A DNA stretch of 64,000 nucleotides from Chloroflexus aurantiacus J-10-fl. Lineage in GTDB: Bacteria; Chloroflexota; Chloroflexia; Chloroflexales; Chloroflexaceae. A program made the position numbers and the translations under genes. The stretch lies in NCBI RefSeq assembly GCF_000018865.1, contig NC_010175.1, positions 1,860,001 through 1,924,000 on the forward strand, given 5' to 3'. The notes under the pieces were generated by a model. The model worked only from the letters and a program-made list of their open reading frames with translations, did not search any database and was not told where the DNA came from. Positions 1 to 64,000 of the stretch are shown one piece after another; position 1 is the first letter of the stretch; each line of letters starts with the position of its first letter.

Positions 1-206
1 ACATAGTAGAGGCGCGCACCTAACAATCCCGGAATCAGCACCCAGAGCAACAGGTCCCACACCGACTCGCGATCAAACCCACGGCGCTCAACATGGCGAG
101 AGCCAACCCACGCGGCCAGCATAACACCCGCCATGATCAGCACGCCATACCAGCGCAGGGTTAGTGGGCCGAGTTGAATAATGACCGGATCAACAGGTGG
201 ATACAT
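1..206 (-). CDS. lgt: Prolipoprotein diacylglyceryl transferase, N-terminal part (cut by window edge)
   Basis: Only the first 68 codons are present; the gene runs off the left edge. The translation starts MYPPVDPVIIQLGPLTLRWY and ends in GARLYYV, which match the conserved Lgt start (VDP..I..LGP...RWYG, then a membrane helix, then GARLYYV). Lgt moves a diacylglyceryl group from phosphatidylglycerol to the lipobox cysteine of prolipoproteins in the cytoplasmic membrane. That suits a window encoding at least three lipobox proteins. The ATG at 204-206 lies 5 bp after the stop of the upstream sulfatase-like gene, so the two are probably cotranscribed. The family call rests on the N-terminus only. 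Confidence 0.85.
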   Translation of the reverse strand, partial: MYPPVDPVIIQLGPLTLRWYGVLIMAGVMLAAWVGSRHVERRGFDRESVWDLLLWVLIPGLLGARLYY

Positions 207-211
207 AGGTG

Positions 212-1750
212 TTACTCAAGATACCCTAGTTCGCTCAAACGCCGCTGCAAGATCGGATCATCCACACTCTCAGCACGTTGAATAAGCGGTGCTACGGCAC
301 TGGTACGGCGTACAAAAGCGCTGAGGCGCGCCTGAAGTTCTTCGACTCGTTCCGGTAATATAGCCGCCAGATCAATCGTTTCGCGGGGATCGGCATCGAG
401 ATCGTATAACTCAACCTGATCCTCCCCGGTCTGGATCAATTTATACGAACCGCTGATCACGGCACGGCGCGGTTGATCGAAGCGATTTGCACGCACCCGC
501 TCGGGCTGGCGACGCAGCATGATACCCAGAACATTCTGCGGCGGTTCTGCCTCACTGAAGACCGTTCCACCATCAGGATCGGCGGCAGGCGATTGGGCCA
601 GTGAGCGATCACACTCAGCGCCGCTGGCGATCCCGGCGGCGCTGAGGAGCGTGTGAAATACCCTTCGCAATGATACGGGATGATTGACCTCCGTACCTCG
701 CGGAAAGTCGCCTTCCGGATCGCGCACTATCAGCGGTACGTGAATCAGTTCGTTGTAGACTGACATGGCGTGCCCAACCATACCCTTCTCACCCAGGTGA
801 TCACCATGGTCAGAGCATATCAGGAGTAGCGTGCGGTCCAACGCACCACTCTCGCGCATACGACGCAGAAATTCGCCAAGATGTGCATCTTGCGTAGCGA
901 CCTCGGCATCGTACACGTCACTGAGCACGTGGCGATACCGTTCATCTGCTCCGGCGAATGGAGCAAGCCAGCCGAAAACATCGCCGTTGAAGCGGCGTAC
1001 ATAGCGCGCTGCTTCCCGGTCGCGGATCACGTCTGGCGCGAACCGTTCGATCATCCGCCGATCCGGATGGTACGGCATGTGAACGCCCATCAGATTGATA
1101 AAGGCAAAAATGGGCTGGTTTGGCTCAACACCGCGCCGCTCGATCAGCAGGCGCGCCGCATCACCGAGCGATTTGGGAGTATTCCCTTTGAAACTGAGCG
1201 CCGTCTGCCAGATCGGCACCATCAGCGGCGTGAACGCGAATTCCAGCATCAGCTCAGAACGAGCAAATACGTTCTGAATACGGTTAAGGACTGCTGCCAG
1301 GCGGCCTTTGAACCACTGACGATAACGACTGATCGGGCCGGCACGTGCGCCTGCCTGATTCGGACGTGAGGTCAGCAGACCGCTGTAATTCAGAAAACTC
1401 TCGAAACCACGCTGTAAACCATTGTTAACGACACCAACCAGTGGGTTATTGCAGAACGCCGCTGTCATGTACCCACCTGCCCGCAGGCGTTCTGCCAGCG
1501 TTGGAATGCCGGCAGGGAGCGCCGCGTATGATTGGTTGGTCGCGTGCTCGGATGGATAGAGACCGGTAAACATCGAAGCGTGCGATGGGATCGTCCAATG
1601 GGCAGCGGTAAAGACACGATGGAAGAGGGTCGATTCAGCCGCAAGTTCATCGAGGTGAGGCGAGGTCGGTCGGGAATAGCCGTAGCACGAAAGCCTATCG
1701 CGACGCTGGGTGTCCAGCACGATCAGCACAATATCGGGACGCCGACTCAC
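212..1750 (-). CDS. Sulfatase-fold hydrolase/transferase with Thr at the nucleophile position
   Basis: 512 residues of the alkaline phosphatase/sulfatase superfamily. The GTG start at 1750 has a strong GAGGAGGAA site just upstream. The metal-binding start is VLDTQRRDRLSCYGY (D13). The signature is WTIPSHASMFTGLYP, and a second metal site is CSDHGDHLGEKGMVGH. True sulfatases carry Cys or Ser (converted to formylglycine) in C/S-x-P-x-R. Here the equivalent residues are T53-I-P-S-H57. Thr is the nucleophile in LtaS- and EptA-type phosphotransferases, so a phosphotransferase or phosphodiesterase role is at least as likely as sulfate ester hydrolysis. No signal peptide or membrane segments are visible, unlike LtaS/EptA. 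It sits directly upstream of lgt. The substrate cannot be told from sequence. Confidence 0.8.
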   Translation of the reverse strand: MSRRPDIVLIVLDTQRRDRLSCYGYSRPTSPHLDELAAESTLFHRVFTAAHWTIPSHASMFTGLYPSEHATNQSYAALPAGIPTLAERLRAGGYMTAAFCNNPLVGVVNNGLQRGFESFLNYSGLLTSRPNQAGARAGPISRYRQWFKGRLAAVLNRIQNVFARSELMLEFAFTPLMVPIWQTALSFKGNTPKSLGDAARLLIERRGVEPNQPIFAFINLMGVHMPYHPDRRMIERFAPDVIRDREAARYVRRFNGDVFGWLAPFAGADERYRHVLSDVYDAEVATQDAHLGEFLRRMRESGALDRTLLLICSDHGDHLGEKGMVGHAMSVYNELIHVPLIVRDPEGDFPRGTEVNHPVSLRRVFHTLLSAAGIASGAECDRSLAQSPAADPDGGTVFSEAEPPQNVLGIMLRRQPERVRANRFDQPRRAVISGSYKLIQTGEDQVELYDLDADPRETIDLAAILPERVEELQARLSAFVRRTSAVAPLIQRAESVDDPILQRRLSELGYLE

Positions 1751-2283
1751 AAAGGTTCCTCCTCTTGGAAACGTCGGTCCTGATAAATTCAGTATACCAC
1801 TCCATGGCCATGAGAGGAGGTTCAGACAGTATCAACAACAACTGTACCCTGCGCCGCGTCTGACGCAGGGTACTGAGGCAACCCTGGCCTGCCTGCTGAC
1901 ATCCTCTGACAGCCAGACCCTGCCCCTGCATCCAGCTAGCGCTTGCGGGCCACACTCCACTCCCAACTGTCCCGCCTGGTATGGCATACCCGCTGTTGTC
2001 TGCTGCCAACGACAGTCGGGTCTGGGTAGACATCGCGTACAACTTCCGTATCCCTCACGCTCCATCAGGCTTGCATCGTGCCCGACTCGCCGGCAGTGGT
2101 GGTACGATGAACCGGCGAACCGTGTTCACGTACCACCTTCGCGTTAGCAACACCCGGCAAGTGAGGACGACGTGCTACAGCGTTGCAAAGCCTCGTCGAG
2201 CGGAGGGACACACAATCATCGTTTCGCGGACGCTTACCTTTCGTGCGTTACTCACCAAAAGGTGGGTAGTATAGCTCCTGTTG
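1751..2283. other. Intergenic region without a convincing gene
   Basis: About 530 bases between two minus-strand genes. Short open frames exist on both strands but have no family features, no good ribosome binding sites and overlap one another. The only clear structure is the long hairpin at 2098-2137. Confidence 0.6.
2098..2137. repeat. Long imperfect hairpin
   Basis: Nine perfect base pairs (GGTGGTACG at 2098-2106 with CGTACCACC at 2129-2137) continue inward as a five-pair and a three-pair stem interrupted by one bulged base on each side (A2107 and T2123), closing on a CGAA tetraloop at 2116-2119. There is no T-run, so it is not a classical terminator. It may be an mRNA end-stabilising or REP-like element downstream of the enoyl-CoA hydratase, whose stop lies about 150 bases to the right. 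Confidence 0.5.
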
Positions 2284-3090
2284 TTAGCGTTCGACATTCG
2301 CCCACGCCGGCGGACGCTTCTCGACAAATGCACTGACCCCCTCTTGAGCACACGGTTCCATCATGTTGCATGCCATCGTCTGCCCGGCCAGCCGGTAAGC
2401 TTCTTCCATTGGCAGTTCAAGCTGGCGGTAGAAGAGCGACTTGCCGATAGCAATCGACTCTGCCGGCTTCGCCAAAATTGCATCCACCAATCGCTGCACC
2501 TCGGCATCGAGGTCTGCCGGTGCTGCTACCCGATTGACCAGCCCTAACCGCTGTGCGGTAACGGCATCGATAAACTCACCGGTGACCAGCATCTCGAAAG
2601 CGGCCTTACGCCCGATATTGCGCGACAGCGCAACCGATGGTGTCGAACAGAACAGACCAACCGTAATCCCCGACACGGCAAACCTTGCTTCAGTCGACGC
2701 AACAGCCAGGTCACACATTGCTACCAACTGGCATCCGGCGGCAGTGGCAATCCCGTGCACACGTGCAATGACCGGTTGCGGCAGGCGCTGTATCGTCAGC
2801 ATCATCTGCGTACAACGGGCAAAGAGGTCTTCGTAGTAAGCCTGATCGGGATGCGCCTGCATCTGCTTGAGGTCATGACCGGCGCAAAAGGCTTTACCGG
2901 CGCCCGCCAACACCACCACCCGTGCCTGCGGATTGGCGGCAATCGCATCGAGTTCACGTTGCAGTGCTTCGAGCATCTCTTCCGACAGGGCATTGAACTG
3001 GCGTGGCCGGTTGAGGGTAAGGCGAACCACTCCACGTCCATCAATCTCGCTCAAGACGAATGGTTCGACAGCAACTTCGTGTCCTTCCAT
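2284..3090 (-). CDS. Enoyl-CoA hydratase/isomerase family protein
   Basis: 268 residues, crotonase superfamily. The CoA and oxyanion-hole segment [12 protein letters not shown] is present. A second conserved block is [23 protein letters not shown], which forms the second half of the oxyanion hole. The wording around these motifs resembles the ECHDC3-like subgroup. The start ATG at 3090 is preceded by GGAGGT. It is transcribed away from the aromatic degradation operon with about 230 bases between the two starts. It could act on a CoA ester in fatty or aromatic acid catabolism, but the meta-cleavage route next door needs no crotonase, so a direct pathway link is not supported. Confidence 0.85.
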
Positions 3091-3183
3091 CGTAGACCTC
3101 CGTATGAATATGGTTTGGGGTAACTGTCACCATTGTACACGAAGACAGGTTGTCACGCACATTTTCCACAATCTCAACCCGCG

Positions 3184-3198
3184 TTCGACTATGTCGAA
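3184..3198. promoter_or_regulatory. Candidate operator palindrome upstream of the aromatic operon
   Basis: TTCGAC-TAT-GTCGAA is a perfect 6-base inverted repeat with a 3-base centre, ending 8 bases before the -35 box of the operon promoter. Its size and a GTTCGA half-site are reminiscent of sites bound by IclR-family aromatic regulators such as PcaR. The operon encodes an IclR regulator at 6011, so this is the natural candidate site. The placement just upstream of -35 would suit activation. Binding is inferred. Confidence 0.5.
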
Positions 3199-3206
3199 TT
3201 TCATTA

Positions 3207-3235
3207 TCGACACCGGCCAGTGCTCCCCCTATAAT
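3207..3235 (+). promoter_or_regulatory. Sigma-70-like promoter of the meta-cleavage operon
   Basis: The -35 box TCGACA (5 of 6 consensus) at 3207-3212, a 17-base spacer and a perfect -10 TATAAT at 3230-3235. A start site near 3242 would leave an untranslated leader of about 78 bases before the ATG at 3320. Confidence 0.7.
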
Positions 3236-3319
3236 CAAAATCACCGCGAAGATAAAAAGCCAGGGATATACCACAACGCGGCAACGGCGCTGGGATTCAT
3301 TTCACAGGGAGGTGAGGTT

Positions 3320-4915
3320 ATGACGGTATCCGAAGCGATGACGGAGACTACCGTAGCCGGTGCGCGCCCGATGAACGGGCGTGAGTATCTGGACAGCCTG
3401 CGCGATGATCGAGTGATCTACTTTCAAGGGGAGCGGGTGAAGGATGTTACTACCCATCCGGCGTTTCGCAACTCGGCGCGTATGGTGGCACGCTGGTATG
3501 ATCGTCTGCACGAATTGCACCAGGAAGACGTGGCACGAGGTGGGCCTGAAGACTGGAAGTGGACAATGCCGACCGATACCGGCAGTGGCGGCTGGACACA
3601 TCCCTTCTTCGTTGGCTCGCGAACGGTTGCCGATCTGGTGCGGGCGCGAGACACCATTGCCGAACTACAGCGAGCCGTCTACGGCTGGATGGGGCGCGCA
3701 CCTGATTACAAAGCCGCATTTACCGGTACGTTAGGAGCTAATGCTGAATTTTATGCTCCCTACCAGGAAAATGCTCGCCGCTGGTATCGGAAGACCCAGG
3801 AAGAGCTGATTTACTGGAACCACGCCATTGTCAACCCACCGATTGACCGCAACCGGCCTCCAGACGAGGTTCGTGATGTGTATATGCACGTTGAGCGCGA
3901 AACTGATGCCGGTCTAATCGTTTCAGGGGCAAAGGTCGTAGCAACCGGCAGTGCCCTGACCCATGTCAATTTTATTGCGCATTACGGGCCGCTCCCCATC
4001 AAAGAGAAGCAATTTGCGCTGATCTTCGCCGTTCCCATGAATGCGCCCGGTATCAAGCTGATCGCTCGCACATCCTACGAGTATAATGCGGCAGTCACCG
4101 GCAGTCCCTTCGATTACCCGCTCTCAAGCCGTCTCGATGAGAACGACTCTATCCTGGTGTTCGATCAAGTCTTGATCCCCTGGGAAAACGTGTTTGTCTA
4201 CGGCGACATTGAGAAGGTCAACACCTTCTTCCCGCTGTCCGGTTTTGGTCATCGCTTCCCACTCCACGGCGGGGTACGTTTTGCCGTCAAACTTGACTTC
4301 ATCACCGGCCTGATGCTCAAAGCGGTAGAAGCAACCGGCGTTGCCGAGTTTCGTGGTGTGCAGGCGCGATTGGGTGAGATTGTCACATATCGCAATCTCT
4401 TCTGGCAACTGACAGAGGCGATGGTACGTAACCCGATGCCGTGGGTTGATGGTTACCTGCTGCCAAATCTCGAAGCTGCCTTCGCGTATCGGGTCATGGC
4501 ACCGGACGCCTACGTCAAGATCAAAGATTTGATCGAGAAAGATGTGGCCAGCGCCTTGATCTATCTCCCTTCGCACGCCGCCGATCTGAAGAACCCCGAA
4601 GTGCGTGGTTACCTGGATCGGTTTGTGCGCGGATCAAACGGCTACAGTGCTCTGGAGCGGATTAAGTTGATGAAACTGCTCTGGGATGCCATGGGTACCG
4701 AATTTGGTGGTCGCCACGAGTTGTACGAGCGGAACTACGCCGGCAATCACGAGAATATCCGGATCGAGACCCTCGGCGCGGCGATGGCTATGGGTGTAAC
4801 GGCCCAAATGAAATCGTTTGCCGAACGCTGCATGGCCGAGTATGACCTCGATGGCTGGACAACGAATGATCTGATCAACCCAACCGATGTCAATGTTGTG
4901 ATGGGTCAGCATTAG
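3320..4915 (+). CDS. hpaB: Flavin-dependent aromatic hydroxylase, large (oxygenase) component, HpaB/PheA1 family
   Basis: 531 residues. It belongs to the two-component FADH2-dependent monooxygenases that ortho-hydroxylate phenols (4-hydroxyphenylacetate 3-hydroxylase HpaB, phenol hydroxylase PheA1). The family start [20 protein letters not shown] is clear. The trio described in Thermus HpaB appears conserved as R126 and Y130 (GRAPDY) and H168 ([11 protein letters not shown]), with the same spacing. I chose the ATG at 3320 because it has a GGGAGGTGAGG site; the frame is open far upstream without family sequence. It is the first gene of the operon. The partner reductase is at 8711. The downstream steps end in pyruvate and acetaldehyde, as for catechol, so phenol is the more likely substrate than 4-hydroxyphenylacetate. 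That choice is inference. Confidence 0.85.
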
Positions 4916-4936
4916 TTAAGCACAAAGGAGGGATGT

Positions 4937-5917
4937 ATGAGCGAGCCGATCTTTGACACTCACCAGTTAGCCCACGTCGAAATCTTAACGCCCAAACCTG
5001 ATCAGACACTCTGGTTTTTCCGCGACCTGCTCGGTATGGAGGTGACAACCCAACAGGGTCAGTCAGTCTATCTGCGGGCCTATGAAGACTGGTACCACCA
5101 TACCCTCAAGATTACCGAAGCCAGAGAGCCGGGACTGGGCCACGTTGCCTGGCGGGCCAGTTCACCACAGGCGTTGGAGCGACGGGTGAAGGCGCTCGAA
5201 GCATCTGGCTTTGGTCGCGGCTGGCTGGACGGCGATCTCGGCCATGGGCCGGCCTATCAATTCACGACTCCCGATGGTCACCCGATGGAGATTCTGTGGG
5301 AAGTTGACTACTTCCAGCCGGCAGAGGATCAGAAGTCGCCACTGCTCAATCGACCCCAGAAGCGCCCCTTGCGCGGCGTACCGGTCCGCCGTCTCGATCA
5401 CGTCAATCTGCTCGCCTCAGATGTGACCGTCAACAAGCAATTTATGATGGAACAGCTGGGCTTCCGGCTCCGTGAGCACATTATGCTCAACAACGGGATC
5501 GAAGCCGGTTGCTGGTTGAGTGTCTCGCCGTTAGTGCATGAAGTGGCGCTCATGCGCGACGGCAAGGGTGCCCGTGGTCGATTGCACCACGTCTGCTACT
5601 GGTACGGCTATCCCCAGAATCTCAACGATCTGGCCGATGTCTTCCGCGAGCAAGGTATTTTCATTGAAGCCGGCCCCGGCAAGCACGGCATCAGCCAGGC
5701 GATGTTTATGTACGTCTACGAACCGGGTGGCAATCGGGTTGAACTGTTTGGCGATCCTGGCTACCTGATCTTCGATCCGGCGTGGAAGCCGATTGTCTGG
5801 ACGGAAGAGACCCTGGCAGCCGGGATTGTCTGGTTCGGTGGTAATCTGCCGGGTGAATTCTTCCTCTACGGTACGCCGGTTGTTCACGAACAAGAGCCGG
5901 CACTGGCATCGGCATAA
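4937..5917 (+). CDS. Type I extradiol ring-cleavage dioxygenase (catechol 2,3-dioxygenase-like)
   Basis: 326 residues, two-domain VOC (vicinal oxygen chelate) fold. The Fe(II) ligands expected for XylE-type enzymes are visible in the C-terminal half: H155 (RRLDHVNLL), H217 or H218 (GRLHHVCYW) and E269 ([12 protein letters not shown]). It cleaves catechol next to the diol to 2-hydroxymuconate semialdehyde. The N-terminal domain carries a VOC start (LAHVEILTP) without catalytic metal ligands, as is usual. A strong AAAGGAGGG site precedes the ATG at 4937, 21 bases after the hydroxylase stop. The closest named relatives could be 3,4-dihydroxyphenylacetate or catechol dioxygenases; the other operon genes favour catechol or a methylcatechol. 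Confidence 0.85.
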
Positions 5918-5927
5918 TCACTACTCG

Positions 5928-5964
5928 CGGAAAGCGCAAGCACCCTGCATGATTGCGCTTTCCG
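5928..5964. promoter_or_regulatory. Perfect 12-bp hairpin inside the operon
   Basis: CGGAAAGCGCAA at 5928-5939 pairs perfectly with TTGCGCTTTCCG at 5953-5964 across a 13-base loop. It lies in the 93-base gap between the dioxygenase and the IclR regulator, the widest gap of the operon. There is no T-run after it, so an mRNA processing or 3'-stability element, or a leaky terminator, is more likely than a strong stop. It may set hydroxylase and dioxygenase levels above those of downstream genes. Confidence 0.6.
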
Positions 5965-6010
5965 TCAATGCCTTACCTCACAACGGTGATCAGGCAGGAA
6001 GGAGCACCCT

Positions 6011-6817
6011 ATGCTGCAAACTCTGCAAAAAGCGGCGCGAGCGCTCACGCTATTTACGCCGATGCACCCGGAATGGAGTGTTGGCGATATGGCAAAAGCG
6101 CTCGAATTACCCAAATCAAGCGTCTCGGAATTGTTGAGTAGTCTGGCCGAACAAAATCTGCTCCGCCGGGTGGGGCCGGGACGTTATCGATTAGGATGGC
6201 GCCTGCTCGAATTGGGCCAAACCCTGCTCAAAACGACAGAGTTTCGCGAAGAGGCGCGGGCCGTGATGCAAGAGATGGTTGCAGCATGGGGTGAGACGAT
6301 GCATCTGGCCGTGCTCGAAGCAGGGACGGTTGTCTATTTAGAGAAATTACGCGGCCAGCAGGGATTGCAGGTCGAGCTGTCGGGGATTGGTGTGCGCTTG
6401 CCGGCTCACTGCTCTGGCGTGGGTAAGGTCTTGCTGGCACACCAACCCTGGCCAGAGGTTCTGCGGGTGGTTGGTGATGATCAACTCTACCCGTTCACCG
6501 CCAACACCATCACCTCCCTTGACGCGCTGGCCGAAGAGTTAGCCCATGTGCGCCAACGTGGGTATGCATACGATCTGGAAGAGGTCTCGATTGGCCTCTG
6601 TTGTGTGGCAGCTCCAATCCGTGATTATGAGGGGAATGTGATTGCTGCCATCAGCTTCTCGACTCCCACCCACCGCTTTCGCAAGCATCGCGAACAATAC
6701 ACGCGCGCAATCGTTGAAGGTGCGCAACGTATCTCTGAGCGGTTGGGATACTATGGAGGAACATCTGCATGCAAATCGACAAAGTTAAAGTCGCCATCCT
6801 CGGTTCCGGCAATATAG
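6011..6817 (+). CDS. IclR-family transcriptional regulator of the aromatic operon
   Basis: 268 residues. The N-terminal winged helix-turn-helix is seen around residues 8-70 ([27 protein letters not shown], then the wing GRYRLGW). The C-terminal IclR effector domain follows ([19 protein letters not shown], then [14 protein letters not shown]). Such regulators respond to small aromatic or organic acid ligands and often control ring-cleavage genes. The ATG at 6011 has GGAAGGAG upstream. The reading frame overlaps the next gene by 49 bases, and the last 17 or so residues (after GYYG) look like an unconserved tail produced by this overlap. Being inside the operon it probably feeds back on its own expression, perhaps through the palindrome at 3184. 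Confidence 0.85.
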
Positions 6818-7686
6818 GCACCGATTTGATGTACAAACTGCTGAAGCAGCCGGGCAGAATGGAGCTGGCGCTCGTTGCAGGTATCGATCCGGCCTCTGAA
6901 GGGTTGGCGCGCGCCAGACAGATCGGTATTCCGACCGCAACTGACGGCATTGAATCGATTCTGGCCGATCCTGATATTCGTATCGTATTTGATGCCACCA
7001 GCGCGAAGGCACACGTGCGCCACGCCAGGCTTTTGCGCGATCATGGACGCATCGCTATCGATTTGACACCGGCTGCACGGGGGCCGTATGTGGTTCCACC
7101 GGTCAATCTCGGTGAGCATCTTGAGGCACATAATGTGAACCTCATTACCTGTGGCGGACAGGCAACCATTCCGCTGGTTTATGCGGTGAGCAGGGTAACA
7201 GCCGTTCGCTATGCCGAGATGGTGAGCACCGTTGCGAGTCGTTCAGCCGGGCCAGGCACACGCCAGAATATCGATGAGTTTACCTTTACCACAGCACGGG
7301 GCTTGGAAGCCATCGGCGGTGCCCGTGAAGCGAAGGCGATTATTATTTTGAACCCGGCGCATCCACCGATTCTGATGCGGAATACCATCTACGTTGTGCC
7401 AGAGGGCGATTTTGATGAAGAAACCGTCCGCCAATCGGTGGCACAGATGGTCGCTGATGTACAACAGTATGTTCCCGGCTATCGGTTAAAGAGTTTGCCT
7501 GTCATCGAACAACGATCAACGCCGTGGGGTGAGCGACCGGTCATCATTATGCTCCTGGAAGTTGAAGGTGCAGGTGATTTTCTCCCAACCTATGCCGGGA
7601 ATCTCGACATCATGACTGCCGCCGCACGACGGGTGGGTGAACTATTCGCCGCACACCTCTTGTCGAAACTGGAGGTGACCGTATGA
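6769..7686 (+). CDS. mhpF: Acetaldehyde dehydrogenase (acylating), last step of the meta pathway
   Basis: 305 residues, DmpF/MhpF/XylQ family. It converts acetaldehyde, NAD+ and CoA to acetyl-CoA. The NAD-binding start [15 protein letters not shown], the segment [13 protein letters not shown] and the catalytic Cys128 in [12 protein letters not shown] are all present, and the length is normal. GGAGGA at 6755-6760 precedes the ATG, which lies inside the end of the IclR gene. The enzyme normally forms a channelling complex with the aldolase encoded next, whose start overlaps this stop by 4 bases. Confidence 0.93.
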
Positions 7687-8714
7687 AACCACCACGGCTG
7701 ACCGATACAACGCTCCGTGATGGCTCACATCCGATGCGTCATCAGTTTACCCGCCAGCAGGTAGCTACGATTGTCCAGGCTCTCGACCGGGCCGGCGTGC
7801 CGGTGATTGAGGTGAGTCACGGCGATGGCTTGGCCGGTTCGTCGCTGCAATATGGCTTCTCGCACACATCAGAATTTGATTTAATTGAAACGGCTCGTCA
7901 ACATGCCGAAAGAGCGAAAATTGCTGCCCTGATGCTACCGGGCATCGGCACCCGGCAAGAATTGAAAGAGGCGGTGGCCCGTGGGGTGCAAGTAGTACGG
8001 ATTGCGACACAATGCACAGAGGCAGATATTTCTGAACAGCATTTTGGTCTGGCAAAAGAGCTGGGGTTAGAGACGGTTGGCTTTCTGATGATGGCCCATA
8101 TGCGTCCCCCCGAAGAGCTGGCCAGGCAGGCGAAATTAATGGAGTCTTACGGCGCCGACTGCGTTTACATTGTCGACTCGGCGGGGGCGATGCTACCCCA
8201 GGATGCAGCAGCACGGGTGCAGGCGCTGAAAGACACCCTATCAGTGCAGGTTGGATTCCACGCACACAACAACTTAGGGCTTGGTATCGCCAACACCCTG
8301 GCAGCGCTCGAAGCCGGTGCCGATCAGATCGATGGCTGTCTACGAGGTTTGGGGGCCGGTGCCGGCAACGCGGCAACCGAATTGCTGGCCGCAGTGCTTG
8401 ACCGGCTGGGACTCAATCCTGGTCTTGATGTCTTCAGTCTCATGGATGCGGCTGAGTATGTGGTTGCCCCTATCATGCCCTTCCAACCGTTCCCCGATCG
8501 GGATGCCATCACCATCGGCTATGCTGGTGTCTATTCAACATTTCTGCTACACGCCAAGCGCGCCGGTGCTCAATACAACGTCGATCCGCGTGAAATTCTG
8601 GTCGAGTTGGGCCGTCGTCAGGCGGTAGCGGGCCAGGAAGATTGGATTATCGATGTTGCGCTCGAACTGAGTCGCCGGCATCAATCAAGTGCGCGAAAGG
8701 AGTCTCGCCCGTGA
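7683..8714 (+). CDS. mhpE: 4-hydroxy-2-oxovalerate aldolase
   Basis: 343 residues, DmpG/MhpE family of the HMGL-like TIM barrels. It splits 4-hydroxy-2-oxovalerate into pyruvate and acetaldehyde, which is passed to the dehydrogenase encoded just upstream. The signature [16 protein letters not shown] holds the metal- and substrate-binding Arg/Asp, and the metal-binding pair [11 protein letters not shown] is present. The C-terminal part carries the expected contact domain for the dehydrogenase. ATGA overlap with the preceding gene and GTGA overlap with the following gene point to translational coupling. Confidence 0.93.
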
Positions 8715-9214
8715 GCAATGCAGTATCAGTACGAGCAGAGGTTCCGGCCATCGATCCACGCCTCTTTCGCTCCACGATGGGCTGTTTTGCAACCGGAGTG
8801 ACGGTCGTCACGACAGCCTATGAAGGCCAGATTCACGGCATGACGGCGAATGCGTTTCTGTCGGTGTCACTCGATCCCCCATTGGTGCTGGTTTCCATTG
8901 GTTGCCATTCACGCATGCATAGTCTGCTGGCCCCTGGCCGTCGCTACGGGGTAAGTAAACTAAGCGAGGATCAAGAGCAGCTCAGTCGTCATTTTAGCGG
9001 CAAGCCAATTCCCGGTCTGCAACCCACGTTCATCTGGCACGCCGAAACACCATTGCTTGCCGATGCGCTGGCGCATGTGGTAGCCCGTATTACCGATGCC
9101 CATCCCGCAGGCGATCACACGCTTTTCATCGGCCAGGTGGAGTATCTGCACCATCGCGAAGGGCGTCCACTGCTCTTCTTCCGGGGGCAGTACGGCAAGA
9201 TGGCTGCCGTGTAG
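8711..9214 (+). CDS. Flavin reductase, small component of the aromatic hydroxylase
   Basis: 167 residues, flavin reductase-like FMN-binding split barrel (HpaC/PheA2 family). Motifs: [37 protein letters not shown] and [21 protein letters not shown]. It supplies reduced FAD from NAD(P)H to the oxygenase at 3320. I take the GTG at 8711 as start: AAAGGAG lies at 8696-8702 and the GTGA overlaps the aldolase stop. An upstream in-frame start would add 23 residues with no family match inside the aldolase gene. It is separated from its oxygenase by four genes, which is unusual since the two are often adjacent. Confidence 0.85.
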
Positions 9215-9297
9215 ATGCGAGAGGATACACGATCCTTAATCATCTACATTCCAAGACCTGGTAGACAGCTACAGTCTGTACAAGACAGGATAAATCG

Positions 9298-10137
9298 ATG
9301 GTTGAACACATCATCACCGGTCAATTCACAACCGCCCTCCATCGACAGGGGTCTGGCGATGCACCGGCCATCCTCTTCATTCACGGCTCCGGCCCAGGTG
9401 CCAATGGCTGGTCGAACTGGAACCTGGCGCTACCGGCACTGGGTGAACAGTGGTACTGTCTGGCGCCTGACCTGATCGGATTTGGCGATAGTCAGCACCC
9501 CGATCCACCACCGACAGACATTCGGCGCTGGATGCGGTTGTGGGTTGATCAGATGCTGGCTCTGCTCGATACGTTGGGATTAGCCAGGGTTGATCTGGTT
9601 GGCAATTCGATGGGTGGGGCAGTTGCGTTGCACTTGTTACTGGAAGCGCCAGAACGATTTCGGCGGGTGGTACTGATGGGAGCGATTGGCGCACCCTGTC
9701 GGCTGACACCAGAACTTGATCGCCTGTGGGGGTTTTACGACGATCCATCGGCAGCCTTGCTGGCCCAGGCCATTCGCTGGTTTGTCTACGATGATGCGTT
9801 TGTGCGCGACCGGCTTGATGAGATTGTGCGGGTACGCTATACCGCAGCGATGCGTACTGACGTTTGGCGCTCGTATACTGCCATGTTTCCGGCTCCCCGT
9901 CAGCAACACCTCGATGCATTGATCGTACCCGATGCCGCGTTACGCCGGATGACCCATCCAGTGCTGCTGATCCACGGACGCGATGATGCCATTGTCCCGG
10001 CTGATACCAGCTACTATTTGCTCAACCGGCTTCCCAATGCTGAACTCCATGTGATAGGACGCTGTAGCCACTGGACCCAGATTGAACACAGTCAACGCTT
10101 TCATCAGCTTGTGCGTACATTTTTTGCCGAGACCTGA
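9298..10137 (+). CDS. Alpha/beta hydrolase, 2-hydroxymuconate semialdehyde hydrolase-like
   Basis: 279 residues of the meta-cleavage-product hydrolase group (DmpD/XylF/TodF). The oxyanion segment HGSGPGANGWSNW, the nucleophile elbow GNSMGG (S104), the acid in HGRDD (D229 or D230) and H258 in CSHWTQIEH form the triad. The family hydrolyses the ring-opened product to 2-hydroxypenta-2,4-dienoate plus formate or another acid. With the dehydrogenase at 11160 the operon therefore has both known branches after ring cleavage; the hydrolytic branch is needed for ketone-type products such as those from 3-methylcatechol. An 83-base gap separates it from the reductase. Confidence 0.85.
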   Translation: MVEHIITGQFTTALHRQGSGDAPAILFIHGSGPGANGWSNWNLALPALGEQWYCLAPDLIGFGDSQHPDPPPTDIRRWMRLWVDQMLALLDTLGLARVDLVGNSMGGAVALHLLLEAPERFRRVVLMGAIGAPCRLTPELDRLWGFYDDPSAALLAQAIRWFVYDDAFVRDRLDEIVRVRYTAAMRTDVWRSYTAMFPAPRQQHLDALIVPDAALRRMTHPVLLIHGRDDAIVPADTSYYLLNRLPNAELHVIGRCSHWTQIEHSQRFHQLVRTFFAET

Positions 10138-10149
10138 GAGGACGGTGAT

Positions 10150-10368
10150 ATGCTACTTCTGCGCATTACGATGCTGGAGGGGAGGAGCACAGAGCAAAAG
10201 GCTGAACTGGCCCGTGCGCTTTCGGCAGCAGCGGCAGCAGCCTTTGACGTGCCACTGGCAGAGGTGCGCTTGATCATTCAAGAGGTTCCCCCAACCCACT
10301 GGACTGTCGGGGGGATTTCAATGGCTGAGTTGCGCCAGCAAGCCTCTACGTCAACCCAGGGTCAGTAA
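10150..10368 (+). CDS. 4-oxalocrotonate tautomerase-like subunit lacking Pro1
   Basis: 72 residues, 4-OT family. It aligns without gaps to the Pseudomonas enzyme over the first 45 residues: LEGRS with Arg11, then EVRLIIQEV with Arg39, then THWTVGG with Trp near position 50. The catalytic N-terminal proline is missing: the start is MLLLRITMLEGR, so after Met removal position 1 is Leu. The ATG is fixed by GAGAGGACGG just upstream and by the match beginning at the next residue. Alone it should be a poor tautomerase. The second tautomerase gene at 13432 keeps Pro1 but has Gln where Arg39 should be, so the two probably form one mixed hexamer that isomerises 2-hydroxymuconate to 2-oxo-3-hexenedioate. 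Confidence 0.85.
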   Translation: MLLLRITMLEGRSTEQKAELARALSAAAAAAFDVPLAEVRLIIQEVPPTHWTVGGISMAELRQQASTSTQGQ

Positions 10369-10428
10369 CTCGTTTGTTCAGAACATTTGCGATTCACCCG
10401 CATAACGTGTCACCGCACGGAGATGACT

Positions 10429-11163
10429 ATGGATCTTACTGCTGCCGAAGCAAGTCTTGCCGACGCAATTCAAACCGCTCGTGAGACACGCCGCACCCTG
10501 GTTGGTCGAACAACCGATTGGGGTGTCGATCTCAATGGCGCTTATCGTATTCAGCGCATGCATCACCCGGATACCGCGTGTATTGGATACAAACTTGGCC
10601 TGATTAGCCCGGCGAAGCAACGCCAGATGGGCTTAGCGCAACCAATCTATGGACGTATCAGCCGTTCCATGATCTACCAGCGTGAGGTACAGCTCACCCA
10701 CTTCATTCAGCCGCGCCTGGAACCAGAGCTGGCTGTCGTCTTACGCCACAGCCTGCCGGCACACGCCGAACCCGGCATGATCGCTCGCGCCATCGGTGGT
10801 ATCTTTCTGGGTGTGGATGTGCTCGATAGCGTGTGGGCTGACTACCGCTTCAGCGCCGTTGAAGTCATCGCGGATAATGCCTCTGGTGGCGGATTTCTGC
10901 TCGGTGAGTCGCTCCTCGACCAGGTACCAACCGGCGAGTTATGTTTGTACCTGAACGGTGAACTCTGCACTGCCGGTCAGGTCGCCGCTCTGGGCAATAT
11001 CGAGCAACAACTGGGCTGGCTGACACAGGCTGTCGGCGGTCTGGCTGCCGGACAAATCGTCTTTCTCGGTTCGCCGGCTCAGGCCGTACCGGCCAGTGCC
11101 GGTGTCCTCGAAGTCACGTGCGGTAATACCATCCTTCAGGCGCGATTGATAGGAGATGCATGA
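10429..11163 (+). CDS. dmpH: 2-oxo-3-hexenedioate (4-oxalocrotonate) decarboxylase
   Basis: 244 residues of the hydratase/decarboxylase family (FAH-related). CIGYKLGLISPAKQRQMGLAQPIYG, FIQPRLEPELAVVL (metal-binding Glu residues) and EVIADNASGGGFLLGE match the decarboxylase (XylI/DmpH) rather than the hydratase pattern, which is found in the gene at 12599. It removes CO2 from 2-oxo-3-hexenedioate, giving 2-hydroxypentadienoate, and normally forms a complex with the hydratase. I chose the ATG at 10429 because GGAG ends 6 bases before it; another ATG lies at 10423 and the frame is open to 10387. The stop overlaps the next start (ATGA). Confidence 0.8.
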   Translation: MDLTAAEASLADAIQTARETRRTLVGRTTDWGVDLNGAYRIQRMHHPDTACIGYKLGLISPAKQRQMGLAQPIYGRISRSMIYQREVQLTHFIQPRLEPELAVVLRHSLPAHAEPGMIARAIGGIFLGVDVLDSVWADYRFSAVEVIADNASGGGFLLGESLLDQVPTGELCLYLNGELCTAGQVAALGNIEQQLGWLTQAVGGLAAGQIVFLGSPAQAVPASAGVLEVTCGNTILQARLIGDA

Positions 11164-12617
11164 TGGATTACCCGTTTTTTCACGTCAGTCACTACATTGA
11201 TGGTCAGTTCGTTGACGGAGGATCGCGGTTTGATATTCTCTATCCGGCCACCAACCAGGTTATTGGATCGGCACCAGAGGCCGGAGCCGATGAGGTGGAC
11301 GCAGCCGTCGCCGCCGCTTCCCGCGCCTTTCGCCAATGGAGCCGGATGCCGGCTGCCGAACGCCGCCTGATTCTCAAGCGGTTTGCCCAATTGATCCGCG
11401 ATCACGAAGCAGAACTGGCGGCCATCGAAACCTGGGATGTCGGGCGTCCAATTACCGAGAATCGATCCGGCTACATCCCCCGTATCGCGGCCAATATCGA
11501 ATTTTTTGCCGATTTTGCCGTTACCCACGGCAGTGAGTCCTATCCGATGGATAACGGCTATATCAACTACGTGCTGCGCCAGCCGGTTGGCGTTGCCGCG
11601 CTCATCGCGCCCTGGAATATTCCCCTCCTCCAGGCGACCTGGAAAATGGGGCCAGCGCTGGCTTTTGGGAATACCGTCGTACTAAAGCCGGCTGAACTGA
11701 CCCCAATCGGTACCTGGCGGCTGGCGCAACTGGCTCATGCTGCCGGGGTGCCGGCGGGGGTGATTAATGTGATTCACGGCTTCGGTCCCAACTCGGCAGG
11801 TGCGCTGCTAACCCGTCACCCTGATGTAAAGCTCATCTCTTTCACCGGTGAGACCACCACTGGCAAGATCATCATGGCTACTGCGGCACCAACTCTTAAA
11901 CGGGTCTCGTTTGAATTGGGTGGAAAAGGGGCGAATATTATCTTCGCCGATGCTGATCTTGATCGCGCCGTTGCGATTAGCCTGCGCTCCTCATTCTTTA
12001 ATCAGGGAGAGTTCTGTCTCGCCGGGCCGCGATTGCTCGTACAACGGCCAATCTACGAAGCATTTCTCACCCGCTTTCAGAGGGCTACATCTCAGCTTCA
12101 GGTTGGCGATCCCTTTGACCCCCAAACGCGGGTGGGGGCACTCATTTCGCGTGAACATTACGAACGGGTCACCGGTTTTATTGATCTGGCTCGCGCCGAT
12201 GGCGCTCACATCCTCACCGGTGGCACAGATCCCGTCTTGCCGGAACCATTCGCCCAAGGCAACTTTCTCCAGCCCACCATCATTACCGACGTCAAGCCGC
12301 ATGATCAGGTTTGCCAGGACGAGATTTTTGGTCCGGTCGTCACGGTTGTGCCCTTTGACGATGAAGAGGAAGCGATTGCCATCGCCAATGGCGTCAGCTA
12401 TGGACTTTCCGCCGTGGTACAGACTCGTGATGTCGGGCGAGCAGTACGGATGGGATCGGCCCTGGAAGCCGGAACGATCTGGATCAACGACTTTTTTGTG
12501 CGCGATCTGCGCGTACCTTTCGGTGGTATGAAACAGAGTGGAATTGGCCGGGAAGGTGGGCACTACAGCCTTGAGTTCTACACGGAGGCAAAGACGATAT
12601 GCCTGAGCAATCAGTAA
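11160..12617 (+). CDS. dmpC: 2-hydroxymuconic semialdehyde dehydrogenase
   Basis: 485 residues, NAD-dependent aldehyde dehydrogenase superfamily of normal length. The cofactor loop IAPWNIPLLQATWKMGPALA, the general base Glu in FELGGKGANIIFADADLD and the catalytic Cys in FFNQGEFCLAGPR are present. The Cys context is typical of the DmpC/XylG group. It oxidises 2-hydroxymuconate semialdehyde to 2-hydroxymuconate, the substrate of the tautomerase pair. Two ATG codons stand in a row at 11160 and 11163; the first overlaps the preceding stop. The 3' end overlaps the hydratase gene by 19 bases. Confidence 0.9.
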   Translation: MMDYPFFHVSHYIDGQFVDGGSRFDILYPATNQVIGSAPEAGADEVDAAVAAASRAFRQWSRMPAAERRLILKRFAQLIRDHEAELAAIETWDVGRPITENRSGYIPRIAANIEFFADFAVTHGSESYPMDNGYINYVLRQPVGVAALIAPWNIPLLQATWKMGPALAFGNTVVLKPAELTPIGTWRLAQLAHAAGVPAGVINVIHGFGPNSAGALLTRHPDVKLISFTGETTTGKIIMATAAPTLKRVSFELGGKGANIIFADADLDRAVAISLRSSFFNQGEFCLAGPRLLVQRPIYEAFLTRFQRATSQLQVGDPFDPQTRVGALISREHYERVTGFIDLARADGAHILTGGTDPVLPEPFAQGNFLQPTIITDVKPHDQVCQDEIFGPVVTVVPFDDEEEAIAIANGVSYGLSAVVQTRDVGRAVRMGSALEAGTIWINDFFVRDLRVPFGGMKQSGIGREGGHYSLEFYTEAKTICLSNQ

Positions 12618-13420
12618 CAACCCAAACCACCGATGACGCACTTATTATCGCTCTGGCACAACGGCTCGATCAGGCCTGGGAAGAGCGCTTCACCATACTT
12701 CCCCTCACCGAAAGCGAGGGCATTACCAATGCAGACATTGCTTACCGGATTCAGACGCATTGGACAGACATGCGCGTTCAGCGCGGCGAGCGGATCATTG
12801 GGCGCAAAATCGGCCTGACCAGCAAAGCTGTGCAAGAGCAGATGGGCGTCAACGAGCCGGATTATGGCACTCTATGGGCTTCGCGCTATTTTCCGGCCAG
12901 AAATGGGCGCGCTGAAGCGCCTTTTGAAATCTTTCTCCAACCGCGGGTCGAGGGTGAAATTGCGTTTCTAATTGGAGAAACCCTCGACTGGCCGGATATT
13001 ACCCCGCAACAGGTGCTGGCAGCAACCGAGGCACTGGCGGCAGCTATCGAAATTGTGGATAGTCGCATTGATCGCTGGCGCATTAAGCTAGCCGACACGA
13101 TTGCCGATAACGCCTCCTACGGTGGCTTGACGATTGGCGCCTGGAGCAGGGCAATGCGCAGCAGCGACCTGCGCACCATTGGTATGGTGATGAGCCACAA
13201 TGGTCGCCCCACCGTCTTTGGTACCGGTGCCGCTGCGCTTGGGCATCCGGCACTGGCGGTGGCATGGCTGGCGAACAAACTGCGCGCATTCGGGATTCCG
13301 CTGCGTGCCGGTGATATTGTGATCTCTGGAGCTTTGGCAGCAACAATTCCGGTGCAACGCGGCGATCTGTTCACGCTGGAAATGCATGATCAACCACCAC
13401 TCCACTTACGGTTCGTGTGA
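12599..13420 (+). CDS. mhpD: 2-oxopent-4-enoate (2-hydroxypenta-2,4-dienoate) hydratase
   Basis: 273 residues, DmpE/MhpD-type hydratase. Diagnostic blocks are IIGRKIGLTSKAVQEQMGVNEPDYG, FLQPRVEGEIAFLIG (metal-binding Glu residues), AIEIVDSRIDRWRIKLADTIADNAS and GDIVISGALAATIPV. It adds water to give 4-hydroxy-2-oxovalerate for the aldolase at 7683. The ATG at 12599 has GGAGG a few bases upstream inside the dehydrogenase gene. The decarboxylase and hydratase, which usually form a complex, are here separated by the dehydrogenase gene. Confidence 0.9.
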   Translation: MPEQSVTTQTTDDALIIALAQRLDQAWEERFTILPLTESEGITNADIAYRIQTHWTDMRVQRGERIIGRKIGLTSKAVQEQMGVNEPDYGTLWASRYFPARNGRAEAPFEIFLQPRVEGEIAFLIGETLDWPDITPQQVLAATEALAAAIEIVDSRIDRWRIKLADTIADNASYGGLTIGAWSRAMRSSDLRTIGMVMSHNGRPTVFGTGAAALGHPALAVAWLANKLRAFGIPLRAGDIVISGALAATIPVQRGDLFTLEMHDQPPLHLRFV

Positions 13421-13431
13421 AGGAGATTCAG

Positions 13432-13653
13432 ATGCCGATGCTCGAAGTCTTCTACAGCGGGGATCGACCGCCAGACCGTACCCGGAAGCAGGCATTTGCT
13501 GCTGAAGCCAGTGCTATCTTTCAGCGCGTTATCGGTACGCCACCGGGCCGGCTGCAATTGATTATCCAGATCGTGTCGCCTGAAAACACTTTAGCCGTGA
13601 TCGATCTTGATCGTCCTGATAGCGATACCACGGCTGAGCCAGACCAGCAGTGA
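13432..13653 (+). CDS. 4-oxalocrotonate tautomerase-like subunit with Pro1
   Basis: 73 residues. The ATG at 13432 (AAGGAG upstream) gives MPMLEVFYSGDR, so the mature chain would start with the catalytic Pro1, and Arg11 is present. The frame opens upstream, but an earlier start would bury Pro1. The stretch TPPGRLQLIIQIV aligns with APLTSVRVIITEM of the Pseudomonas enzyme after a two-residue insertion, putting Gln41 where Arg39 should be. It thus has what the subunit at 10150 lacks, and lacks what that one has. It is last in the operon, 11 bases after the hydratase. A mixed hexamer with the 10150 product is the simplest reading. A role as a different isomerase of the same superfamily cannot be excluded. 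Confidence 0.8.
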   Translation: MPMLEVFYSGDRPPDRTRKQAFAAEASAIFQRVIGTPPGRLQLIIQIVSPENTLAVIDLDRPDSDTTAEPDQQ

Positions 13654-13810
13654 CAAACAACAGATAGGTGATGGGTAAAGCGTAGCAATTATCCTGCTCT
13701 GTATCGCACCATACGGCACCTGGCAGACCGGCTTCTGCACCACCTGCACCCATCGAATGCGGTTGCAGCGCTCGCTCATATCTCGCCGACAGGATCGGTC
13801 AGATCAGCCC

Positions 13811-13900
13811 CGCCGTCAGGCGGGCTAAAGCCCTCCCTGACAACGTGCAAGCCCCTGCAGGGCTATCCAGGAGCACGCCCGCTATCCCCCCGCCCCGCCG
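13811..13900. repeat. 91-bp direct repeat, copy 1
   Basis: A 90-base segment nearly identical to 14685-14775 (one substitution and one 1-base indel seen by eye). It contains internal hairpins: GTCAGG with CCTGAC around GGGCT/AGCCC, and GCCCTGCAGGGC. A more diverged relative seems to be at 63727-63775. It lies 158 bases after the last operon gene. Confidence 0.85.
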
Positions 13901-14073
13901 GCAGCTATGCATTACCCACAACTGGTGTCAACCGCGTGCGTATCAGCGGGTATGATCGACATGGGTGCTGTTGTGGGCGACTGGCCCGGTGACAGTGCGC
14001 CGACCCAGCCGTACCAGCATGTGCTGGATGGGTTGCCGTACCCGCGTATCATGTGCGTGTCGCGCAGTTTGGA

Positions 14074-14437
14074 GTGCGGCAGCCATGCTGCCGCGCTAGC
14101 CGCGCTCACCATCCGGCACGTGGTGGAGCGGTGCCCCAGATGGTCATAGCACGAACAAATAGCCGTATCTCGTTCCCATCCCATACACCGGCAGGGATAC
14201 CGCTTCCAGCCCGGATTGCCCTCGTATGGCGTGCGGCAGCCATGCTGCCGCGCCAGCCGCGCTTACCATCCGGCGCGTGGTGGAGGGGTGCCCCGGATGG
14301 TCATATCACGAACAAATGGCTGTATCTCGTCCCCATCCCGTACACCGGCAAGGATACCGCTTCCAGCCCGGATTGCCCTCGTATGGAGTGCGGCAGCCAT
14401 GCTGCCGCGCCAGCCGCGCTCACCATCCGGCGCGTGG
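14074..14437. repeat. Tandem repeat, 157-bp period, two full units plus a partial third
   Basis: Units start at 14074, 14231 and 14388, each opening with GTGCGGCAGCCATGCTGCC. The third unit stays similar to about 14437 and then diverges. The opening forms a hairpin (GCGGCAG with CTGCCGC around CCATG). The period is not a multiple of three, arguing against coding. A relative in the opposite orientation lies near 42250-42285. Confidence 0.85.
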
Positions 14438-14684
14438 CATACCGTTACCCATCCTGGTCACGGGGGGCTGAATGTGCTCATCCCGACCAGCGAGTCGGTC
14501 CGGCATGCATGCGATACCTGCGCGTAGATGTTTGGTTGTACCAGGTTCGTGCCGGCACACCATCGGCCACGGTCAGCACCTGACAGCAGTGGAGAGGAAT
14601 GCCTCCACGCAGGCTGGAAGCCTGCGCCACGCGGAGCACTTGCAGCCCGGCCTAATGCAGCGCGACATGTGGGTAGTGCATAGC

Positions 14685-14775
14685 CGCCGTCAGGCGGGCT
14701 AAAGCCCTCCCTGACAACGTGCAAGCCCCTGCGGGGCTATCCAGGAGCACGCCCGCTATCTCCCCCGCCCCGCCG
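14685..14775. repeat. 91-bp direct repeat, copy 2
   Basis: Partner of the copy at 13811-13900, in the same orientation, with the tandem 157-bp units lying between the two. No transposase or integrase is associated with them. Confidence 0.85.
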
Positions 14776-14953
14776 TCAGGCATCCCCGCCGGCCTTCCAC
14801 GTATTGAGGCAGGGTTTTAACCCGCTGCCCCCTTAACCCGCCGGCTGCTCAACCCGCCTCGTAACAACCGCCGACTCGCCAACCCATTGCATACCCGCAT
14901 GGCAATCGAATACACAGTAATCTTGCCACCAATAACCACCCTACCATTGGACC

Positions 14954-14984
14954 AACAGAAAAGGGCAGGTTTCAAAACCTGCCC
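14954..14984 (-). terminator. Rho-independent terminator of recA
   Basis: GGGCAGGTTT at 14963-14972 and AAACCTGCCC at 14975-14984 form a perfect 10-bp stem with a 2-base centre. On the minus strand the stem is followed by TTTTCTGTT. It sits 35 bases downstream of the recA stop. Confidence 0.9.
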
Positions 14985-15018
14985 CCAAGATCGCTATTTC
15001 GTTCGCACGCCGAGCGTA

Positions 15019-16074
15019 CTACTCTTCAAAAATAGCGTCATCGTCACCAACATCGACGCTCGGCGCAATCACCGTTGGATTCGTCAATGCCTGCGCTTTG
15101 ATCAGGCGCTCGATCTCATCGGTAAGGGCAGGATTATTCTTCAGAAACTCGCGCACATTTTCCCGCCCCTGGCCGAGCCGATCCTCGCCGAGGTAGAACC
15201 ATGCGCCACTCTTGCGAATAATCCCCAATTCAGTACCGATATCGATGATATTGCCCTCACGCGAGATACCTTCGTTGGCCAGAATATCGAACTCCGCCTG
15301 GCGGAAGGGCGGTGCAACCTTATTCTTGATCACCTTCACCCGTACCCGCGAACCGATTGCCTCCTGCCCTTGCTTGAGGGTTTCCACACGACGAATGTCG
15401 AGCCGTACCGAGGCGTAGAACTTCAGGGCCTGACCACCGGTCGTGGTTTCCGGCGAGCCGAACATAACGCCGATCTTCATGCGCAACTGATTGATGAAGA
15501 TTACGACTGTACGGCTCTTGCTGATGGCACCTGACAACTTGCGCAACGCCTGACTCATCAGCCGGGCCTGCATACCGGGCATCGAATCGCCCATCTCGCC
15601 CTCGATTTCGGCACGCGGTACCAGAGCGGCGACCGAGTCGATAACGATCACGTCAATTGCATTCGAGCGAACCAGCATCTCACAGATTTCGAGCGCCTGT
15701 TCGCCGGTGTCCGGCTGCGAAACGAGCAAGTCATCAATGTTGACTCCACACCGCGCAGCGTAGACCGGGTCAAAGGCATGCTCGGCGTCGATGAAGGCGC
15801 AGACTCCGCCCATCTTCTGCGCTTCTGCAATGATATGCTGGGCCAGTGTGGTTTTACCGCTGCTCTCAGGGCCAAAGATTTCGACAACGCGCCCTCGCGG
15901 TACACCACCAATGCCGAGGGCAATATCGAGCGCGATGGAACCGGTCGGGATGGCTTCAATTGCCAGCCGACTGCTCGCCTCGCCCATCTTCATGATCGAA
16001 CCTTTACCGAACTTGCGGTCGATCTGCGCCATTGTTGCCGCGAGCGCTTTTTCTTTCTCCGGGGTGATAGCCAT
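15019..16074 (-). CDS. recA: RecA recombinase
   Basis: 351 residues from the ATG at 16074, which begins [20 protein letters not shown] and aligns with the usual RecA N-terminus. A GTG at 16104 would add ten residues (SKNNGGAPA) and also has an AGGAG site, so the longer form is possible. Walker A is GPESSGKTT. The MAW-type and L1/L2 regions ([40 protein letters not shown]) are intact, and the C-terminus is acidic ([11 protein letters not shown]), as in other RecA proteins. It binds ssDNA, drives strand exchange and triggers LexA self-cleavage. It is monocistronic, with its own terminator and a palindrome over the promoter. Confidence 0.97.
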
Positions 16075-16174
16075 CGCGGGCGCTCCTCCATTGTTCTTGC
16101 TCACACGTACACTCCTCTTGCTACTCTACTTGATGGGGAGGGCGCTGTCAACGCCGTTGCCTGCCCCGTACATA

Positions 16175-16191
16175 TGTGCTATAATAGCACA
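16175..16191. promoter_or_regulatory. 17-bp palindrome over the recA -10 box (candidate SOS operator)
   Basis: TGTGCTAT-A-ATAGCACA is a perfect inverted repeat with 8-base arms. It covers the predicted -10 box of recA. A repressor such as LexA bound here would block transcription. The motif is not the classical LexA box of proteobacteria or Bacillus, and lexA is not in the window, so the identity of the binder is inference. Confidence 0.5.
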
Positions 16192-16209
16192 GGTGTGCGA
16201 TTTCAGCAA
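16181..16209 (-). promoter_or_regulatory. recA promoter
   Basis: Reading the minus strand: -35 TTGCTG (16209-16204), 17-base spacer, then an extended -10 TGC-TATTAT (-10 at 16186-16181). It gives a leader of about 70 to 100 bases, depending on the start codon. Confidence 0.55.
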
Positions 16210-16820
16210 GAGGGATGTCGTTGATTTTTCCTCCCTATTAGTATACCGCTCTCATTGCGTCTTTGGTGCACTGGATTACGGATTTTCGGCAAGAAATCTC
16301 TTACCGTAACTAAAGTTGCGACCTTTGTCACCACAGAGACACGGAGGACACAGCGGATGATGTGTATAACCTGGGTTGCTACCGTGAAGCATGACGAAAT
16401 GCGTCCATAGGAACTGGCTGCTCCTCAAATATGCCGTTACGCCACACGGTGTTGCGTACAATGTCGTGATGTTCCTGGCCGTCTGCTTCAGTGGCCTGCT
16501 CGCAGTATAGGTAACAACTTGAGTTACCATACACACAATCTACCTCTGCAATCCCGGTCGAGTGAGCCAGGGCGACCTCATTTCTCCCCTGAAGTGGCAT
16601 TGTGTGGATGCAATATTTGACCTATTGTGGCGATACAGGTGAGGTACAGATGTCGCGGATCGCATCCTCATTGCTGTTACGCCATCTGCATAGAGCGCTG
16701 GCATCACGCTTGCCGCAATCCCGTCGCCGATGTCGATTTCTTTCCAATCGGGTCACAGTACGGTTTGAAACAGGCTCTGGTCAGATCGGGAACAACAGTA
16801 TTATCAACGAACGATTCAGG
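16210..16820. other. Intergenic region without a convincing gene
   Basis: About 600 bases between the recA promoter and the next promoter. Open frames on both strands are short and unsupported. A segment at about 16328-16360 (CACCACAGAGACACGGAGGA and following) resembles a short sequence often seen scattered in intergenic DNA, but I see no second copy here. Confidence 0.5.
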
Positions 16821-16849
16821 GTGATATGCCATACAGAATGTGGTATATT
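16821..16849 (+). promoter_or_regulatory. Possible promoter of the DUF427 gene
   Basis: GTGATA (4 of 6 for -35) at 16821, a 17-base spacer and extended -10 TGG-TATATT with the hexamer at 16844-16849. It is 38 bases before the start codon. Confidence 0.4.
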
Positions 16850-16887
16850 GCAGATAGTCCACAGTGATATGCCACAGGAGCTTGCCG

Positions 16888-17379
16888 ATGATTAAGCGCA
16901 TTCCACCAGGACCCGGACAGGAGTCGGTATGGGATTACCCTCGTCCCCCGCGACTGGAACCAACATCGCGGCGTATCCGGGTGATCTTTGCCGGTATCAC
17001 GATAGTGGATAGTCAGCGCGCATTTCGGGTACTGGAAACCAGTCATCCACCGGTTTACTATGTGCCGCCAGATGATGTACAAATGGCGTTTTTGCGCCCA
17101 AATACAGCGCGTTCGTTCTGTGAGTTTAAGGGAATTGCTGCGTATTACGACGTAGTTGTTGGTGAACGCACCGCCGTGCAGGCGGCCTGGTCGTATCTCG
17201 ATCCAACACCATCGTTCGCCCCCATCCGCGGCTATCTCGCATTCTACGCCGGGCCAATGGACGCCTGCTATGTTGATGATGAACAGGTCACTCCGCAACC
17301 GGGTGGATTCTACGGTGGCTGGATCACCAGTGATGTCGTCGGCCCCTTCAAAGGTGGGCCGGGAACGTGGGGATGGTAG
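16888..17379 (+). CDS. DUF427 domain protein
   Basis: 163 residues. ESVWDYPRPPRLEPTSRRIRVIFAGITIVDSQRAFRVLETSHPPVYYVP and the following YYDVVVGE segment match the DUF427 family, a small beta-rich fold of unknown biochemical function that is widespread in bacteria. There is no signal peptide and no membrane segment. The ATG at 16888 has CAGGAG 7 bases upstream; an in-frame ATG at 16864 has none. It is about 110 bases upstream of the ABC transporter genes on the same strand, with no obvious functional link. Confidence 0.75.
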   Translation: MIKRIPPGPGQESVWDYPRPPRLEPTSRRIRVIFAGITIVDSQRAFRVLETSHPPVYYVPPDDVQMAFLRPNTARSFCEFKGIAAYYDVVVGERTAVQAAWSYLDPTPSFAPIRGYLAFYAGPMDACYVDDEQVTPQPGGFYGGWITSDVVGPFKGGPGTWGW

Positions 17380-17487
17380 CCTGGCACGCTCGATCATCCC
17401 ATTTGCCCGATCATGCGCTCAAAAGTCATCGCTGACGCACAGGAGGTTGTGCCAGGATCATTTGCATTAGAAGGAAAGGACAGTTTC

Positions 17488-19107
17488 ATGAGTTCTGCGG
17501 ACGAACGACTGCACCTGTTGCAGGTGGCCCGTTCTGAAGTCCTGGCCGGCAGGATGAGCCGACGAGCCTTTCTGCGTCTGGGTCTGGCCCTTGGCTTATC
17601 TGCGGGTGCAACTGCGCTGGCTGCTTGTGGCGGTGGCGCATCTACGCCGGCCCCTGCATCACCTCCACCATCGCCAGCCGCCGGCCCAACGGGGCGTTTA
17701 CGGGTGGCGAGCGAGATTCCCGTTCAACTCGATCCGGCATTCGCCTCATCTGATGCCGAAATCCTCATTCTCAACCACGTGTACGATTATCTGGTTGACA
17801 TTGATGCGAGCAATGCTATCGTGCCCCGGCTGGCACGGGAATGGACGATCAGCGACGATGGTTTGCGTTATCGGCTCAACCTGGCCACCGGAGTTTCCTT
17901 TCACGATGGCAGTCCGCTCACGGCGGCAGATGTGGTCTGGACGTTTAACCGACTGCGTGATCCAGCGTTGCAGTTACCAACCGCCGATCTCTACGCCAAC
18001 ATTGCCGATATTGCCGCTGATGGCGATAGCGCGGTCGTCTTCACACTTACCGAGCCAAATCCATTCTTTCTGTACGACCTGTCTGATAACCACGCCCTGA
18101 TTCTGCTCGCCAATACCGAGAATCCGGCAACAGCGTTTAACGGCACCGGCCCCTTCAAAGTGGTGGAATACCGCACCGAGAATCGGATCGATCTGACGGC
18201 AAATACGGCCTATTTCCAGTCCGGCAAGCCAGCCGTTGCCAGCCTTGAGATTATCTTTTTTGCCGATCAGGCCGCAGCAGTCGATGCCTTACGTGGCGGG
18301 CAGGTTGATCTGGTGCTGCGCATGCCCACGCCACTCTTCCAGACATTGCAACAAGCGGGTGGTGTCGTTACCGTCCAGACACCTACAAATGGCTTTGATC
18401 TGGTACGCCTGCGGGCCGACCGTGAGCCGGGTAATAAGCCAGAGGTTATTCGGGCGCTTAAGCTGGCAACTGATCGTGACGCGATCTTTCGCCAGGTCAA
18501 AGCCGGCCTTGGGGCGGTCGGGCGTGATAGTCCCATCGGCCCTCTCTTCAGCGCGTATTATTCGGAAGAGACACCGCTGCCGGCCCGTGATCCGGCTACG
18601 GCCAGGCAATTGCTGGCAACCGCCGGGTATCCTGATGGCTTGCAACTCGATCTCCACGTGCCCGATTCGGGGGATCGGCCCGATCTGGCGGTGGTGCTCA
18701 AGGAGCAATGGGCTGAAGCCGGCATCAACATCAATGTGATTGTCGAACCGGAAAGTGTGTACTATGGTGATAACGGATGGCTTGAGGTTGATTTGGGAAT
18801 TACCGGTTGGGGTTCGCGACCGATTCCACAGTTCTACCTCGACGTCATGCTCGTTAGCGGTGCCGTATGGAATGAGAGTCATTTCAGCGATCCCGAGTTT
18901 GATGCCCTGGCAGCCACAGCCCGTACTACCCTCAATGAGGAAGAACGGGTACGCGCCTACCGCGAGATTCAGCGTATTCTGATCGAACGCGGCCCAATTA
19001 TCATTCCCTATTTCTTCGCGCAACTCAGTGCGCATCGTGAAGGGCTGCGCGGTTATGTAGCGAAAGCATTTCCGGGCCGTACCGATCTGGCGGCAATCGC
19101 GGTGTGA
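17488..19107 (+). CDS. ABC transporter substrate-binding lipoprotein, family 5 (peptide/nickel/opine type)
   Basis: 539 residues. The N-terminus has a twin-arginine motif (SRRAFLRLG at 24-32) and a lipobox LAAC with C47, so export through Tat followed by lipidation is predicted. A Pro/Ala/Ser spacer follows, then the SBP_bac_5 fold (LRVASEIPVQLDPAF, LAREWTISDDGLRYRLNL, GVSFHDGSPLTAADVVWTFNRL). It would capture oligopeptides or a similar ligand outside the membrane for the permeases and ATPase encoded downstream. The ATG at 17488 has AAGGAAAGGA 7 bases upstream. A 375-base gap separates it from the first permease, unusually long within a transporter operon. Confidence 0.9.
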   Translation: MSSADERLHLLQVARSEVLAGRMSRRAFLRLGLALGLSAGATALAACGGGASTPAPASPPPSPAAGPTGRLRVASEIPVQLDPAFASSDAEILILNHVYDYLVDIDASNAIVPRLAREWTISDDGLRYRLNLATGVSFHDGSPLTAADVVWTFNRLRDPALQLPTADLYANIADIAADGDSAVVFTLTEPNPFFLYDLSDNHALILLANTENPATAFNGTGPFKVVEYRTENRIDLTANTAYFQSGKPAVASLEIIFFADQAAAVDALRGGQVDLVLRMPTPLFQTLQQAGGVVTVQTPTNGFDLVRLRADREPGNKPEVIRALKLATDRDAIFRQVKAGLGAVGRDSPIGPLFSAYYSEETPLPARDPATARQLLATAGYPDGLQLDLHVPDSGDRPDLAVVLKEQWAEAGININVIVEPESVYYGDNGWLEVDLGITGWGSRPIPQFYLDVMLVSGAVWNESHFSDPEFDALAATARTTLNEEERVRAYREIQRILIERGPIIIPYFFAQLSAHREGLRGYVAKAFPGRTDLAAIAV

Positions 19108-19482
19108 TCCTGGAAGGATACGAGGAGTTGGGCTGCTAAATCATATAGTGGCCTGGTGTGACCAAAGCCGTTCGGTGCAGATCATGATGGACGCGGAAGC
19201 GTGGCTTCCGCATCCAAACCGGTGAATGCCTGGGCTGAATGTGGAAGGAGTTCCACCAACCGGGCAGTTCACCGGATAGATGAACGAGATAAGAGCGTAG
19301 TACGTTCAAACAATGTGCATCACAGGCGCTAATACCTGTCTGAAGAGGACAGGATGTATGGATGGGAAGGTGAAAGTCATACCCTCTCCCATCCCGGTAA
19401 GGTCTCTTCGGATCGGCGTTACGGCATTCTGATAAAGCTGGTCTTGCAAGCCGCAATTACTCATTGATCCCGTCACCGAGCC
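19108..19482. other. Gap within the transporter cluster with one hairpin
   Basis: 375 bases with no credible gene. GCGGAAGC (19193-19200) and GCTTCCGC (19204-19211) form a perfect 8-bp hairpin with a 3-base loop, followed by ATCCAAACC. A related block occurs at 38209-38236 (GGCTTCCGCAT with CCAAAC). The hairpin may lower expression of the membrane components relative to the binding protein. Confidence 0.55.
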
Positions 19483-20322
19483 ATGAATCTTCAGTCGTTG
19501 AGACGAGCCTTTTTTGCCGACCCGGCAACTGCAACCGGCACCGTCATCGTGATCTGCTTTCTGGGGATGGCACTCTTTGGGCCGCTGATCGCACCCTACA
19601 GTCCGACTGCACAGAACGCCGATCTGATCCGGCAACCACCCTCATTCGCGCACCCGCTCGGCACTGATCGGCTTGGTCGCGATCTGTTGAGCCGGATCGT
19701 GTACGGCGCACGCGATATTCTGTCGCTTGCCGGGGGAGGTACCGTGCTGGCGGTGGTACTTGGCACACTGATTGGCGTGAGCGTAACGTATCTAGGCGGC
19801 TGGTTGGAAGAGCTGGTTTTTCGCCTCTTCGATGGCCTGCTCGCGCTGCCGGCACTACTGCTGGCACTGCTGCTTCTCGGTGCGGTTGGCCCTTCGCGTA
19901 CCGGTGTGCTGCTGGTGATTGTACTGGTCTACACGCCAATCGTGGCTCGCGTTGTGCGGAGTGTCGTATTATCGCTCAAGTCGCGAGGTTTTATCGAGGC
20001 AGCGCGTATGCGCGGTGAACGCCTTGGGTACATCTTGTGGCGCGAGTTGTTGCCTCTGGTAGCCCCAACGCTGGCCGTGGAAGCCGCCCTCCGCTTTTCG
20101 TATGCGATCTTTCTCGTCGCATCGCTGGGCTTCCTCGGCGTTGGTGTTCAGCCTCCCAGCCCTGATTGGGGCTTGATGGTGCTCGAAGCGCGCAATGAAT
20201 TCGCGCTTGCTCCATGGTCGCTCTATGTACCGGCAACGGCCATTGCATTGCTGGTGGTCGGCATCAACCTCATGGCCGAGGGCGTGCGGCGGGCGATCCG
20301 TGGCGAGATGGCAGGTTATTGA
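19483..20322 (+). CDS. ABC transporter permease, DppC/OppC type
   Basis: 279 residues with about six hydrophobic segments, starting with an N-terminal helix VIVICFLGMALFGPLIAPY. The OppC_N-like part PLGTDRLGRDLLSRIVYGARDIL and the EAA-type loop EAARMRGERLGYILWRELLP are clear. It forms half of the membrane channel with the permease at 22334. The start has no strong ribosome binding site. Its stop TGA overlaps the ATG of the ATPase gene. Confidence 0.9.
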   Translation: MNLQSLRRAFFADPATATGTVIVICFLGMALFGPLIAPYSPTAQNADLIRQPPSFAHPLGTDRLGRDLLSRIVYGARDILSLAGGGTVLAVVLGTLIGVSVTYLGGWLEELVFRLFDGLLALPALLLALLLLGAVGPSRTGVLLVIVLVYTPIVARVVRSVVLSLKSRGFIEAARMRGERLGYILWRELLPLVAPTLAVEAALRFSYAIFLVASLGFLGVGVQPPSPDWGLMVLEARNEFALAPWSLYVPATAIALLVVGINLMAEGVRRAIRGEMAGY

Positions 20323-22337
20323 TGACAGTACCGGTTTTAGCTGTAAATAATCTTACCGTGGCGTATCGAGTTGGTCGGCAGATGTTGCCGGTTGTGCGTG
20401 AAATCAGCCTGACAGTCACTGCCGGCGACGTGCTGGGTGTGGTCGGCGAGAGTGGTAGTGGAAAGAGCACCCTTGGCCTGGCAGTCTTGCGAGCACTACC
20501 GGCCGGTGGCCACATCAGTTCCGGGCAAATACTGCTTGATGGTGCGGATGTGACCCATCTGCCCGCCTCGGCGCTCCGTCCCCTGTGGGCGCGTTCGTTG
20601 CGATTGGTGCCACAAAATCCACTGGCCGCGCTCAACCCTACGCTGCGGATCGGCGAACAATTGATCGAGGCTATCGGTGGTGATCGGACAACAGCAACGC
20701 AGCAGGCATTAGCGCTGCTGACCCGTGTCCAGATTGCCGATCCGGCGCGCGTGATGTGCAGCTATCCCCACGAATTGAGCGGTGGTATGCAGCAGCGGGT
20801 GATGATCGCCATGGCCCTACACGGCGAACCTCGTCTGCTGGTGTTGGATGAACCAACGACGAGCCTTGATGTCACTACCGAGGCAGCAGTGGTTGATCTG
20901 CTGGCCGAATTAATCGCCGAGCGTCAGCCGGCGACACTCTTTATCTCGCATAATCTTGGCCTTGTGGCGAGGATTGCTACTCGTACCGCAGTCCTGTACG
21001 CCGGCGAACTGGTGGAACTTGCCCCGACAGAATCGCTCTTTCAACAACCGCGCCATCCCTATACCCAGGGCTTGCTGCGCAGCCTGCCACGTCCGGGCCT
21101 GCGCTATAATCATCATCCCTTACAACCCATCGACGGCGTGCTTCCCGCACCCGACGCGCTTCCAAAGGGATGTATCTTTGCACCGCGTTGCGCTCTGGCC
21201 GATGACCGCTGCCGCAATGAACGGCCACCACTCCTGGACGTGAACAATAATCAGTGGACACGCTGCCACTACTGGCAGCAGGTGACTATGGATAGCCCAT
21301 CTCCCTCTCCCACTGTGACAACTACCGCGCTCAATGGCGAGGTCTTGCTGAGCACAACTCAACTGACAAAAACCATCACCCAGCGTCGCTCATTGACCGA
21401 TCTGATGCGCCGGAAACCGCCGTCGGTTGTTCAGGCCCTAACCAATGTTGATCTGAAGCTACGGCGCAATCGCACGCTTGGGATTGTTGGCGAAAGTGGG
21501 AGCGGCAAAACAACCCTTGCCCGTTGCGTGATCGGCTTGACCGAACCTTCCTCTGGCAGCATCGATCTGATCGATGTGACGTTAGCGCCGACCATTCAAC
21601 ACCGTAGTCGGGAACAACTACGGCGCTTGCAGATGGTCTTGCAAAATCCGCAAGAAGCCCTTAATCCGGCGCTTACCGTCGGCGAAGCGCTTATCCGCCC
21701 TCTCATCCGCCTGGGAGGGCTGGATCGCCAACGCGCCGTGCAGCGCGTGCCAGAGCTGCTGCAACTGGTCAAACTACCGATCAGCTACGCCGAACGACGA
21801 CCGGCCCAACTGAGTGGCGGCGAGAAACAGCGGGTCGCGATTGCCCGCGCACTGGCCGCAGCACCCGATCTGCTCTTGCTCGATGAAGCCGTTTCGGCGC
21901 TTGATGTCTCGGTGCAGGCCGCAATCCTCAATCTGCTGGCCGACGTAAAAACCGACACCGGCATTGCCTATCTGTTCATCACCCACGATCTGGCCGTCGT
22001 GAGCTACCTGGCAGATGACGTGGCCGTAATGTACCGTGGGCAGATCGTCGAAGAGGGGCCGGTCACCGCCGTCTTACAACCGCCGCTTCATCCGTACACC
22101 GAAGCGCTGTTAACTGCCACCAGTGCGCACGGCCTCCGTCTGCGCGAAGTTGAAGAAGGTACTGCTCCACCGCACCATGGCTGCCCGTTCCAACCGCGCT
22201 GCCCACGAGCACTCGGCGACATTTGCGTGACTACCCCACCGCCGTGGCGCGAAGCCGGGAATGGGCACCGTCTACGCTGTCATATTCCGCTCGAAGAACT
22301 GCAAACCATTCAACAGCCTGAAGCAATCACGCCATGA
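20322..22337 (+). CDS. Double ABC ATPase (DppD-DppF fusion)
   Basis: 671 residues with two complete nucleotide-binding domains. NBD1 has Walker A GESGSGKST (near residue 41), signature LSGGMQQR and Walker B LLVLDEPTTSLD. NBD2 has GESGSGKTT (near residue 389), LSGGEKQR and LLLLDEAVSALD. Each is followed by the Cys-bearing oligopeptide-transporter tail (GCIFAPRCALADDRC and GCPFQPRCPRALGDIC). In most bacteria these are two proteins; here they are fused by a short linker around residue 320. It energises the transporter. The start at 20322 follows from the TGATG junction with the permease; the frame is open further upstream inside that gene. Confidence 0.92.
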   Translation: MTVPVLAVNNLTVAYRVGRQMLPVVREISLTVTAGDVLGVVGESGSGKSTLGLAVLRALPAGGHISSGQILLDGADVTHLPASALRPLWARSLRLVPQNPLAALNPTLRIGEQLIEAIGGDRTTATQQALALLTRVQIADPARVMCSYPHELSGGMQQRVMIAMALHGEPRLLVLDEPTTSLDVTTEAAVVDLLAELIAERQPATLFISHNLGLVARIATRTAVLYAGELVELAPTESLFQQPRHPYTQGLLRSLPRPGLRYNHHPLQPIDGVLPAPDALPKGCIFAPRCALADDRCRNERPPLLDVNNNQWTRCHYWQQVTMDSPSPSPTVTTTALNGEVLLSTTQLTKTITQRRSLTDLMRRKPPSVVQALTNVDLKLRRNRTLGIVGESGSGKTTLARCVIGLTEPSSGSIDLIDVTLAPTIQHRSREQLRRLQMVLQNPQEALNPALTVGEALIRPLIRLGGLDRQRAVQRVPELLQLVKLPISYAERRPAQLSGGEKQRVAIARALAAAPDLLLLDEAVSALDVSVQAAILNLLADVKTDTGIAYLFITHDLAVVSYLADDVAVMYRGQIVEEGPVTAVLQPPLHPYTEALLTATSAHGLRLREVEEGTAPPHHGCPFQPRCPRALGDICVTTPPPWREAGNGHRLRCHIPLEELQTIQQPEAITP

Positions 22338-23293
22338 TACGTTATCTGTTACGACGAATAGTGTTGCTCGGCGGCACTGTGCTGATCAGCTCATTGATCA
22401 TCTTTCTGATCTGTCGCCTCTTACCCGGTGATGTAGCCCGAGTCCTCCTCGGTCGCGAAGCCGGTGAAGCGGCGCTGGCTGCACTGCGTGCCGAACTGGG
22501 GTTGGATCGGCCATTGCCACTCCAATACATTGATTGGCTGAGAGGACTTCTCACCGGCGATTGGGGCATCGCATACAGCACACGCCAACCGATTCGACCG
22601 CTGGTCATGGAACGCCTGAGCAATTCACTCCTGCTGGCCGGCACAACATTAGCCCTCGCACTGCCGTTGGGGATTGGGTTGGGGGTATGGGCCGGCTGGC
22701 GGGCCGGCAAACCCGACGACACAGTCATCAGCGTCTCAACCCTGGCGGTCACCGGTCTACCAGAGTTTGTCACCGGCCTCCTGCTCATCGATCTCTTCGC
22801 CTTTCGCCTGCGCTGGCTACCGGCCAACTCATCGATCCGGCCAGACACCTCATTCTTCGAGGTACTCCCCCAACTGGTATTGCCGGCAATCACGGCCACG
22901 CTGGTACTGCTGGCCTACATCGCCCGGCTAACGCGCACCGGGGTGATCGCCGAACGTGAGCAGGAATATGTCCGCACCGCGATGCTAAAAGGACTGTCAC
23001 CGGCAACGATTCTCCGCCGACACGTCTTACGCAATGCCTTATTGCCGGCCATTACGGTGATTGCCATCAGCCTCGGCTGGCTGATTAGCGGCCTGATCGT
23101 GGTCGAAAACGTCTACAACTATCCGGGTATTGGGCGTCTGTTGACCTTTGCCATCGACCGCCGCGATCTCTTGCTGCTCCAGGCGGTAGCGATGATTACC
23201 GTCGTGATCTTTGCTGTCGCCAATCTGCTGGCCGATCTCATGTATGCCCTCCTCGACCCCCGCATCCGGCTCGGTGACGAACGCAGCTCTTGA
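22334..23293 (+). CDS. ABC transporter permease, DppB/OppB type
   Basis: 319 residues with an N-terminal helix (YLLRRIVLLGGTVLISSLIIFLI), the OppB-type start LLPGDVARVLLGREAG, further helices, and the EAA loop EYVRTAMLKGLSPATILRRHVLRNALLPA. It pairs with the permease at 19483. ATGA overlap with the ATPase gene. The gene order, C-type permease, fused ATPase, B-type permease, differs from the common B-C-D-F order. Confidence 0.9.
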   Translation: MIRYLLRRIVLLGGTVLISSLIIFLICRLLPGDVARVLLGREAGEAALAALRAELGLDRPLPLQYIDWLRGLLTGDWGIAYSTRQPIRPLVMERLSNSLLLAGTTLALALPLGIGLGVWAGWRAGKPDDTVISVSTLAVTGLPEFVTGLLLIDLFAFRLRWLPANSSIRPDTSFFEVLPQLVLPAITATLVLLAYIARLTRTGVIAEREQEYVRTAMLKGLSPATILRRHVLRNALLPAITVIAISLGWLISGLIVVENVYNYPGIGRLLTFAIDRRDLLLLQAVAMITVVIFAVANLLADLMYALLDPRIRLGDERSS

Positions 23294-23429
23294 GGATGGC
23301 GATTCTCGACCACCAGCCAATGATTTTTGAGCAAAATTGCCAAAACCGCGCACCTTTTGCAGCCGATCTCCGGTTCTATTAATAGGACATCAGAAGTAGC
23401 AGGATAGTCTAGCGAAAGCCGGAGAAGCG

Positions 23430-24947
23430 ATGCTTGCCAAAGTTCTGAGCTGTGCTGTTATTGGCCTGGATGGGGTCCTGGTTGCGGTCGAAGTTGACGT
23501 CCTGAGTGGTCTACCGGCATTCAGCGTTGTCGGGCTGGGTGACGCCGCCGTCCACGAGAGTCGCGAACGGGTACGTTCAGCCGTGCGCAATAGCGGGATG
23601 AGCTTTCCGATGCGCCGCATCACCGCCAATCTCGCTCCCGCCGATCTGCGCAAAGCCGGCCCGGCCTACGATCTCCCCATCGCACTGGGATTATTGATTG
23701 CCACTGATCAATTGATAGCCGATGTCAGTGATGCTGTCTTTATTGGTGAATTGGGGCTAGATGGCACGTTGCGCCATACCGACGGGATTTTGCCGATGGC
23801 AGCCGTAGCCCGTTCCCATGGCATTTCGACCATTTACGTACCGGCTGAAGACGCCGCAGAGGCCGCACTCATCGAGGGCTTACGCATCTTCCCGATACGT
23901 TCGTTACGAGAATTGATCGCCCATCTCAGTGGTGAACGGCCATTACGACCCTACACCGGCACCACCGGCTTTACCCCGGCCCCACCAGGCGGGGCAGTCG
24001 ATTTTGCCGATGTTCGCGGGCAGGAACACGTTAAACGAGCGCTGGAAGTCGCAGCAGCGGGCGGACACAACATCCTGATGAGTGGGCCACCGGGCGCCGG
24101 CAAAACCATGCTGGCCAGAGCACTCCATTCCATTCTGCCACCGCTCAGCTTTGCCGAAGCATTGGAGGTCACCAAGATATACAGCGTCGCCGGACAACTT
24201 CCACGCGACACCCCCCTTATCCGCGAGCGCCCCTTCTGCGCACCACATCATACTGTTTCGACCGCCGGCCTGGTCGGCGGTGGGAGTCGGGTGCGACCGG
24301 GCATGATCTCGTTGGCCCATCGCGGCATCCTGTTCCTCGACGAACTACCCGAATTCGGCAATCGGCTGGAGGTCTTGCGCCAGCCCCTTGAGGATCGGAT
24401 TGTCACCCTCAGCCGGGCGCATGGCAGCATCACCTATCCGGCGGCCTTCATGCTAGTCGCAGCGCAGAACCCCTGTCCCTGTGGCTGGCATGGCGACCCG
24501 GAACGCACCTGCACCTGCTCACCGGCGCTGGTCAGCCGGTACCAGCGCCGGGTCAGCGGGCCACTGCTGGATCGGATCGACATCCACGTTGAAGCGCCGC
24601 GGGTCAAATACGACAAACTGAGCAGCCTGGCCCCGGGAGAACCATCAGCAGTCGTGCGTGAGCGCGTCATTGCAGCGCGTCAACGTCAAATCGAACGCCT
24701 CAACGGCCATCCACGCTGCCGGAGCAATGCCGATCTCGGCCCTGCCGAAATTCGCACCTTCTGCGCCCTTGATCAGGCCGGGCAATCCCTGCTCAAATCG
24801 GCAGTCCAGCGGCTCAACCTCTCGGCACGCAGCTACCACCGCATCCTGCGCCTCGCCCGCACCATCGCCGATCTGGCCGGTGCAGAACAGATCGCCGCCG
24901 TGCATGTTGCCGAAGCGATTCAGTATCGTCCACGGCAGGTGGAGTAG
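23430..24947 (+). CDS. comM: YifB/ComM-family Mg-chelatase-like AAA+ ATPase
   Basis: 505 residues. The N-terminal ChlI-like domain begins MLAKVLSCAVIGLDGVLVAV and continues GLPAFSVVGLGDAAVHESRERV. The AAA+ core has Walker A GPPGAGKTM and Walker B ILFLDELPEF. Cys residues in NPCPCGWHGDPERTCTCSP form the usual zinc-like motif, and the C-terminal domain is intact. ComM is a hexameric helicase that promotes branch migration during integration of DNA taken up by transformation. It stands alone, 136 bases after the transporter operon. Confidence 0.92.
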   Translation: MLAKVLSCAVIGLDGVLVAVEVDVLSGLPAFSVVGLGDAAVHESRERVRSAVRNSGMSFPMRRITANLAPADLRKAGPAYDLPIALGLLIATDQLIADVSDAVFIGELGLDGTLRHTDGILPMAAVARSHGISTIYVPAEDAAEAALIEGLRIFPIRSLRELIAHLSGERPLRPYTGTTGFTPAPPGGAVDFADVRGQEHVKRALEVAAAGGHNILMSGPPGAGKTMLARALHSILPPLSFAEALEVTKIYSVAGQLPRDTPLIRERPFCAPHHTVSTAGLVGGGSRVRPGMISLAHRGILFLDELPEFGNRLEVLRQPLEDRIVTLSRAHGSITYPAAFMLVAAQNPCPCGWHGDPERTCTCSPALVSRYQRRVSGPLLDRIDIHVEAPRVKYDKLSSLAPGEPSAVVRERVIAARQRQIERLNGHPRCRSNADLGPAEIRTFCALDQAGQSLLKSAVQRLNLSARSYHRILRLARTIADLAGAEQIAAVHVAEAIQYRPRQVE

Positions 24948-25073
24948 GGGAGAGGGGGCAGGACTGGCCCGAATAGAGTACGACGACTGGCTATTCCTGA
25001 AAAGGAACAACATGTTGTTGTGGCATAACAAAGGCAAATTCTCTCCTCACCCTCTGGACATCGTCATCATATA

Positions 25074-25100
25074 GTGGGGTGATTGTTACGATCACCCCAC
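25074..25100. terminator. Perfect 10-bp hairpin between convergent genes
   Basis: GTGGGGTGAT (25074-25083) pairs with ATCACCCCAC (25091-25100) around a 7-base loop. It lies 127 bases after the comM stop and 40 bases after the stop of the minus-strand lipoprotein gene, so it can serve either. A T-run is lacking on both strands. Confidence 0.55.
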
Positions 25101-25139
25101 AAGCAACGGGCGTGAGGTAGAACATGCAGTCGCATTAAA

Positions 25140-25628
25140 TCAGGGAGCAACAACCACACTACTCATCACCAGTTCACCGGAAGGCAGCACTTGTACACTA
25201 AACGGCTGCAACTGTTCACGGGTAAACGCAGAACTAACCTGCTCATTAAAAATAATTGCCACCGAATCACCAGCAGCGACATCACGCAACGGTGCGACAA
25301 ACTGACCATCGGCCCCTACCACTGTGTCGGCAATTACCGCATTGTTACGAGACAAATTGATTACACGGATCGGCACTTGTGGAGGGCCACCACCCTGAAT
25401 CTGGCTATCAGACACTCGTACCGGTTCGGCAATGTAAAAGAAAAGAGTAGCCTGCGACTGACCACTGCTATCAGGTCCTGGATAACTCGCAGCCGGATTG
25501 GTGGGAATTGGTTCTACCGGATAAGCCGGATAAGGAACTGATGCCGTAGGTGAAGGTTCTGAAACGGTTGTGTTTGCACACCCAGAAATAACAAGTAGAC
25601 AGAGCAAGCCGATGAAGAGACGATACAT
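25140..25628 (-). CDS. Small predicted lipoprotein of unknown function
   Basis: 162 residues. MYRLFIGLLCLLVISGC is a lipoprotein signal with C17. It is followed by a Pro/Ser/Tyr-rich spacer (repeats of YPxxP type) and a beta-rich domain (VPIRVINLSRNNAVIADTVVGADGQFVAPL, GDSVAIIFN) resembling an Ig-like or carboxypeptidase-regulatory fold. The ATG at 25628 has GAGG upstream. It is expected to be anchored on the outer face of the cytoplasmic membrane. A similar plan is seen in the lipoprotein at 29884, and the two flank the polysaccharide genes. I do not recognise a named family. Confidence 0.7.
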   Translation of the reverse strand: MYRLFIGLLCLLVISGCANTTVSEPSPTASVPYPAYPVEPIPTNPAASYPGPDSSGQSQATLFFYIAEPVRVSDSQIQGGGPPQVPIRVINLSRNNAVIADTVVGADGQFVAPLRDVAAGDSVAIIFNEQVSSAFTREQLQPFSVQVLPSGELVMSSVVVAP

Positions 25629-25670
25629 AGTAACCTCGTAGAAAGATATTGCAGTACGATTGTCCCCCAA

Positions 25671-25939
25671 GAGTATACCGCACGCTGATAGTGTAATATA
25701 GCATAGAAAGTCATGACATTAATAAATACATAGATTACATTTGCATTCAGAAAGACACTATCAGCCATCCAGAAAAGGTGTCAAGCAGAAAAGAGACGTA
25801 TGCAGCACCATCATGGAGGATCTGGAGTTCGTGACAATATCACCAAACAAAAATACCTGACCGACCTGAAAGAGATATTTCTCTGAAGACCGTTTTCCCC
25901 AACCACATATCACTGTTGTGCAAGGAAGAACCGACGTTA
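25671..25939. other. AT-richer intergenic region upstream of the polysaccharide module
   Basis: About 270 bases between the lipoprotein gene and the promoter at 25940 with no credible gene. Base composition is noticeably more AT-rich than the rest of the window and stays so to 26156. Confidence 0.5.
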
Positions 25940-25969
25940 TTGACAATCATACACACTATCTGGTATAAT
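25940..25969 (+). promoter_or_regulatory. Near-perfect sigma-70 promoter of the polysaccharide genes
   Basis: Perfect -35 TTGACA (25940-25945), 18-base spacer and perfect -10 TATAAT (25964-25969), with a TGG extension immediately upstream of the -10. The start site would be near 25976, giving a leader of about 180 bases that is very AT-rich and holds short palindromes (TCTTTTAAAAGA at 25999, AAACATGTTT at 26037). Confidence 0.8.
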
Positions 25970-26156
25970 CTTTCGCGCCATTCTTAAATAAATCAAAGTC
26001 TTTTAAAAGAAAAATCAAACATAATTAATAACATACAAACATGTTTTAACAACAATGTTGACAAAACTTACTTATCGAATTTATCAACCGGAACTCAAAG
26101 AAACCTCTCAAACCGAAACGAAGATTTACTGAGCAACACATCAGACAATAATAATA

Positions 26157-27428
26157 ATGACATCACCTAAACTTATTGCGATCAAACACCACTTACACCA
26201 TGTCACCTCACCAGCAATGCTCATCCTCATTCGAGGTTTTGTAGCGGTAGCTGCTGGCTCACTTCTGGGAAGGATACTCAGCGCAGTTGCCGGTATTTTA
26301 CTCGTTCGTTATTTTGAGGGGCCGGCCTTGTATGGCCAATATGCGACACTAGTTACCACTCTGACCTTGATATCAAACCTGCTGGGGCTTGGGTTTGACA
26401 CGTGGTTACTCCGCGAAGGTGGTCGAGACCCCAGCCTGTTGTCGTTCAATGCTCGCCGCCTGCTAGTCCTGAAATTCGGTGCAGCCAGCATCCTTATAGG
26501 GGCATTAGTAGTGGCCTGGAACCAGACGGATCTGAGTTGGCTCATCATCGTCGGCATGCTTGGCATCATTGCCGAGAGCTACCTTAATACCGGTTACGTA
26601 ATGTTCCATGCACTCAGTCGAAATGGGCTGGTCGCTGTTTTACAGAGTCTCGACGCCTTGCTGGTAGTGGTGCTGATACTCCTGTTGATGAACTGGCCAC
26701 CCCAGGTAGCGACACTGGTTGTCGGCCAGAGCATTGTAAGTGGTACTGTCCTGATAATTGCGGCAATATTACTGGCCAACCACTGGCGTGGAGCATGGCG
26801 GCCTCTACGATTGGGGCAGTTGATACGGAGTGCCGGTTTTTTTGTTTTAGCCGATGTACTGGCAAATATCTATTCTCAGGCTCAAATCGCCATTCTGGCA
26901 TTGTTTACCAGTGATGTAGATGTTGGTATATTTCGCTCTGCGATCAATCTCATCACTATGAGTTTTCTGGTACCTATGGCAATGTTCAATGTAAGCCTAC
27001 CTCTATTGAGTCGCCAAAACATTGAACGACGACAGAGGTATCATATAATTTTCGGCATATTTGGTTTAGCTACCTGTTATGGAATCATTGCCTTGTTCGG
27101 TTTTTGGTGGTTTGGCGCTGACCTGCTCCGCCTCTTCTACGGCAATAAATACGAGGCAGTGGTTCCTTTGCTGACACCACTTAGCCTGGTACCGCTCTTC
27201 AAATCCCTCAGTTTCGTTGCAGTTGCCATTATGCTGGCACTAAGTGCGCAACGCTTGCGCGTTGTTATGCAGAGTATCGTTGTCATCCTCAGCCTGTTGT
27301 TAGGTCTGATCATCATCCCCTCCTTCGGTGTCACGGGTGCAACTGCAACGTATATCGTGGTTGAGCTAGCACTTTGTGTGTTCTATTGGATCGGCGCACT
27401 CTACACACTGCACAAGACACGCATATGA
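26157..27428 (+). CDS. Polysaccharide biosynthesis flippase (Wzx-like)
   Basis: 423 residues with about twelve hydrophobic segments over the whole length, of the MOP-type polysaccharide exporters. The N-terminus (LIRGFVAVAAGSLLGRILSAVAGILLVRYFEGPALYGQYATLVT) is typical: a helix then a G-x-Y-G loop. It would flip lipid-linked glycan units across the membrane. The ATG is preceded by repeated ATA triplets and no ribosome binding site is seen, so initiation is either weak or depends on the long AT-rich leader. The stop overlaps the next start (ATGA). Confidence 0.85.
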   Translation: MTSPKLIAIKHHLHHVTSPAMLILIRGFVAVAAGSLLGRILSAVAGILLVRYFEGPALYGQYATLVTTLTLISNLLGLGFDTWLLREGGRDPSLLSFNARRLLVLKFGAASILIGALVVAWNQTDLSWLIIVGMLGIIAESYLNTGYVMFHALSRNGLVAVLQSLDALLVVVLILLLMNWPPQVATLVVGQSIVSGTVLIIAAILLANHWRGAWRPLRLGQLIRSAGFFVLADVLANIYSQAQIAILALFTSDVDVGIFRSAINLITMSFLVPMAMFNVSLPLLSRQNIERRQRYHIIFGIFGLATCYGIIALFGFWWFGADLLRLFYGNKYEAVVPLLTPLSLVPLFKSLSFVAVAIMLALSAQRLRVVMQSIVVILSLLLGLIIIPSFGVTGATATYIVVELALCVFYWIGALYTLHKTRI

Positions 27429-28684
27429 AGATCGTTTTGATCAATAATCACTCAGTGTTAAATGCTGGTGATTATGCAATTCTGCTCCAGACTCTCAATC
27501 TGCTTCACGCGGCTTTCCCGCAAGCTGATATTAGCATAACCTTCAACGAGCCAGCACTTGCCCGGGCACTGCTCCCAACCTATCGAATCTACGCTGCACC
27601 ACCAGCCTGGGGGGTCGAACTCAACCAGCACCGGCAATCTGTTAAGGCATCACGATTTATTCGCGGATGGTATCTCATCCTCTTACTGATCGGCGCACTC
27701 CTGGTACGCTGGACAGGCAAACCAATCCGAGTCTTCCGTGATCCTCAAAAACAAGCCTTGCTCGCAGAACTGGCTTCAGCCGATCTGGTTGTGGCAAGTG
27801 GTGGCGGGTATCTCTACCACTGGTTCACCTTTGCCTCTGCACTGAGTCTCAGCGCACTTGTGATGCGGCGCAAGCTGGTCATGCTGCCACAATCCATTGG
27901 ACCATTCCATCATCCATTGCAAGTCTGGTTGGCGAGACAGATTGTAGCCAGAGCCGATCTGGTACTCACCCGTGAGTCAATCTCGCTCCGCCGCGCACAA
28001 GATTTGGGAGCAAAAGAAGCACGTTACGAACCAGATCTGGCTTTCGCCTTCCCCTCGGCTCCAGCCGAAGTGGCCGAGGCATGGTTGCGGTGGCGACTGT
28101 CGATACCCAACGCGGCAACAATGTACGTTGGTATTACTGCTATCAACTGGCAGGGCCAAAATTCACACTTTCGACAACAACAACACTACGAGGAGACATT
28201 AGTTGAGTTCATCAATCGTCTAACTGACCAGGGTGCGGTAGTTGTCCTGTTTGCCCAGACCTGTGGCCCTGGCCAGGAGGAAGATGACCGACTGGTCAAT
28301 ATGCGGCTGTATCAAAGGGTGCGACATCAAGCACGAGTCGTGATGCTCAATGAACCCATTCACCCGGCACTGCTCCAGGCACTTTACGGGTGCATGAATT
28401 ACTTCGTCGCAACCCGCCTTCACTCTTTTATTTTGGCAACAAATGCCGGCGTACCAGCCCTATCGATTGGTTATCTGACTAAGAGTATCGGCATTCTATC
28501 CGATATGGGTTTACCTGATCGCTGCCTTGACATTCAACATGTGAACGTTGCAGATCTCTGGCAGGCATTTTGCCGCTTGCAGCGGGAAGGACTGCCTGAT
28601 CACATCAAATCCTATATCGCTACGGCTCGTTCACGTCAGCAAGCGCTCCGGCATGAACTTGCCAGTCGATATGGAAAGGAATAA
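27425..28684 (+). CDS. Polysaccharide pyruvyl transferase family protein
   Basis: 419 residues. The family (CsaB/WcaK-like) start MKIVLINNHSVLNAGDYAIL, the GGGYLYHWF segment, LPQSIGPFHHP and the later LHSFILATNAGVPALSIGY block are all present. These enzymes transfer pyruvate from phosphoenolpyruvate to sugars as ketals. Start fixed by the ATGA overlap with the flippase. The frame is open further upstream inside the flippase gene. The substrate is unknown. Confidence 0.8.
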   Translation: MKIVLINNHSVLNAGDYAILLQTLNLLHAAFPQADISITFNEPALARALLPTYRIYAAPPAWGVELNQHRQSVKASRFIRGWYLILLLIGALLVRWTGKPIRVFRDPQKQALLAELASADLVVASGGGYLYHWFTFASALSLSALVMRRKLVMLPQSIGPFHHPLQVWLARQIVARADLVLTRESISLRRAQDLGAKEARYEPDLAFAFPSAPAEVAEAWLRWRLSIPNAATMYVGITAINWQGQNSHFRQQQHYEETLVEFINRLTDQGAVVVLFAQTCGPGQEEDDRLVNMRLYQRVRHQARVVMLNEPIHPALLQALYGCMNYFVATRLHSFILATNAGVPALSIGYLTKSIGILSDMGLPDRCLDIQHVNVADLWQAFCRLQREGLPDHIKSYIATARSRQQALRHELASRYGKE

Positions 28685-28694
28685 AAGTCGGGCT

Positions 28695-29873
28695 ATGGAC
28701 GGTCGTATCAGTGTGGTTCAATTGATACCTGGCCTGATCGTAGGTGATCTGGGCGGAGGGTTGGAACTCTACAGTATCCGGCTGGCACAGGCGCTGGATC
28801 GGCGGCTATTTCGCGTACAGATGGTTTGTCTATGGCGCTTTGATCGACCGGTTGAACAACAGTGGGAAGCCGAGTTACGACATGATGGGATCGAGGTCCA
28901 TTATGGCCCGCCTTACAATCCCCGCATGACACACGCTGTAGTTCAATCACTAACAGACCTCCGTGCGTTAATAAAACGTCTTCGCCCCGACATCATTCAT
29001 ACTCACGGTGAATATGCCGGCGTCATTGGGATGGGTCTGCGATTAACAAATCGGTCTATCCCCTTGATTCGTACCTGTCATACCACCTGCGAATTTCCCA
29101 ATCATCCACTATTGCGATTAGCCACCGCAATGCTTTATCCATTCCTTGCCACTGTGCAGGTTGGTGTATCGAGCGCAATTGTTGACAATTTACGTCACCA
29201 TCTCCTGGTGCGCATGACCCGGCAACCAATTTGGGCAATTAATAATGGGATTGACATTGAGCGGATAATTCAGCAGCGACGCGGTACAAACATTCGCCAG
29301 GATTTGGGATTACATCCCAATATTCCTCTCTTTGGATTAGTTGGACGGCTGACCGAACAGAAAGGTATCCCCGATGCCTTGCAGGCTTTTGCGCTGGTAC
29401 GCGAGCAGCTACCCCACGCTGTACTGATTATCGTTGGAGATGGCTACGGCGAAAAGCCGCAACGCTTTAGGGAGCAAGCTACCGCTCTTGGTTTGTCTCA
29501 GGCAGTCTTCTGGCTGGGGGCGCGTCCCGATGCAATTGATATTATCGCCGGTCTTGATGTACTGCTCTCAGCATCGCTATGGGAAGGACTACCAACAGTC
29601 ATCCTGGAAGCGATGGCTGTTGGCACACCCGTTGTGGCAACTGACATTCCCGGCACACGTGAACTTGTTCTACACGAACAAACTGGCTTGCTCGCGCCAC
29701 CGCAGAGTCCACCGGCGCTGGCGCAAGCAATGATCCGGTTAATCAGCAATCCTGGACTGGCGCAGCGATTAGCAACATCTGCCCGCGAACGAGCAGCACA
29801 ATTCTCGATCACCGCTGCGGCGCGACAATATGAACGGCTGTATCGCTCATTAATACCCAAAACAAGCCAATAA
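28695..29873 (+). CDS. GT4-family glycosyltransferase
   Basis: About 392 residues, GT-B fold. The donor half contains FGLVGRLTEQKGIPDALQAF, the ADP/UDP-site region GDGYGEKPQRF and the E-x7-E-type motif EGLPTVILEAMAVGTPVVATDIPG. The acceptor half begins VVQLIPGLIVGDLGGGLELYSIRLAQAL. Two starts are possible: 28695 (MDGRIS, taken here) and 28671 (MERNKS), which overlaps the preceding gene by 14 bases. AAAGGA lies at 28675-28680. It is the third gene of the module and probably adds a sugar to the exported glycan. The gene ends 10 bases from a convergent lipoprotein gene. Confidence 0.85.
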   Translation: MDGRISVVQLIPGLIVGDLGGGLELYSIRLAQALDRRLFRVQMVCLWRFDRPVEQQWEAELRHDGIEVHYGPPYNPRMTHAVVQSLTDLRALIKRLRPDIIHTHGEYAGVIGMGLRLTNRSIPLIRTCHTTCEFPNHPLLRLATAMLYPFLATVQVGVSSAIVDNLRHHLLVRMTRQPIWAINNGIDIERIIQQRRGTNIRQDLGLHPNIPLFGLVGRLTEQKGIPDALQAFALVREQLPHAVLIIVGDGYGEKPQRFREQATALGLSQAVFWLGARPDAIDIIAGLDVLLSASLWEGLPTVILEAMAVGTPVVATDIPGTRELVLHEQTGLLAPPQSPPALAQAMIRLISNPGLAQRLATSARERAAQFSITAAARQYERLYRSLIPKTSQ

Positions 29874-29883
29874 CCCAAAAGTA

Positions 29884-30318
29884 TTAGACCCCGATATTGA
29901 CACGCACCTCGCCAATATCAAGCTGTTGACCGGCTTCGATGTTCCACACCTTTGGTAATCCATCAGGATTACGCACCACATCATTGAGGCCAAACGGGTC
30001 ACCGATGACAATCACGTACTCTTTGGGTGGCAAATCTGGCAGCACAAAACGACCATCGGTGTCAGTTTCGGCGAAAGGACTAAAGGCAGCGTCATCGACA
30101 AAGATCGCCGTTTCACCATTGCGAATCACTTCCGCGAAAGCCACCCGAACTCGATAGATTGGTTGTCCAGTAATACTGGAAAGTACCCGACCATAGACAA
30201 CAGCCTGCCCACTTACCGGGGTTGGAATGATTAATTCATCAGTGGGCGTGGGTGTAGGTTGAGCTGTGGTGCAAGCGGTCAAGCTCAACAACAGGCACAA
30301 GACGATAATGGTACGCAA
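29884..30318 (-). CDS. Small lipoprotein with a carboxypeptidase-regulatory-like domain
   Basis: 144 residues from a TTG start at 30318, chosen because GGAGG lies five bases upstream; an in-frame GTG at 30330 would add four residues. The signal LRTIIVLCLLLSLTAC is a lipobox with C16, followed by a Thr/Pro spacer. A beta-sandwich domain follows: VVYGRVLSSITGQPIYRVRV, TDTDGRFVLPDLPPKEYVIVIG. This is the pattern of CarboxypepD_reg-like domains found in surface and uptake proteins. It converges on the glycosyltransferase with only ten bases between stops. Confidence 0.75.
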   Translation of the reverse strand: MRTIIVLCLLLSLTACTTAQPTPTPTDELIIPTPVSGQAVVYGRVLSSITGQPIYRVRVAFAEVIRNGETAIFVDDAAFSPFAETDTDGRFVLPDLPPKEYVIVIGDPFGLNDVVRNPDGLPKVWNIEAGQQLDIGEVRVNIGV

Positions 30319-30570
30319 GGCTCCCTCCACCTCATCATTGGCAACGAGCGAATAAATCTTGTTATCTCAGAAGAACGTAGCTTCTTCCATTTTTACACAA
30401 GCACAACCAGCGCGATCTCGTATCGCTAATGTTACTTACAATCAAGGCTCAGTGCAAGCCTATTACCCAAAGCGAGTAGCGCAAATAACCTGTTGGTGGT
30501 ATCGCTAATCCTGCGCAGCAACAGTATGATACGACCGAACGAGCATATCGGTTCAGGAGAGGAGATAGCT

Positions 30571-32040
30571 ATGCGTCGTGTGTTCAATGCCCTTTTAGCA
30601 GTGATTGCGCTGCTCCTGGCAACTCATTCTGCACTTCCGGTGAGCGCACAGGGCAGTGCCTACAACACCAACTTTATCACATCCATTACGTACCAGAACG
30701 TCGGCACCGCTACCGCAAACATTACGTTTACCTTTTACCCGACATCGGGCGGTACGCCAATTTCATTCAGCCGCACTCTTGCTGCTAATGCCGGTGCATC
30801 GCTCAATGTTGGCTCAACAAGCGAGCTGAGCGGCTTTTCCGGGCAGGGTTCGGCGGTCATTTCCTCGGATCAGCCAATTGTGGCGACGGTTGTGCAATTG
30901 CCACAGAATGCAAATGTACGCAATCGCCCCCTGTCCAATGGCTTTGGTAGCAACGATGGTAGCAACAACGTTCTGATTGCAACGGTATTGAAGAATACGT
31001 TTAATCAGACCACCAAATTCTCAATCCAAAATGCTGACACAACAAATGTTAACGTAACGTTGCGATTTTTTGCCGTTGGTTCAGCCACGCCTACCCACAC
31101 CGAGACCTTTTCATTGAATGTTGGTACCGCTCGCTTCTTTGATGCCGGTACCATTAGCCAGCTCGGCACAAGCTTCAACGGATCGGCAACCATTCAAGCT
31201 ACCGGTAAAGTTGTGGCTACGGCAATTGAAGCAACAACCGATACTTCTTACAAAGTGAGCGCGTTTGAGGGTGTTGCCCAGGGGAGTAATACGGTCTACA
31301 TGCCAAGCGCCCTCTGCAATTTTGGTAGCACTCAGCAGCGCTCTGCCTATGCTGTGCAGAACACCAGCACCACAAATTCGGCAACTGTCACTGTGACGTA
31401 TAAAGATACAAACAACAATACAGTTGCAACTCAGACCGCAAATATTCCGGCTAACGCGAAATTCAGCTTCCAGACATGCAGTGCCTCTGGTATCCCGAGT
31501 AATTTTAGTGGCTCAGCAACCATTACCAGTTCGGGCGCACCGATTGTCGCCATTGGTAAGGTCTTCTCAGGCAGCCCGGCATACGCCGCACTGGCCACCG
31601 CATTCGTTGGTGCGTCTGCCGGTGCCAGCAAGCTGGCAGCACCTTATGTGCGCTGGACGCAAACCCGCTTCGATATTAACCCCGGTAACCGACAACGCGC
31701 ATTTATTGCCATTCAGAATGTCGGTTCGGGTGCTTCAGGCACCATTACGGTCAAATACTACGATTTGAATGGTAATCTGATTGGTACCCATACGATCAGC
31801 TCTATCAACTCTGGTCAGAAGACGAACTCGACCCCCATCGCTGCCACACCTGCGGCAGGCAAGACGACAGCCGACCTTGCGGAGTTTGGCTACATCGGTG
31901 GCTTTGGTGGCAGTGCGACGATTGAATGTGCCGGAACCGGTTGTCAGATTGTCGCCGTTGTTCGTATCGCATCGGCGAACTCGGCAACGAACACGGCAGA
32001 TATTGTCGCCGAAGACTATAACGCTATTCCGATCAATTAA
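30571..32040 (+). CDS. Secreted protein with four homologous beta-rich repeats
   Basis: 489 residues. A Sec signal (MRRVFNALLAVIALLLATHSALPVSAQG) is followed by about four domains of 110-120 residues with a shared pattern: an xxxQN start (ITYQNVGTATANITFTFY, FSIQNADTTNVNVTLRFF, YAVQNTSTTNSATVTVTYKD, IAIQNVGSGASGTITVKYYD), then a GSA segment (GSAVISSDQPIVATV, GSATIQATGKVVATAI, GSATITSSGAPIVAIG, GSATIECAGTGCQIVAVV). The chain is rich in Asn, Thr, Ser and Ala, fitting a cell-surface or sheath protein. No anchor is visible at the C-terminus. The ATG at 30571 has GGAGAGGAG upstream; earlier in-frame starts would mask the signal peptide. A strong terminator follows, so it is monocistronic. I know no named family for it. 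Confidence 0.85.
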   Translation: MRRVFNALLAVIALLLATHSALPVSAQGSAYNTNFITSITYQNVGTATANITFTFYPTSGGTPISFSRTLAANAGASLNVGSTSELSGFSGQGSAVISSDQPIVATVVQLPQNANVRNRPLSNGFGSNDGSNNVLIATVLKNTFNQTTKFSIQNADTTNVNVTLRFFAVGSATPTHTETFSLNVGTARFFDAGTISQLGTSFNGSATIQATGKVVATAIEATTDTSYKVSAFEGVAQGSNTVYMPSALCNFGSTQQRSAYAVQNTSTTNSATVTVTYKDTNNNTVATQTANIPANAKFSFQTCSASGIPSNFSGSATITSSGAPIVAIGKVFSGSPAYAALATAFVGASAGASKLAAPYVRWTQTRFDINPGNRQRAFIAIQNVGSGASGTITVKYYDLNGNLIGTHTISSINSGQKTNSTPIAATPAAGKTTADLAEFGYIGGFGGSATIECAGTGCQIVAVVRIASANSATNTADIVAEDYNAIPIN

Positions 32041-32062
32041 TTTGATAGGCTAAAGGGACGGT

Positions 32063-32098
32063 GAGAGCGCGGCACGCACCTGTGTGCCGCGCTCTTTG
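32063..32098 (+). terminator. Rho-independent terminator after the repeat protein
   Basis: GAGCGCGGCAC (32065-32075) pairs with GTGCCGCGCTC (32084-32094) around an 8-base loop, extended by A64-T95, then TTT. It is 25 bases after the stop. Confidence 0.9.
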
Positions 32099-32115
32099 TA
32101 TGTACCTTACTGTTG

Positions 32116-32856
32116 CTACAGGGTACTTTGGGGTATATCTGGTTTATACGCCTCTATCTTGTAATTTTTACAATGCCAGCGTGATGTATCGTAATACCGC
32201 AGGTCTACATGCGTGGCAAACACACTCGCGCTTGCTAACATCAGTTTCATGGTGATCAGAAAAGGTATTGAAACAAGTCGCACGATAGGACTGCCATAGG
32301 AGGAGGGCAGTATCCAGGGTAACTGGTACGCTGCCGAACGCCATTGATACGCCAGTGTTCCCCAGTAGCCTTCCAATGGTGTGAGTGATGTGATCTGAAA
32401 ACCGACAGCGGAAAGCAGATGGTCGAGACCAAACCGGGTGTAGCGATAAAAATCAAATGGCGCCTCATGCTCTTCGTAGTAGAGTGGCGCGGTGAGCCAT
32501 AACTTTCCGCCGGGACGCAGCAGTCGGTGTAGTTCGCCCAATGCAATCTGCGGTTTTGGAAGATGCTCAAGCACCTGGGTGCAGATAATCGCATCAAAAT
32601 ACGCGGATGGAAATGGTAAATGAACCAGATCAGCAATGACGTCAAGTTCACCGTATGGCTTCGCCACTTTCGCAAAATCGACGGCTATGTAGTTGGTATG
32701 TTGAAACAGGCCAGCGTATCGACAATCTCCTGCACCCGCATCAAGCACACGGCTACCTGCCGGTAGTTGTCGGGCAGCTTGTTGCAGAAAGCGTTCTAAG
32801 TAAACACGTGAAGAGTTCGTGGCTAGCCAGCGTCGTGCCGTTGTATACAATGACAT
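32116..32856 (-). CDS. SAM-dependent class I methyltransferase
   Basis: 246 residues from the ATG at 32856, preceded by AAGGTG. Motif I is VLDAGAGDCRYAGLF. Acidic motif II lies in the YIAVDFAK region, and the later blocks are FDAIICTQVLEHLPKPQIALGELHRLLRPGGKLWLTAPL. This is the Methyltransf_11-type pattern. A long C-terminal part (residues 170-246) has hydrophobic stretches and may contact the membrane or the acceptor. Its place next to surface and glycan genes suggests a sugar or lipid acceptor, but the substrate cannot be read from sequence. Confidence 0.85.
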   Translation of the reverse strand: MSLYTTARRWLATNSSRVYLERFLQQAARQLPAGSRVLDAGAGDCRYAGLFQHTNYIAVDFAKVAKPYGELDVIADLVHLPFPSAYFDAIICTQVLEHLPKPQIALGELHRLLRPGGKLWLTAPLYYEEHEAPFDFYRYTRFGLDHLLSAVGFQITSLTPLEGYWGTLAYQWRSAAYQLPWILPSSYGSPIVRLVSIPFLITMKLMLASASVFATHVDLRYYDTSRWHCKNYKIEAYKPDIPQSTL

Positions 32857-33074
32857 AACATAGCACCTTATGTAGAATTCTAAGCGCATATCCGCAGAAT
32901 GCTATCAGGGAAGGTGAAAGTAATACCTTCACCTCAACATTGGGCAAGACTCCTATATCGATCATCCGTCTTTCCCAGACTCGTTGTGGTACGGTGTGAT
33001 GGCTTTGCGTGGATGACACCGATTTTCTCTTCGCTGGTGATTATCTCACTTTCTCATGCGTCAGATCGGTGCGA

Positions 33075-35168
33075 TCATGCATTTCGCACATCCCAATGCT
33101 TTTTCTCAAGCGTATCCCCCACCTCCGCCACCACCCGATCAAGTTCAGCCAGCCACACCGTTGCCCGCGCATCACTCGGTGCCCGCCAATCGCCGCGCGG
33201 CGAGAGCGAGCCACCTGAGCCGACTTTGGGACCGTTGGGCATGGCCGACCGCTTGAACTGGCTGATCTGGAAGAAGCGGAACAGGAAGACCCGTAACCAG
33301 TGCAGGATGGTCGGCAGGTCGTAAGCGCGCCGCTCGTTTGCCGGTAACCCCTCTGGCCAGGCACCAACGTCGGCATTACCCCAGGCGTGCATGGCGAGGA
33401 AGGCAACTTTACCCGGACGAAAGCCGTAGCGGGTGATGTAGTAGAGGTTGAAATCCTGAAGCGCGTATGGCCCGATAATCTCTTCGGTGCGTTGCGCCGG
33501 TTTGTCGTCGCTGCTCGAAGCCGGTACCAGCTCAGGCGAGATTTCAGTCGCCAGAATTGACTCTAGCACCCGGTTGGCTTCGTCTCCCAGTTCGCCGCTG
33601 CGGATGACGTAGCGAATCAGGTGCTGGATGAGGGTTTTCGGCACCGACGCATTGACGTTGTAGTGCGCCATCTGATCGCCTACTCCGTAGGTACACCAGC
33701 CGAGTGCTAATTCACTCAGATCACCGGTGCCGACGACAATCGCATTGTGGTAGTTGGCGAGGCGAAACAGATGCGAGGTTCGTTCGCCGGCCTGTACATT
33801 TTCAAACGTGACATCGTAGACGGCTGCGCCTTCGCCTGCCGGATGGCCCAGATCGCGGAGCATTTGCAACGCCGAGGGGCGGATGTCAATTTCATGCGCA
33901 CTCACGCCGAGCGCTGTCATCAGCGCGTGCGCGTTGCGCCGGGTTTGGCTGCTGGTCGCAAAGCCGGGCATCGTGTAGGCCAGGACATTCTGACGCGGCA
34001 ACCCCAGCCGATCCATCGTGCGGGCCGCGACGATCAGCGCCTGGGTGCTGTCGAGACCGCCCGAAACACCAATCACCACTTTTTCCACTCCAGCACTGCG
34101 CATGCGCTGCATGAGACCGTGCATCTGGATGTTGTAGGCTTCGTAGCAGCGTTCATCACGGGTCGCCGGATCGTTGGGCACAAAGGGGAAGCGGGCAACA
34201 CTGCGCCGCAGGTCGGTCACAACCGGCAGGGTGATGGCGAGCGGGATACGGCGCATGTGACGCACGTGTGAGCGGTAGTCGCCAATACTGTCGCTAAAGC
34301 TGGTCTGGCGGGCGCGCTCCTGAAGCAGGCGTTCCAGATCGACATCGGCAAAAATGATCTGTTCCTCGTCGCAGAAGCGCTGCGACTCGGCCAACAGCTC
34401 GCCGTTTTCGCAGATCAGCGCGTGTCCATCCCACGCCAGGTCGGTCGTACTCTCACCCGGCCCGGCAGCCGAGTAGAGGTAGGCGGCAAGGGTGCGCGCC
34501 GATTGATTCATACACAACGCCCGCCGGTAATCGGCTTTGCCAATCGTGATGTTTGATGCCGACAGATTGCAGAGAACTGTCGCCCCGGCTAGCGCCGCAA
34601 AGGTACTGGGTGGGAGCGGCGTCCACAAATCCTCACAAATTTCAACGTGTACAGCAAGACCGGGCAGGGTTGTAACGTCATAGATTACATCGGTGCCAAA
34701 AGGTACGTTCTGACCGGCCAGTTGGATAGTGTCACCGATAGCATCACGGGCAGCGGCAAAATGGCGTTTTTCGTAAAATTCCCGGTAATTCGGTAAATAA
34801 CTCTTCGGCGTAACGCCAATAATCTGTCCGCGGTAGATGGCTACCGCACAGTTGAAAAGCCGGCCTTCGTGCCGAAGGGGAGCGCCGACGAGCAGCAGGG
34901 CATTGATGTCGTTGGCCGCCGCAGCAATCGTGAGTAGTGCCTGCTCAACCGCATCGAGGAGGGTTGACTGCTGAAAGAGATCATCGTTGCTGTAGGCCGA
35001 GATGCCGAGTTCGGGGAACAGCACGAGAATTGCCCCTTCAGCCGCAGCACGCCGGGCCAGAGCAATCGTTCGTTCAGCGTTGAAGACCGGTTCGGCAATC
35101 CGTACTGCGGGAATAGCCACCGCTAATCGGGCCAGATTGTGGCGATAGATCGAGAAGAATGGTTGCAT
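33075..35168 (-). CDS. nadE: Glutamine-dependent NAD+ synthetase
   Basis: 697 residues, two domains. The N-terminal nitrilase-like glutaminase has its Glu in [13 protein letters not shown] (E53), a Lys in [19 protein letters not shown], and its Cys in [14 protein letters not shown]. The C-terminal synthetase has the PP-loop [14 protein letters not shown] near residue 360, followed by [35 protein letters not shown]. It amidates nicotinic acid adenine dinucleotide to NAD+. The ATG at 35168 ([11 protein letters not shown]) fits the family start better than the GTG at 35180. The gene stands alone and is transcribed opposite to the aldehyde dehydrogenase. Confidence 0.95.
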
Positions 35169-35413
35169 ATAATCATCCACGGCTGTGTTGCGATTAATGA
35201 ACAGGTTGGCGTGCTATCAGGATAGCCGTTACCTGAAAGAAATGTCGGCCTGCCAGAAAGGTGATTTCGCTTGAGACCAGCCCTCGTTCACCCGTTGTCC
35301 AATACCACTGTTAGTATACTCTCTGGGCAAACGCTGTACAATAGAAGAAGCACAGGTTACCCGAAAACTGGTTATTCTGTTCGCCGAAGGTGCCGTTGAG
35401 AAAGGAGTGAGCG

Positions 35414-36874
35414 ATGACTGCGACCGCAGAGGACGTGCTGTCAACGCTGCCATTGCGTCTGCTGATAAATGGCGAATGGCGTGATGCAAACAATGGGGCA
35501 ACGTTTGCGGTAATCAATCCGGCAAATGGCACAGTGTTGGGTTATGTCCCCAACGCTGGCGTCGAAGAGACACGAACTGCAATTGCGGCAGCCGTAGCCG
35601 CTCAGCCGGGCTGGGCAGCCACCCCAGCCGGTGAGCGGGCCGCCTTGTTACGGCGGGTTGCGCAGATGATGCTGGACCGGCAGCAAGAACTCGCCACTAT
35701 TATGACCCTCGAACAAGGCAAGCCGCTGGCCGAAGCACGCGGCGAAATCGCTTACGCTGCGAGTTTTCTGAGCTGGTTTGCCGGTGAAGCGGAACGCATC
35801 TATGGCATGACGATTCCCGCTTCGACCAACGCCAAACGGATTCTGGTGTTACGTCAACCGGTGGGTGTAGTGGCGATGATTACACCCTGGAACTTTCCGA
35901 GCGCGATGATAACCCGCAAGCTGGGGCCGGCCCTGGCCGCCGGTTGTACGGTCATTTGTAAGCCTGCCGAGCAGACCCCGCTCTCGGCACTGGCGCTAGG
36001 CCAACTCTTCAGCGAGGCCGGTGCCCCACCCGGCGTGATCAATATCCTGACCTGTCAGGACCCGCGCCCCTTCGCCGACACGATCTTCGCCGATACTCGC
36101 GTGCGCAAGATTAGCTTTACCGGTAGCACCGAGGTTGGCAAAGAGCTGATGCGCCGCTCAGCCGACACCCTTAAGCGGGTGTCGCTGGAATTGGGCGGAA
36201 ATGCGCCATTTATCGTCTTCGCTGATGCCGACCTCGATGCTGCGGTTCGCGGCGCAGTAGCCTCGAAGTTCCGTAACGCCGGTCAGACTTGTGTGTGTGC
36301 GAATCGTATCTTTGTGCAGCGTCCTATCTATGCGGCCTTTGCCGAACGCTTTGCGGCTGAAGTCAACCGCCTGACGGTTGGTGATGGCTTACAGCCGGGG
36401 GTCAACATTGGCCCACTCATCGATGATCAGGCCCGCCAGAAGGTTGAACGTCACGTTCACGATGCTATTGCTGCCGGTGCGCGAGTTCTGGTTGGTGGCG
36501 GACCTGCCCCGCTCGGCGGCAATTTCTGGTTGCCGACGGTGCTGCTTGATGCGCGCAGCGATATGCTGGTTGCCCGTGAAGAGACGTTTGGCCCGGTTGC
36601 CCCGCTCATTCCCTTCGACGACGAGGCAGAAGTGATTCGGATGGCGAATGATACGCCGTATGGTCTGGCAGCTTACGCCTTCACCCGCGATGTCGGTCGG
36701 GTCTGGCGCCTGGCGGAAGGGCTGGAATACGGGATCATCGGTATCAACGATCCCATTCCCTCGACAGCACAGGCACCGTTTGGCGGTGTCAAGCAGAGTG
36801 GGATCGGACGCGAAGGCGGGCCAACCGGTATTGACGAATATCTGGATATCAAGTATGTCTCGATTGGCATCTGA
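35414..36874 (+). CDS. gabD: NAD(P)-dependent aldehyde dehydrogenase, succinate-semialdehyde dehydrogenase type
   Basis: 486 residues. The GabD-like start (LRLLINGEWRDANNGATFAVINPANGTVLGYVPNAG), ITPWNFPSAMITRKLGPALAAGCTVICKPAEQTPLSAL, the base LELGGNAPFIVFADADLD and the nucleophile FRNAGQTCVCANRIFV fit the succinate-semialdehyde dehydrogenase class. AAAGGAG precedes the ATG. The 3' end overlaps the amine oxidase gene by 20 bases, so the aldehyde it oxidises may be the product of that oxidase. The exact substrate is inferred. Confidence 0.85.
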   Translation: MTATAEDVLSTLPLRLLINGEWRDANNGATFAVINPANGTVLGYVPNAGVEETRTAIAAAVAAQPGWAATPAGERAALLRRVAQMMLDRQQELATIMTLEQGKPLAEARGEIAYAASFLSWFAGEAERIYGMTIPASTNAKRILVLRQPVGVVAMITPWNFPSAMITRKLGPALAAGCTVICKPAEQTPLSALALGQLFSEAGAPPGVINILTCQDPRPFADTIFADTRVRKISFTGSTEVGKELMRRSADTLKRVSLELGGNAPFIVFADADLDAAVRGAVASKFRNAGQTCVCANRIFVQRPIYAAFAERFAAEVNRLTVGDGLQPGVNIGPLIDDQARQKVERHVHDAIAAGARVLVGGGPAPLGGNFWLPTVLLDARSDMLVAREETFGPVAPLIPFDDEAEVIRMANDTPYGLAAYAFTRDVGRVWRLAEGLEYGIIGINDPIPSTAQAPFGGVKQSGIGREGGPTGIDEYLDIKYVSIGI

Positions 36875-38135
36875 CGTATTTGATGTGGTCGTCGTTGGCG
36901 CCGGTGCAGCCGGCCTGGCGGCGGCCCGCACCTTGCACAACGCCGGTGCACGGGTAACCATTGTTGAAGCCCGGCCACGCATCGGTGGCCGCGTCTGGAC
37001 TGAACGGAGCTGCGGCCCCTATCCAATCGAGTTAGGGGCCGAGTTGATCCACGGTGAGCACACCAGTACGGTAGCGCTGGCGCACATGGCCGGGCTGACC
37101 CTCGCTGAGGTTGACCGTTACAACGGGTTACGTTGGGGTACACCTGCCCGCTTAGTCCAGGATTTACCGGCCACAGACCCGGCCTGGCAGACAATTACTG
37201 CGGCACGGGATGTGTGGCATAAGCTGGCGACACAGTACGCTGATGACGCTGCTGATCGTTCCCTGGCCGCCGAATTGATACAGCGCGGAGTTGACCCGGC
37301 CAGGCTACCGATTGCCGATGTCGTCCTGGCGCAGACCTGTTGCGCTGAACTGGAAACACTTAGTTGTGTTGATCTGGCCCGCGAAATACGCGGAGATCGC
37401 GCCGGTCCTCGCGAATTCCGGTTGCGTGAAGGCTACGATACGCTGCTGAACTGGCTGGCACGAGACCTCGATATTCGGTTAGGTTCGCCGGTACACGCGA
37501 TCATCCATCAGGCTGATGAAGTTCAGATTAAAACGCCGGCCAGCATCTTGCGGGCGCGTCACTGCATCATCACGGTACCAGTAGCAGTGCTGGCTGCCGG
37601 GATGATTCGGTTTGATCCGCCACTTTCCGCTTCCAAACAGGCGGCAATAACCGCATTTCGCACCTTATCGGCCACCAAACACTTCTTCTGGTTCGATGAG
37701 CCGCTGTGGGATGCCGGATTTGCCTACGCTGCGCACGGCGGCCTGTTTGCCCGCTGGTGGACGCCGGCCCATCCCGATCTGAGTGCGCCCCTAATCTGCT
37801 GTTACGTAACGGCCAGTCGGGCCGAAATACTTGACCGCTTACCCGATGATACAGTGCGAACGCTGGGACTCGCCGAACTCAGCCGCATCCTGGGCCGTGA
37901 CGATGTGGCCAGGCGGTGTACCGGGTTTCGCCGCTATCGCTGGGCACATGATCCTTTTGCCAGAGGTGGCTATGCCCATCTGCTGCCGGGAATGGCTTGG
38001 GCACGACCGGCACTGGCAGCGGCAGAAGGATCGCTGCATTTTGCCGGTGAAGCCACCGCGTTCGACAGCAACCCGCAAACAGTCCACGGCGCAATTGACA
38101 GTGGTCGGCGAGCAGCGCAAGAGTGTCTACGGTGA
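36855..38135 (+). CDS. FAD-dependent amine oxidase (MAO-like)
   Basis: 426 residues. The FAD-binding start FDVVVVGAGAAGLAAARTLHNAGARVTIVEARPRIGGRVWT and the C-terminal FAD block FAGEATAFDSNPQTVHGAIDSGRRAAQE are typical of flavin monoamine/polyamine oxidases. The ELGAELIHGEH segment follows the dinucleotide fold. It should oxidise an amine to an aldehyde with release of ammonia and H2O2. The ATG at 36855 sits inside the end of the aldehyde dehydrogenase gene; the frame opens far upstream but only this start is followed by family sequence. Confidence 0.85.
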   Translation: MSRLASDVFDVVVVGAGAAGLAAARTLHNAGARVTIVEARPRIGGRVWTERSCGPYPIELGAELIHGEHTSTVALAHMAGLTLAEVDRYNGLRWGTPARLVQDLPATDPAWQTITAARDVWHKLATQYADDAADRSLAAELIQRGVDPARLPIADVVLAQTCCAELETLSCVDLAREIRGDRAGPREFRLREGYDTLLNWLARDLDIRLGSPVHAIIHQADEVQIKTPASILRARHCIITVPVAVLAAGMIRFDPPLSASKQAAITAFRTLSATKHFFWFDEPLWDAGFAYAAHGGLFARWWTPAHPDLSAPLICCYVTASRAEILDRLPDDTVRTLGLAELSRILGRDDVARRCTGFRRYRWAHDPFARGGYAHLLPGMAWARPALAAAEGSLHFAGEATAFDSNPQTVHGAIDSGRRAAQECLR

Positions 38136-38511
38136 GAGAACGCAGCAATCTACTCGTGACTGGCAGGTTGACCGGTGAGACCCACACCAGGTATTGCGCG
38201 CAGTTGGTGCGGAGGTATGGCTTCCGCATACCAAACTATGCGATACGGGCATCACAAAGCGTGGAAGGTAGCCAATCTGGGGCGTGATAGCGTTGTGGAC
38301 AGATAACGCTACTCCCTTGCGTTCGGTCGATCTAACGGAGTACCCGCCGCAATGTATCGCTGAGTCACCTGTAAGAATGATCAAGGCATCATTATGGCTC
38401 CCTCACGCCACTGACTGCTACACGTTGAGTACACATTGGAGAAGGGATTGTTGCCGAGTCTTGCATGAATGATTACCACGCAAACCTTGCCTCTGTTGAA
38501 AAGGAGCATCT
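38136..38511. other. Intergenic region with a dispersed-repeat segment
   Basis: About 375 bases, no credible gene. The stretch 38209-38236 contains GGCTTCCGCATACC, inverted against TGCGGAGG just upstream, and resembles the hairpin block at 19193-19220. Confidence 0.45.
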
Positions 38512-40098
38512 ATGGACGCGCTTATTGAACGATTGCAGGCAGCCTTACACGCCGCAGGTATCCCGGCTACCGACACCGATTTCGCCGGCATTCTGGAAAA
38601 GGGCTTTCTCAGCCGGTTTGCCGATGTCGAACGCTTGCTCGATACCGTCGATCAAGAGCAATTGCCCGATATGCTCGACGCCACCAGTCTGCCGGTAAGC
38701 AGCGATCAGACAGACAGTGGTGACACTTCGCTGCCCGCCGACGATCTGAACACCATCATGGGTGTCGCCGAAGAATTTCGGAAGCGCACCCTTTCATCGG
38801 TTGAAGTGGTTGAATGGGCGTTAGAGCAAATCGCGGAAAAGGATGCCCGCTTAAACGCATTTCAGATTGTGATGGCCGAAAGTGCCCTGGCCGACGCACG
38901 GGCTGCCGACGCCGAAATCAGGGCCGGCACCATTCGCAGTCCACTGCACGGCGTACCGATAGCGGTGAAAGACCTGTTCGATGTCGCCGGTTACCCGACC
39001 GCAGCCGGATCACGGATTCGCGCCGGGGTTATGGCGAGCAGCGATTCGACGGTGGTTGCGCGTTTACGGGCAGCCGGGGCCATCATTATCGGCAAAACCC
39101 GGATGTCGGAATTCGCCTACTCACCCGGCTCGAATAATGCCCATTACGGTCCGACTGCCAACCCCTACCATCCAGAGCGGGATAGCGGTGGCAGTAGCAG
39201 CGGTAGTGCGGTTGCTGTCAGTACGGTGATGGCCTATGCCGCTATCGGCACTGACACTGGCGGCTCGATCCGGATACCGGCAGCGCACTGCGGGATCGTC
39301 GGTCTCAAACCAACCCATGGCCGGGTAAGCCTGGCCGGCGGATTTCCCCTGTCGTGGTCACTCGATCATGCCGGCCCGCTGGCCCGCTCAGTCGCCGATG
39401 CAGCCGTCATCCTCCAGGCTATCGCCGGGCCTGATCCACGCGATCACCGCACCTTGCGACCGGAGTCGCCTTTTGCGGTAAGCGGTCTGCTAGATTATAT
39501 TGATCAGGTACGAATTGGACTTCTTACCGCCGATGGCAGTGGTCAGGCAATAACCGATGCGGCTGGGCTGGCCGCAATGCAGCGCGTTGCCGACGCACTG
39601 GCTGAACGAGGCGCGACTGTCATACCGATTGAAGTTCCCGAACTGGAAGCGTTACGGTTACTCAACCCGGCACTGCTGGCAATCGAAGCAGCCGCCTTGC
39701 ATCTGCCATGGCTACGCTCTCGCCTCGACGAGTATGGGGAATTTATGCGCCAGCGTATTCTGGCCGCCTTCATCTACTCGCCGGTAGATGCCGTTCGCGT
39801 CCAACAGGCGCGGGCCAACCTGCGTCGGCGGGTGGCAGAACGTCTGGCCGGGATCGATGTCCTGATCACACCGGTCACACCGGGGCCGGCGCCGGCACTG
39901 GGAGTGCCGACACCAACGTCCTTTACCGGGCCATGGAACTTCCTGGGATGGCCTGCTCTCAGCCTGCCAACCGGACGGGAAGAGAACGGGTTACCTCGCG
40001 CCGCCCAATTGATTGCCCGACCCTGGTGTGAATCGCTGCTCTTGCGCGTCGCGCAACATGCCGAGGATTTTATCGGGCACCTACCGCTGCCACTGTAA
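38512..40098 (+). CDS. Amidase signature family hydrolase
   Basis: 528 residues. The Ser-cisSer-Lys triad is visible: K153 (VPIAVKDLFDV), cis-Ser in GGSSSGSA (S228-S230) and S252 in DTGGSIRIP. An N-terminal extension of about 80 residues (several acidic helices) precedes the core, which starts near DDLNTIMGVAEEFRKRTLSS. The substrate may be an aliphatic amide, or it may be a GatA relative; the lack of gatB/gatC neighbours speaks against the transamidosome subunit. AAAGGAG precedes the ATG. It shares strand and neighbourhood with the amine oxidase pair, but 376 bases separate them. Confidence 0.88.
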   Translation: MDALIERLQAALHAAGIPATDTDFAGILEKGFLSRFADVERLLDTVDQEQLPDMLDATSLPVSSDQTDSGDTSLPADDLNTIMGVAEEFRKRTLSSVEVVEWALEQIAEKDARLNAFQIVMAESALADARAADAEIRAGTIRSPLHGVPIAVKDLFDVAGYPTAAGSRIRAGVMASSDSTVVARLRAAGAIIIGKTRMSEFAYSPGSNNAHYGPTANPYHPERDSGGSSSGSAVAVSTVMAYAAIGTDTGGSIRIPAAHCGIVGLKPTHGRVSLAGGFPLSWSLDHAGPLARSVADAAVILQAIAGPDPRDHRTLRPESPFAVSGLLDYIDQVRIGLLTADGSGQAITDAAGLAAMQRVADALAERGATVIPIEVPELEALRLLNPALLAIEAAALHLPWLRSRLDEYGEFMRQRILAAFIYSPVDAVRVQQARANLRRRVAERLAGIDVLITPVTPGPAPALGVPTPTSFTGPWNFLGWPALSLPTGREENGLPRAAQLIARPWCESLLLRVAQHAEDFIGHLPLPL

Positions 40099-40112
40099 CA
40101 CACGGCGCTATG

Positions 40113-40119
40113 CTACAAT
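40113..40119 (+). promoter_or_regulatory. Possible extended -10 element for the biotin carboxylase gene
   Basis: TGC-TACAAT at 40111-40119 just after the amidase stop, with no good -35. It would leave a leader of about 50 bases. Confidence 0.35.
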
Positions 40120-40175
40120 TGGTGCCGGCGTCGCACAGCGTTGAAGCGACGAGAGCAGCATTGAGGAGCGCTGCG

Positions 40176-41966
40176 ATGTTTCGTACAATATTGGTTGCCA
40201 ATCGTGGAGAGATTGCCCTGCGCGTGATGCGCGCTTGCCGGGAATTGGGGTTGCGGTGCGTCGCCGTCTATTCCGAAGCGGATCGCGACGCCCCGCACGT
40301 GGCGTATGCCGATGATGCCTTCCTGATCGGCCCACCTTCACCGGCTGAAAGTTATCTCAATATTGACGCAATTATCCGAGCGGCCAAAGCTACCGGTGCT
40401 GAGGCGATTCACCCCGGTTATGGTTTTCTAGCTGAAAATGCCAGTTTTGTCCGTGCAGTCACCGCAGCCGGTCTGATCTTCATTGGCCCTCCCGCCGAAG
40501 CCATGGAGCGCATGGGTGGCAAGACCGCTGCCCGCCGTGAAGCGACCGCTGCCGGCGTGCCGGTTGTTCCCGGTGTGCTCGAACCGGTTACTGATGCGGC
40601 AGAGGTGCGGCGATTGGGGAAAGAATTCGGCTACCCGATTGCGATCAAAGCGGTAGGCGGTGGCGGTGGGCGTGGTCTGCGCGTGGTGCGTTCACCGGAA
40701 GAGGTTGATGAAGCCTTCGCAGCAGCTCGGCGTGAAGCTGAAGTCGCGTTCAAGAATGGTGAACTGTACGTCGAAAAATACCTTGACGATCCGCGACATA
40801 TTGAAATCCAGGTGCTGGCTGATCGTTATGGGAATGCGGTAGCTTTGGGGGAACGCGACTGTTCAGTACAGCGCCGCCATCAAAAACTGATCGAAGAGTG
40901 CCCCTCGCCAGCCCTGACGCCCGAACTGCGGGCAGAGATGGGGGCTGCCGCGGTACGGCTGGCAAAAGCCGTCGGGTATGTCAGCGCCGGCACGTTGGAG
41001 TTTCTCTTTCAGGATGGGCGCTACTACTTCCTGGAGATGAACACACGCATTCAGGTCGAACACACCGTCACCGAGATGGTGTACGGCATCGATCTGGTTG
41101 CCGCGCAGATTCGGATTGCCCAGGGCGAGAAGCTCTGGTTCAAACAAGAGGATGTAGTGCCCCGCGGCCACGCTATTGAGTGTCGGATCAATGCGGAAGA
41201 CCCGCTCCACAACTTTCGCCCGGCACTGGGCACCATCGGCGAATACCACGAGCCGGTTGGCTTCGGGGTACGGGTAGATAGCGGCGTGCGCGCCTACTAT
41301 ACCGTGCCGTCACATTACGACTCGCTGCTGGCCAAACTGATCACCTGGGGAAGTGACCGACAGGAAGCAATTGCCCGTATGCGACGGGCACTGGCCGAGT
41401 ACCGGATTGAGGGTGTCACGACCATTATTCCATTCCATCAGGCCGCGCTTGAACATCCTGTTTTTACGGCAGGTGCAGCGACCGTCAACTTTATTCCGCG
41501 CCATCCCGAACTCTTCTCCCGTGCGGCAGAGCTAACGCCACCAACGGCTGCTTCAGCAGGGGCTGAACCGGCACCGGAACCACGCCGATTTACCATCGAA
41601 GTCAATGGCCGGCGTTTTGGGGTGGCCGTTTTTGGCGACGGTATGAATGCGACACCAGTTGCATCGCCATCACGTTCAGCACCTGCGCGCCGTGCTGCCC
41701 CCAAGAAGACGACGCTGGCCGCGCCGGTTGATGCGGTGATCAGCCCAATCCAGGGTCGTGTCGTTGCGGTGCGGGTGGCCCATGGGCAGCAGGTGGAAGC
41801 GGGCCAGGTGCTCTTCATTGTGGAAGCGATGAAGATGGAGAATGAGATCACCGCGCCGCATAGTGGCACCATTGCTGAAGTACGCGTTGAGGTGGGAACG
41901 ACGGTTGAAGCCGGGGCGATGCTGGCAACGTATCAGAATACGGCGAATAACACGAATGGCAAATAG
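40176..41966 (+). CDS. Acyl-CoA carboxylase alpha chain: biotin carboxylase fused to biotin carrier domain
   Basis: 596 residues. The biotin carboxylase part starts FRTILVANRGEIALRVMRACRELG and contains the ATP-grasp Gly loop AVGGGGGRGLRVV and EMNTRIQVEHTVTEM. After a linker at about residues 450-530 rich in Ala, Pro and Lys comes a biotinyl domain with VEAMKMENEI (K553). This is the AccC-BccP fusion of propionyl-, methylcrotonyl- or acetyl-CoA carboxylases; the carboxyltransferase subunit is not in the window. In Chloroflexus acetyl- and propionyl-CoA carboxylases serve the 3-hydroxypropionate bicycle, so a role there is possible. The ATG at 40176 is preceded by GAGGAG. Confidence 0.9.
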   Translation: MFRTILVANRGEIALRVMRACRELGLRCVAVYSEADRDAPHVAYADDAFLIGPPSPAESYLNIDAIIRAAKATGAEAIHPGYGFLAENASFVRAVTAAGLIFIGPPAEAMERMGGKTAARREATAAGVPVVPGVLEPVTDAAEVRRLGKEFGYPIAIKAVGGGGGRGLRVVRSPEEVDEAFAAARREAEVAFKNGELYVEKYLDDPRHIEIQVLADRYGNAVALGERDCSVQRRHQKLIEECPSPALTPELRAEMGAAAVRLAKAVGYVSAGTLEFLFQDGRYYFLEMNTRIQVEHTVTEMVYGIDLVAAQIRIAQGEKLWFKQEDVVPRGHAIECRINAEDPLHNFRPALGTIGEYHEPVGFGVRVDSGVRAYYTVPSHYDSLLAKLITWGSDRQEAIARMRRALAEYRIEGVTTIIPFHQAALEHPVFTAGAATVNFIPRHPELFSRAAELTPPTAASAGAEPAPEPRRFTIEVNGRRFGVAVFGDGMNATPVASPSRSAPARRAAPKKTTLAAPVDAVISPIQGRVVAVRVAHGQQVEAGQVLFIVEAMKMENEITAPHSGTIAEVRVEVGTTVEAGAMLATYQNTANNTNGK

Positions 41967-41995
41967 GAACCTGTCGTGAAAACCGATCACACCGG

Positions 41996-42025
41996 TGGGC
42001 GAGGGATTTGCCTTCGCCCATTTTT
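41996..42025 (+). terminator. Rho-independent terminator after the carboxylase gene
   Basis: TGGGCGA..GG (from 41996) pairs with CC..TCGCCCA (to 42020) with one mismatch, followed by TTTTTA. It lies 30 bases after the stop. Confidence 0.85.
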
Positions 42026-42134
42026 ATGTCAACTTCAACAGTCACATTATATCAAATCTGTCAGAATAGAGGGCATCATTCACCAGCCAACACTGACCCT
42101 GATGCTGCACCGGAACGATACAACGCCGGCACTG

Positions 42135-42162
42135 GTAGGGGCACGGCATGCCGTACCCCTAC
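42135..42162. repeat. REP-like palindrome
   Basis: GTAGGGGCACGGC and GCCGTACCCCTAC form a 13-bp stem with one mismatch and an AT centre. It lies in the non-coding stretch 42026-42373. There is no T-run. Confidence 0.65.
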
Positions 42163-42229
42163 TGCCCGTGCCCGCACATCCCCATCATCATAGGCACGTA
42201 CCGGCACAATGCGCACTGCAACCCGCGCC

Positions 42230-42290
42230 TGCGCGTGAGCATGGCTATGCGGCAGCGTGGCCACCGCACTCCATACCATGTGCCACGGGC
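42230..42290 (-). repeat. Inverted relative of the 157-bp repeat opening
   Basis: Read on the minus strand, 42280-42250 gives GTATGGAGTGCGGTGGCCAC followed by GCTGCCGCATAGCC. This matches the unit junction at 14381-14410 (GTATGGAGTGCGGCAGCCAT, then GCTGCCGCGCC) with a few changes. Confidence 0.55.
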
Positions 42291-42373
42291 ACGTCCGTGA
42301 AACTGCACTACACCAGCAGGTGCATCCACGGTGTGTACAGAAGCCGGCGACTAACCCAATCGACTGATCGGGA

Positions 42374-43162
42374 TCACTGCGCTTTGGATGCAGCCAGCGC
42401 AGCAATGACGGTACGGGCCAGATCAACCCGCATAAGCCAGTTGCGCAGATCGGCATCGAAACGCTCGATCCAGGCTTCTGCGCTACCAAGAGCCGCTACT
42501 TCATCGGTAAATCGATCAAGGGTCTCAAATTCTAACCCTTCCGTGGCCCGATACACCATAGTCAACCCTGCCTGCTGAGCCAATAGCAACCACGTACAAT
42601 CGGCGCCGATACTATCATCCCGGCTGGTGGTCGCAATCAGGTGAGCTGCCCGCCTTGACAGACCTCTGGCTGCGGCCATCACATCCCACCCATACCCAGT
42701 CATGCGCCCAAACACCTCATTCACCAGCGACTCGGTCGCTACCTGTGCGCGCGGATGACTGGCCAGCGCCCGTGGCGTGCGGCCAAGCACTGTCACATCA
42801 GCCGCTGGTAACCCCTCCAGCGTCGCCATCAGCTCATCAGGCCAGTATTCAATCCAGTGCAACACCCGGTCGAGATCACAAAACAGAAACCAATCGGCAT
42901 CAGGAAACGCCTGCAATGCCAGATCAACCGCTCCTCTCCGCCAGCGCCCCAGGTGCAAATGACCAATCGGCTCATCAGGCGGCGCCACGCGCAAGGTAAT
43001 GTCAGCCTGCGCAAGCCAGCTTTGGGTCTGGGCGGCACTGGTTGGAGTCAAGAGAATGGCGATGCTATCAAAATACTGCCGAAGACGCGGAAAGGCACGT
43101 ACCATCTGCGCATAGAGCCGACCATCAGGATCATGATGGGTGGCGGCCAAAGCGACATTCAT
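42374..43162 (-). CDS. Uncharacterised protein with glycosyltransferase-like features
   Basis: 262 residues, soluble. MNVALAATHHDPDGRLYAQM is followed by a Rossmann-like pattern, and DWFLFCDLDRVLHWIEYWPDEL contains a D-x-D motif of the kind that binds metal and nucleotide sugar in GT-A glycosyltransferases. Later comes DSIGADCTWLLLAQQAGL, an acidic segment of the type that often follows in such folds. I do not recognise a named family. An AAGGA site precedes the ATG. It is isolated, with more than 1 kb of non-coding DNA upstream and a repeat region downstream. Confidence 0.65.
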   Translation of the reverse strand: MNVALAATHHDPDGRLYAQMVRAFPRLRQYFDSIAILLTPTSAAQTQSWLAQADITLRVAPPDEPIGHLHLGRWRRGAVDLALQAFPDADWFLFCDLDRVLHWIEYWPDELMATLEGLPAADVTVLGRTPRALASHPRAQVATESLVNEVFGRMTGYGWDVMAAARGLSRRAAHLIATTSRDDSIGADCTWLLLAQQAGLTMVYRATEGLEFETLDRFTDEVAALGSAEAWIERFDADLRNWLMRVDLARTVIAALAASKAQ

Positions 43163-43822
43163 TATTCAATCCTTTCCCAGAAGTGAGTATGCGAACACTT
43201 CGGCTCTCAGGCGTGACAAGATGAAATGTCTACTGCCGTAGGGCTGCTATCGAGCACAATGTATGCTACGCCTACACAACGCAAGGCATTCACTCAGATC
43301 TTAGCAGCGCGGCCAATGCAAGGCCAGGATTGCCGACAACGTATCATATCAAATCTTGACTGGTACTATGCATCATGCAGGTTGTCAGACCCGTGCTGGC
43401 TCGCTGCCAGCGTACTCTCGACAAGCCATTGGTGGTTCGTCAATGGCCCACAAACTGGTTCACGATCTGTTACACCCAAACACCGCACCAGTGTGATGGG
43501 TGGCGAGCGGGTGACGGTGGTGCAGTGTCAGTAGTGGTATACGACACTTCCTCAATGGGGGCGGGAACCGCCAGTGCCGGATGGTTCCCGCTATCGCGTG
43601 TTGATTCACGAGGGCGATACTGCAGGAAGCAGGCGCGGCAGGTCGTTGTAAGTGTTAAGCAAACCGGAGGCTCGCGTTGCCAGGACTGACAGTGCTTGCG
43701 CACCGCAGTGCGGCGCCCGCAGGTGCGGTGTTCAGGTGAGGTTGATAGCGTGCAATGACTAATATTAAACCAGCTCTGATATGAAGCTTATATCTGTCCA
43801 TCGACAAACCTGAAAGTTGACA

Positions 43823-43852
43823 AAGAAAACGCCCCGCCGATAGGTGGGGCGT
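43823..43852 (-). terminator. Terminator-like hairpin on the minus strand, far from any gene
   Basis: AACGCCCCGCC and GGTGGGGCGTT form an 11-bp stem (one G-T pair) around GATA. On the minus strand it is followed by TTCTTTGTC. The nearest upstream minus-strand gene stops about 480 bases away at 44328. Confidence 0.5.
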
Positions 43853-44245
43853 TGAGTGGTCAAGGCTGTTAGATGATTTTGCCGAACAACGTACTGTAAG
43901 ATGAGGATCTCTACGACGTCGCGTTCAACAACTGGCAAGGTTGGTGCTACAATGTCTGGTGAGATAAAGCTGCAACGCTAGCTACGATGGTGGGCGAACG
44001 ATTGTTGATACTCCGTAACGCCGTACTAACAACCTGACCTGGAGAACGGCGGAGTAGAATGTCAAATACGTTTACCGTTCAACTCTATCTTATCTTACGG
44101 CAACCAGCACTGCAATAGTGTGATAGTCCCGTTGAGGAACAAGATCAGTACTATCTTCAATCAAACCAAAAGTACTATAGCAAGTGTAGAACCATGACCT
44201 GTTAGCGATGGTCACATCCCGCACCTGTACGAGAGGCAGGGTAGA

Positions 44246-44273
44246 CACTGGCACCATGCGCACGGTGCCAGTG
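44246..44273. terminator. 10-bp hairpin downstream of the BtpA-family gene
   Basis: CACTGGCACC (44246-44255) pairs with GGTGCCAGTG (44264-44273) around an 8-base loop, 55 bases beyond the minus-strand stop at 44328. There is no T-run on the minus strand, so its role as terminator is uncertain. Confidence 0.45.
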
Positions 44274-44327
44274 CTATAACCTGGATTGAACAGCCAGCAA
44301 CGAGCAGAGCGATAATCTTAGATGAGC

Positions 44328-45182
44328 CTAGCCACGGCCACGTGCCGCTGCCACAAACCGGCGCACCCGGTTCACATCCACCGGATTGGCAATCTCACCG
44401 TCTTGTTTGATACTGCTGCCAACAATAACCCCGTCAGCTACCTCCATAAAGGCAGCAATATTCTGTTCGGTAGTACCACTGCCGAGCAGGATGGGCGTAT
44501 CGCCGGCCAGCTCTCGTGCCTGCCTGACCTTTGCAATATCCGGTGCATCACCGGTCATACGGCCAGAGACGATGATTGCATCGGCGCCAAAAAATCGTGT
44601 CCATTCGATATGGGTTACCAGATCAATGCCTGGGAAACGTACCGAATGCTTCTTATCAACATCGGCAAAAATCTTGATCGACTCGGCGTGCAGCTCTTTA
44701 CGCCGACGCATCAGATCGGCAGCACACCCTTCGTCCCAGCTCCCGGCATCCCACACCCCGGCACCGGTGAACATGCACACACGAATAAAGCTGGCCCCAG
44801 CCGCAATAGCAATGCCCAGCAAAGCCACACCGCCATTGTGAACAAGATTAATCCCAAGGGGTAATTCAGGAACCGCCTGCCGCACGGCGTGAGCAACCAC
44901 GGCCTGGGCAGCGATACTCTCTGGCGGGACGTGAGGGCCAGCACGAAACGGAATATCCCACATATTTTCGACAATTAAGCCATCACACCCACCTTCGGCA
45001 AGAGCTTCAGCATCACGAATAGCGTGCTCGATGATTGTTTGCATCCCATAGCCGGTATATCCGGGAGCACCGGGGAGAGGCCAGCAGTGAACCATACCGA
45101 TGATCGGCTTGGCAGTACGAAACATCTCGCGCAAATCGCGCAAACGCAAGCGATCAAGATGTTCTTTCCACATTGGGGGCAT
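44328..45182 (-). CDS. BtpA/SgcQ-family TIM-barrel protein
   Basis: 284 residues. PIIGMVHCWPLPGAPGY, GCDGLIVENMWDIPF, GINLVHNGGVALLGIAIAAGASFIRV and ILLGSGTTEQNIAAFMEVADGVIVGSSIKQDG match the BtpA family. The cyanobacterial member was named for photosystem I biogenesis, but most bacteria with the gene have no photosystem I, and the fold suggests a phosphosugar-binding enzyme. The kinase gene 21 bases upstream on the same strand fits a sugar or nucleoside phosphate pathway. Function not established. Confidence 0.85.
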   Translation of the reverse strand: MPPMWKEHLDRLRLRDLREMFRTAKPIIGMVHCWPLPGAPGYTGYGMQTIIEHAIRDAEALAEGGCDGLIVENMWDIPFRAGPHVPPESIAAQAVVAHAVRQAVPELPLGINLVHNGGVALLGIAIAAGASFIRVCMFTGAGVWDAGSWDEGCAADLMRRRKELHAESIKIFADVDKKHSVRFPGIDLVTHIEWTRFFGADAIIVSGRMTGDAPDIAKVRQARELAGDTPILLGSGTTEQNIAAFMEVADGVIVGSSIKQDGEIANPVDVNRVRRFVAAARGRG

Positions 45183-45203
45183 ATCTAAACTCCTTACCGT
45201 ACC

Positions 45204-46178
45204 TTACGGTACAGACGGCCACAAGCGATCAGCGATAGTGACATTCAACCGACTCCGAATCTCGTCTGCTGCAGGAATTGCCTCAACTGCACCGTGGCGC
45301 GTCGCTGTTAGCGCACCGACCAGATTAGCAAGCGTTGCACTTTGCGACAGATCGAGACCGTGGATCAATGCCCAGGCATACGCAGCGCTAAACGCATCAC
45401 CGCATGCTGTCGTATCAACGACTGACACCGCAGGCGGCAAAACATCGAGTCGGCGTCCCTGATTGTTGGCGACACTACACCCCTGGGCACCACGTTTGAT
45501 CGCCACATGCTGCACACCGGCGCTCAGCAAGCTATCAAGTGCCTGGGCAATACTCTGACCCGGCAACAAGGCCCGCAGTTCATCTTCATTCATGGTCAGG
45601 AGCCACAACTGTGGTAAGAGCCGCACGATTAAGCGGCGGGCAACACGAATCGCCGGCAAACAAAGATCAAGCACAATTGGGCAACGCTGCTCGATTGCCA
45701 GTTCCATTGCCTGAAGTGCGGCTGAACGCTGTGGATCATCAAGTAGGGCGTGCGATCCAATCAGCAGCAAACGACTTGAGCGGATGAGCGAAGGCGTAAT
45801 TGTAGAGGCATCACAAAAGACATTTGCACCGCGAAAGCTCAGAAAACTGCGCTGACCGCCAGGGGTCACCACAATACCACATAAACCGGTAGCAGCGCCC
45901 GGATCAACCTGGACTGTACTGACCTGCACACCATGGGTGCGTGCCGTCTGTAGCGCAAACGAGCCGGCCAGATCATTCCCAACCCGACCAATCAAATAGG
46001 GAATAGCTCCCAACCGCCCAACCGCAACTGCCATATTGAGACCGGCACCACCCCCACCCCAATGTACCGCCATCGCCGGATTGTCGTCGCCTTCGCGAGG
46101 AAAGTGCGGCAACAAAAAGCCGAGATCGACATTGATGTCGCCCAGCGTCGTCACAATTCGCCGCGTTTCCGCTTCCAT
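45204..46178 (-). CDS. PfkB-family sugar/nucleoside kinase
   Basis: 324 residues of the ribokinase fold. The N-terminal substrate block [11 protein letters not shown], the [29 protein letters not shown] segment (signature 1) and [17 protein letters not shown] (signature 2 with the catalytic Asp and the anion hole) are intact. It phosphorylates a sugar, nucleoside or related alcohol. It is the first gene of a two-gene unit with the BtpA-family protein and is divergent from the hybrid kinase at 46309, with 130 bases between starts. Confidence 0.88.
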
Positions 46179-46308
46179 GGCTATCCTTTACAAAGTTGCA
46201 GTTAGCATAGCTTCCATGTACAATTCTACACCAGAGTTGGTTATCGTTATATACTACTTACAACCTGACCAACCTCTCCTTACATGAGATCAAATCGGAA
46301 CCTTCACC

Positions 46309-48702
46309 ATGGAAGAGATCCTTGTGGTTGATGATAGTGAGCACGTGGGGCGCATGCTGGCCAACACCGTGCTGCCAGAGCTGGGCTACCGGGCGGCAAT
46401 TGCCCTCACCGGTCAGGGTGGGCTGGCACGATTGCGCGCCCATCAGCCTGACCTGATTTTACTCGATCTTCAGTTGCCCGATATGAACGGGCTTGACTTT
46501 CTCCGCATCTTAACCCAGGAAGGGATCGATATTCCGGTCATTTTAATGACTGCTCACGGATCCGAAATGATTGCGGTTGAAGCATTTCGCCTTGGTGCCC
46601 GCAATTATCTCATCAAGCCCTTTTCCGATACTGAAGCCCGTGAAGCGATTGACCAGGCTCTACGCGAACGGCGCCTGAAGCGTGAACGAGATCGCCTGGT
46701 TGGTCTCCTCCAGCAGCGGGTGCAAGAGTTAACTGTTCTTACTCGCGTTGGCAAATCGGTCACTGCGCTGATTGATCAGCGTCAATTGCTGGATCGGATC
46801 GTGGAAGCGGCTGTCTATATCACGCAGGCCGATGAGGGAATGCTCTTTCAATACAGTGATCAGGGGAACGAACTCATACCCCTGGCATTCCGTAATGTCG
46901 CCGTTGAGTCACCGCACCAGCTCCGTCTCCAAGTTACAAATTCGCTGGCAGGTCAGGTTATTCAAAGCGGAAAATCACTACGCCTGCACAGTGGTGTGAC
47001 CGGTGAACCGATCACTATTGCACCGGCATTCGTCGTTCAGGCAACACTCCAGACACCATTGCAGGTTGGAGATCGGATTACCGGCGTCCTGGTTGTCAAT
47101 CATCGCCGAAGCAATCGCAGCTTCAGTGAGAGCGACCAGTATCTGCTCGCTGCCCTGGCCGACTATGCAGCGATTGCGCTCGAAAACGCTCGCCTGTACC
47201 AGGCAGCACAGCGGAACGAAGCACGTTATCGAACCATCTTTACCAACGCCTCCGATATGATACTGATGCTGGACGCGAGCTGGCGTATCATCAGTGGTAA
47301 CCAGAGTAGTGCGCAGATTCTCGGCGTTGCAGAAAGTGATCTCGTTGGACAATCACTACAACGCTGGTGTCTGGCGCAGGAATGGCCCACAATTGCGCAA
47401 GCGCTCCAGCGGGTAGCGAGTGGTTTGCCACAGCCACCGTTTACCGTTTCACTCCAGCGTCAATCAAAAGAGCTGGCGATTGTTGAGATGAATGCACAAC
47501 GCCTGAACGTTGACGACCAGGCAATGATTGTTTGTGTCGGACGTGACCTTACCGAACGGCGTCGCCTGGAACAGCAACTCATTCAGTCGGATAAACTCTC
47601 GGCACTTGGCCAGTTAGTCGCCGGCGTTGCGCACGAATTAAACAACCCGCTGGCAAGCATCTCTGGTTATGCGCAATTACTGATGCGCAATCGCACTCTG
47701 CCGGAAGATGTTCGTGCCGACGTTGAACAGATTCGTCAACAAGCCGACCGTGCCAGTCGCATCGTGCGGAACCTGTTAATGTTTGCCCGTGAGCACAAAC
47801 CAGAACGCCTGCTCGTCCAGATAAATGAGGTTGTGCAGAGCACGCTATCGTTACAAGCGTATCAGTTGCGAGTAGACAATATCACTGTCCAGCTCGAACT
47901 CGATCCGGAGTTGCCGCAAACGCTAGCCGATCCCCATCAGTTGCAGCAAGTGCTGCTCAATCTCATCACGAACGCTCGCCAGGCAATGAGTGAAAAAGGC
48001 TCCGGTGTCTTGACCATTCGCACCCGGAACTGTGAAACAGGTGACGGTTCGTTCATTGAAATTACCGTTAGTGACACCGGTATCGGTATTCCGGCCCAAT
48101 ATCTCGATAAGATTTTCAATCCGTTCTTCACCACGAAGCCGGTTGGTCAGGGTACCGGACTTGGTCTCTCGATCTGCTATGGCATCATTCAAGAGCACAA
48201 GGGCCAGATTTGGGTTGAAAGCCATGAGGGCATAGGCACAACGGTCTTCATCCGTCTGCCGGTGATCAGCACATCGATTACCGAAACATCATCACCAGAG
48301 CAACCATTAGAGATAGAGAGTGGCCCGCGTCAACGGGTATTAGTGGTCGATGACGAAGAAACCATTCGGCACATGCTGCAACGCCTGCTTGGTGAACTGG
48401 GTCATCAGACAACAACAGTTGGCGATGTCGATGCGGCAATGAAAGCGCTGGCAACCCAACCGTTCGATCTGGTGATTACCGATCTGCGAATGCCGCAAAA
48501 AAGTGGTTTTGATCTCAGCGAAGCGATTCGGCGCACGTATCCACACCTGGCCGAGCGTATCATTTTTATCAGCGGTGACACGCTTAGCACACTGAAACCA
48601 GAACAGAAAGAGCAACTCCGTGGTAAATTGCTCTCCAAACCGTTTTCAATTCCACAACTGGCCGAACTGTTGCGCAATCTCCCTCACCGGCAAACAAATT
48701 AA
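46309..48702 (+). CDS. Cytoplasmic hybrid histidine kinase with receiver domains at both ends
   Basis: 797 residues, no membrane segment. Order: receiver (1-120, phosphoacceptor D53 in LILLDLQLPDMNG), GAF (about 150-300), PAS (about 305-420), HisKA with LVAGVAHELNNPLASISGYAQLL (His near 442), HATPase_c with NLITNARQAM and DTGIGIPAQYLDKIF and GTGLGLSI, then a second receiver (about 680-795, VVDDEETIRHML, LVITDLRMPQKSGFDL). The N-terminal receiver suggests it is itself the target of another kinase, while the second could pass phosphate on. The GAF and PAS domains suggest sensing of a soluble ligand. The partner is not evident. Confidence 0.92.
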   Translation: MEEILVVDDSEHVGRMLANTVLPELGYRAAIALTGQGGLARLRAHQPDLILLDLQLPDMNGLDFLRILTQEGIDIPVILMTAHGSEMIAVEAFRLGARNYLIKPFSDTEAREAIDQALRERRLKRERDRLVGLLQQRVQELTVLTRVGKSVTALIDQRQLLDRIVEAAVYITQADEGMLFQYSDQGNELIPLAFRNVAVESPHQLRLQVTNSLAGQVIQSGKSLRLHSGVTGEPITIAPAFVVQATLQTPLQVGDRITGVLVVNHRRSNRSFSESDQYLLAALADYAAIALENARLYQAAQRNEARYRTIFTNASDMILMLDASWRIISGNQSSAQILGVAESDLVGQSLQRWCLAQEWPTIAQALQRVASGLPQPPFTVSLQRQSKELAIVEMNAQRLNVDDQAMIVCVGRDLTERRRLEQQLIQSDKLSALGQLVAGVAHELNNPLASISGYAQLLMRNRTLPEDVRADVEQIRQQADRASRIVRNLLMFAREHKPERLLVQINEVVQSTLSLQAYQLRVDNITVQLELDPELPQTLADPHQLQQVLLNLITNARQAMSEKGSGVLTIRTRNCETGDGSFIEITVSDTGIGIPAQYLDKIFNPFFTTKPVGQGTGLGLSICYGIIQEHKGQIWVESHEGIGTTVFIRLPVISTSITETSSPEQPLEIESGPRQRVLVVDDEETIRHMLQRLLGELGHQTTTVGDVDAAMKALATQPFDLVITDLRMPQKSGFDLSEAIRRTYPHLAERIIFISGDTLSTLKPEQKEQLRGKLLSKPFSIPQLAELLRNLPHRQTN

Positions 48703-48806
48703 CGACTCTGAACACTACCAACCTGTGCTATGGTAAGATTCGGAAGGTGAAGGCTGGCAATGAAGCCAGTGATGTGTATTTGTTGAATGCCGGCACAGGA
48801 ATTTCT

Positions 48807-49733
48807 ATGGATCCATTTATCGCCCAATCCGTTGCCGCAATTGCAGCCGATACGGTCTCAGGTGCCGTAGAAATAGCCCAAAAATGTGCAGAGATACTGG
48901 CCAGGGCAGTACGTAGCCGACCGATGGCTGATCGCGCTGATGTGCAACGCGAGATACTTACCGTTGGGCGAGCATTAATTCGCAGCCACCCAACGATAGC
49001 GCCACTGGTGAATCTGGTCAATGGCTTACTCTGGCGTCTCGACGAGACAGACGAGAGTGAGACGGCGCTGCGATTGGTCGATGAAACGACAAATGATTTT
49101 CGCCGCCGCCTGCATGTCCATGAAGCAGCAATTGCTGAAACAACCCTTCGTCTGATTAGCGAGGAAGCCACAATTCTCACCATTGGCCGCAGTACAACGG
49201 TGCGAGCGGCGCTGCGTCACGCGCAGTGCGCCGGTCGGCGACCACGAGTCATTTGTACGGAAAGTCGCCCCGCTGGAGAAGGGAGAATGCTGGCCGGCGA
49301 GCTGGCCGCAAGTGGTATTAACACAACGCTTATCACCGATGCCTCAGCAGCCACACAGGTCGCCCACTGTCAGCTCGTCCTGGTTGGCGCTGATCTGATC
49401 AGTAGCGACGGCTTGATCAACCGCGTCGGAACATATCCGCTTGCCCTGGCCGCCCATGCGACTGATGTACCGTTTTACACGCTCTGTTCCAGTGAAAAAC
49501 TGCTCCCCCCCGGCTATCGTTTACCACCACATCCATCAATGGCGCCATACCAGATCTGGCCAGACGCACCGCCGGGCATTACGGTGCAGACCGCGTATTC
49601 CGACCGGACACCTCTCGATTTGTTGACCGGCATTATCTCCGAACGGGGCATCTCGCCACCGGCCGGCATCGAGGCCTGGCTAGCGGCAACACATCTGCAT
49701 CCTCTTTTACGCACCGAAATAACGGAGGGTTAA
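48807..49733 (+). CDS. eIF-2B alpha/MtnA/ribose-1,5-bisphosphate isomerase family protein
   Basis: 308 residues. An N-terminal helical part is followed by the Rossmann-like core: EEATILTIGRSTTVRAALRHA, VICTESRPAGEGRMLAGELAASGINTTLITDASAA, VLVGADLISSDGLINRVGTYPLALAAHATDVPFYTLCSSEKLLP. These are the catalytic or substrate-binding blocks of the IF-2B-like isomerases (MtnA, R15P isomerase). I use the ATG at 48807 (ACAGGA upstream); an in-frame GTG at 48747 would add 20 residues of unlikely sequence. It probably isomerises a phosphosugar. The PfkB kinase is about 3 kb away on the other strand. Confidence 0.82.
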   Translation: MDPFIAQSVAAIAADTVSGAVEIAQKCAEILARAVRSRPMADRADVQREILTVGRALIRSHPTIAPLVNLVNGLLWRLDETDESETALRLVDETTNDFRRRLHVHEAAIAETTLRLISEEATILTIGRSTTVRAALRHAQCAGRRPRVICTESRPAGEGRMLAGELAASGINTTLITDASAATQVAHCQLVLVGADLISSDGLINRVGTYPLALAAHATDVPFYTLCSSEKLLPPGYRLPPHPSMAPYQIWPDAPPGITVQTAYSDRTPLDLLTGIISERGISPPAGIEAWLAATHLHPLLRTEITEG

Positions 49734-49736
49734 ACA

Positions 49737-49765
49737 GTAGAGCTGTTGCGTTGCAGCAGCTCTAC
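49737..49765. terminator. Bidirectional hairpin between convergent genes
   Basis: GTAGAGCTGTTGC (49737-49749) pairs with GCAGCAGCTCTAC (49753-49765), 13 pairs with one G-T and a 3-base loop. It lies 4 bases after one stop and 7 bases before the other. Confidence 0.75.
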
Positions 49766-49771
49766 ACATCC

Positions 49772-50890
49772 TCAGAATCGTCTGATTAACTGGCGGTAGA
49801 GGGCTAATGTCTGTTGTGCCGCCGTTGTCCATGAAAAGCGTGCCGCCTGTTGTGGCCCACGCCGGGAGAGTTCCTTCCGCGCCGAGTCGTCGTGCCAGAG
49901 TTTCTCGATCAGATCGGCCCAGGCAATTGGATCGAGTGGCGGTGCCAGCCAGGCGGCGTCACCAACCACTTCGGGCAGGCTGCTGGTATCGGCGACGATA
50001 GTTGGCGCACCGCAGGCCAGGGCCTCAAGGGCCGGTAATCCAAACCCTTCGTAACGCGATGGATTCAAATAGATACGGCAGGCTGCATACAACCAGTGCA
50101 GATCCTCACCACTAACGAAGCCAATCCGGGTGACCCGATCCTGCAAACCCAATTCACCGATCAGTGACAAAATCGGTTGATCAAGCCAGCCACGTGCACC
50201 GGCCAGCACCAGGTGATAATTGACCGATGGTCGGCGATCACAACAGATGCGCAGAGCGCGCAGCAGCGTAGGAATATTCTTGCGCGGTTCGATGGTGCTG
50301 ACAAAGAGCAAGAACGTATCGTTTCTCAGCATCTGACCATCTATCGTTCGCGTTGCACCTGGAGGAAGGTGCCAGGGACGAAAACGGGCATCGGCTGCTT
50401 CATAAATGACCGTGATTCGTTCGGGTGGTACCCCTAGCCGATCAACAATATCATCACGAGTCGCCTGCGATACCGCAATAATTGCCTCGGCGCTGGCAGC
50501 AGCCTGATAAATCTGACCATAGTAGCGCCGTGCTGCCCGGTCGAGGATTTCTGGAAAGTGCAGAAATGCGAGATCGTGAATGGTAATGACTGATGGGAAG
50601 GTACGGATCAAAGGTGGAATAAAATCGGGGCTATGCAGCAGCGAGGGGCGACGAAACCAGACTTCGACTGGTAACGCGAGCTGCTCGAGTGGATGATGCG
50701 GTGGGGTGAACAACCGGCTCCGGCGTGCCGCAGTAACGAGCGAGGTACGGGCACGGACGTGCTCCAAAACGATCAACTCCTCATCATCACCGAGCAACGG
50801 GATCATGGCTGTCGCCAGACTGCGCGTGTAGTGGGTAATACCACCCTGACGGTAGGCGTGTAAGCGGGCATCGATTGCAAAACGAATCAT
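49772..50890 (-). CDS. GT4-family glycosyltransferase
   Basis: 372 residues, GT-B fold. IRFAIDARLHAYRQGGITHYTRSLATAM opens the acceptor half. The donor half has FVSTIEPRKNIPTLLRALRIC and NPSRYEGFGLPALEALACGAPTIVADTSSLPEVVG, with the E-x7-E-type pattern EGFGLPALE. It should transfer a sugar from a nucleotide donor to a cell-surface glycan or lipid. The stop is 24 bases upstream of no partner gene but the next gene on this strand, at 50915-51667, ends 24 bases before this start, so the two may be cotranscribed. Confidence 0.88.
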   Translation of the reverse strand: MIRFAIDARLHAYRQGGITHYTRSLATAMIPLLGDDEELIVLEHVRARTSLVTAARRSRLFTPPHHPLEQLALPVEVWFRRPSLLHSPDFIPPLIRTFPSVITIHDLAFLHFPEILDRAARRYYGQIYQAAASAEAIIAVSQATRDDIVDRLGVPPERITVIYEAADARFRPWHLPPGATRTIDGQMLRNDTFLLFVSTIEPRKNIPTLLRALRICCDRRPSVNYHLVLAGARGWLDQPILSLIGELGLQDRVTRIGFVSGEDLHWLYAACRIYLNPSRYEGFGLPALEALACGAPTIVADTSSLPEVVGDAAWLAPPLDPIAWADLIEKLWHDDSARKELSRRGPQQAARFSWTTAAQQTLALYRQLIRRF

Positions 50891-50914
50891 CGTGTGTTAT
50901 TCGGTAACAGCGGA

Positions 50915-51667
50915 TCAAACCTCAATCTCAAGGCCATCGTAGGCGAAGGTCACCTCAGGCGGCAGGCCATAGTCGGCTCGATAATCAACAGAATGGGTCA
51001 TATGAACCAGAAACGTGCGTTGAGCGCCGACTTCTTGTGCCACCCGACCCGCCTCGGCAATCGAGAGATGGGTTGGATGTGGCTCAGCACGCAGCGCATT
51101 AAGGACTAAAACTCGCACACCACGGAGTGCCATAACAGCGGATGGCGGTACCGTACTGGCGTCGGTTACATACCCAAGAGCACCAATCCGATAGGCAGTA
51201 ATCATCCAGGTACCGTGGGGAACGGCAATCGGCACAACCGTCAATGGCCCGATCTGAAACGGTTCTTCCACAGCGTGAAGGGTAATCGAGGGGCGCGAAG
51301 AACCCTGTGACGTATCATCAAACGCATAGGCAAAGCGCTGTCGTACATCGGCCAGCGTTCGCGCACTGCCGAAAACGGGCAGTGAACCCTGCCGCAAACA
51401 GAACGGTCGTAAATCATCGAGACCAGCCACGTGATCGAAGTGAGCGTGGGTCAACAGTACCGCATCAATGCGTCGTAGACCGGCATTCAGCGCCTGGATG
51501 CGAAAATCGGGGCCGGCATCGATCAGAATCGTGAGACCATGACTGCGGATCAGCGCCGATGTACGTAACCGGTGATGGCGAGGATCGGAAGAGGTACAAA
51601 TTGGACAATCGCAGCCGATAACGGGAACGCCCATCGACGTACCGGTGCCGAGAAAGCGTAGTTGCAT
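50915..51667 (-). CDS. Metallo-beta-lactamase-fold phosphodiesterase-like hydrolase (PhnP-like)
   Basis: 250 residues. MQLRFLGTGTSMGVPVIGCDCPICTSSDPRHHRLRTSALI has the PhnP/YycJ-like start with two metal-binding-type Cys, and THAHFDHVAGLDDLRPF is the H-x-H-x-D-H motif. VHMTHSVDY carries a later His. PhnP hydrolyses cyclic phosphodiesters in phosphonate catabolism, but no phn genes are nearby, so the substrate is open. The start at 51667 was chosen because the family fold begins there; the frame is open 13 codons further upstream. Confidence 0.87.
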   Translation of the reverse strand: MQLRFLGTGTSMGVPVIGCDCPICTSSDPRHHRLRTSALIRSHGLTILIDAGPDFRIQALNAGLRRIDAVLLTHAHFDHVAGLDDLRPFCLRQGSLPVFGSARTLADVRQRFAYAFDDTSQGSSRPSITLHAVEEPFQIGPLTVVPIAVPHGTWMITAYRIGALGYVTDASTVPPSAVMALRGVRVLVLNALRAEPHPTHLSIAEAGRVAQEVGAQRTFLVHMTHSVDYRADYGLPPEVTFAYDGLEIEV

Positions 51668-51706
51668 GGCGCCGCACAGAGATGAATAAACAATGAATCC
51701 AAACAC

Positions 51707-52026
51707 TCGACGGCATTATACCATGACAACACGACGAAAAGCGCTTTTGCGGTTTTAGCTTCAGATATCACAACGCATTATCTTAAACTATATCGTACTA
51801 CAGGCTTTTCGTACATAAATAAACTGTTAGCCATTTGGCATCATAAAGGTATTCGCAATTGTCATAACCTGTCTTATACTATTGGTGAGCGACCTGAAAT
51901 GGAGGAATGTATCATTCACCAGCGGGATGCACGTGGAAGTACAGTACGTCACTCAGACAGACAGGCTTATGACACGCATCCTTTTCGCTGTCGGACGACA
52001 AACCAACGTACTACAGGAAGACAGTC
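51707..52026. other. Regulatory gap upstream of the sensor kinase
   Basis: About 320 bases, AT-richer than the flanking genes, no credible gene. It must hold the divergent promoters for the MBL hydrolase and the kinase, but I found no box pair with correct spacing. Confidence 0.45.
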
Positions 52027-54282
52027 ATGAGTCGGCTGATTGGCGAGCTGCAAAAACAGCTCAAATACCAGATTATCGGCCCCTTCCTCCTCCTTGCGAT
52101 TGTGGTAGCAATCGTAGGATTGACGATTGTCGCTTTTTTTCTCGCCCGTCAACAACAGGATCGCTTTGACAACGAGCTGGCCGCAGCAACTCGCACGGTT
52201 AGCGATGCCTTTCTTGCTCAGGAACAGGCGAATCTCAACTTTTTACGCGAAGTAGCTTTCGCCCAGCGCAACGAGAGCATCAATGCACCGGCAGTGGCCG
52301 ACGCATTCTATGAAAACAACGTTGAAGGTTTGCGGCTCGCCCTCGAACCTTTCTTCCTGCAAGGTACCCGTCGCAGTGATGTCCGCCTTGACCGGTTGAT
52401 GGCATTTGACCGCAGCGGTCGCACGATTGTCGATTTTGAGCGGCCACCGCTCGCCGGTGAAGAGACATATATTACTCATGACTCAATTGATCTCAGCAGT
52501 GCCTGGTTTACGTCACGCATCCTCAATGGTGAGGCCGATGAGCGTGGTGATAAATACGCCGGCCTGATCCAGTTTAGCAATACGCAGACGCTCTACCTGG
52601 CAACTATCGCACCGGTACGACGGGGTAATGAGGTGGTTGGCGGCCTGATCGTAGCAATTCGTATCGATAACCTGCTCAACACCGTTGTACAACAATCCCG
52701 ATTAGATGGAATCATTCTCTACGATCAGGAAGGAAATCTGATAGCCACTACCTTTAGCAGTCAGGCGCGACCTGCACCGCTGCGGCAAGAGCTGGTTTCA
52801 CAGGTTAAAGCCAATCCTGATCCATATGGACAAACCCTCTTCACCATCGAAACGATCAATGGTGTCGAGTATCAATTTGCTTATGTACCGTTAACCATCC
52901 GTGGGGGACGTGCTGGTATCATGGCAACAGCCCGTACCCGCGAAGAGGTGCTGTTAACGTGGAACAATATCAGCCCATTGCTGGTACTGATCACCTTCAG
53001 CTTAGGCCTGGGCATTGCCGTACTCGGTTTGTGGGTAGCCCGTCGCATTACCCGCCCCCTCGAAGAACTGGCGGAAACAGCCAGTGCCATCGTGAACGGC
53101 GATCTGCAACGACGTGCGTCAGTGAATACGCAGAACGAGATTGGTGTGTTGGCTCGACAATTCAATCGAATGACCGAGTACCTGATTGAATTACTTGCCC
53201 AGGTACGTGCCGAAGCTCGCCAGCGCACTGCAATCGTCGAAAGTATCACCGACGGTATTATCTTTATTGATGTCCATGGCGAGATTCGTTCTATTAATCG
53301 CGCTACACGCCGCCTGCTTGGTTTGAGTGATGATACAGCCCTACCCAAACGCCTCAGTGATCTACCGCTCGAACCACTGACTGAAGGTATTCCGGGCTTT
53401 GGCGATCAACGTGCCCAAAATCTCTATACCCTTGGCGATTATATTGTTCGGCTGTCAGTCGAAGATGTACGTGAAGATGATGGGCATCTGTTAGGGTATG
53501 TCGCCGTCTTGCAAGACCTCACCGAAGAGGTGATGGTCGACCGGGCAAAAACAAACTTTATCGGTACAATTTCCCACGAGCTTCGCACTCCACTCACGGT
53601 CATTCGTGGGAACGCCGATCTGCTGGCGCGTGGTCTGGCCGGACCACTCGAAGATGAACAGAAGAGCTTCGTTGAAGCAATTCGGTTGCAGGCAAACAAC
53701 ATGACAAACCTGATTAGCAATGTCATCACCATTGCTAATCTCGACTCTGGTTCACTGAAATCCACTCTCGAACCGATTGAGGTGCAGCGGCCAATCGAAG
53801 ATGCAATCTGGCAGACGCAAGGACAGATCAAAGCAAAGGGATTGCGGCTTGAAGTTGAAATACCAAAGAAGTTGCCAAAGGTCCTGGCCGATTTCGATCA
53901 TGTCCGCACCATCATGCTTCAGTTGCTTGACAATGCCCGGCGTTATACGAGTGCCGGTACTATCACCGTTCGTGTTATGCCTCAACCTGATACATTGCGG
54001 ATTGAGGTTAGTGATACAGGGCGTGGCATCCCACCCAACTTGCATCAACAAATCTTCGAGCGCTTCTTTCGCGGTGATGGGACAAGTGAGGGGATTAATT
54101 CCAGCGAACGTGGCATTGGATTGGGCTTAGCTATTTGCAAGCAACTGATCGAGCGTCTAGGGGGGACGATCGGCGTCGAGAGTGCGCCAGGTCAGGGAAG
54201 TACGTTCTTCTTCACATTACGGTACGCCGATGATACCGCCACTCCTGAAAAACCAGCAACCGGCCTGGAATCGGCTGCTTGA
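52027..54282 (+). CDS. Membrane sensor histidine kinase
   Basis: 751 residues. TM1 is at about 17-40 (IIGPFLLLAIVVAIVGLTIVAFFLA). An extracellular double-Cache-like sensor domain spans about 45-310. TM2 (about 315-338, LLVLITFSLGLGIAVLGLWVA) is followed by HAMP (RRITRPLEELAETASAIVNGDL), PAS (about 400-500, IVESITDGIIFIDVHGEIRSINRATRRLLGL), HisKA with H517 in ISHELRTPLTVIRGNADLL, and HATPase_c (LDNARRYT, DTGRGIPPNLHQQIF, GIGLGLAI). It senses an external signal; no response regulator gene follows. Its last 53 bases overlap the start of the giant surface protein gene, so the two are probably cotranscribed. Confidence 0.92.
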   Translation: MSRLIGELQKQLKYQIIGPFLLLAIVVAIVGLTIVAFFLARQQQDRFDNELAAATRTVSDAFLAQEQANLNFLREVAFAQRNESINAPAVADAFYENNVEGLRLALEPFFLQGTRRSDVRLDRLMAFDRSGRTIVDFERPPLAGEETYITHDSIDLSSAWFTSRILNGEADERGDKYAGLIQFSNTQTLYLATIAPVRRGNEVVGGLIVAIRIDNLLNTVVQQSRLDGIILYDQEGNLIATTFSSQARPAPLRQELVSQVKANPDPYGQTLFTIETINGVEYQFAYVPLTIRGGRAGIMATARTREEVLLTWNNISPLLVLITFSLGLGIAVLGLWVARRITRPLEELAETASAIVNGDLQRRASVNTQNEIGVLARQFNRMTEYLIELLAQVRAEARQRTAIVESITDGIIFIDVHGEIRSINRATRRLLGLSDDTALPKRLSDLPLEPLTEGIPGFGDQRAQNLYTLGDYIVRLSVEDVREDDGHLLGYVAVLQDLTEEVMVDRAKTNFIGTISHELRTPLTVIRGNADLLARGLAGPLEDEQKSFVEAIRLQANNMTNLISNVITIANLDSGSLKSTLEPIEVQRPIEDAIWQTQGQIKAKGLRLEVEIPKKLPKVLADFDHVRTIMLQLLDNARRYTSAGTITVRVMPQPDTLRIEVSDTGRGIPPNLHQQIFERFFRGDGTSEGINSSERGIGLGLAICKQLIERLGGTIGVESAPGQGSTFFFTLRYADDTATPEKPATGLESAA

Positions 54283-57200
54283 CCGTGATCGTCTCCGACG
54301 ACCATTGCCCTGGCTGATTCTCGGCTCTCTGTTGCTATTACTGCTGCTGATCTCGCTTGTGATCAACCTGATGATCGATCAGGTTGCGCCGCGCATGGAG
54401 TGGTTCAGCGGTGACGTGAGTAGCAGCGGAAGGGCTGATTATAGTTTCTGGAGCGGTGGCCCCCTGTTACCACCGTTCAACCCCAGTGTCATTGCTGCAC
54501 CAGAAGAAGAGTCAACTCCGGTAACAACACCAGAGACCGAACCAACAGATGTTCCGGTCATCGTGATTGAGGTACCGACGGCAACGTTCACGCCAACGGC
54601 GACGGCCACCCCCACGGCAACAGCCACGCCAACGGCCACACCAACGAATACGGCTACTCCGACGAGTACGCCAACCGCATCACCGACGGCAACACCGACC
54701 CGAACAGCGACCCCAACCCGGACGGCGACCCCAACCCGGACGGCCACACCTTCGCCTCCACCAACAGTAGAGGCTACGTTGCCGCCAACATCGCCACCAA
54801 CATTACCACCGGCAACAGCTACACCTACTGCCACGCCAACACGAACGGCAACAGCTACACCAACGGCCACGCCAACTCGCACGGCGCTACCAACGTTTAC
54901 CGCCACACCTACCCGTACGGCAACACCGGTACCAACGAGTACGCCAACACCTCGCCCCGGCGAGTCGATCTTCTTCTTTGCGAATGGTAGTATCAGTGTG
55001 AACGAGAATGTCGGGACACTGACAGTCACTGTTCGACTGGGCGCGCCAGCCGAGCAGACGGTACGGGTGCGGTACGAAACGATTGCAGGTAGTGCTTTGC
55101 CCGGTGATGATTACACGACAACGAGCGGGCAGTTGGTCTTTGCCCTTGGTGAACAACAAAAAACGTTTACAGTTCCGATCATCGCTGATGATCTGTACGA
55201 ACCGGCTGAAACTTTCACGCTCCGGCTCTTTAACCCAGAAGGCGGTTTCATAGGTATACCAGGCACAGCCAGCGTAACCATTATCGACACCAGTTCACCA
55301 CCGGTAATAAGTTTTGCCAATGCCGTGAGCATTGTCGAGGAAGGGGATGGTCTGGCCTCGGTTACCATACGGCTGGATCGTCTGTCGGGATTGGATGCCC
55401 GTGTCAGTTACACGATTGCCGGAACGGCATCACTGGCCGATCACGGCTTACGCAGCGGAACGATTGTCATACCGGCAGGGGCCAGTTCCGCACGCCTACT
55501 GATCCCCATTATTGACGATCCAGAAGATGAAGCCGATGAGACTATCATCATTCGGCTTACTTCGCCAGTCAATGCGACACTAGGTTCACCTGATGTCCAT
55601 ACTCTCACAATTCAGGATAATGATCAGGCCGGTATCATCTTGCAACCCTCGCTCATAGATGTGGCTGAAGGTAGTCCAAATGGTACCTATACCATCCGAT
55701 TAAGCAGCCGACCAACCGCACCGGTAATCATTACGCTAAATGGCGTCCAGGTGACGACGACACCGGCAACGCTCACCTTTACCCCCGACAATTGGGCTAC
55801 TCCTCAAACGGTGACGGTGCAGGCCATTGACGATCGGGTCGCCGAAACGACACCGCATCCGGGAACGGTAAGTCACGCTGCCAGTAGTACCGACCCATTT
55901 TATCAGGGGTTAAGTTTACCGGTGTTGAGTGTACGAATCGCGGATAACGATACCGCAGGTATTGTGACGCTGCCCTTTAGCCTGACGGTCGCCGAGGGTG
56001 GAACAGAAGCACTCTACCAGGTGCGACTGGCAACCCAACCAACGGCAAATGTGGTGGTAACGATAACGCCGTCGAATCAAGTCTTGCTCAATAATCAGAC
56101 CACCTCTGGACCGATTACATTAACCTTTACGCCGGCAAACTGGAATGACCTGCAAACAGTCCGGGTACGGGCAATTGATGATGAGATTGATGAGGGCATC
56201 AGTGAGGTGGTGCAGATTACGCATAGCGCCGCCAGTGCAGATACCTTCTACAATGGACTGACTGCCAATGTCGCAGTGACCGTTATCGACAATGATCTGG
56301 CGGGTATTGTGCTGTCGCCAGCGAATCTAACGCTTAACGAAGGTGGCACTGCAACCTACACTGTGCGTTTGAATAGCCAACCTGTTGCACCGGTGACCAT
56401 CGCGATCACACCGGAAATTGTCAATCCGGCTTCACCGCTCATCGTGAGCGAAAATCAGGTACTCCTCAATGGACAGCCCACCCTGACGTTGACCTTCACA
56501 CCCGGCAACTGGAACACGCTGCAAACGGTCAGTGTACAGGTTATTAATGACCAAATCGATGAGGCGCTCGATCCGGCAACAACCTACCTCGTCCACCTCC
56601 GTCACACGGCGACCAGCGCGGGGGATACGATTTACAACACGTTAGCGCCATCATTACTGCCGGTAACGATTATTGAGAACGATACCGCAGCTCTGATCAT
56701 CAGTCGAACTACCCTGAGCATGACTGAGGGTGGTACCGACTCTTACACCGTGCGTCTGGCAACCCAACCGCTGGCGGATGTCACCGTCACCATCACGCCG
56801 GAACTGGTCAGCGCCGCCTCGCCGCTGGTCGGCAGCAGCGGCCAACTCCTGCTCAACGGCCAGCCCACCCTCACCCTGACCTTTACCCCGACCACCTGGA
56901 ATACACCGCAAACCGTCAGCGTGCAGGCAATTGATGATAACGTCGTCGAGACCCTCACCACCACTTACGAACTTGACTTGCGCCACGACGTGGCGAGTGC
57001 CAGCGATCCGGTCTACAATGCCCTGGCCGACCGCCTCGTGCGGGTGACGGTGACCGAGAATGATGTGGCCGGGCTGATTATCAATCCCACTTCTCTCGCG
57101 GTAGCCGAAGGCGGACCGGCAGGCACCTACACCGTGCGGCTGGCGACCCAACCACTGGCGAATGTCACCGTTACTATTACACCAGAGCTGGTCAGCGCCG

Positions 57201-60200
57201 CCTCGCCGCTGGTCGGCAGCAGCGGTCAACTCCTGCTCAACGGCCAGCCCACCCTCACCCTGACCTTTACCCCGGCCACCTGGAATACACCGCAAACCGT
57301 CAGTGTGCAGGCAATTGATGATAACGTCGTCGAGACCCTCACCACCACCTACGAACTTGACTTGCGCCACGACGTGGCGAGTGCCAGCGATCCAGTCTAC
57401 AATGCCCTGGCCGACCGCCTCGTGCGGGTGACGGTGACCGAGAATGATGTGGCCGGGCTGATTATCAACCCCGCCGCCCTCACTGTAGCCGAGGGTGGGC
57501 CGGCAGGCACTTACACCGTGCGCCTAGTCACCCGGCCACTGGCGAATGTCACCGTTACTATTACACCAGAGCTGGTCAGCGCCGCCTCGCCGCTGGTCGG
57601 CAGCAGCGGTCAGCTTCTGCTCAACGGCCAGCCCACCCTCACCCTGACCTTCACGCCCAGCAACTGGAATACGCCGCAAACCGTCAGTGTACAGGCAATT
57701 GATGATAACGTCGTCGAGACCCTCACCACCACTTACGAACTTGACTTGCGCCACGACGTGGCGAGTGCCAGCGATCCAGTCTACAATGCCCTGGCCGACC
57801 GCCTGGTGCGGGTGACGGTGACCGAGAATGATGTGGCCGGGCTGATTATCAACCCCGCCGCCCTCACTGTAGCCGAGGGTGGGCCGGCAGGCACCTACAC
57901 CGTGCGCCTGGTCACCCGGCCACTGGCGAATGTCACCGTTACTATTACACCAGAGCTGGTCAGCGCCGCCTCGCCGCTGGTTGGCAGCAGCGGTCAGCTC
58001 CTGCTCAACGGCCAGCCCACCCTCACCCTGACCTTTACCACTGCCACCTGGAATACGCCGCAAACCGTCAGCGTGCAGGCAATTGATGATAACGTCGTCG
58101 AGACCCTCACCACCACCTATGAGCTTGACCTGCGCCACGACGTGGCGAGTGTCAGCGATCCAGTCTACAATGCCCTGGCTGACCGCCTGGTGCGGGTGAC
58201 GGTGACCGAGAATGATGTGGCCGGGCTGATTATCAATCCCACTTCTCTCGCGGTAGCCGAAGGTGGGCCGGCAGGTACCTACACTGTGCGGCTGGCGACC
58301 CAACCGCTGGCGGATGTCACCGTCACCATTGACGGCCAGGGCCAGGTGACACTGAATGGGCAGGCAACGCTGGCCCTTACCTTCACGTCGGGCAACTGGA
58401 ATACGGCGCAGACCGTCAGTGTCCAGGCAATTGACGACCAGATCGACGAGACGCCGACCGGTTCAAGCTATTCGATAACGCTCGGTCACGCGATCAATAG
58501 CCTCGATGACCCGATCTACGATGCTCTGCCGTCGGTTGGGTTGCCGGTAACCATTCTTGAAAACGATGTCGCTGCGGTCGTGCTTACCCCTGCCAGCCTG
58601 ACGGTGAATGAAGGCGGCACCGTTACCTATGCAGTGCGGCTGGACAGCCAACCGACAGCGAATGTCACCGTCACTATTGACGGCCAGGGCCAGGTTGAGT
58701 TTAGCGGTCAACCGACCATCACGCTGACCTTCACAGACGCTGATTGGAATGTTGATCAGACCGTCACCTTTACCGTCATTGATGATCAAATCGACGAAAC
58801 CATCAGTGGTGCCACATATCTGGTGACACTATCGCACACCGTAGCCAGTACCGATCCGGTTTACAGTGCTCTGCCGGCGGCTGCGTTACCGGTGACCGTG
58901 GTTGAGAACGATGTCGCTGCAGTTGTCCTTACCCCTGCCAATTTGACCGTGAATGAAGGTGATACGGCAACCTACGCGATACGGCTGGGCAGCCAACCGA
59001 CAGCCGATGTCACCGTCACCATTGACGGCCAGGGCCAGATTGAGTTTAGTGGCCAACCAACTATCACGTTGACCTTTACAGAGGCTGATTGGAACGTTGA
59101 TCAGACCGTCACCTTTACTGTCATCGATGATCAAATCGACGAAACCATCAGTGGTGCTACGTATCTGGTGACACTATCGCACGCCGTAGCCAGTACCGAT
59201 CCGGTGTACAGTGCCCTGCCAGCGGCTGCGCTACCGGTGACCGTGGTTGAGAACGATGTCGCTGCGGTTGTCCTTACCCCTGCCAGTTTGACCGTGAATG
59301 AAGGTGACACGGCAACCTACACGGTGCGGCTGGGTAGCCAACCGACAGCGGATGTCACCGTCACCATTGACGGCCAGGGCCAGATTGAGTTTAGCGGTCA
59401 ACCAACCATCACGTTGACCTTTACAGACGCTGATTGGAATGTTGAACAGACCGTCACCTTCACCGTCATTGATGATCCAAATGACGAGTCGCCGGCAGGG
59501 AACACCTATGCCGTGACGATAGGCCATGTTGCCGGTTCTACCGATCCGGTGTATAACGCGCTCGCACCGGCACCGCTGACACTAACCATCACCGAAACTG
59601 AAAGCGCCGGTCTCATCGTAACGCCTGCCATACTCACCGTAGCCGAGGGCGGGCCGGCGACGACCTACACCGTGGTGCTGACCAGTGAGCCGATTGCGAA
59701 TGTCACCATCGCCATCGACGGCCAGGGCCAGGTGACACTGGATGGGCAGGCAACGCTCACCCTCACCTTCACGCCGGGCAACTGGAATATACCGCAGACC
59801 GTCAGTGTCCAGGCCATTGATGACCTGATCGACGAGACCCTGACCGGAACAACCTACGATGTGACCCTGCTCCACATCCTGGGTGGCGGTGATCCTGTCT
59901 ACGCCAGCCTGCCATCGACACCACTCACAGTGACGATTGGGGAGAACGATACTGCCGGCGTCGTGATCGATCCCACGACACTCACGGTGGCCGAGGGCGG
60001 GCCGGCAGCGACCTACACCGTGGTGCTAACCAGCCAACCGACTGCGAATGTCACCGTCACCATCGACGGTCAGGGCCAGGTGACGCTGGATGGGCAGGCA
60101 ACGCTCACCCTCACCTTCACGCCGGCTAATTGGAACATACCACAGATCATCACCATCCAGGCCATTGATGACCTGATTGACGAGACCCCGACCGGGACAA

Positions 60201-63200
60201 CCTACGATGTGACCCTGTTCCACATCCTGGGTGGCGGTGATCCTGTCTACGCCAGCCTGCCGGCGGCACCACTCACAGTGACGATTGGGGAGAACGATAC
60301 TGCCGGCGTCGTGATCGATCCCACGACACTCGCGGTGGCCGAGGATGGGCCGGCGGCGACCTACACCGTGGTGCTGACCAGCCAGCCGACCGCGAATGTC
60401 ACTGTCACCGTGGACGGTCAGGGCCAGGTGACGCTGGATGGGCAGGCAACGCTCACCCTCACCTTCACGCCGGGCAACTGGAATACGGCGCAGACCGTCA
60501 ATGTCCAGGCAATTGACGACCAGATCGACGAGACGCCGGGGATCAGTTACGAAGTTACGCTGCTCCATGTGCTGGCTGGAGGTGATCCGGTTTACACCAG
60601 CCTGCCGGCGGTACCACTTACGGTGACGATTATCGAGAACGACACTGCCGGTCTGAACATTAGCCCGACCAGCCTGACGATTACTGAAGGTATTGTGGGG
60701 ACGTATGAGGTGAGCCTGACCAGCGAACCGCTTGCGCCGGTTACTGTCGTTATTAACGGTGCAGGATTGTTGCAGGTGAATGGTGGAGCAACGGCAACGC
60801 TGACCTTCGACGATTCCAACTGGAACAACCCTCAGACCGTTAGTGTGCTGGAACCGAATGTCGATCAGATTGCCCAACCACCACGCAACCGCACCATCAC
60901 CCACGCCACAACCAGCGTAGACCCGGCATACAGTGGGTTGAGCGGTATCATCCTGGCGGTGACCGTAAATGATGATGATATTCCGGATATTGTGATCAGC
61001 GCCACTACCCTCACCGTTACCGAAGGGGGTAGTATGAATTACAGCGTTGCGCTGGCAACCCAGCCCACAGCCAACGTCACCGTCACCATCGACGGCCAGG
61101 GTCAGGTAACCTTGAACGGACAGGCGATCTTGAACCTGACCTTTACGCCGGCAACCTGGAACACGCCGCAACCTGTCACTATCGCTGTACCGGAAGACGC
61201 CATTGCTGAAGCGACCCAAACGATTGCAATCACCCATTCGGCAAGCAGCAGCGATCCATTCTACGCTGGACTGAATGGACCTGCGCTTGATCTCACCATC
61301 GTCGACAACGACACCGCAGGATTTGTGGTCACAGTTCCGCCGGCACCGTTGATTGTCTCGGAAAATGGCGACAGTATCGAGTTAAGACTGCGTCTCACCA
61401 GCCAGCCGACAGCACCGGTGCAGGTCAATATCTCGGTTAGCGACCCAACCGAGGGCAGTGTCGCCCCGACGAGTGTCATCTTTGACAATACAAACTGGAA
61501 TATCGACGCAATACTGACGGTCACCGGCGTAGACGATCTGCTGGAAGATGGACATCAACCGTTTACAGTCCAGCTTGCGCCAGCGGTAAGCAGCGATCCC
61601 TTCTACAACGGCCTGCCGCCGACTCCGAATAGTGTAAACGTCCTCAACCGCGACAACGAGCCGGTGCGGATTAGCATCGACGATGTTACACGGTTTGAAG
61701 GTGATAGCGGTGTAACAAACAGTATCTTTATCGTGCGCATCAATCGGGTGTCGGATCGAGATATCTTGTTCGATTACACAACCACCGATGGCACTGCACT
61801 CGCTATCCTGGATTACGGTGCTTCAGCCGGCACCCTCACCATTCCTGCCGGTTCACTCCAGGTCACATTACCGGTGGGCGTGATTGGCGATACGCTGGCT
61901 GAAGACGATGAGTTTTTCACCGTCAACCTGAGCAACCCACGGGCCACTCTGCCCGGACAGCCAGCCACCATCGTGACCGATGAGATGGTCGTCATCGGTG
62001 ATGGGATAGGCGTGGGAACCATTCGTGATGATGATCCTCCGGCAGTACGCTTTGCCACCGGTGATGTTGTCGTTAACGAGAGCGCCGGCCTGGTGACACT
62101 AACCGTCACCCTGAGCCGGGCAGCCACTGTACCAGTGAGCGTTGACTACGCAACCATAACCGGCGGAACGGCCCAGCCAGGTGATGGATCGGCACCAACG
62201 CACGACTATGTGCCGGTAAGTGGCACTCTGAACTTTGCAGTAGGAGAAACGAGTCGGACCTTCACGATCCAGATACTGAACAACGCGAGCAGCGATCAAC
62301 CATTCGAGACGATTCTGGTAAGTTTGAGTAATCCAACCGGTGCGACATTGGGCGATCCGTCTACCACAACTGTCACCATCGTCGATGCGACACCGGTATT
62401 GCTAACCCAAGACCCAACGGCATTGCAAACTGCCGGCCCTAACTACACAACCTTCAACTGGAACTTCTACGGCATGAATGAAGGTGCCTCAATCGTCCGC
62501 ATTGACGTACCGTGTGGCGTGAGCGGTCTGTTGGCGGTTGAATTACTCAGCCCGTCGATCAACCCAGCCACTAACTTCACCGATGCTATCCGAGGTGTAG
62601 CGGAAAGTACCACCTTTACGCTGTATCGCATGCCGGTTGGCTGGCAGGCCGGTGATGGCTATCCACCAACTGTTGGTACTCTGGTGACCAGTGCCACCTA
62701 TCTCCCCAATACTGGCGATGCCACGACCTGGGTTGCTCTACCGGGCATTCCCGGTACGACCCCGTGCGGAGTCTATCTGCTTGTCGCGAGTGTTCCAGAC
62801 GATGATACGAATGGATGGGCTGTGCGCAGTGGCTGGAGTGGCAGCGGTACACCTACCGTCGACTTAGATGGCATACCGGGAAGCGGCGACGAGATTGTAC
62901 AGAGTATTGTACGCCAAACCCTACGCCATCCACCGGGAACACCGTTCTGTACTACCTTCTTCCAGTATGTAGCACCAGGGCAGAGCAGTGTCGCTTTCCA
63001 CAACTTCGACTTGAACGATGTTGGTAGTGGCTGGGTACGCTACTATCCACCCGGATCAGTCTACGATCCCACCGGACAGAGTGGCGGGATTGCAGGTACC
63101 GCTTCGGCTGATGGACAGTGGAACAACGGCACAACAACAACTCGTGGCGGTGACGTTATCCTTTCACCGCAGCCGGGCTGGTGGCGGATTGTCACCTGCA

Positions 63201-63667
63201 CGAACAGCGCTACGAGCGAGAACCACTTCATTCAGGAAGGGCAGACTGGCGTACCCCTCTACCTGAACATCCCACCCACACCTGATGTGGCGTTGCAGGC
63301 ATCATCGGTATCTTCGGTATCAACCGGAAATACGTTCAATCTGGCTGTTGACTATACCAATCAGGCAAGTGGCATTACCGCCGGCGCCGCCCGTGATTTC
63401 CAGATCACAATCACCTTGCCGAATGGGATCAGCTTTGATAGCGGTGCCTGTGCAGGAACCCCTGGTACGTGCACCATTAGCGGTCAGACGATGACTATTG
63501 ATATTGGCTTGCTGGCAGCGGGTTCAGGCAACACCTTCAGTATACCGCTGGTTGCCGGTGCAAATCCGGTGGGGGCAAGCCCAATCACGGTACAGGCGAC
63601 GGCCACTGACCAGAGTGGTCAGCCGTATCAATGGCAAGACTATGTGATTGTGCGGATTGTACCGTGA
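54230..63667 (+). CDS. Giant membrane-anchored surface protein with a Thr/Pro stalk and many Calx-beta-like repeats
   Basis: About 3,145 residues. Start at 54230 is the best ATG (MIPPLLKNQQPAWNRLLDRD); a GTG at 54182 is in frame; neither has a good binding site. Residues 27-49 form one hydrophobic anchor. Residues 114-245 are almost only Thr, Pro, Ala and Arg in TPT-type repeats, a stalk. From 246 to about 2720 there are some twenty beta-domains: two classical Calx-beta units at the start, about eighteen of an EGG..YTV..TLTFT..NW..PQTV..DD type, then Calx-beta units again (DYGASAGTLTIPAG, DDEFFTVNLSN). The C-terminal 420 residues hold other beta domains, ending in a DUF11-like unit. No C-terminal anchor is seen. 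The topology is N-terminus inside, repeats outside. Adhesion or cell-cell contact is the likely role. Confidence 0.88.
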   Translation: MIPPLLKNQQPAWNRLLDRDRLRRPLPWLILGSLLLLLLLISLVINLMIDQVAPRMEWFSGDVSSSGRADYSFWSGGPLLPPFNPSVIAAPEEESTPVTTPETEPTDVPVIVIEVPTATFTPTATATPTATATPTATPTNTATPTSTPTASPTATPTRTATPTRTATPTRTATPSPPPTVEATLPPTSPPTLPPATATPTATPTRTATATPTATPTRTALPTFTATPTRTATPVPTSTPTPRPGESIFFFANGSISVNENVGTLTVTVRLGAPAEQTVRVRYETIAGSALPGDDYTTTSGQLVFALGEQQKTFTVPIIADDLYEPAETFTLRLFNPEGGFIGIPGTASVTIIDTSSPPVISFANAVSIVEEGDGLASVTIRLDRLSGLDARVSYTIAGTASLADHGLRSGTIVIPAGASSARLLIPIIDDPEDEADETIIIRLTSPVNATLGSPDVHTLTIQDNDQAGIILQPSLIDVAEGSPNGTYTIRLSSRPTAPVIITLNGVQVTTTPATLTFTPDNWATPQTVTVQAIDDRVAETTPHPGTVSHAASSTDPFYQGLSLPVLSVRIADNDTAGIVTLPFSLTVAEGGTEALYQVRLATQPTANVVVTITPSNQVLLNNQTTSGPITLTFTPANWNDLQTVRVRAIDDEIDEGISEVVQITHSAASADTFYNGLTANVAVTVIDNDLAGIVLSPANLTLNEGGTATYTVRLNSQPVAPVTIAITPEIVNPASPLIVSENQVLLNGQPTLTLTFTPGNWNTLQTVSVQVINDQIDEALDPATTYLVHLRHTATSAGDTIYNTLAPSLLPVTIIENDTAALIISRTTLSMTEGGTDSYTVRLATQPLADVTVTITPELVSAASPLVGSSGQLLLNGQPTLTLTFTPTTWNTPQTVSVQAIDDNVVETLTTTYELDLRHDVASASDPVYNALADRLVRVTVTENDVAGLIINPTSLAVAEGGPAGTYTVRLATQPLANVTVTITPELVSAASPLVGSSGQLLLNGQPTLTLTFTPATWNTPQTVSVQAIDDNVVETLTTTYELDLRHDVASASDPVYNALADRLVRVTVTENDVAGLIINPAALTVAEGGPAGTYTVRLVTRPLANVTVTITPELVSAASPLVGSSGQLLLNGQPTLTLTFTPSNWNTPQTVSVQAIDDNVVETLTTTYELDLRHDVASASDPVYNALADRLVRVTVTENDVAGLIINPAALTVAEGGPAGTYTVRLVTRPLANVTVTITPELVSAASPLVGSSGQLLLNGQPTLTLTFTTATWNTPQTVSVQAIDDNVVETLTTTYELDLRHDVASVSDPVYNALADRLVRVTVTENDVAGLIINPTSLAVAEGGPAGTYTVRLATQPLADVTVTIDGQGQVTLNGQATLALTFTSGNWNTAQTVSVQAIDDQIDETPTGSSYSITLGHAINSLDDPIYDALPSVGLPVTILENDVAAVVLTPASLTVNEGGTVTYAVRLDSQPTANVTVTIDGQGQVEFSGQPTITLTFTDADWNVDQTVTFTVIDDQIDETISGATYLVTLSHTVASTDPVYSALPAAALPVTVVENDVAAVVLTPANLTVNEGDTATYAIRLGSQPTADVTVTIDGQGQIEFSGQPTITLTFTEADWNVDQTVTFTVIDDQIDETISGATYLVTLSHAVASTDPVYSALPAAALPVTVVENDVAAVVLTPASLTVNEGDTATYTVRLGSQPTADVTVTIDGQGQIEFSGQPTITLTFTDADWNVEQTVTFTVIDDPNDESPAGNTYAVTIGHVAGSTDPVYNALAPAPLTLTITETESAGLIVTPAILTVAEGGPATTYTVVLTSEPIANVTIAIDGQGQVTLDGQATLTLTFTPGNWNIPQTVSVQAIDDLIDETLTGTTYDVTLLHILGGGDPVYASLPSTPLTVTIGENDTAGVVIDPTTLTVAEGGPAATYTVVLTSQPTANVTVTIDGQGQVTLDGQATLTLTFTPANWNIPQIITIQAIDDLIDETPTGTTYDVTLFHILGGGDPVYASLPAAPLTVTIGENDTAGVVIDPTTLAVAEDGPAATYTVVLTSQPTANVTVTVDGQGQVTLDGQATLTLTFTPGNWNTAQTVNVQAIDDQIDETPGISYEVTLLHVLAGGDPVYTSLPAVPLTVTIIENDTAGLNISPTSLTITEGIVGTYEVSLTSEPLAPVTVVINGAGLLQVNGGATATLTFDDSNWNNPQTVSVLEPNVDQIAQPPRNRTITHATTSVDPAYSGLSGIILAVTVNDDDIPDIVISATTLTVTEGGSMNYSVALATQPTANVTVTIDGQGQVTLNGQAILNLTFTPATWNTPQPVTIAVPEDAIAEATQTIAITHSASSSDPFYAGLNGPALDLTIVDNDTAGFVVTVPPAPLIVSENGDSIELRLRLTSQPTAPVQVNISVSDPTEGSVAPTSVIFDNTNWNIDAILTVTGVDDLLEDGHQPFTVQLAPAVSSDPFYNGLPPTPNSVNVLNRDNEPVRISIDDVTRFEGDSGVTNSIFIVRINRVSDRDILFDYTTTDGTALAILDYGASAGTLTIPAGSLQVTLPVGVIGDTLAEDDEFFTVNLSNPRATLPGQPATIVTDEMVVIGDGIGVGTIRDDDPPAVRFATGDVVVNESAGLVTLTVTLSRAATVPVSVDYATITGGTAQPGDGSAPTHDYVPVSGTLNFAVGETSRTFTIQILNNASSDQPFETILVSLSNPTGATLGDPSTTTVTIVDATPVLLTQDPTALQTAGPNYTTFNWNFYGMNEGASIVRIDVPCGVSGLLAVELLSPSINPATNFTDAIRGVAESTTFTLYRMPVGWQAGDGYPPTVGTLVTSATYLPNTGDATTWVALPGIPGTTPCGVYLLVASVPDDDTNGWAVRSGWSGSGTPTVDLDGIPGSGDEIVQSIVRQTLRHPPGTPFCTTFFQYVAPGQSSVAFHNFDLNDVGSGWVRYYPPGSVYDPTGQSGGIAGTASADGQWNNGTTTTRGGDVILSPQPGWWRIVTCTNSATSENHFIQEGQTGVPLYLNIPPTPDVALQASSVSSVSTGNTFNLAVDYTNQASGITAGAARDFQITITLPNGISFDSGACAGTPGTCTISGQTMTIDIGLLAAGSGNTFSIPLVAGANPVGASPITVQATATDQSGQPYQWQDYVIVRIVP
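57067..58218. repeat. Three nearly identical 384-bp tandem units inside the giant gene
   Basis: Units at 57067, 57451 and 57835 have exactly 384-base spacing (128 codons) and are almost identical in DNA, including silent positions. A related, more diverged 381-base unit lies just before. Similarity at silent sites points to recent duplication or gene conversion. Confidence 0.9.
58565..59599. repeat. Tandem 345-bp units inside the giant gene
   Basis: Units starting at 58565, 58910 and 59255 are spaced by 345 bases (115 codons) and share long stretches such as GATGTCGCTGC and VTVTIDGQGQ. They are a second repeat subfamily, distinct from the 384-bp units. Confidence 0.85.
59948..60640. repeat. 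Third repeat subfamily inside the giant gene (348/345-bp units)
   Basis: Units beginning at 59948 and 60296 are 348 bases apart and share ENDTAGVVIDPTTL and VTVDGQGQV-type blocks; the next begins at 60641. A related unit precedes at about 59600. Confidence 0.8.
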
Positions 63668-64000
63668 TGACGGAGGCTGAATTATCGGCCATAATGTCGT
63701 AAAGCGTGGGTTACAACCTGTTCATCATCAGGCGGGCCAACGCCCTACCCAACCGTATGCAACCCTCTCCAGAACTATGTAAGGGCACGAGCGACAACCA
63801 CGCTTCGTTATCTCAGAACAGCCTGGCACCAGTGATAGGGCGATCTGCGGATATCCGCTACATCCGCGAAAATCCGTGGGGATCATCTGCAGAACACGGA
63901 TGCACGCGGGTCTGACAGATATACGCGGATGGGCTATCTGCATGGGATATCCTTACCTGACGATACCCTCGGGATGCTATGGATTGAGATAGGATTGCAA
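63668..64000. other. Non-coding right end with repeat-like pieces
   Basis: About 330 bases after the giant gene with no credible gene. 63727-63775 (TCAGGCGGGCCAACGCCCTA and following) looks like a worn copy of the 91-bp repeat at 13811. 63846-63900 carries a CCGCGAAAATCCGTGGGG-type block of the kind often scattered in intergenic DNA. Confidence 0.5.

Follow-up and report, generated by a model that had tools for sequence, protein, structure and literature searches.

A dCache-type sensor kinase and its overlapping membrane-anchored neighbor form a conserved gene pair and a candidate two-part receptor in Chloroflexus aurantiacus and relatives

The window analyzed here comprises 64,000 nucleotides of the genome of Chloroflexus aurantiacus J-10-fl, a filamentous phototrophic bacterium (NC_010175.1, positions 1,860,001 to 1,924,000), and all coordinates refer to this stretch. 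Close to its 3′ end, a gene for a sensor histidine kinase overlaps the gene of a very large protein, which is termed the partner below. The following features were assigned, all on the forward strand.

52027 to 54282, + strand: sensor histidine kinase, 751 aa, TM1-dCache-TM2-HAMP-PAS-HisKA-HATPase (ORF, Pfam, and motifs)
52066 to 53031, + strand: TM1, predicted extracytoplasmic dCache sensor, and TM2, aa about 14 to 335 (AF2 model and Foldseek)
53032 to 53184, + strand: HAMP (Pfam)
53545 to 54225, + strand: HisKA (53545 to 53751) and HATPase (53890 to 54225) (Pfam)
54230 to 54282, + strand: 53-nt overlap with two coding frames, kinase tail and partner N terminus (synonymous constraint)
54230 to 63667, + strand: partner, 3,145 aa, candidate co-receptor anchored in the membrane by its N terminus (ORF and Pfam)
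54305 to 54376, + strand: single TM helix of the partner, aa about 26 to 49 (alignments by eye)
54410 to 54451, + strand: conserved juxtamembrane segment GDVSSSGRADYSFW, aa 61 to 74 (alignment)
54503 to 54958, + strand: Thr/Pro-rich linker, 62% P+T, presumed stalk (composition)
54965 to 62300, + strand: Calx-beta/LapA-like repeat array, end approximate (Pfam on the whole protein)
56744 to 60651, + strand: three tandem DNA arrays within the repeat region (repeat analysis)
62301 to 63664, + strand: distal C-terminal part, start approximate (ORF)

The translated kinase contains the catalytic motifs SHELRTP and GIGLGLA (identified by eye), and its HAMP, PAS, HisKA (63 bits), and HATPase (102 bits) domains all exceeded the Pfam cutoffs. 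Its best NCBIfam match was WalK with 267 bits, far below the cutoff of 725. An AF2 model of residues 1 to 340 reached a pLDDT of 84.8 and a pTM of 0.74, and the top Foldseek matches of this sensor model were the dCache domains 2p7j (E value, 2.2e-10; TM, 0.52/0.64) and 3lid (E value, 4.6e-10). A sequence search for solved structures related to the sensor returned none at an E value of 0.01. The Pfam dCache_3 score of the window kinase was 25.4 bits, slightly below the cutoff of 25.7; the ten relatives scanned exceeded the cutoff. From the model, the sensor part of the kinase is predicted to have a dCache fold, with two Cache subdomains on a long helix, flanked by one TM helix on either side.

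A preliminary description of this DNA had proposed an outward-facing sensor, a kinase stop codon 53 bases inside the frame of a 3,145-residue protein, and no response regulator after the pair. The predicted fold agrees with the first point, and the overlap was confirmed from the ATG at 54230 to the end of the stop codon at 54282. Inspection of the flanking ORFs by eye also revealed no response regulator among those of at least 130 aa within 9 kb 3′ of the pair; these ORFs resemble, among others, a C45-type hydrolase, TrpC, and MBL-fold proteins. A hybrid receiver and kinase gene is located at 46309 to 48702, four genes and 3.3 kb upstream of the pair, and the divergent gene beside the kinase (50915 to 51706, − strand) resembles the metallo-β-lactamase fold (both by eye). 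The walK loci of Bacillota also have a metallo-β-lactamase gene nearby, and this shared neighbor is probably a coincidence.

The partner frame, which ends with a stop codon at 63665 to 63667, is open from the ATG at 54230 or from an in-frame GTG at 54182 (3,161 aa). The GTG was rejected as the partner start; it is not conserved, and loci L024 and L027 have no upstream start codon yet keep the ATG at −50. We therefore favor the ATG as the probable start. Of 308 synonymous comparisons within the last 17 kinase codons of seven Chloroflexus genomes, 280 were identical (0.909), compared to a mean synonymous identity of 0.50 and a highest value of 0.76 in the other 17-codon windows, none of which (0 of 739) reached the value of the overlap. 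Because of this difference, the overlap cannot be ascribed to chance; selection acts on both frames, and the stretch is dual coding. In 48 of 96 kinase-partner loci, spread over several families of the order, an in-frame ATG precedes the stop codon of the kinase by exactly 50 nt. In 67 of the 96, the nearest in-frame ATG lies within −56 to −44, a spread that is skewed toward −50 by the choice of the ATG nearest to this position among the in-frame starts (the 48 loci at exactly −50 are unaffected). The six loci of genus g20 (L138 to L143) have an overlap of the 4-nt ATGA type.

Shine-Dalgarno-like motifs of at least 4 nt were detected at 19 of 95 partner starts and at 51 of 73 kinase starts, with a background of 24% at random sites within the kinases. 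The ribosome-binding signal of the partner start thus does not exceed the background, which fits a dependence on kinase translation. Translational coupling is documented for overlaps of 1 to 4 nt, and subunits of complexes are enriched in short gene overlaps (PMC10666635). Since the 50-nt overlap exceeds this length, the mechanism of coupling is uncertain. A promoter scan from 51600 to 54700 yielded two promoter-like sites, one within the kinase gene and one preceding it, against an expectation of 2.7, which fits a separate promoter of the partner as well as a shared one.

The TM helix of the partner is preceded by basic residues, so that the N terminus would be located inside and the C terminus outside the cell. 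Among 39 aligned partners, Tyr71 is invariant and Pro54 is present in at least 90%. The shared pattern of these proteins consists of a short basic N terminus, one TM helix, a DY..W motif or a variant (e.g., AYEPF), and a P/T-rich linker. P/T linkers are common throughout these genomes, and the TM-plus-Tyr end is hardly found away from a sensor. The whole window partner matched Calx-beta with 255 bits (cutoff, 27) and LapA with 63 bits, both above the cutoff. Its three tandem arrays consist of 4.1 copies of 384 nt (93% matches), 2.8 copies of 345 nt (89%), and 2.9 copies of 348 nt (87%), and the repeat number of this giant gene is probably changing. The lengths of the 58 complete partners spanned 188 to 3,396 aa, with a median near 720 aa; 17 reached 1,000 aa, and some of the shortest (L127, L029, L040, and L054), which stop inside the P/T linker, close to a contig end, or in a changed frame, are possible assembly errors. 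A Pfam scan of ten other partners detected Calx-beta in four (L027, L028, L041, and L055), DUF11 in two (L037 and L047), and no match in four. The ectodomain is not conserved, and conservation of the partner is confined to its membrane end. Conservation of the partner as a giant adhesin, the stalked adhesin of the preliminary description, is ruled out by this spread in length and variety of domains, with Calx-beta missing in six of the ten other partners.

To what extent the pair occurs in relatives was followed at two levels. Six of the seven congeners keep a full-length kinase orthologue with a partner behind it; G005 lacks the window pair but has a second, paralogous pair. In the C. aurantiacus genome itself, another pair (L041) lies at 3.687 Mb. 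Orthologous partners were readable to the end in three congeners, with 2,913 (L022), 3,168 (L024), and 3,164 aa (L025). The partner of the orthologous kinase in L036 has 503 aa, and that of the paralogous pair in L047, a single-contig genome, has 468 aa. At the level of the class, 158 genomes were searched with a partner profile (A1; first 90 aa, 39 rows) and a sensor profile (A2; first 340 aa of the kinase, 31 rows). A1 matched at an E value of ≤1.2e-8 in 63 genomes and A2 at ≤1e-15 in 65 (lists matched by eye). All 63 genomes with a strong partner match have the sensor, which is also present in two further genomes: in G066, contig ends truncate the sensors, and in G087, a partner with an E value of 2.4e-5 lies behind a cyclase. 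Neither was found at these cutoffs in 93 genomes, 16 of which have a partner match at E values of 2.6e-4 to 0.01; together with G087, 17 genomes have weak partner matches alone. A1 gave 97 matches at an E value of ≤1.5e-6, all of which were examined, and 27 weaker ones, three of which were fetched (L147 to L149); L149 then gave no match.

Of 99 partner loci, 96 are positioned directly 3′ of a histidine kinase gene on the same strand, and L147 lies behind a cyclase. L146 and L148 have neither a kinase nor a cyclase upstream, and both rank among the three weakest of the 99. The first 41 loci (the window and L021 to L060) were selected or identified next to a kinase; the independent sample consists of the 58 loci found by the partner profile alone (L091 to L148), largely relatives of profile members, and 55 of these are linked to a kinase and one (L147) to a cyclase. 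The pair is old and widespread among relatives, co-directional, and deeply conserved. In L164 (G057:C8, 1760 to 4487), an in-frame stop codon splits a paired kinase between the sensor/HAMP and the catalytic part, with the partner still behind it, which may represent an error, a pseudogene, or a real split.

The association extends to relatives of the sensor with other outputs. In ten dCache-HAMP examples, Pfam confirmed Guanylate_cyc (L147, L239, L253, L254, L265, L270, L261, and L158), HD_5 (L199), or GGDEF (L244) outputs. A partner is located behind L147, L199, L239, L253, L254, L265, and L270 and is absent in L244 and L261; L158 ends with the contig. In a larger survey of 170 distinct sensors (duplicates removed), 127 had a partner, 27 had none, and 16 lay at contig ends; a partner was accepted by a loose rule or a profile match, and outputs were classified from motifs or small custom profiles. 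With contig ends excluded, the partner follows 85 of 87 histidine kinases within the order. Outside the order, a set that includes nine loci (classified as Chloroflexi or Anaerolineales only) with an inferred order, it follows 20 of 23 histidine kinases, 13 of 21 HD-GYP proteins, 9 of 12 cyclases, and 0 of 7 GGDEF proteins, the last all from one family (f28). These counts include uncorrected miscounts: L037 was scored negative and has a partner, L276 (one of the eight negative HD-GYP proteins) shows a partner by eye, L054 and L125 are split kinases scored as having another output and no partner, and L156 is a shortened kinase.

As a control, the loose rule was applied without the profile and with duplicates retained; it asks for an ORF that opens between −200 and +250 relative to the stop codon and contains a hydrophobic segment and a P/T-rich stretch. 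It assigned a partner to 126 of 156 sensor genes compared with 11 of the 366 remaining long genes of the loci, and three of these 11 (L050, L125, and L127) are pieces of the same kinases. ADY segments were present in partners of cyclases or HD-GYP proteins in L147, L197, L199, L203, L237, L239, and L265. Because HD-GYP and cyclase outputs also have the partner, it belongs to the dCache sensor module and not to the kinase, and a partner tied to kinases only is ruled out. The kinase-partner system of the preliminary description is a real, overlapping, co-directional pair; its conservation in relatives means that one refuting condition named there, a lack of such conservation, did not refute it. 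The system has to be redefined insofar as the partner goes with the dCache sensor, including HD-GYP and cyclase outputs. No partner was detected behind seven of seven GGDEF, eight of 21 HD-GYP, and three of 12 cyclase types outside the order and behind one cyclase (L159) within it, which indicates that this sensor type can work without a partner.

Several loci displayed variants of this arrangement. A second partner subtype, with an M.SNLDP-like segment that replaces the Tyr segment after the TM helix, is found behind kinases of family f19 (L241, L255, L256, L263, L266, L271, L272, L274, L275, and L290). Behind the cyclase-type sensors L267 and L268 lies a TM protein whose part outside the membrane carries GG(T/S)YAPD; the rule did not count this protein, which is possibly a further subtype. 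The GGDEF-type relatives of f28 without a partner are L244, L245, L247, L249, L252, L260, and L264; G173, G319, G326, and G333, among the same f28 genomes, also have HD-type relatives with a partner. L158 (760 to 2991) encodes a dCache-HAMP-cyclase with a response regulator receiver before TM1 (31.7 bits; cutoff, 30.2).

With moderate confidence, we interpret the two genes as encoding the two halves of one membrane receptor, in which the partner would be a co-receptor of a portable dCache sensor and would act like WalH and WalI on WalK, to which it is unrelated in sequence. WalH and WalI have a single N-terminal TM helix and repress WalK of Bacillus subtilis via TM contacts, and their outer domains are dispensable for this repression (PMC8534201 and PMC7355866). 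In the WalK-WalH/WalI system (YycG-YycH/YycI) of Bacillus and Staphylococcus, as in the pair described here, a histidine kinase goes together with extracytoplasmic modulators that have a single N-terminal TM helix and, in that system, are co-transcribed with it (PMC8534201 and PMC7355866). The partner shares this layout, with a single N-terminal TM helix, a predicted extracytoplasmic body, and a gene adjoining that of the kinase. No YycH/YycI Pfam match was obtained for the window partner and ten other partners. MgrB-PhoQ, LiaF-LiaS, and SpdC/Abx1 likewise comprise membrane proteins that act on a kinase, via the TM region in the case of MgrB, SpdC, and Abx1 (PMC8534201). Unlike the WalH/WalI system, the pair has a P/T stalk, a variable ectodomain, a 53-nt overlap, and no adjoining response regulator gene, and the partner type also occurs behind HD-GYP and cyclase outputs. 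We know of no stalked surface ectodomain in MgrB, LiaF, or SpdC/Abx1 and of no tie of these proteins to one sensor type across output classes.

In such a receptor, the kinase would contribute the dCache sensor with its two TM helices, and the TM helix of the partner and its first ~25 extracellular residues (Tyr segment) would dock on the TM/dCache part of the sensor. The Thr/Pro stalk and the changeable outer domains would reach through the cell surface, where the outer domains could relay what they meet (a ligand, Ca2+, a neighboring cell, or wall stress) or keep the sensor off. The overlap without its own Shine-Dalgarno sequence would tie translation of the partner to that of the kinase, and evolution would have combined the same sensor-partner front end with outputs of the kinase, HD-GYP, and cyclase types. 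Physical contact, translational coupling, and the direction of the effect are parts of this scheme that we infer. Given a constant membrane end next to a constant two-TM sensor, the partner would most simply bind the sensor in the membrane or just outside it. A mutual information analysis of 91 pairs, a small set with an effective number of 66, displayed no enrichment of the sensor TM helices among the top pairs. Observations that count against a co-receptor include the length of the overlap, the relatives of the sensor without a detected partner, and the partner-like match in L146 (26.9 bits), which has no adjoining kinase or sensor; in addition, most partners of histidine kinases in family f19 lack the Tyr segment, so that their identity there is given by position, TM helix, and P/T-rich tail only.

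The partner could alternatively be an effector, i.e., a surface adhesin or coat protein that is made together with a sensor regulating it or attachment generally, without physical contact between the two. LapA-type and Calx-beta repeats are frequent in adhesins, and the window partner has both, in long arrays. Moreover, the dCache-HD-GYP protein DvhD belongs to a system controlling giant adhesins in Desulfovibrio (PMC13090378). The Lap/Dvh systems (LapD-LapG-LapA and DvhD-DvhG) resemble the loci studied here in this link and in the LapA-type repeats; they differ in that the partner has an N-terminal TM anchor, the outputs include histidine kinases and cyclases, and the LapG-type protease (Peptidase_C93) was found in none of 21 genomes, compared to a match in one of 14 control genomes. 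LapG-type release of the partner is rejected on the basis of this absence from the 21 genomes, which also argues against an effector, as do the variation of the outer part at a constant membrane end, the four of ten scanned partners without any Pfam match, and an association that spans three output types. We consider the effector unlikely.

A contact or attachment sensor as suggested in the preliminary description, in which the giant protein touches a surface or a neighboring filament and pulls on the kinase, appears still less probable: the long stalk and reach, the outward dCache sensor, and the giant ectodomains kept in three congeners (L022, L024, and L025) would suit this role, whereas partners of 503 aa (L036) and 468 aa (L047) are short for a long-reach probe. 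Finally, the overlap might simply fix the gene order mechanically for two functionally unrelated proteins, given that a dual-coding overlap, once formed, is hard to break. This is very improbable, since the linkage survives 4-nt or zero overlap (L138 to L143, L044, and L200), holds across paralogues and output types, and is accompanied by the sensor without exception in the 63 strong-partner genomes.

Extending the co-receptor interpretation to the phylum, we tentatively suggest, with slightly less than even confidence, a portable two-protein receptor, in which a dCache module and a stalked co-receptor would be inherited as a unit, often with the constant overlap, and coupled to a kinase, an HD-GYP protein, or a nucleotidyl cyclase as the output. 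Its outer part would be exchanged and lengthened freely, setting what is sensed and how far out; binding of surfaces, sugars, calcium, or other cells by this part, as well as adhesion and mechanical sensing, are guesses. No description of such a pair was found in the open-access literature searched, and the passages of PMC3018481 contain nothing on this arrangement. Accessory proteins of sensor kinases as such are already known, as single cases. What is unusual here is the stability across output types, with the partner staying with the sensor domain through changes of the output across the phylum, together with the long conserved overlap. As a dual-coding stretch at the same place in several families, this overlap constitutes a test case for the translation of overlapping genes. 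As a natural experiment, the pair itself can inform on the function of a co-receptor, and it offers a route to what Chloroflexota sense at their surface.
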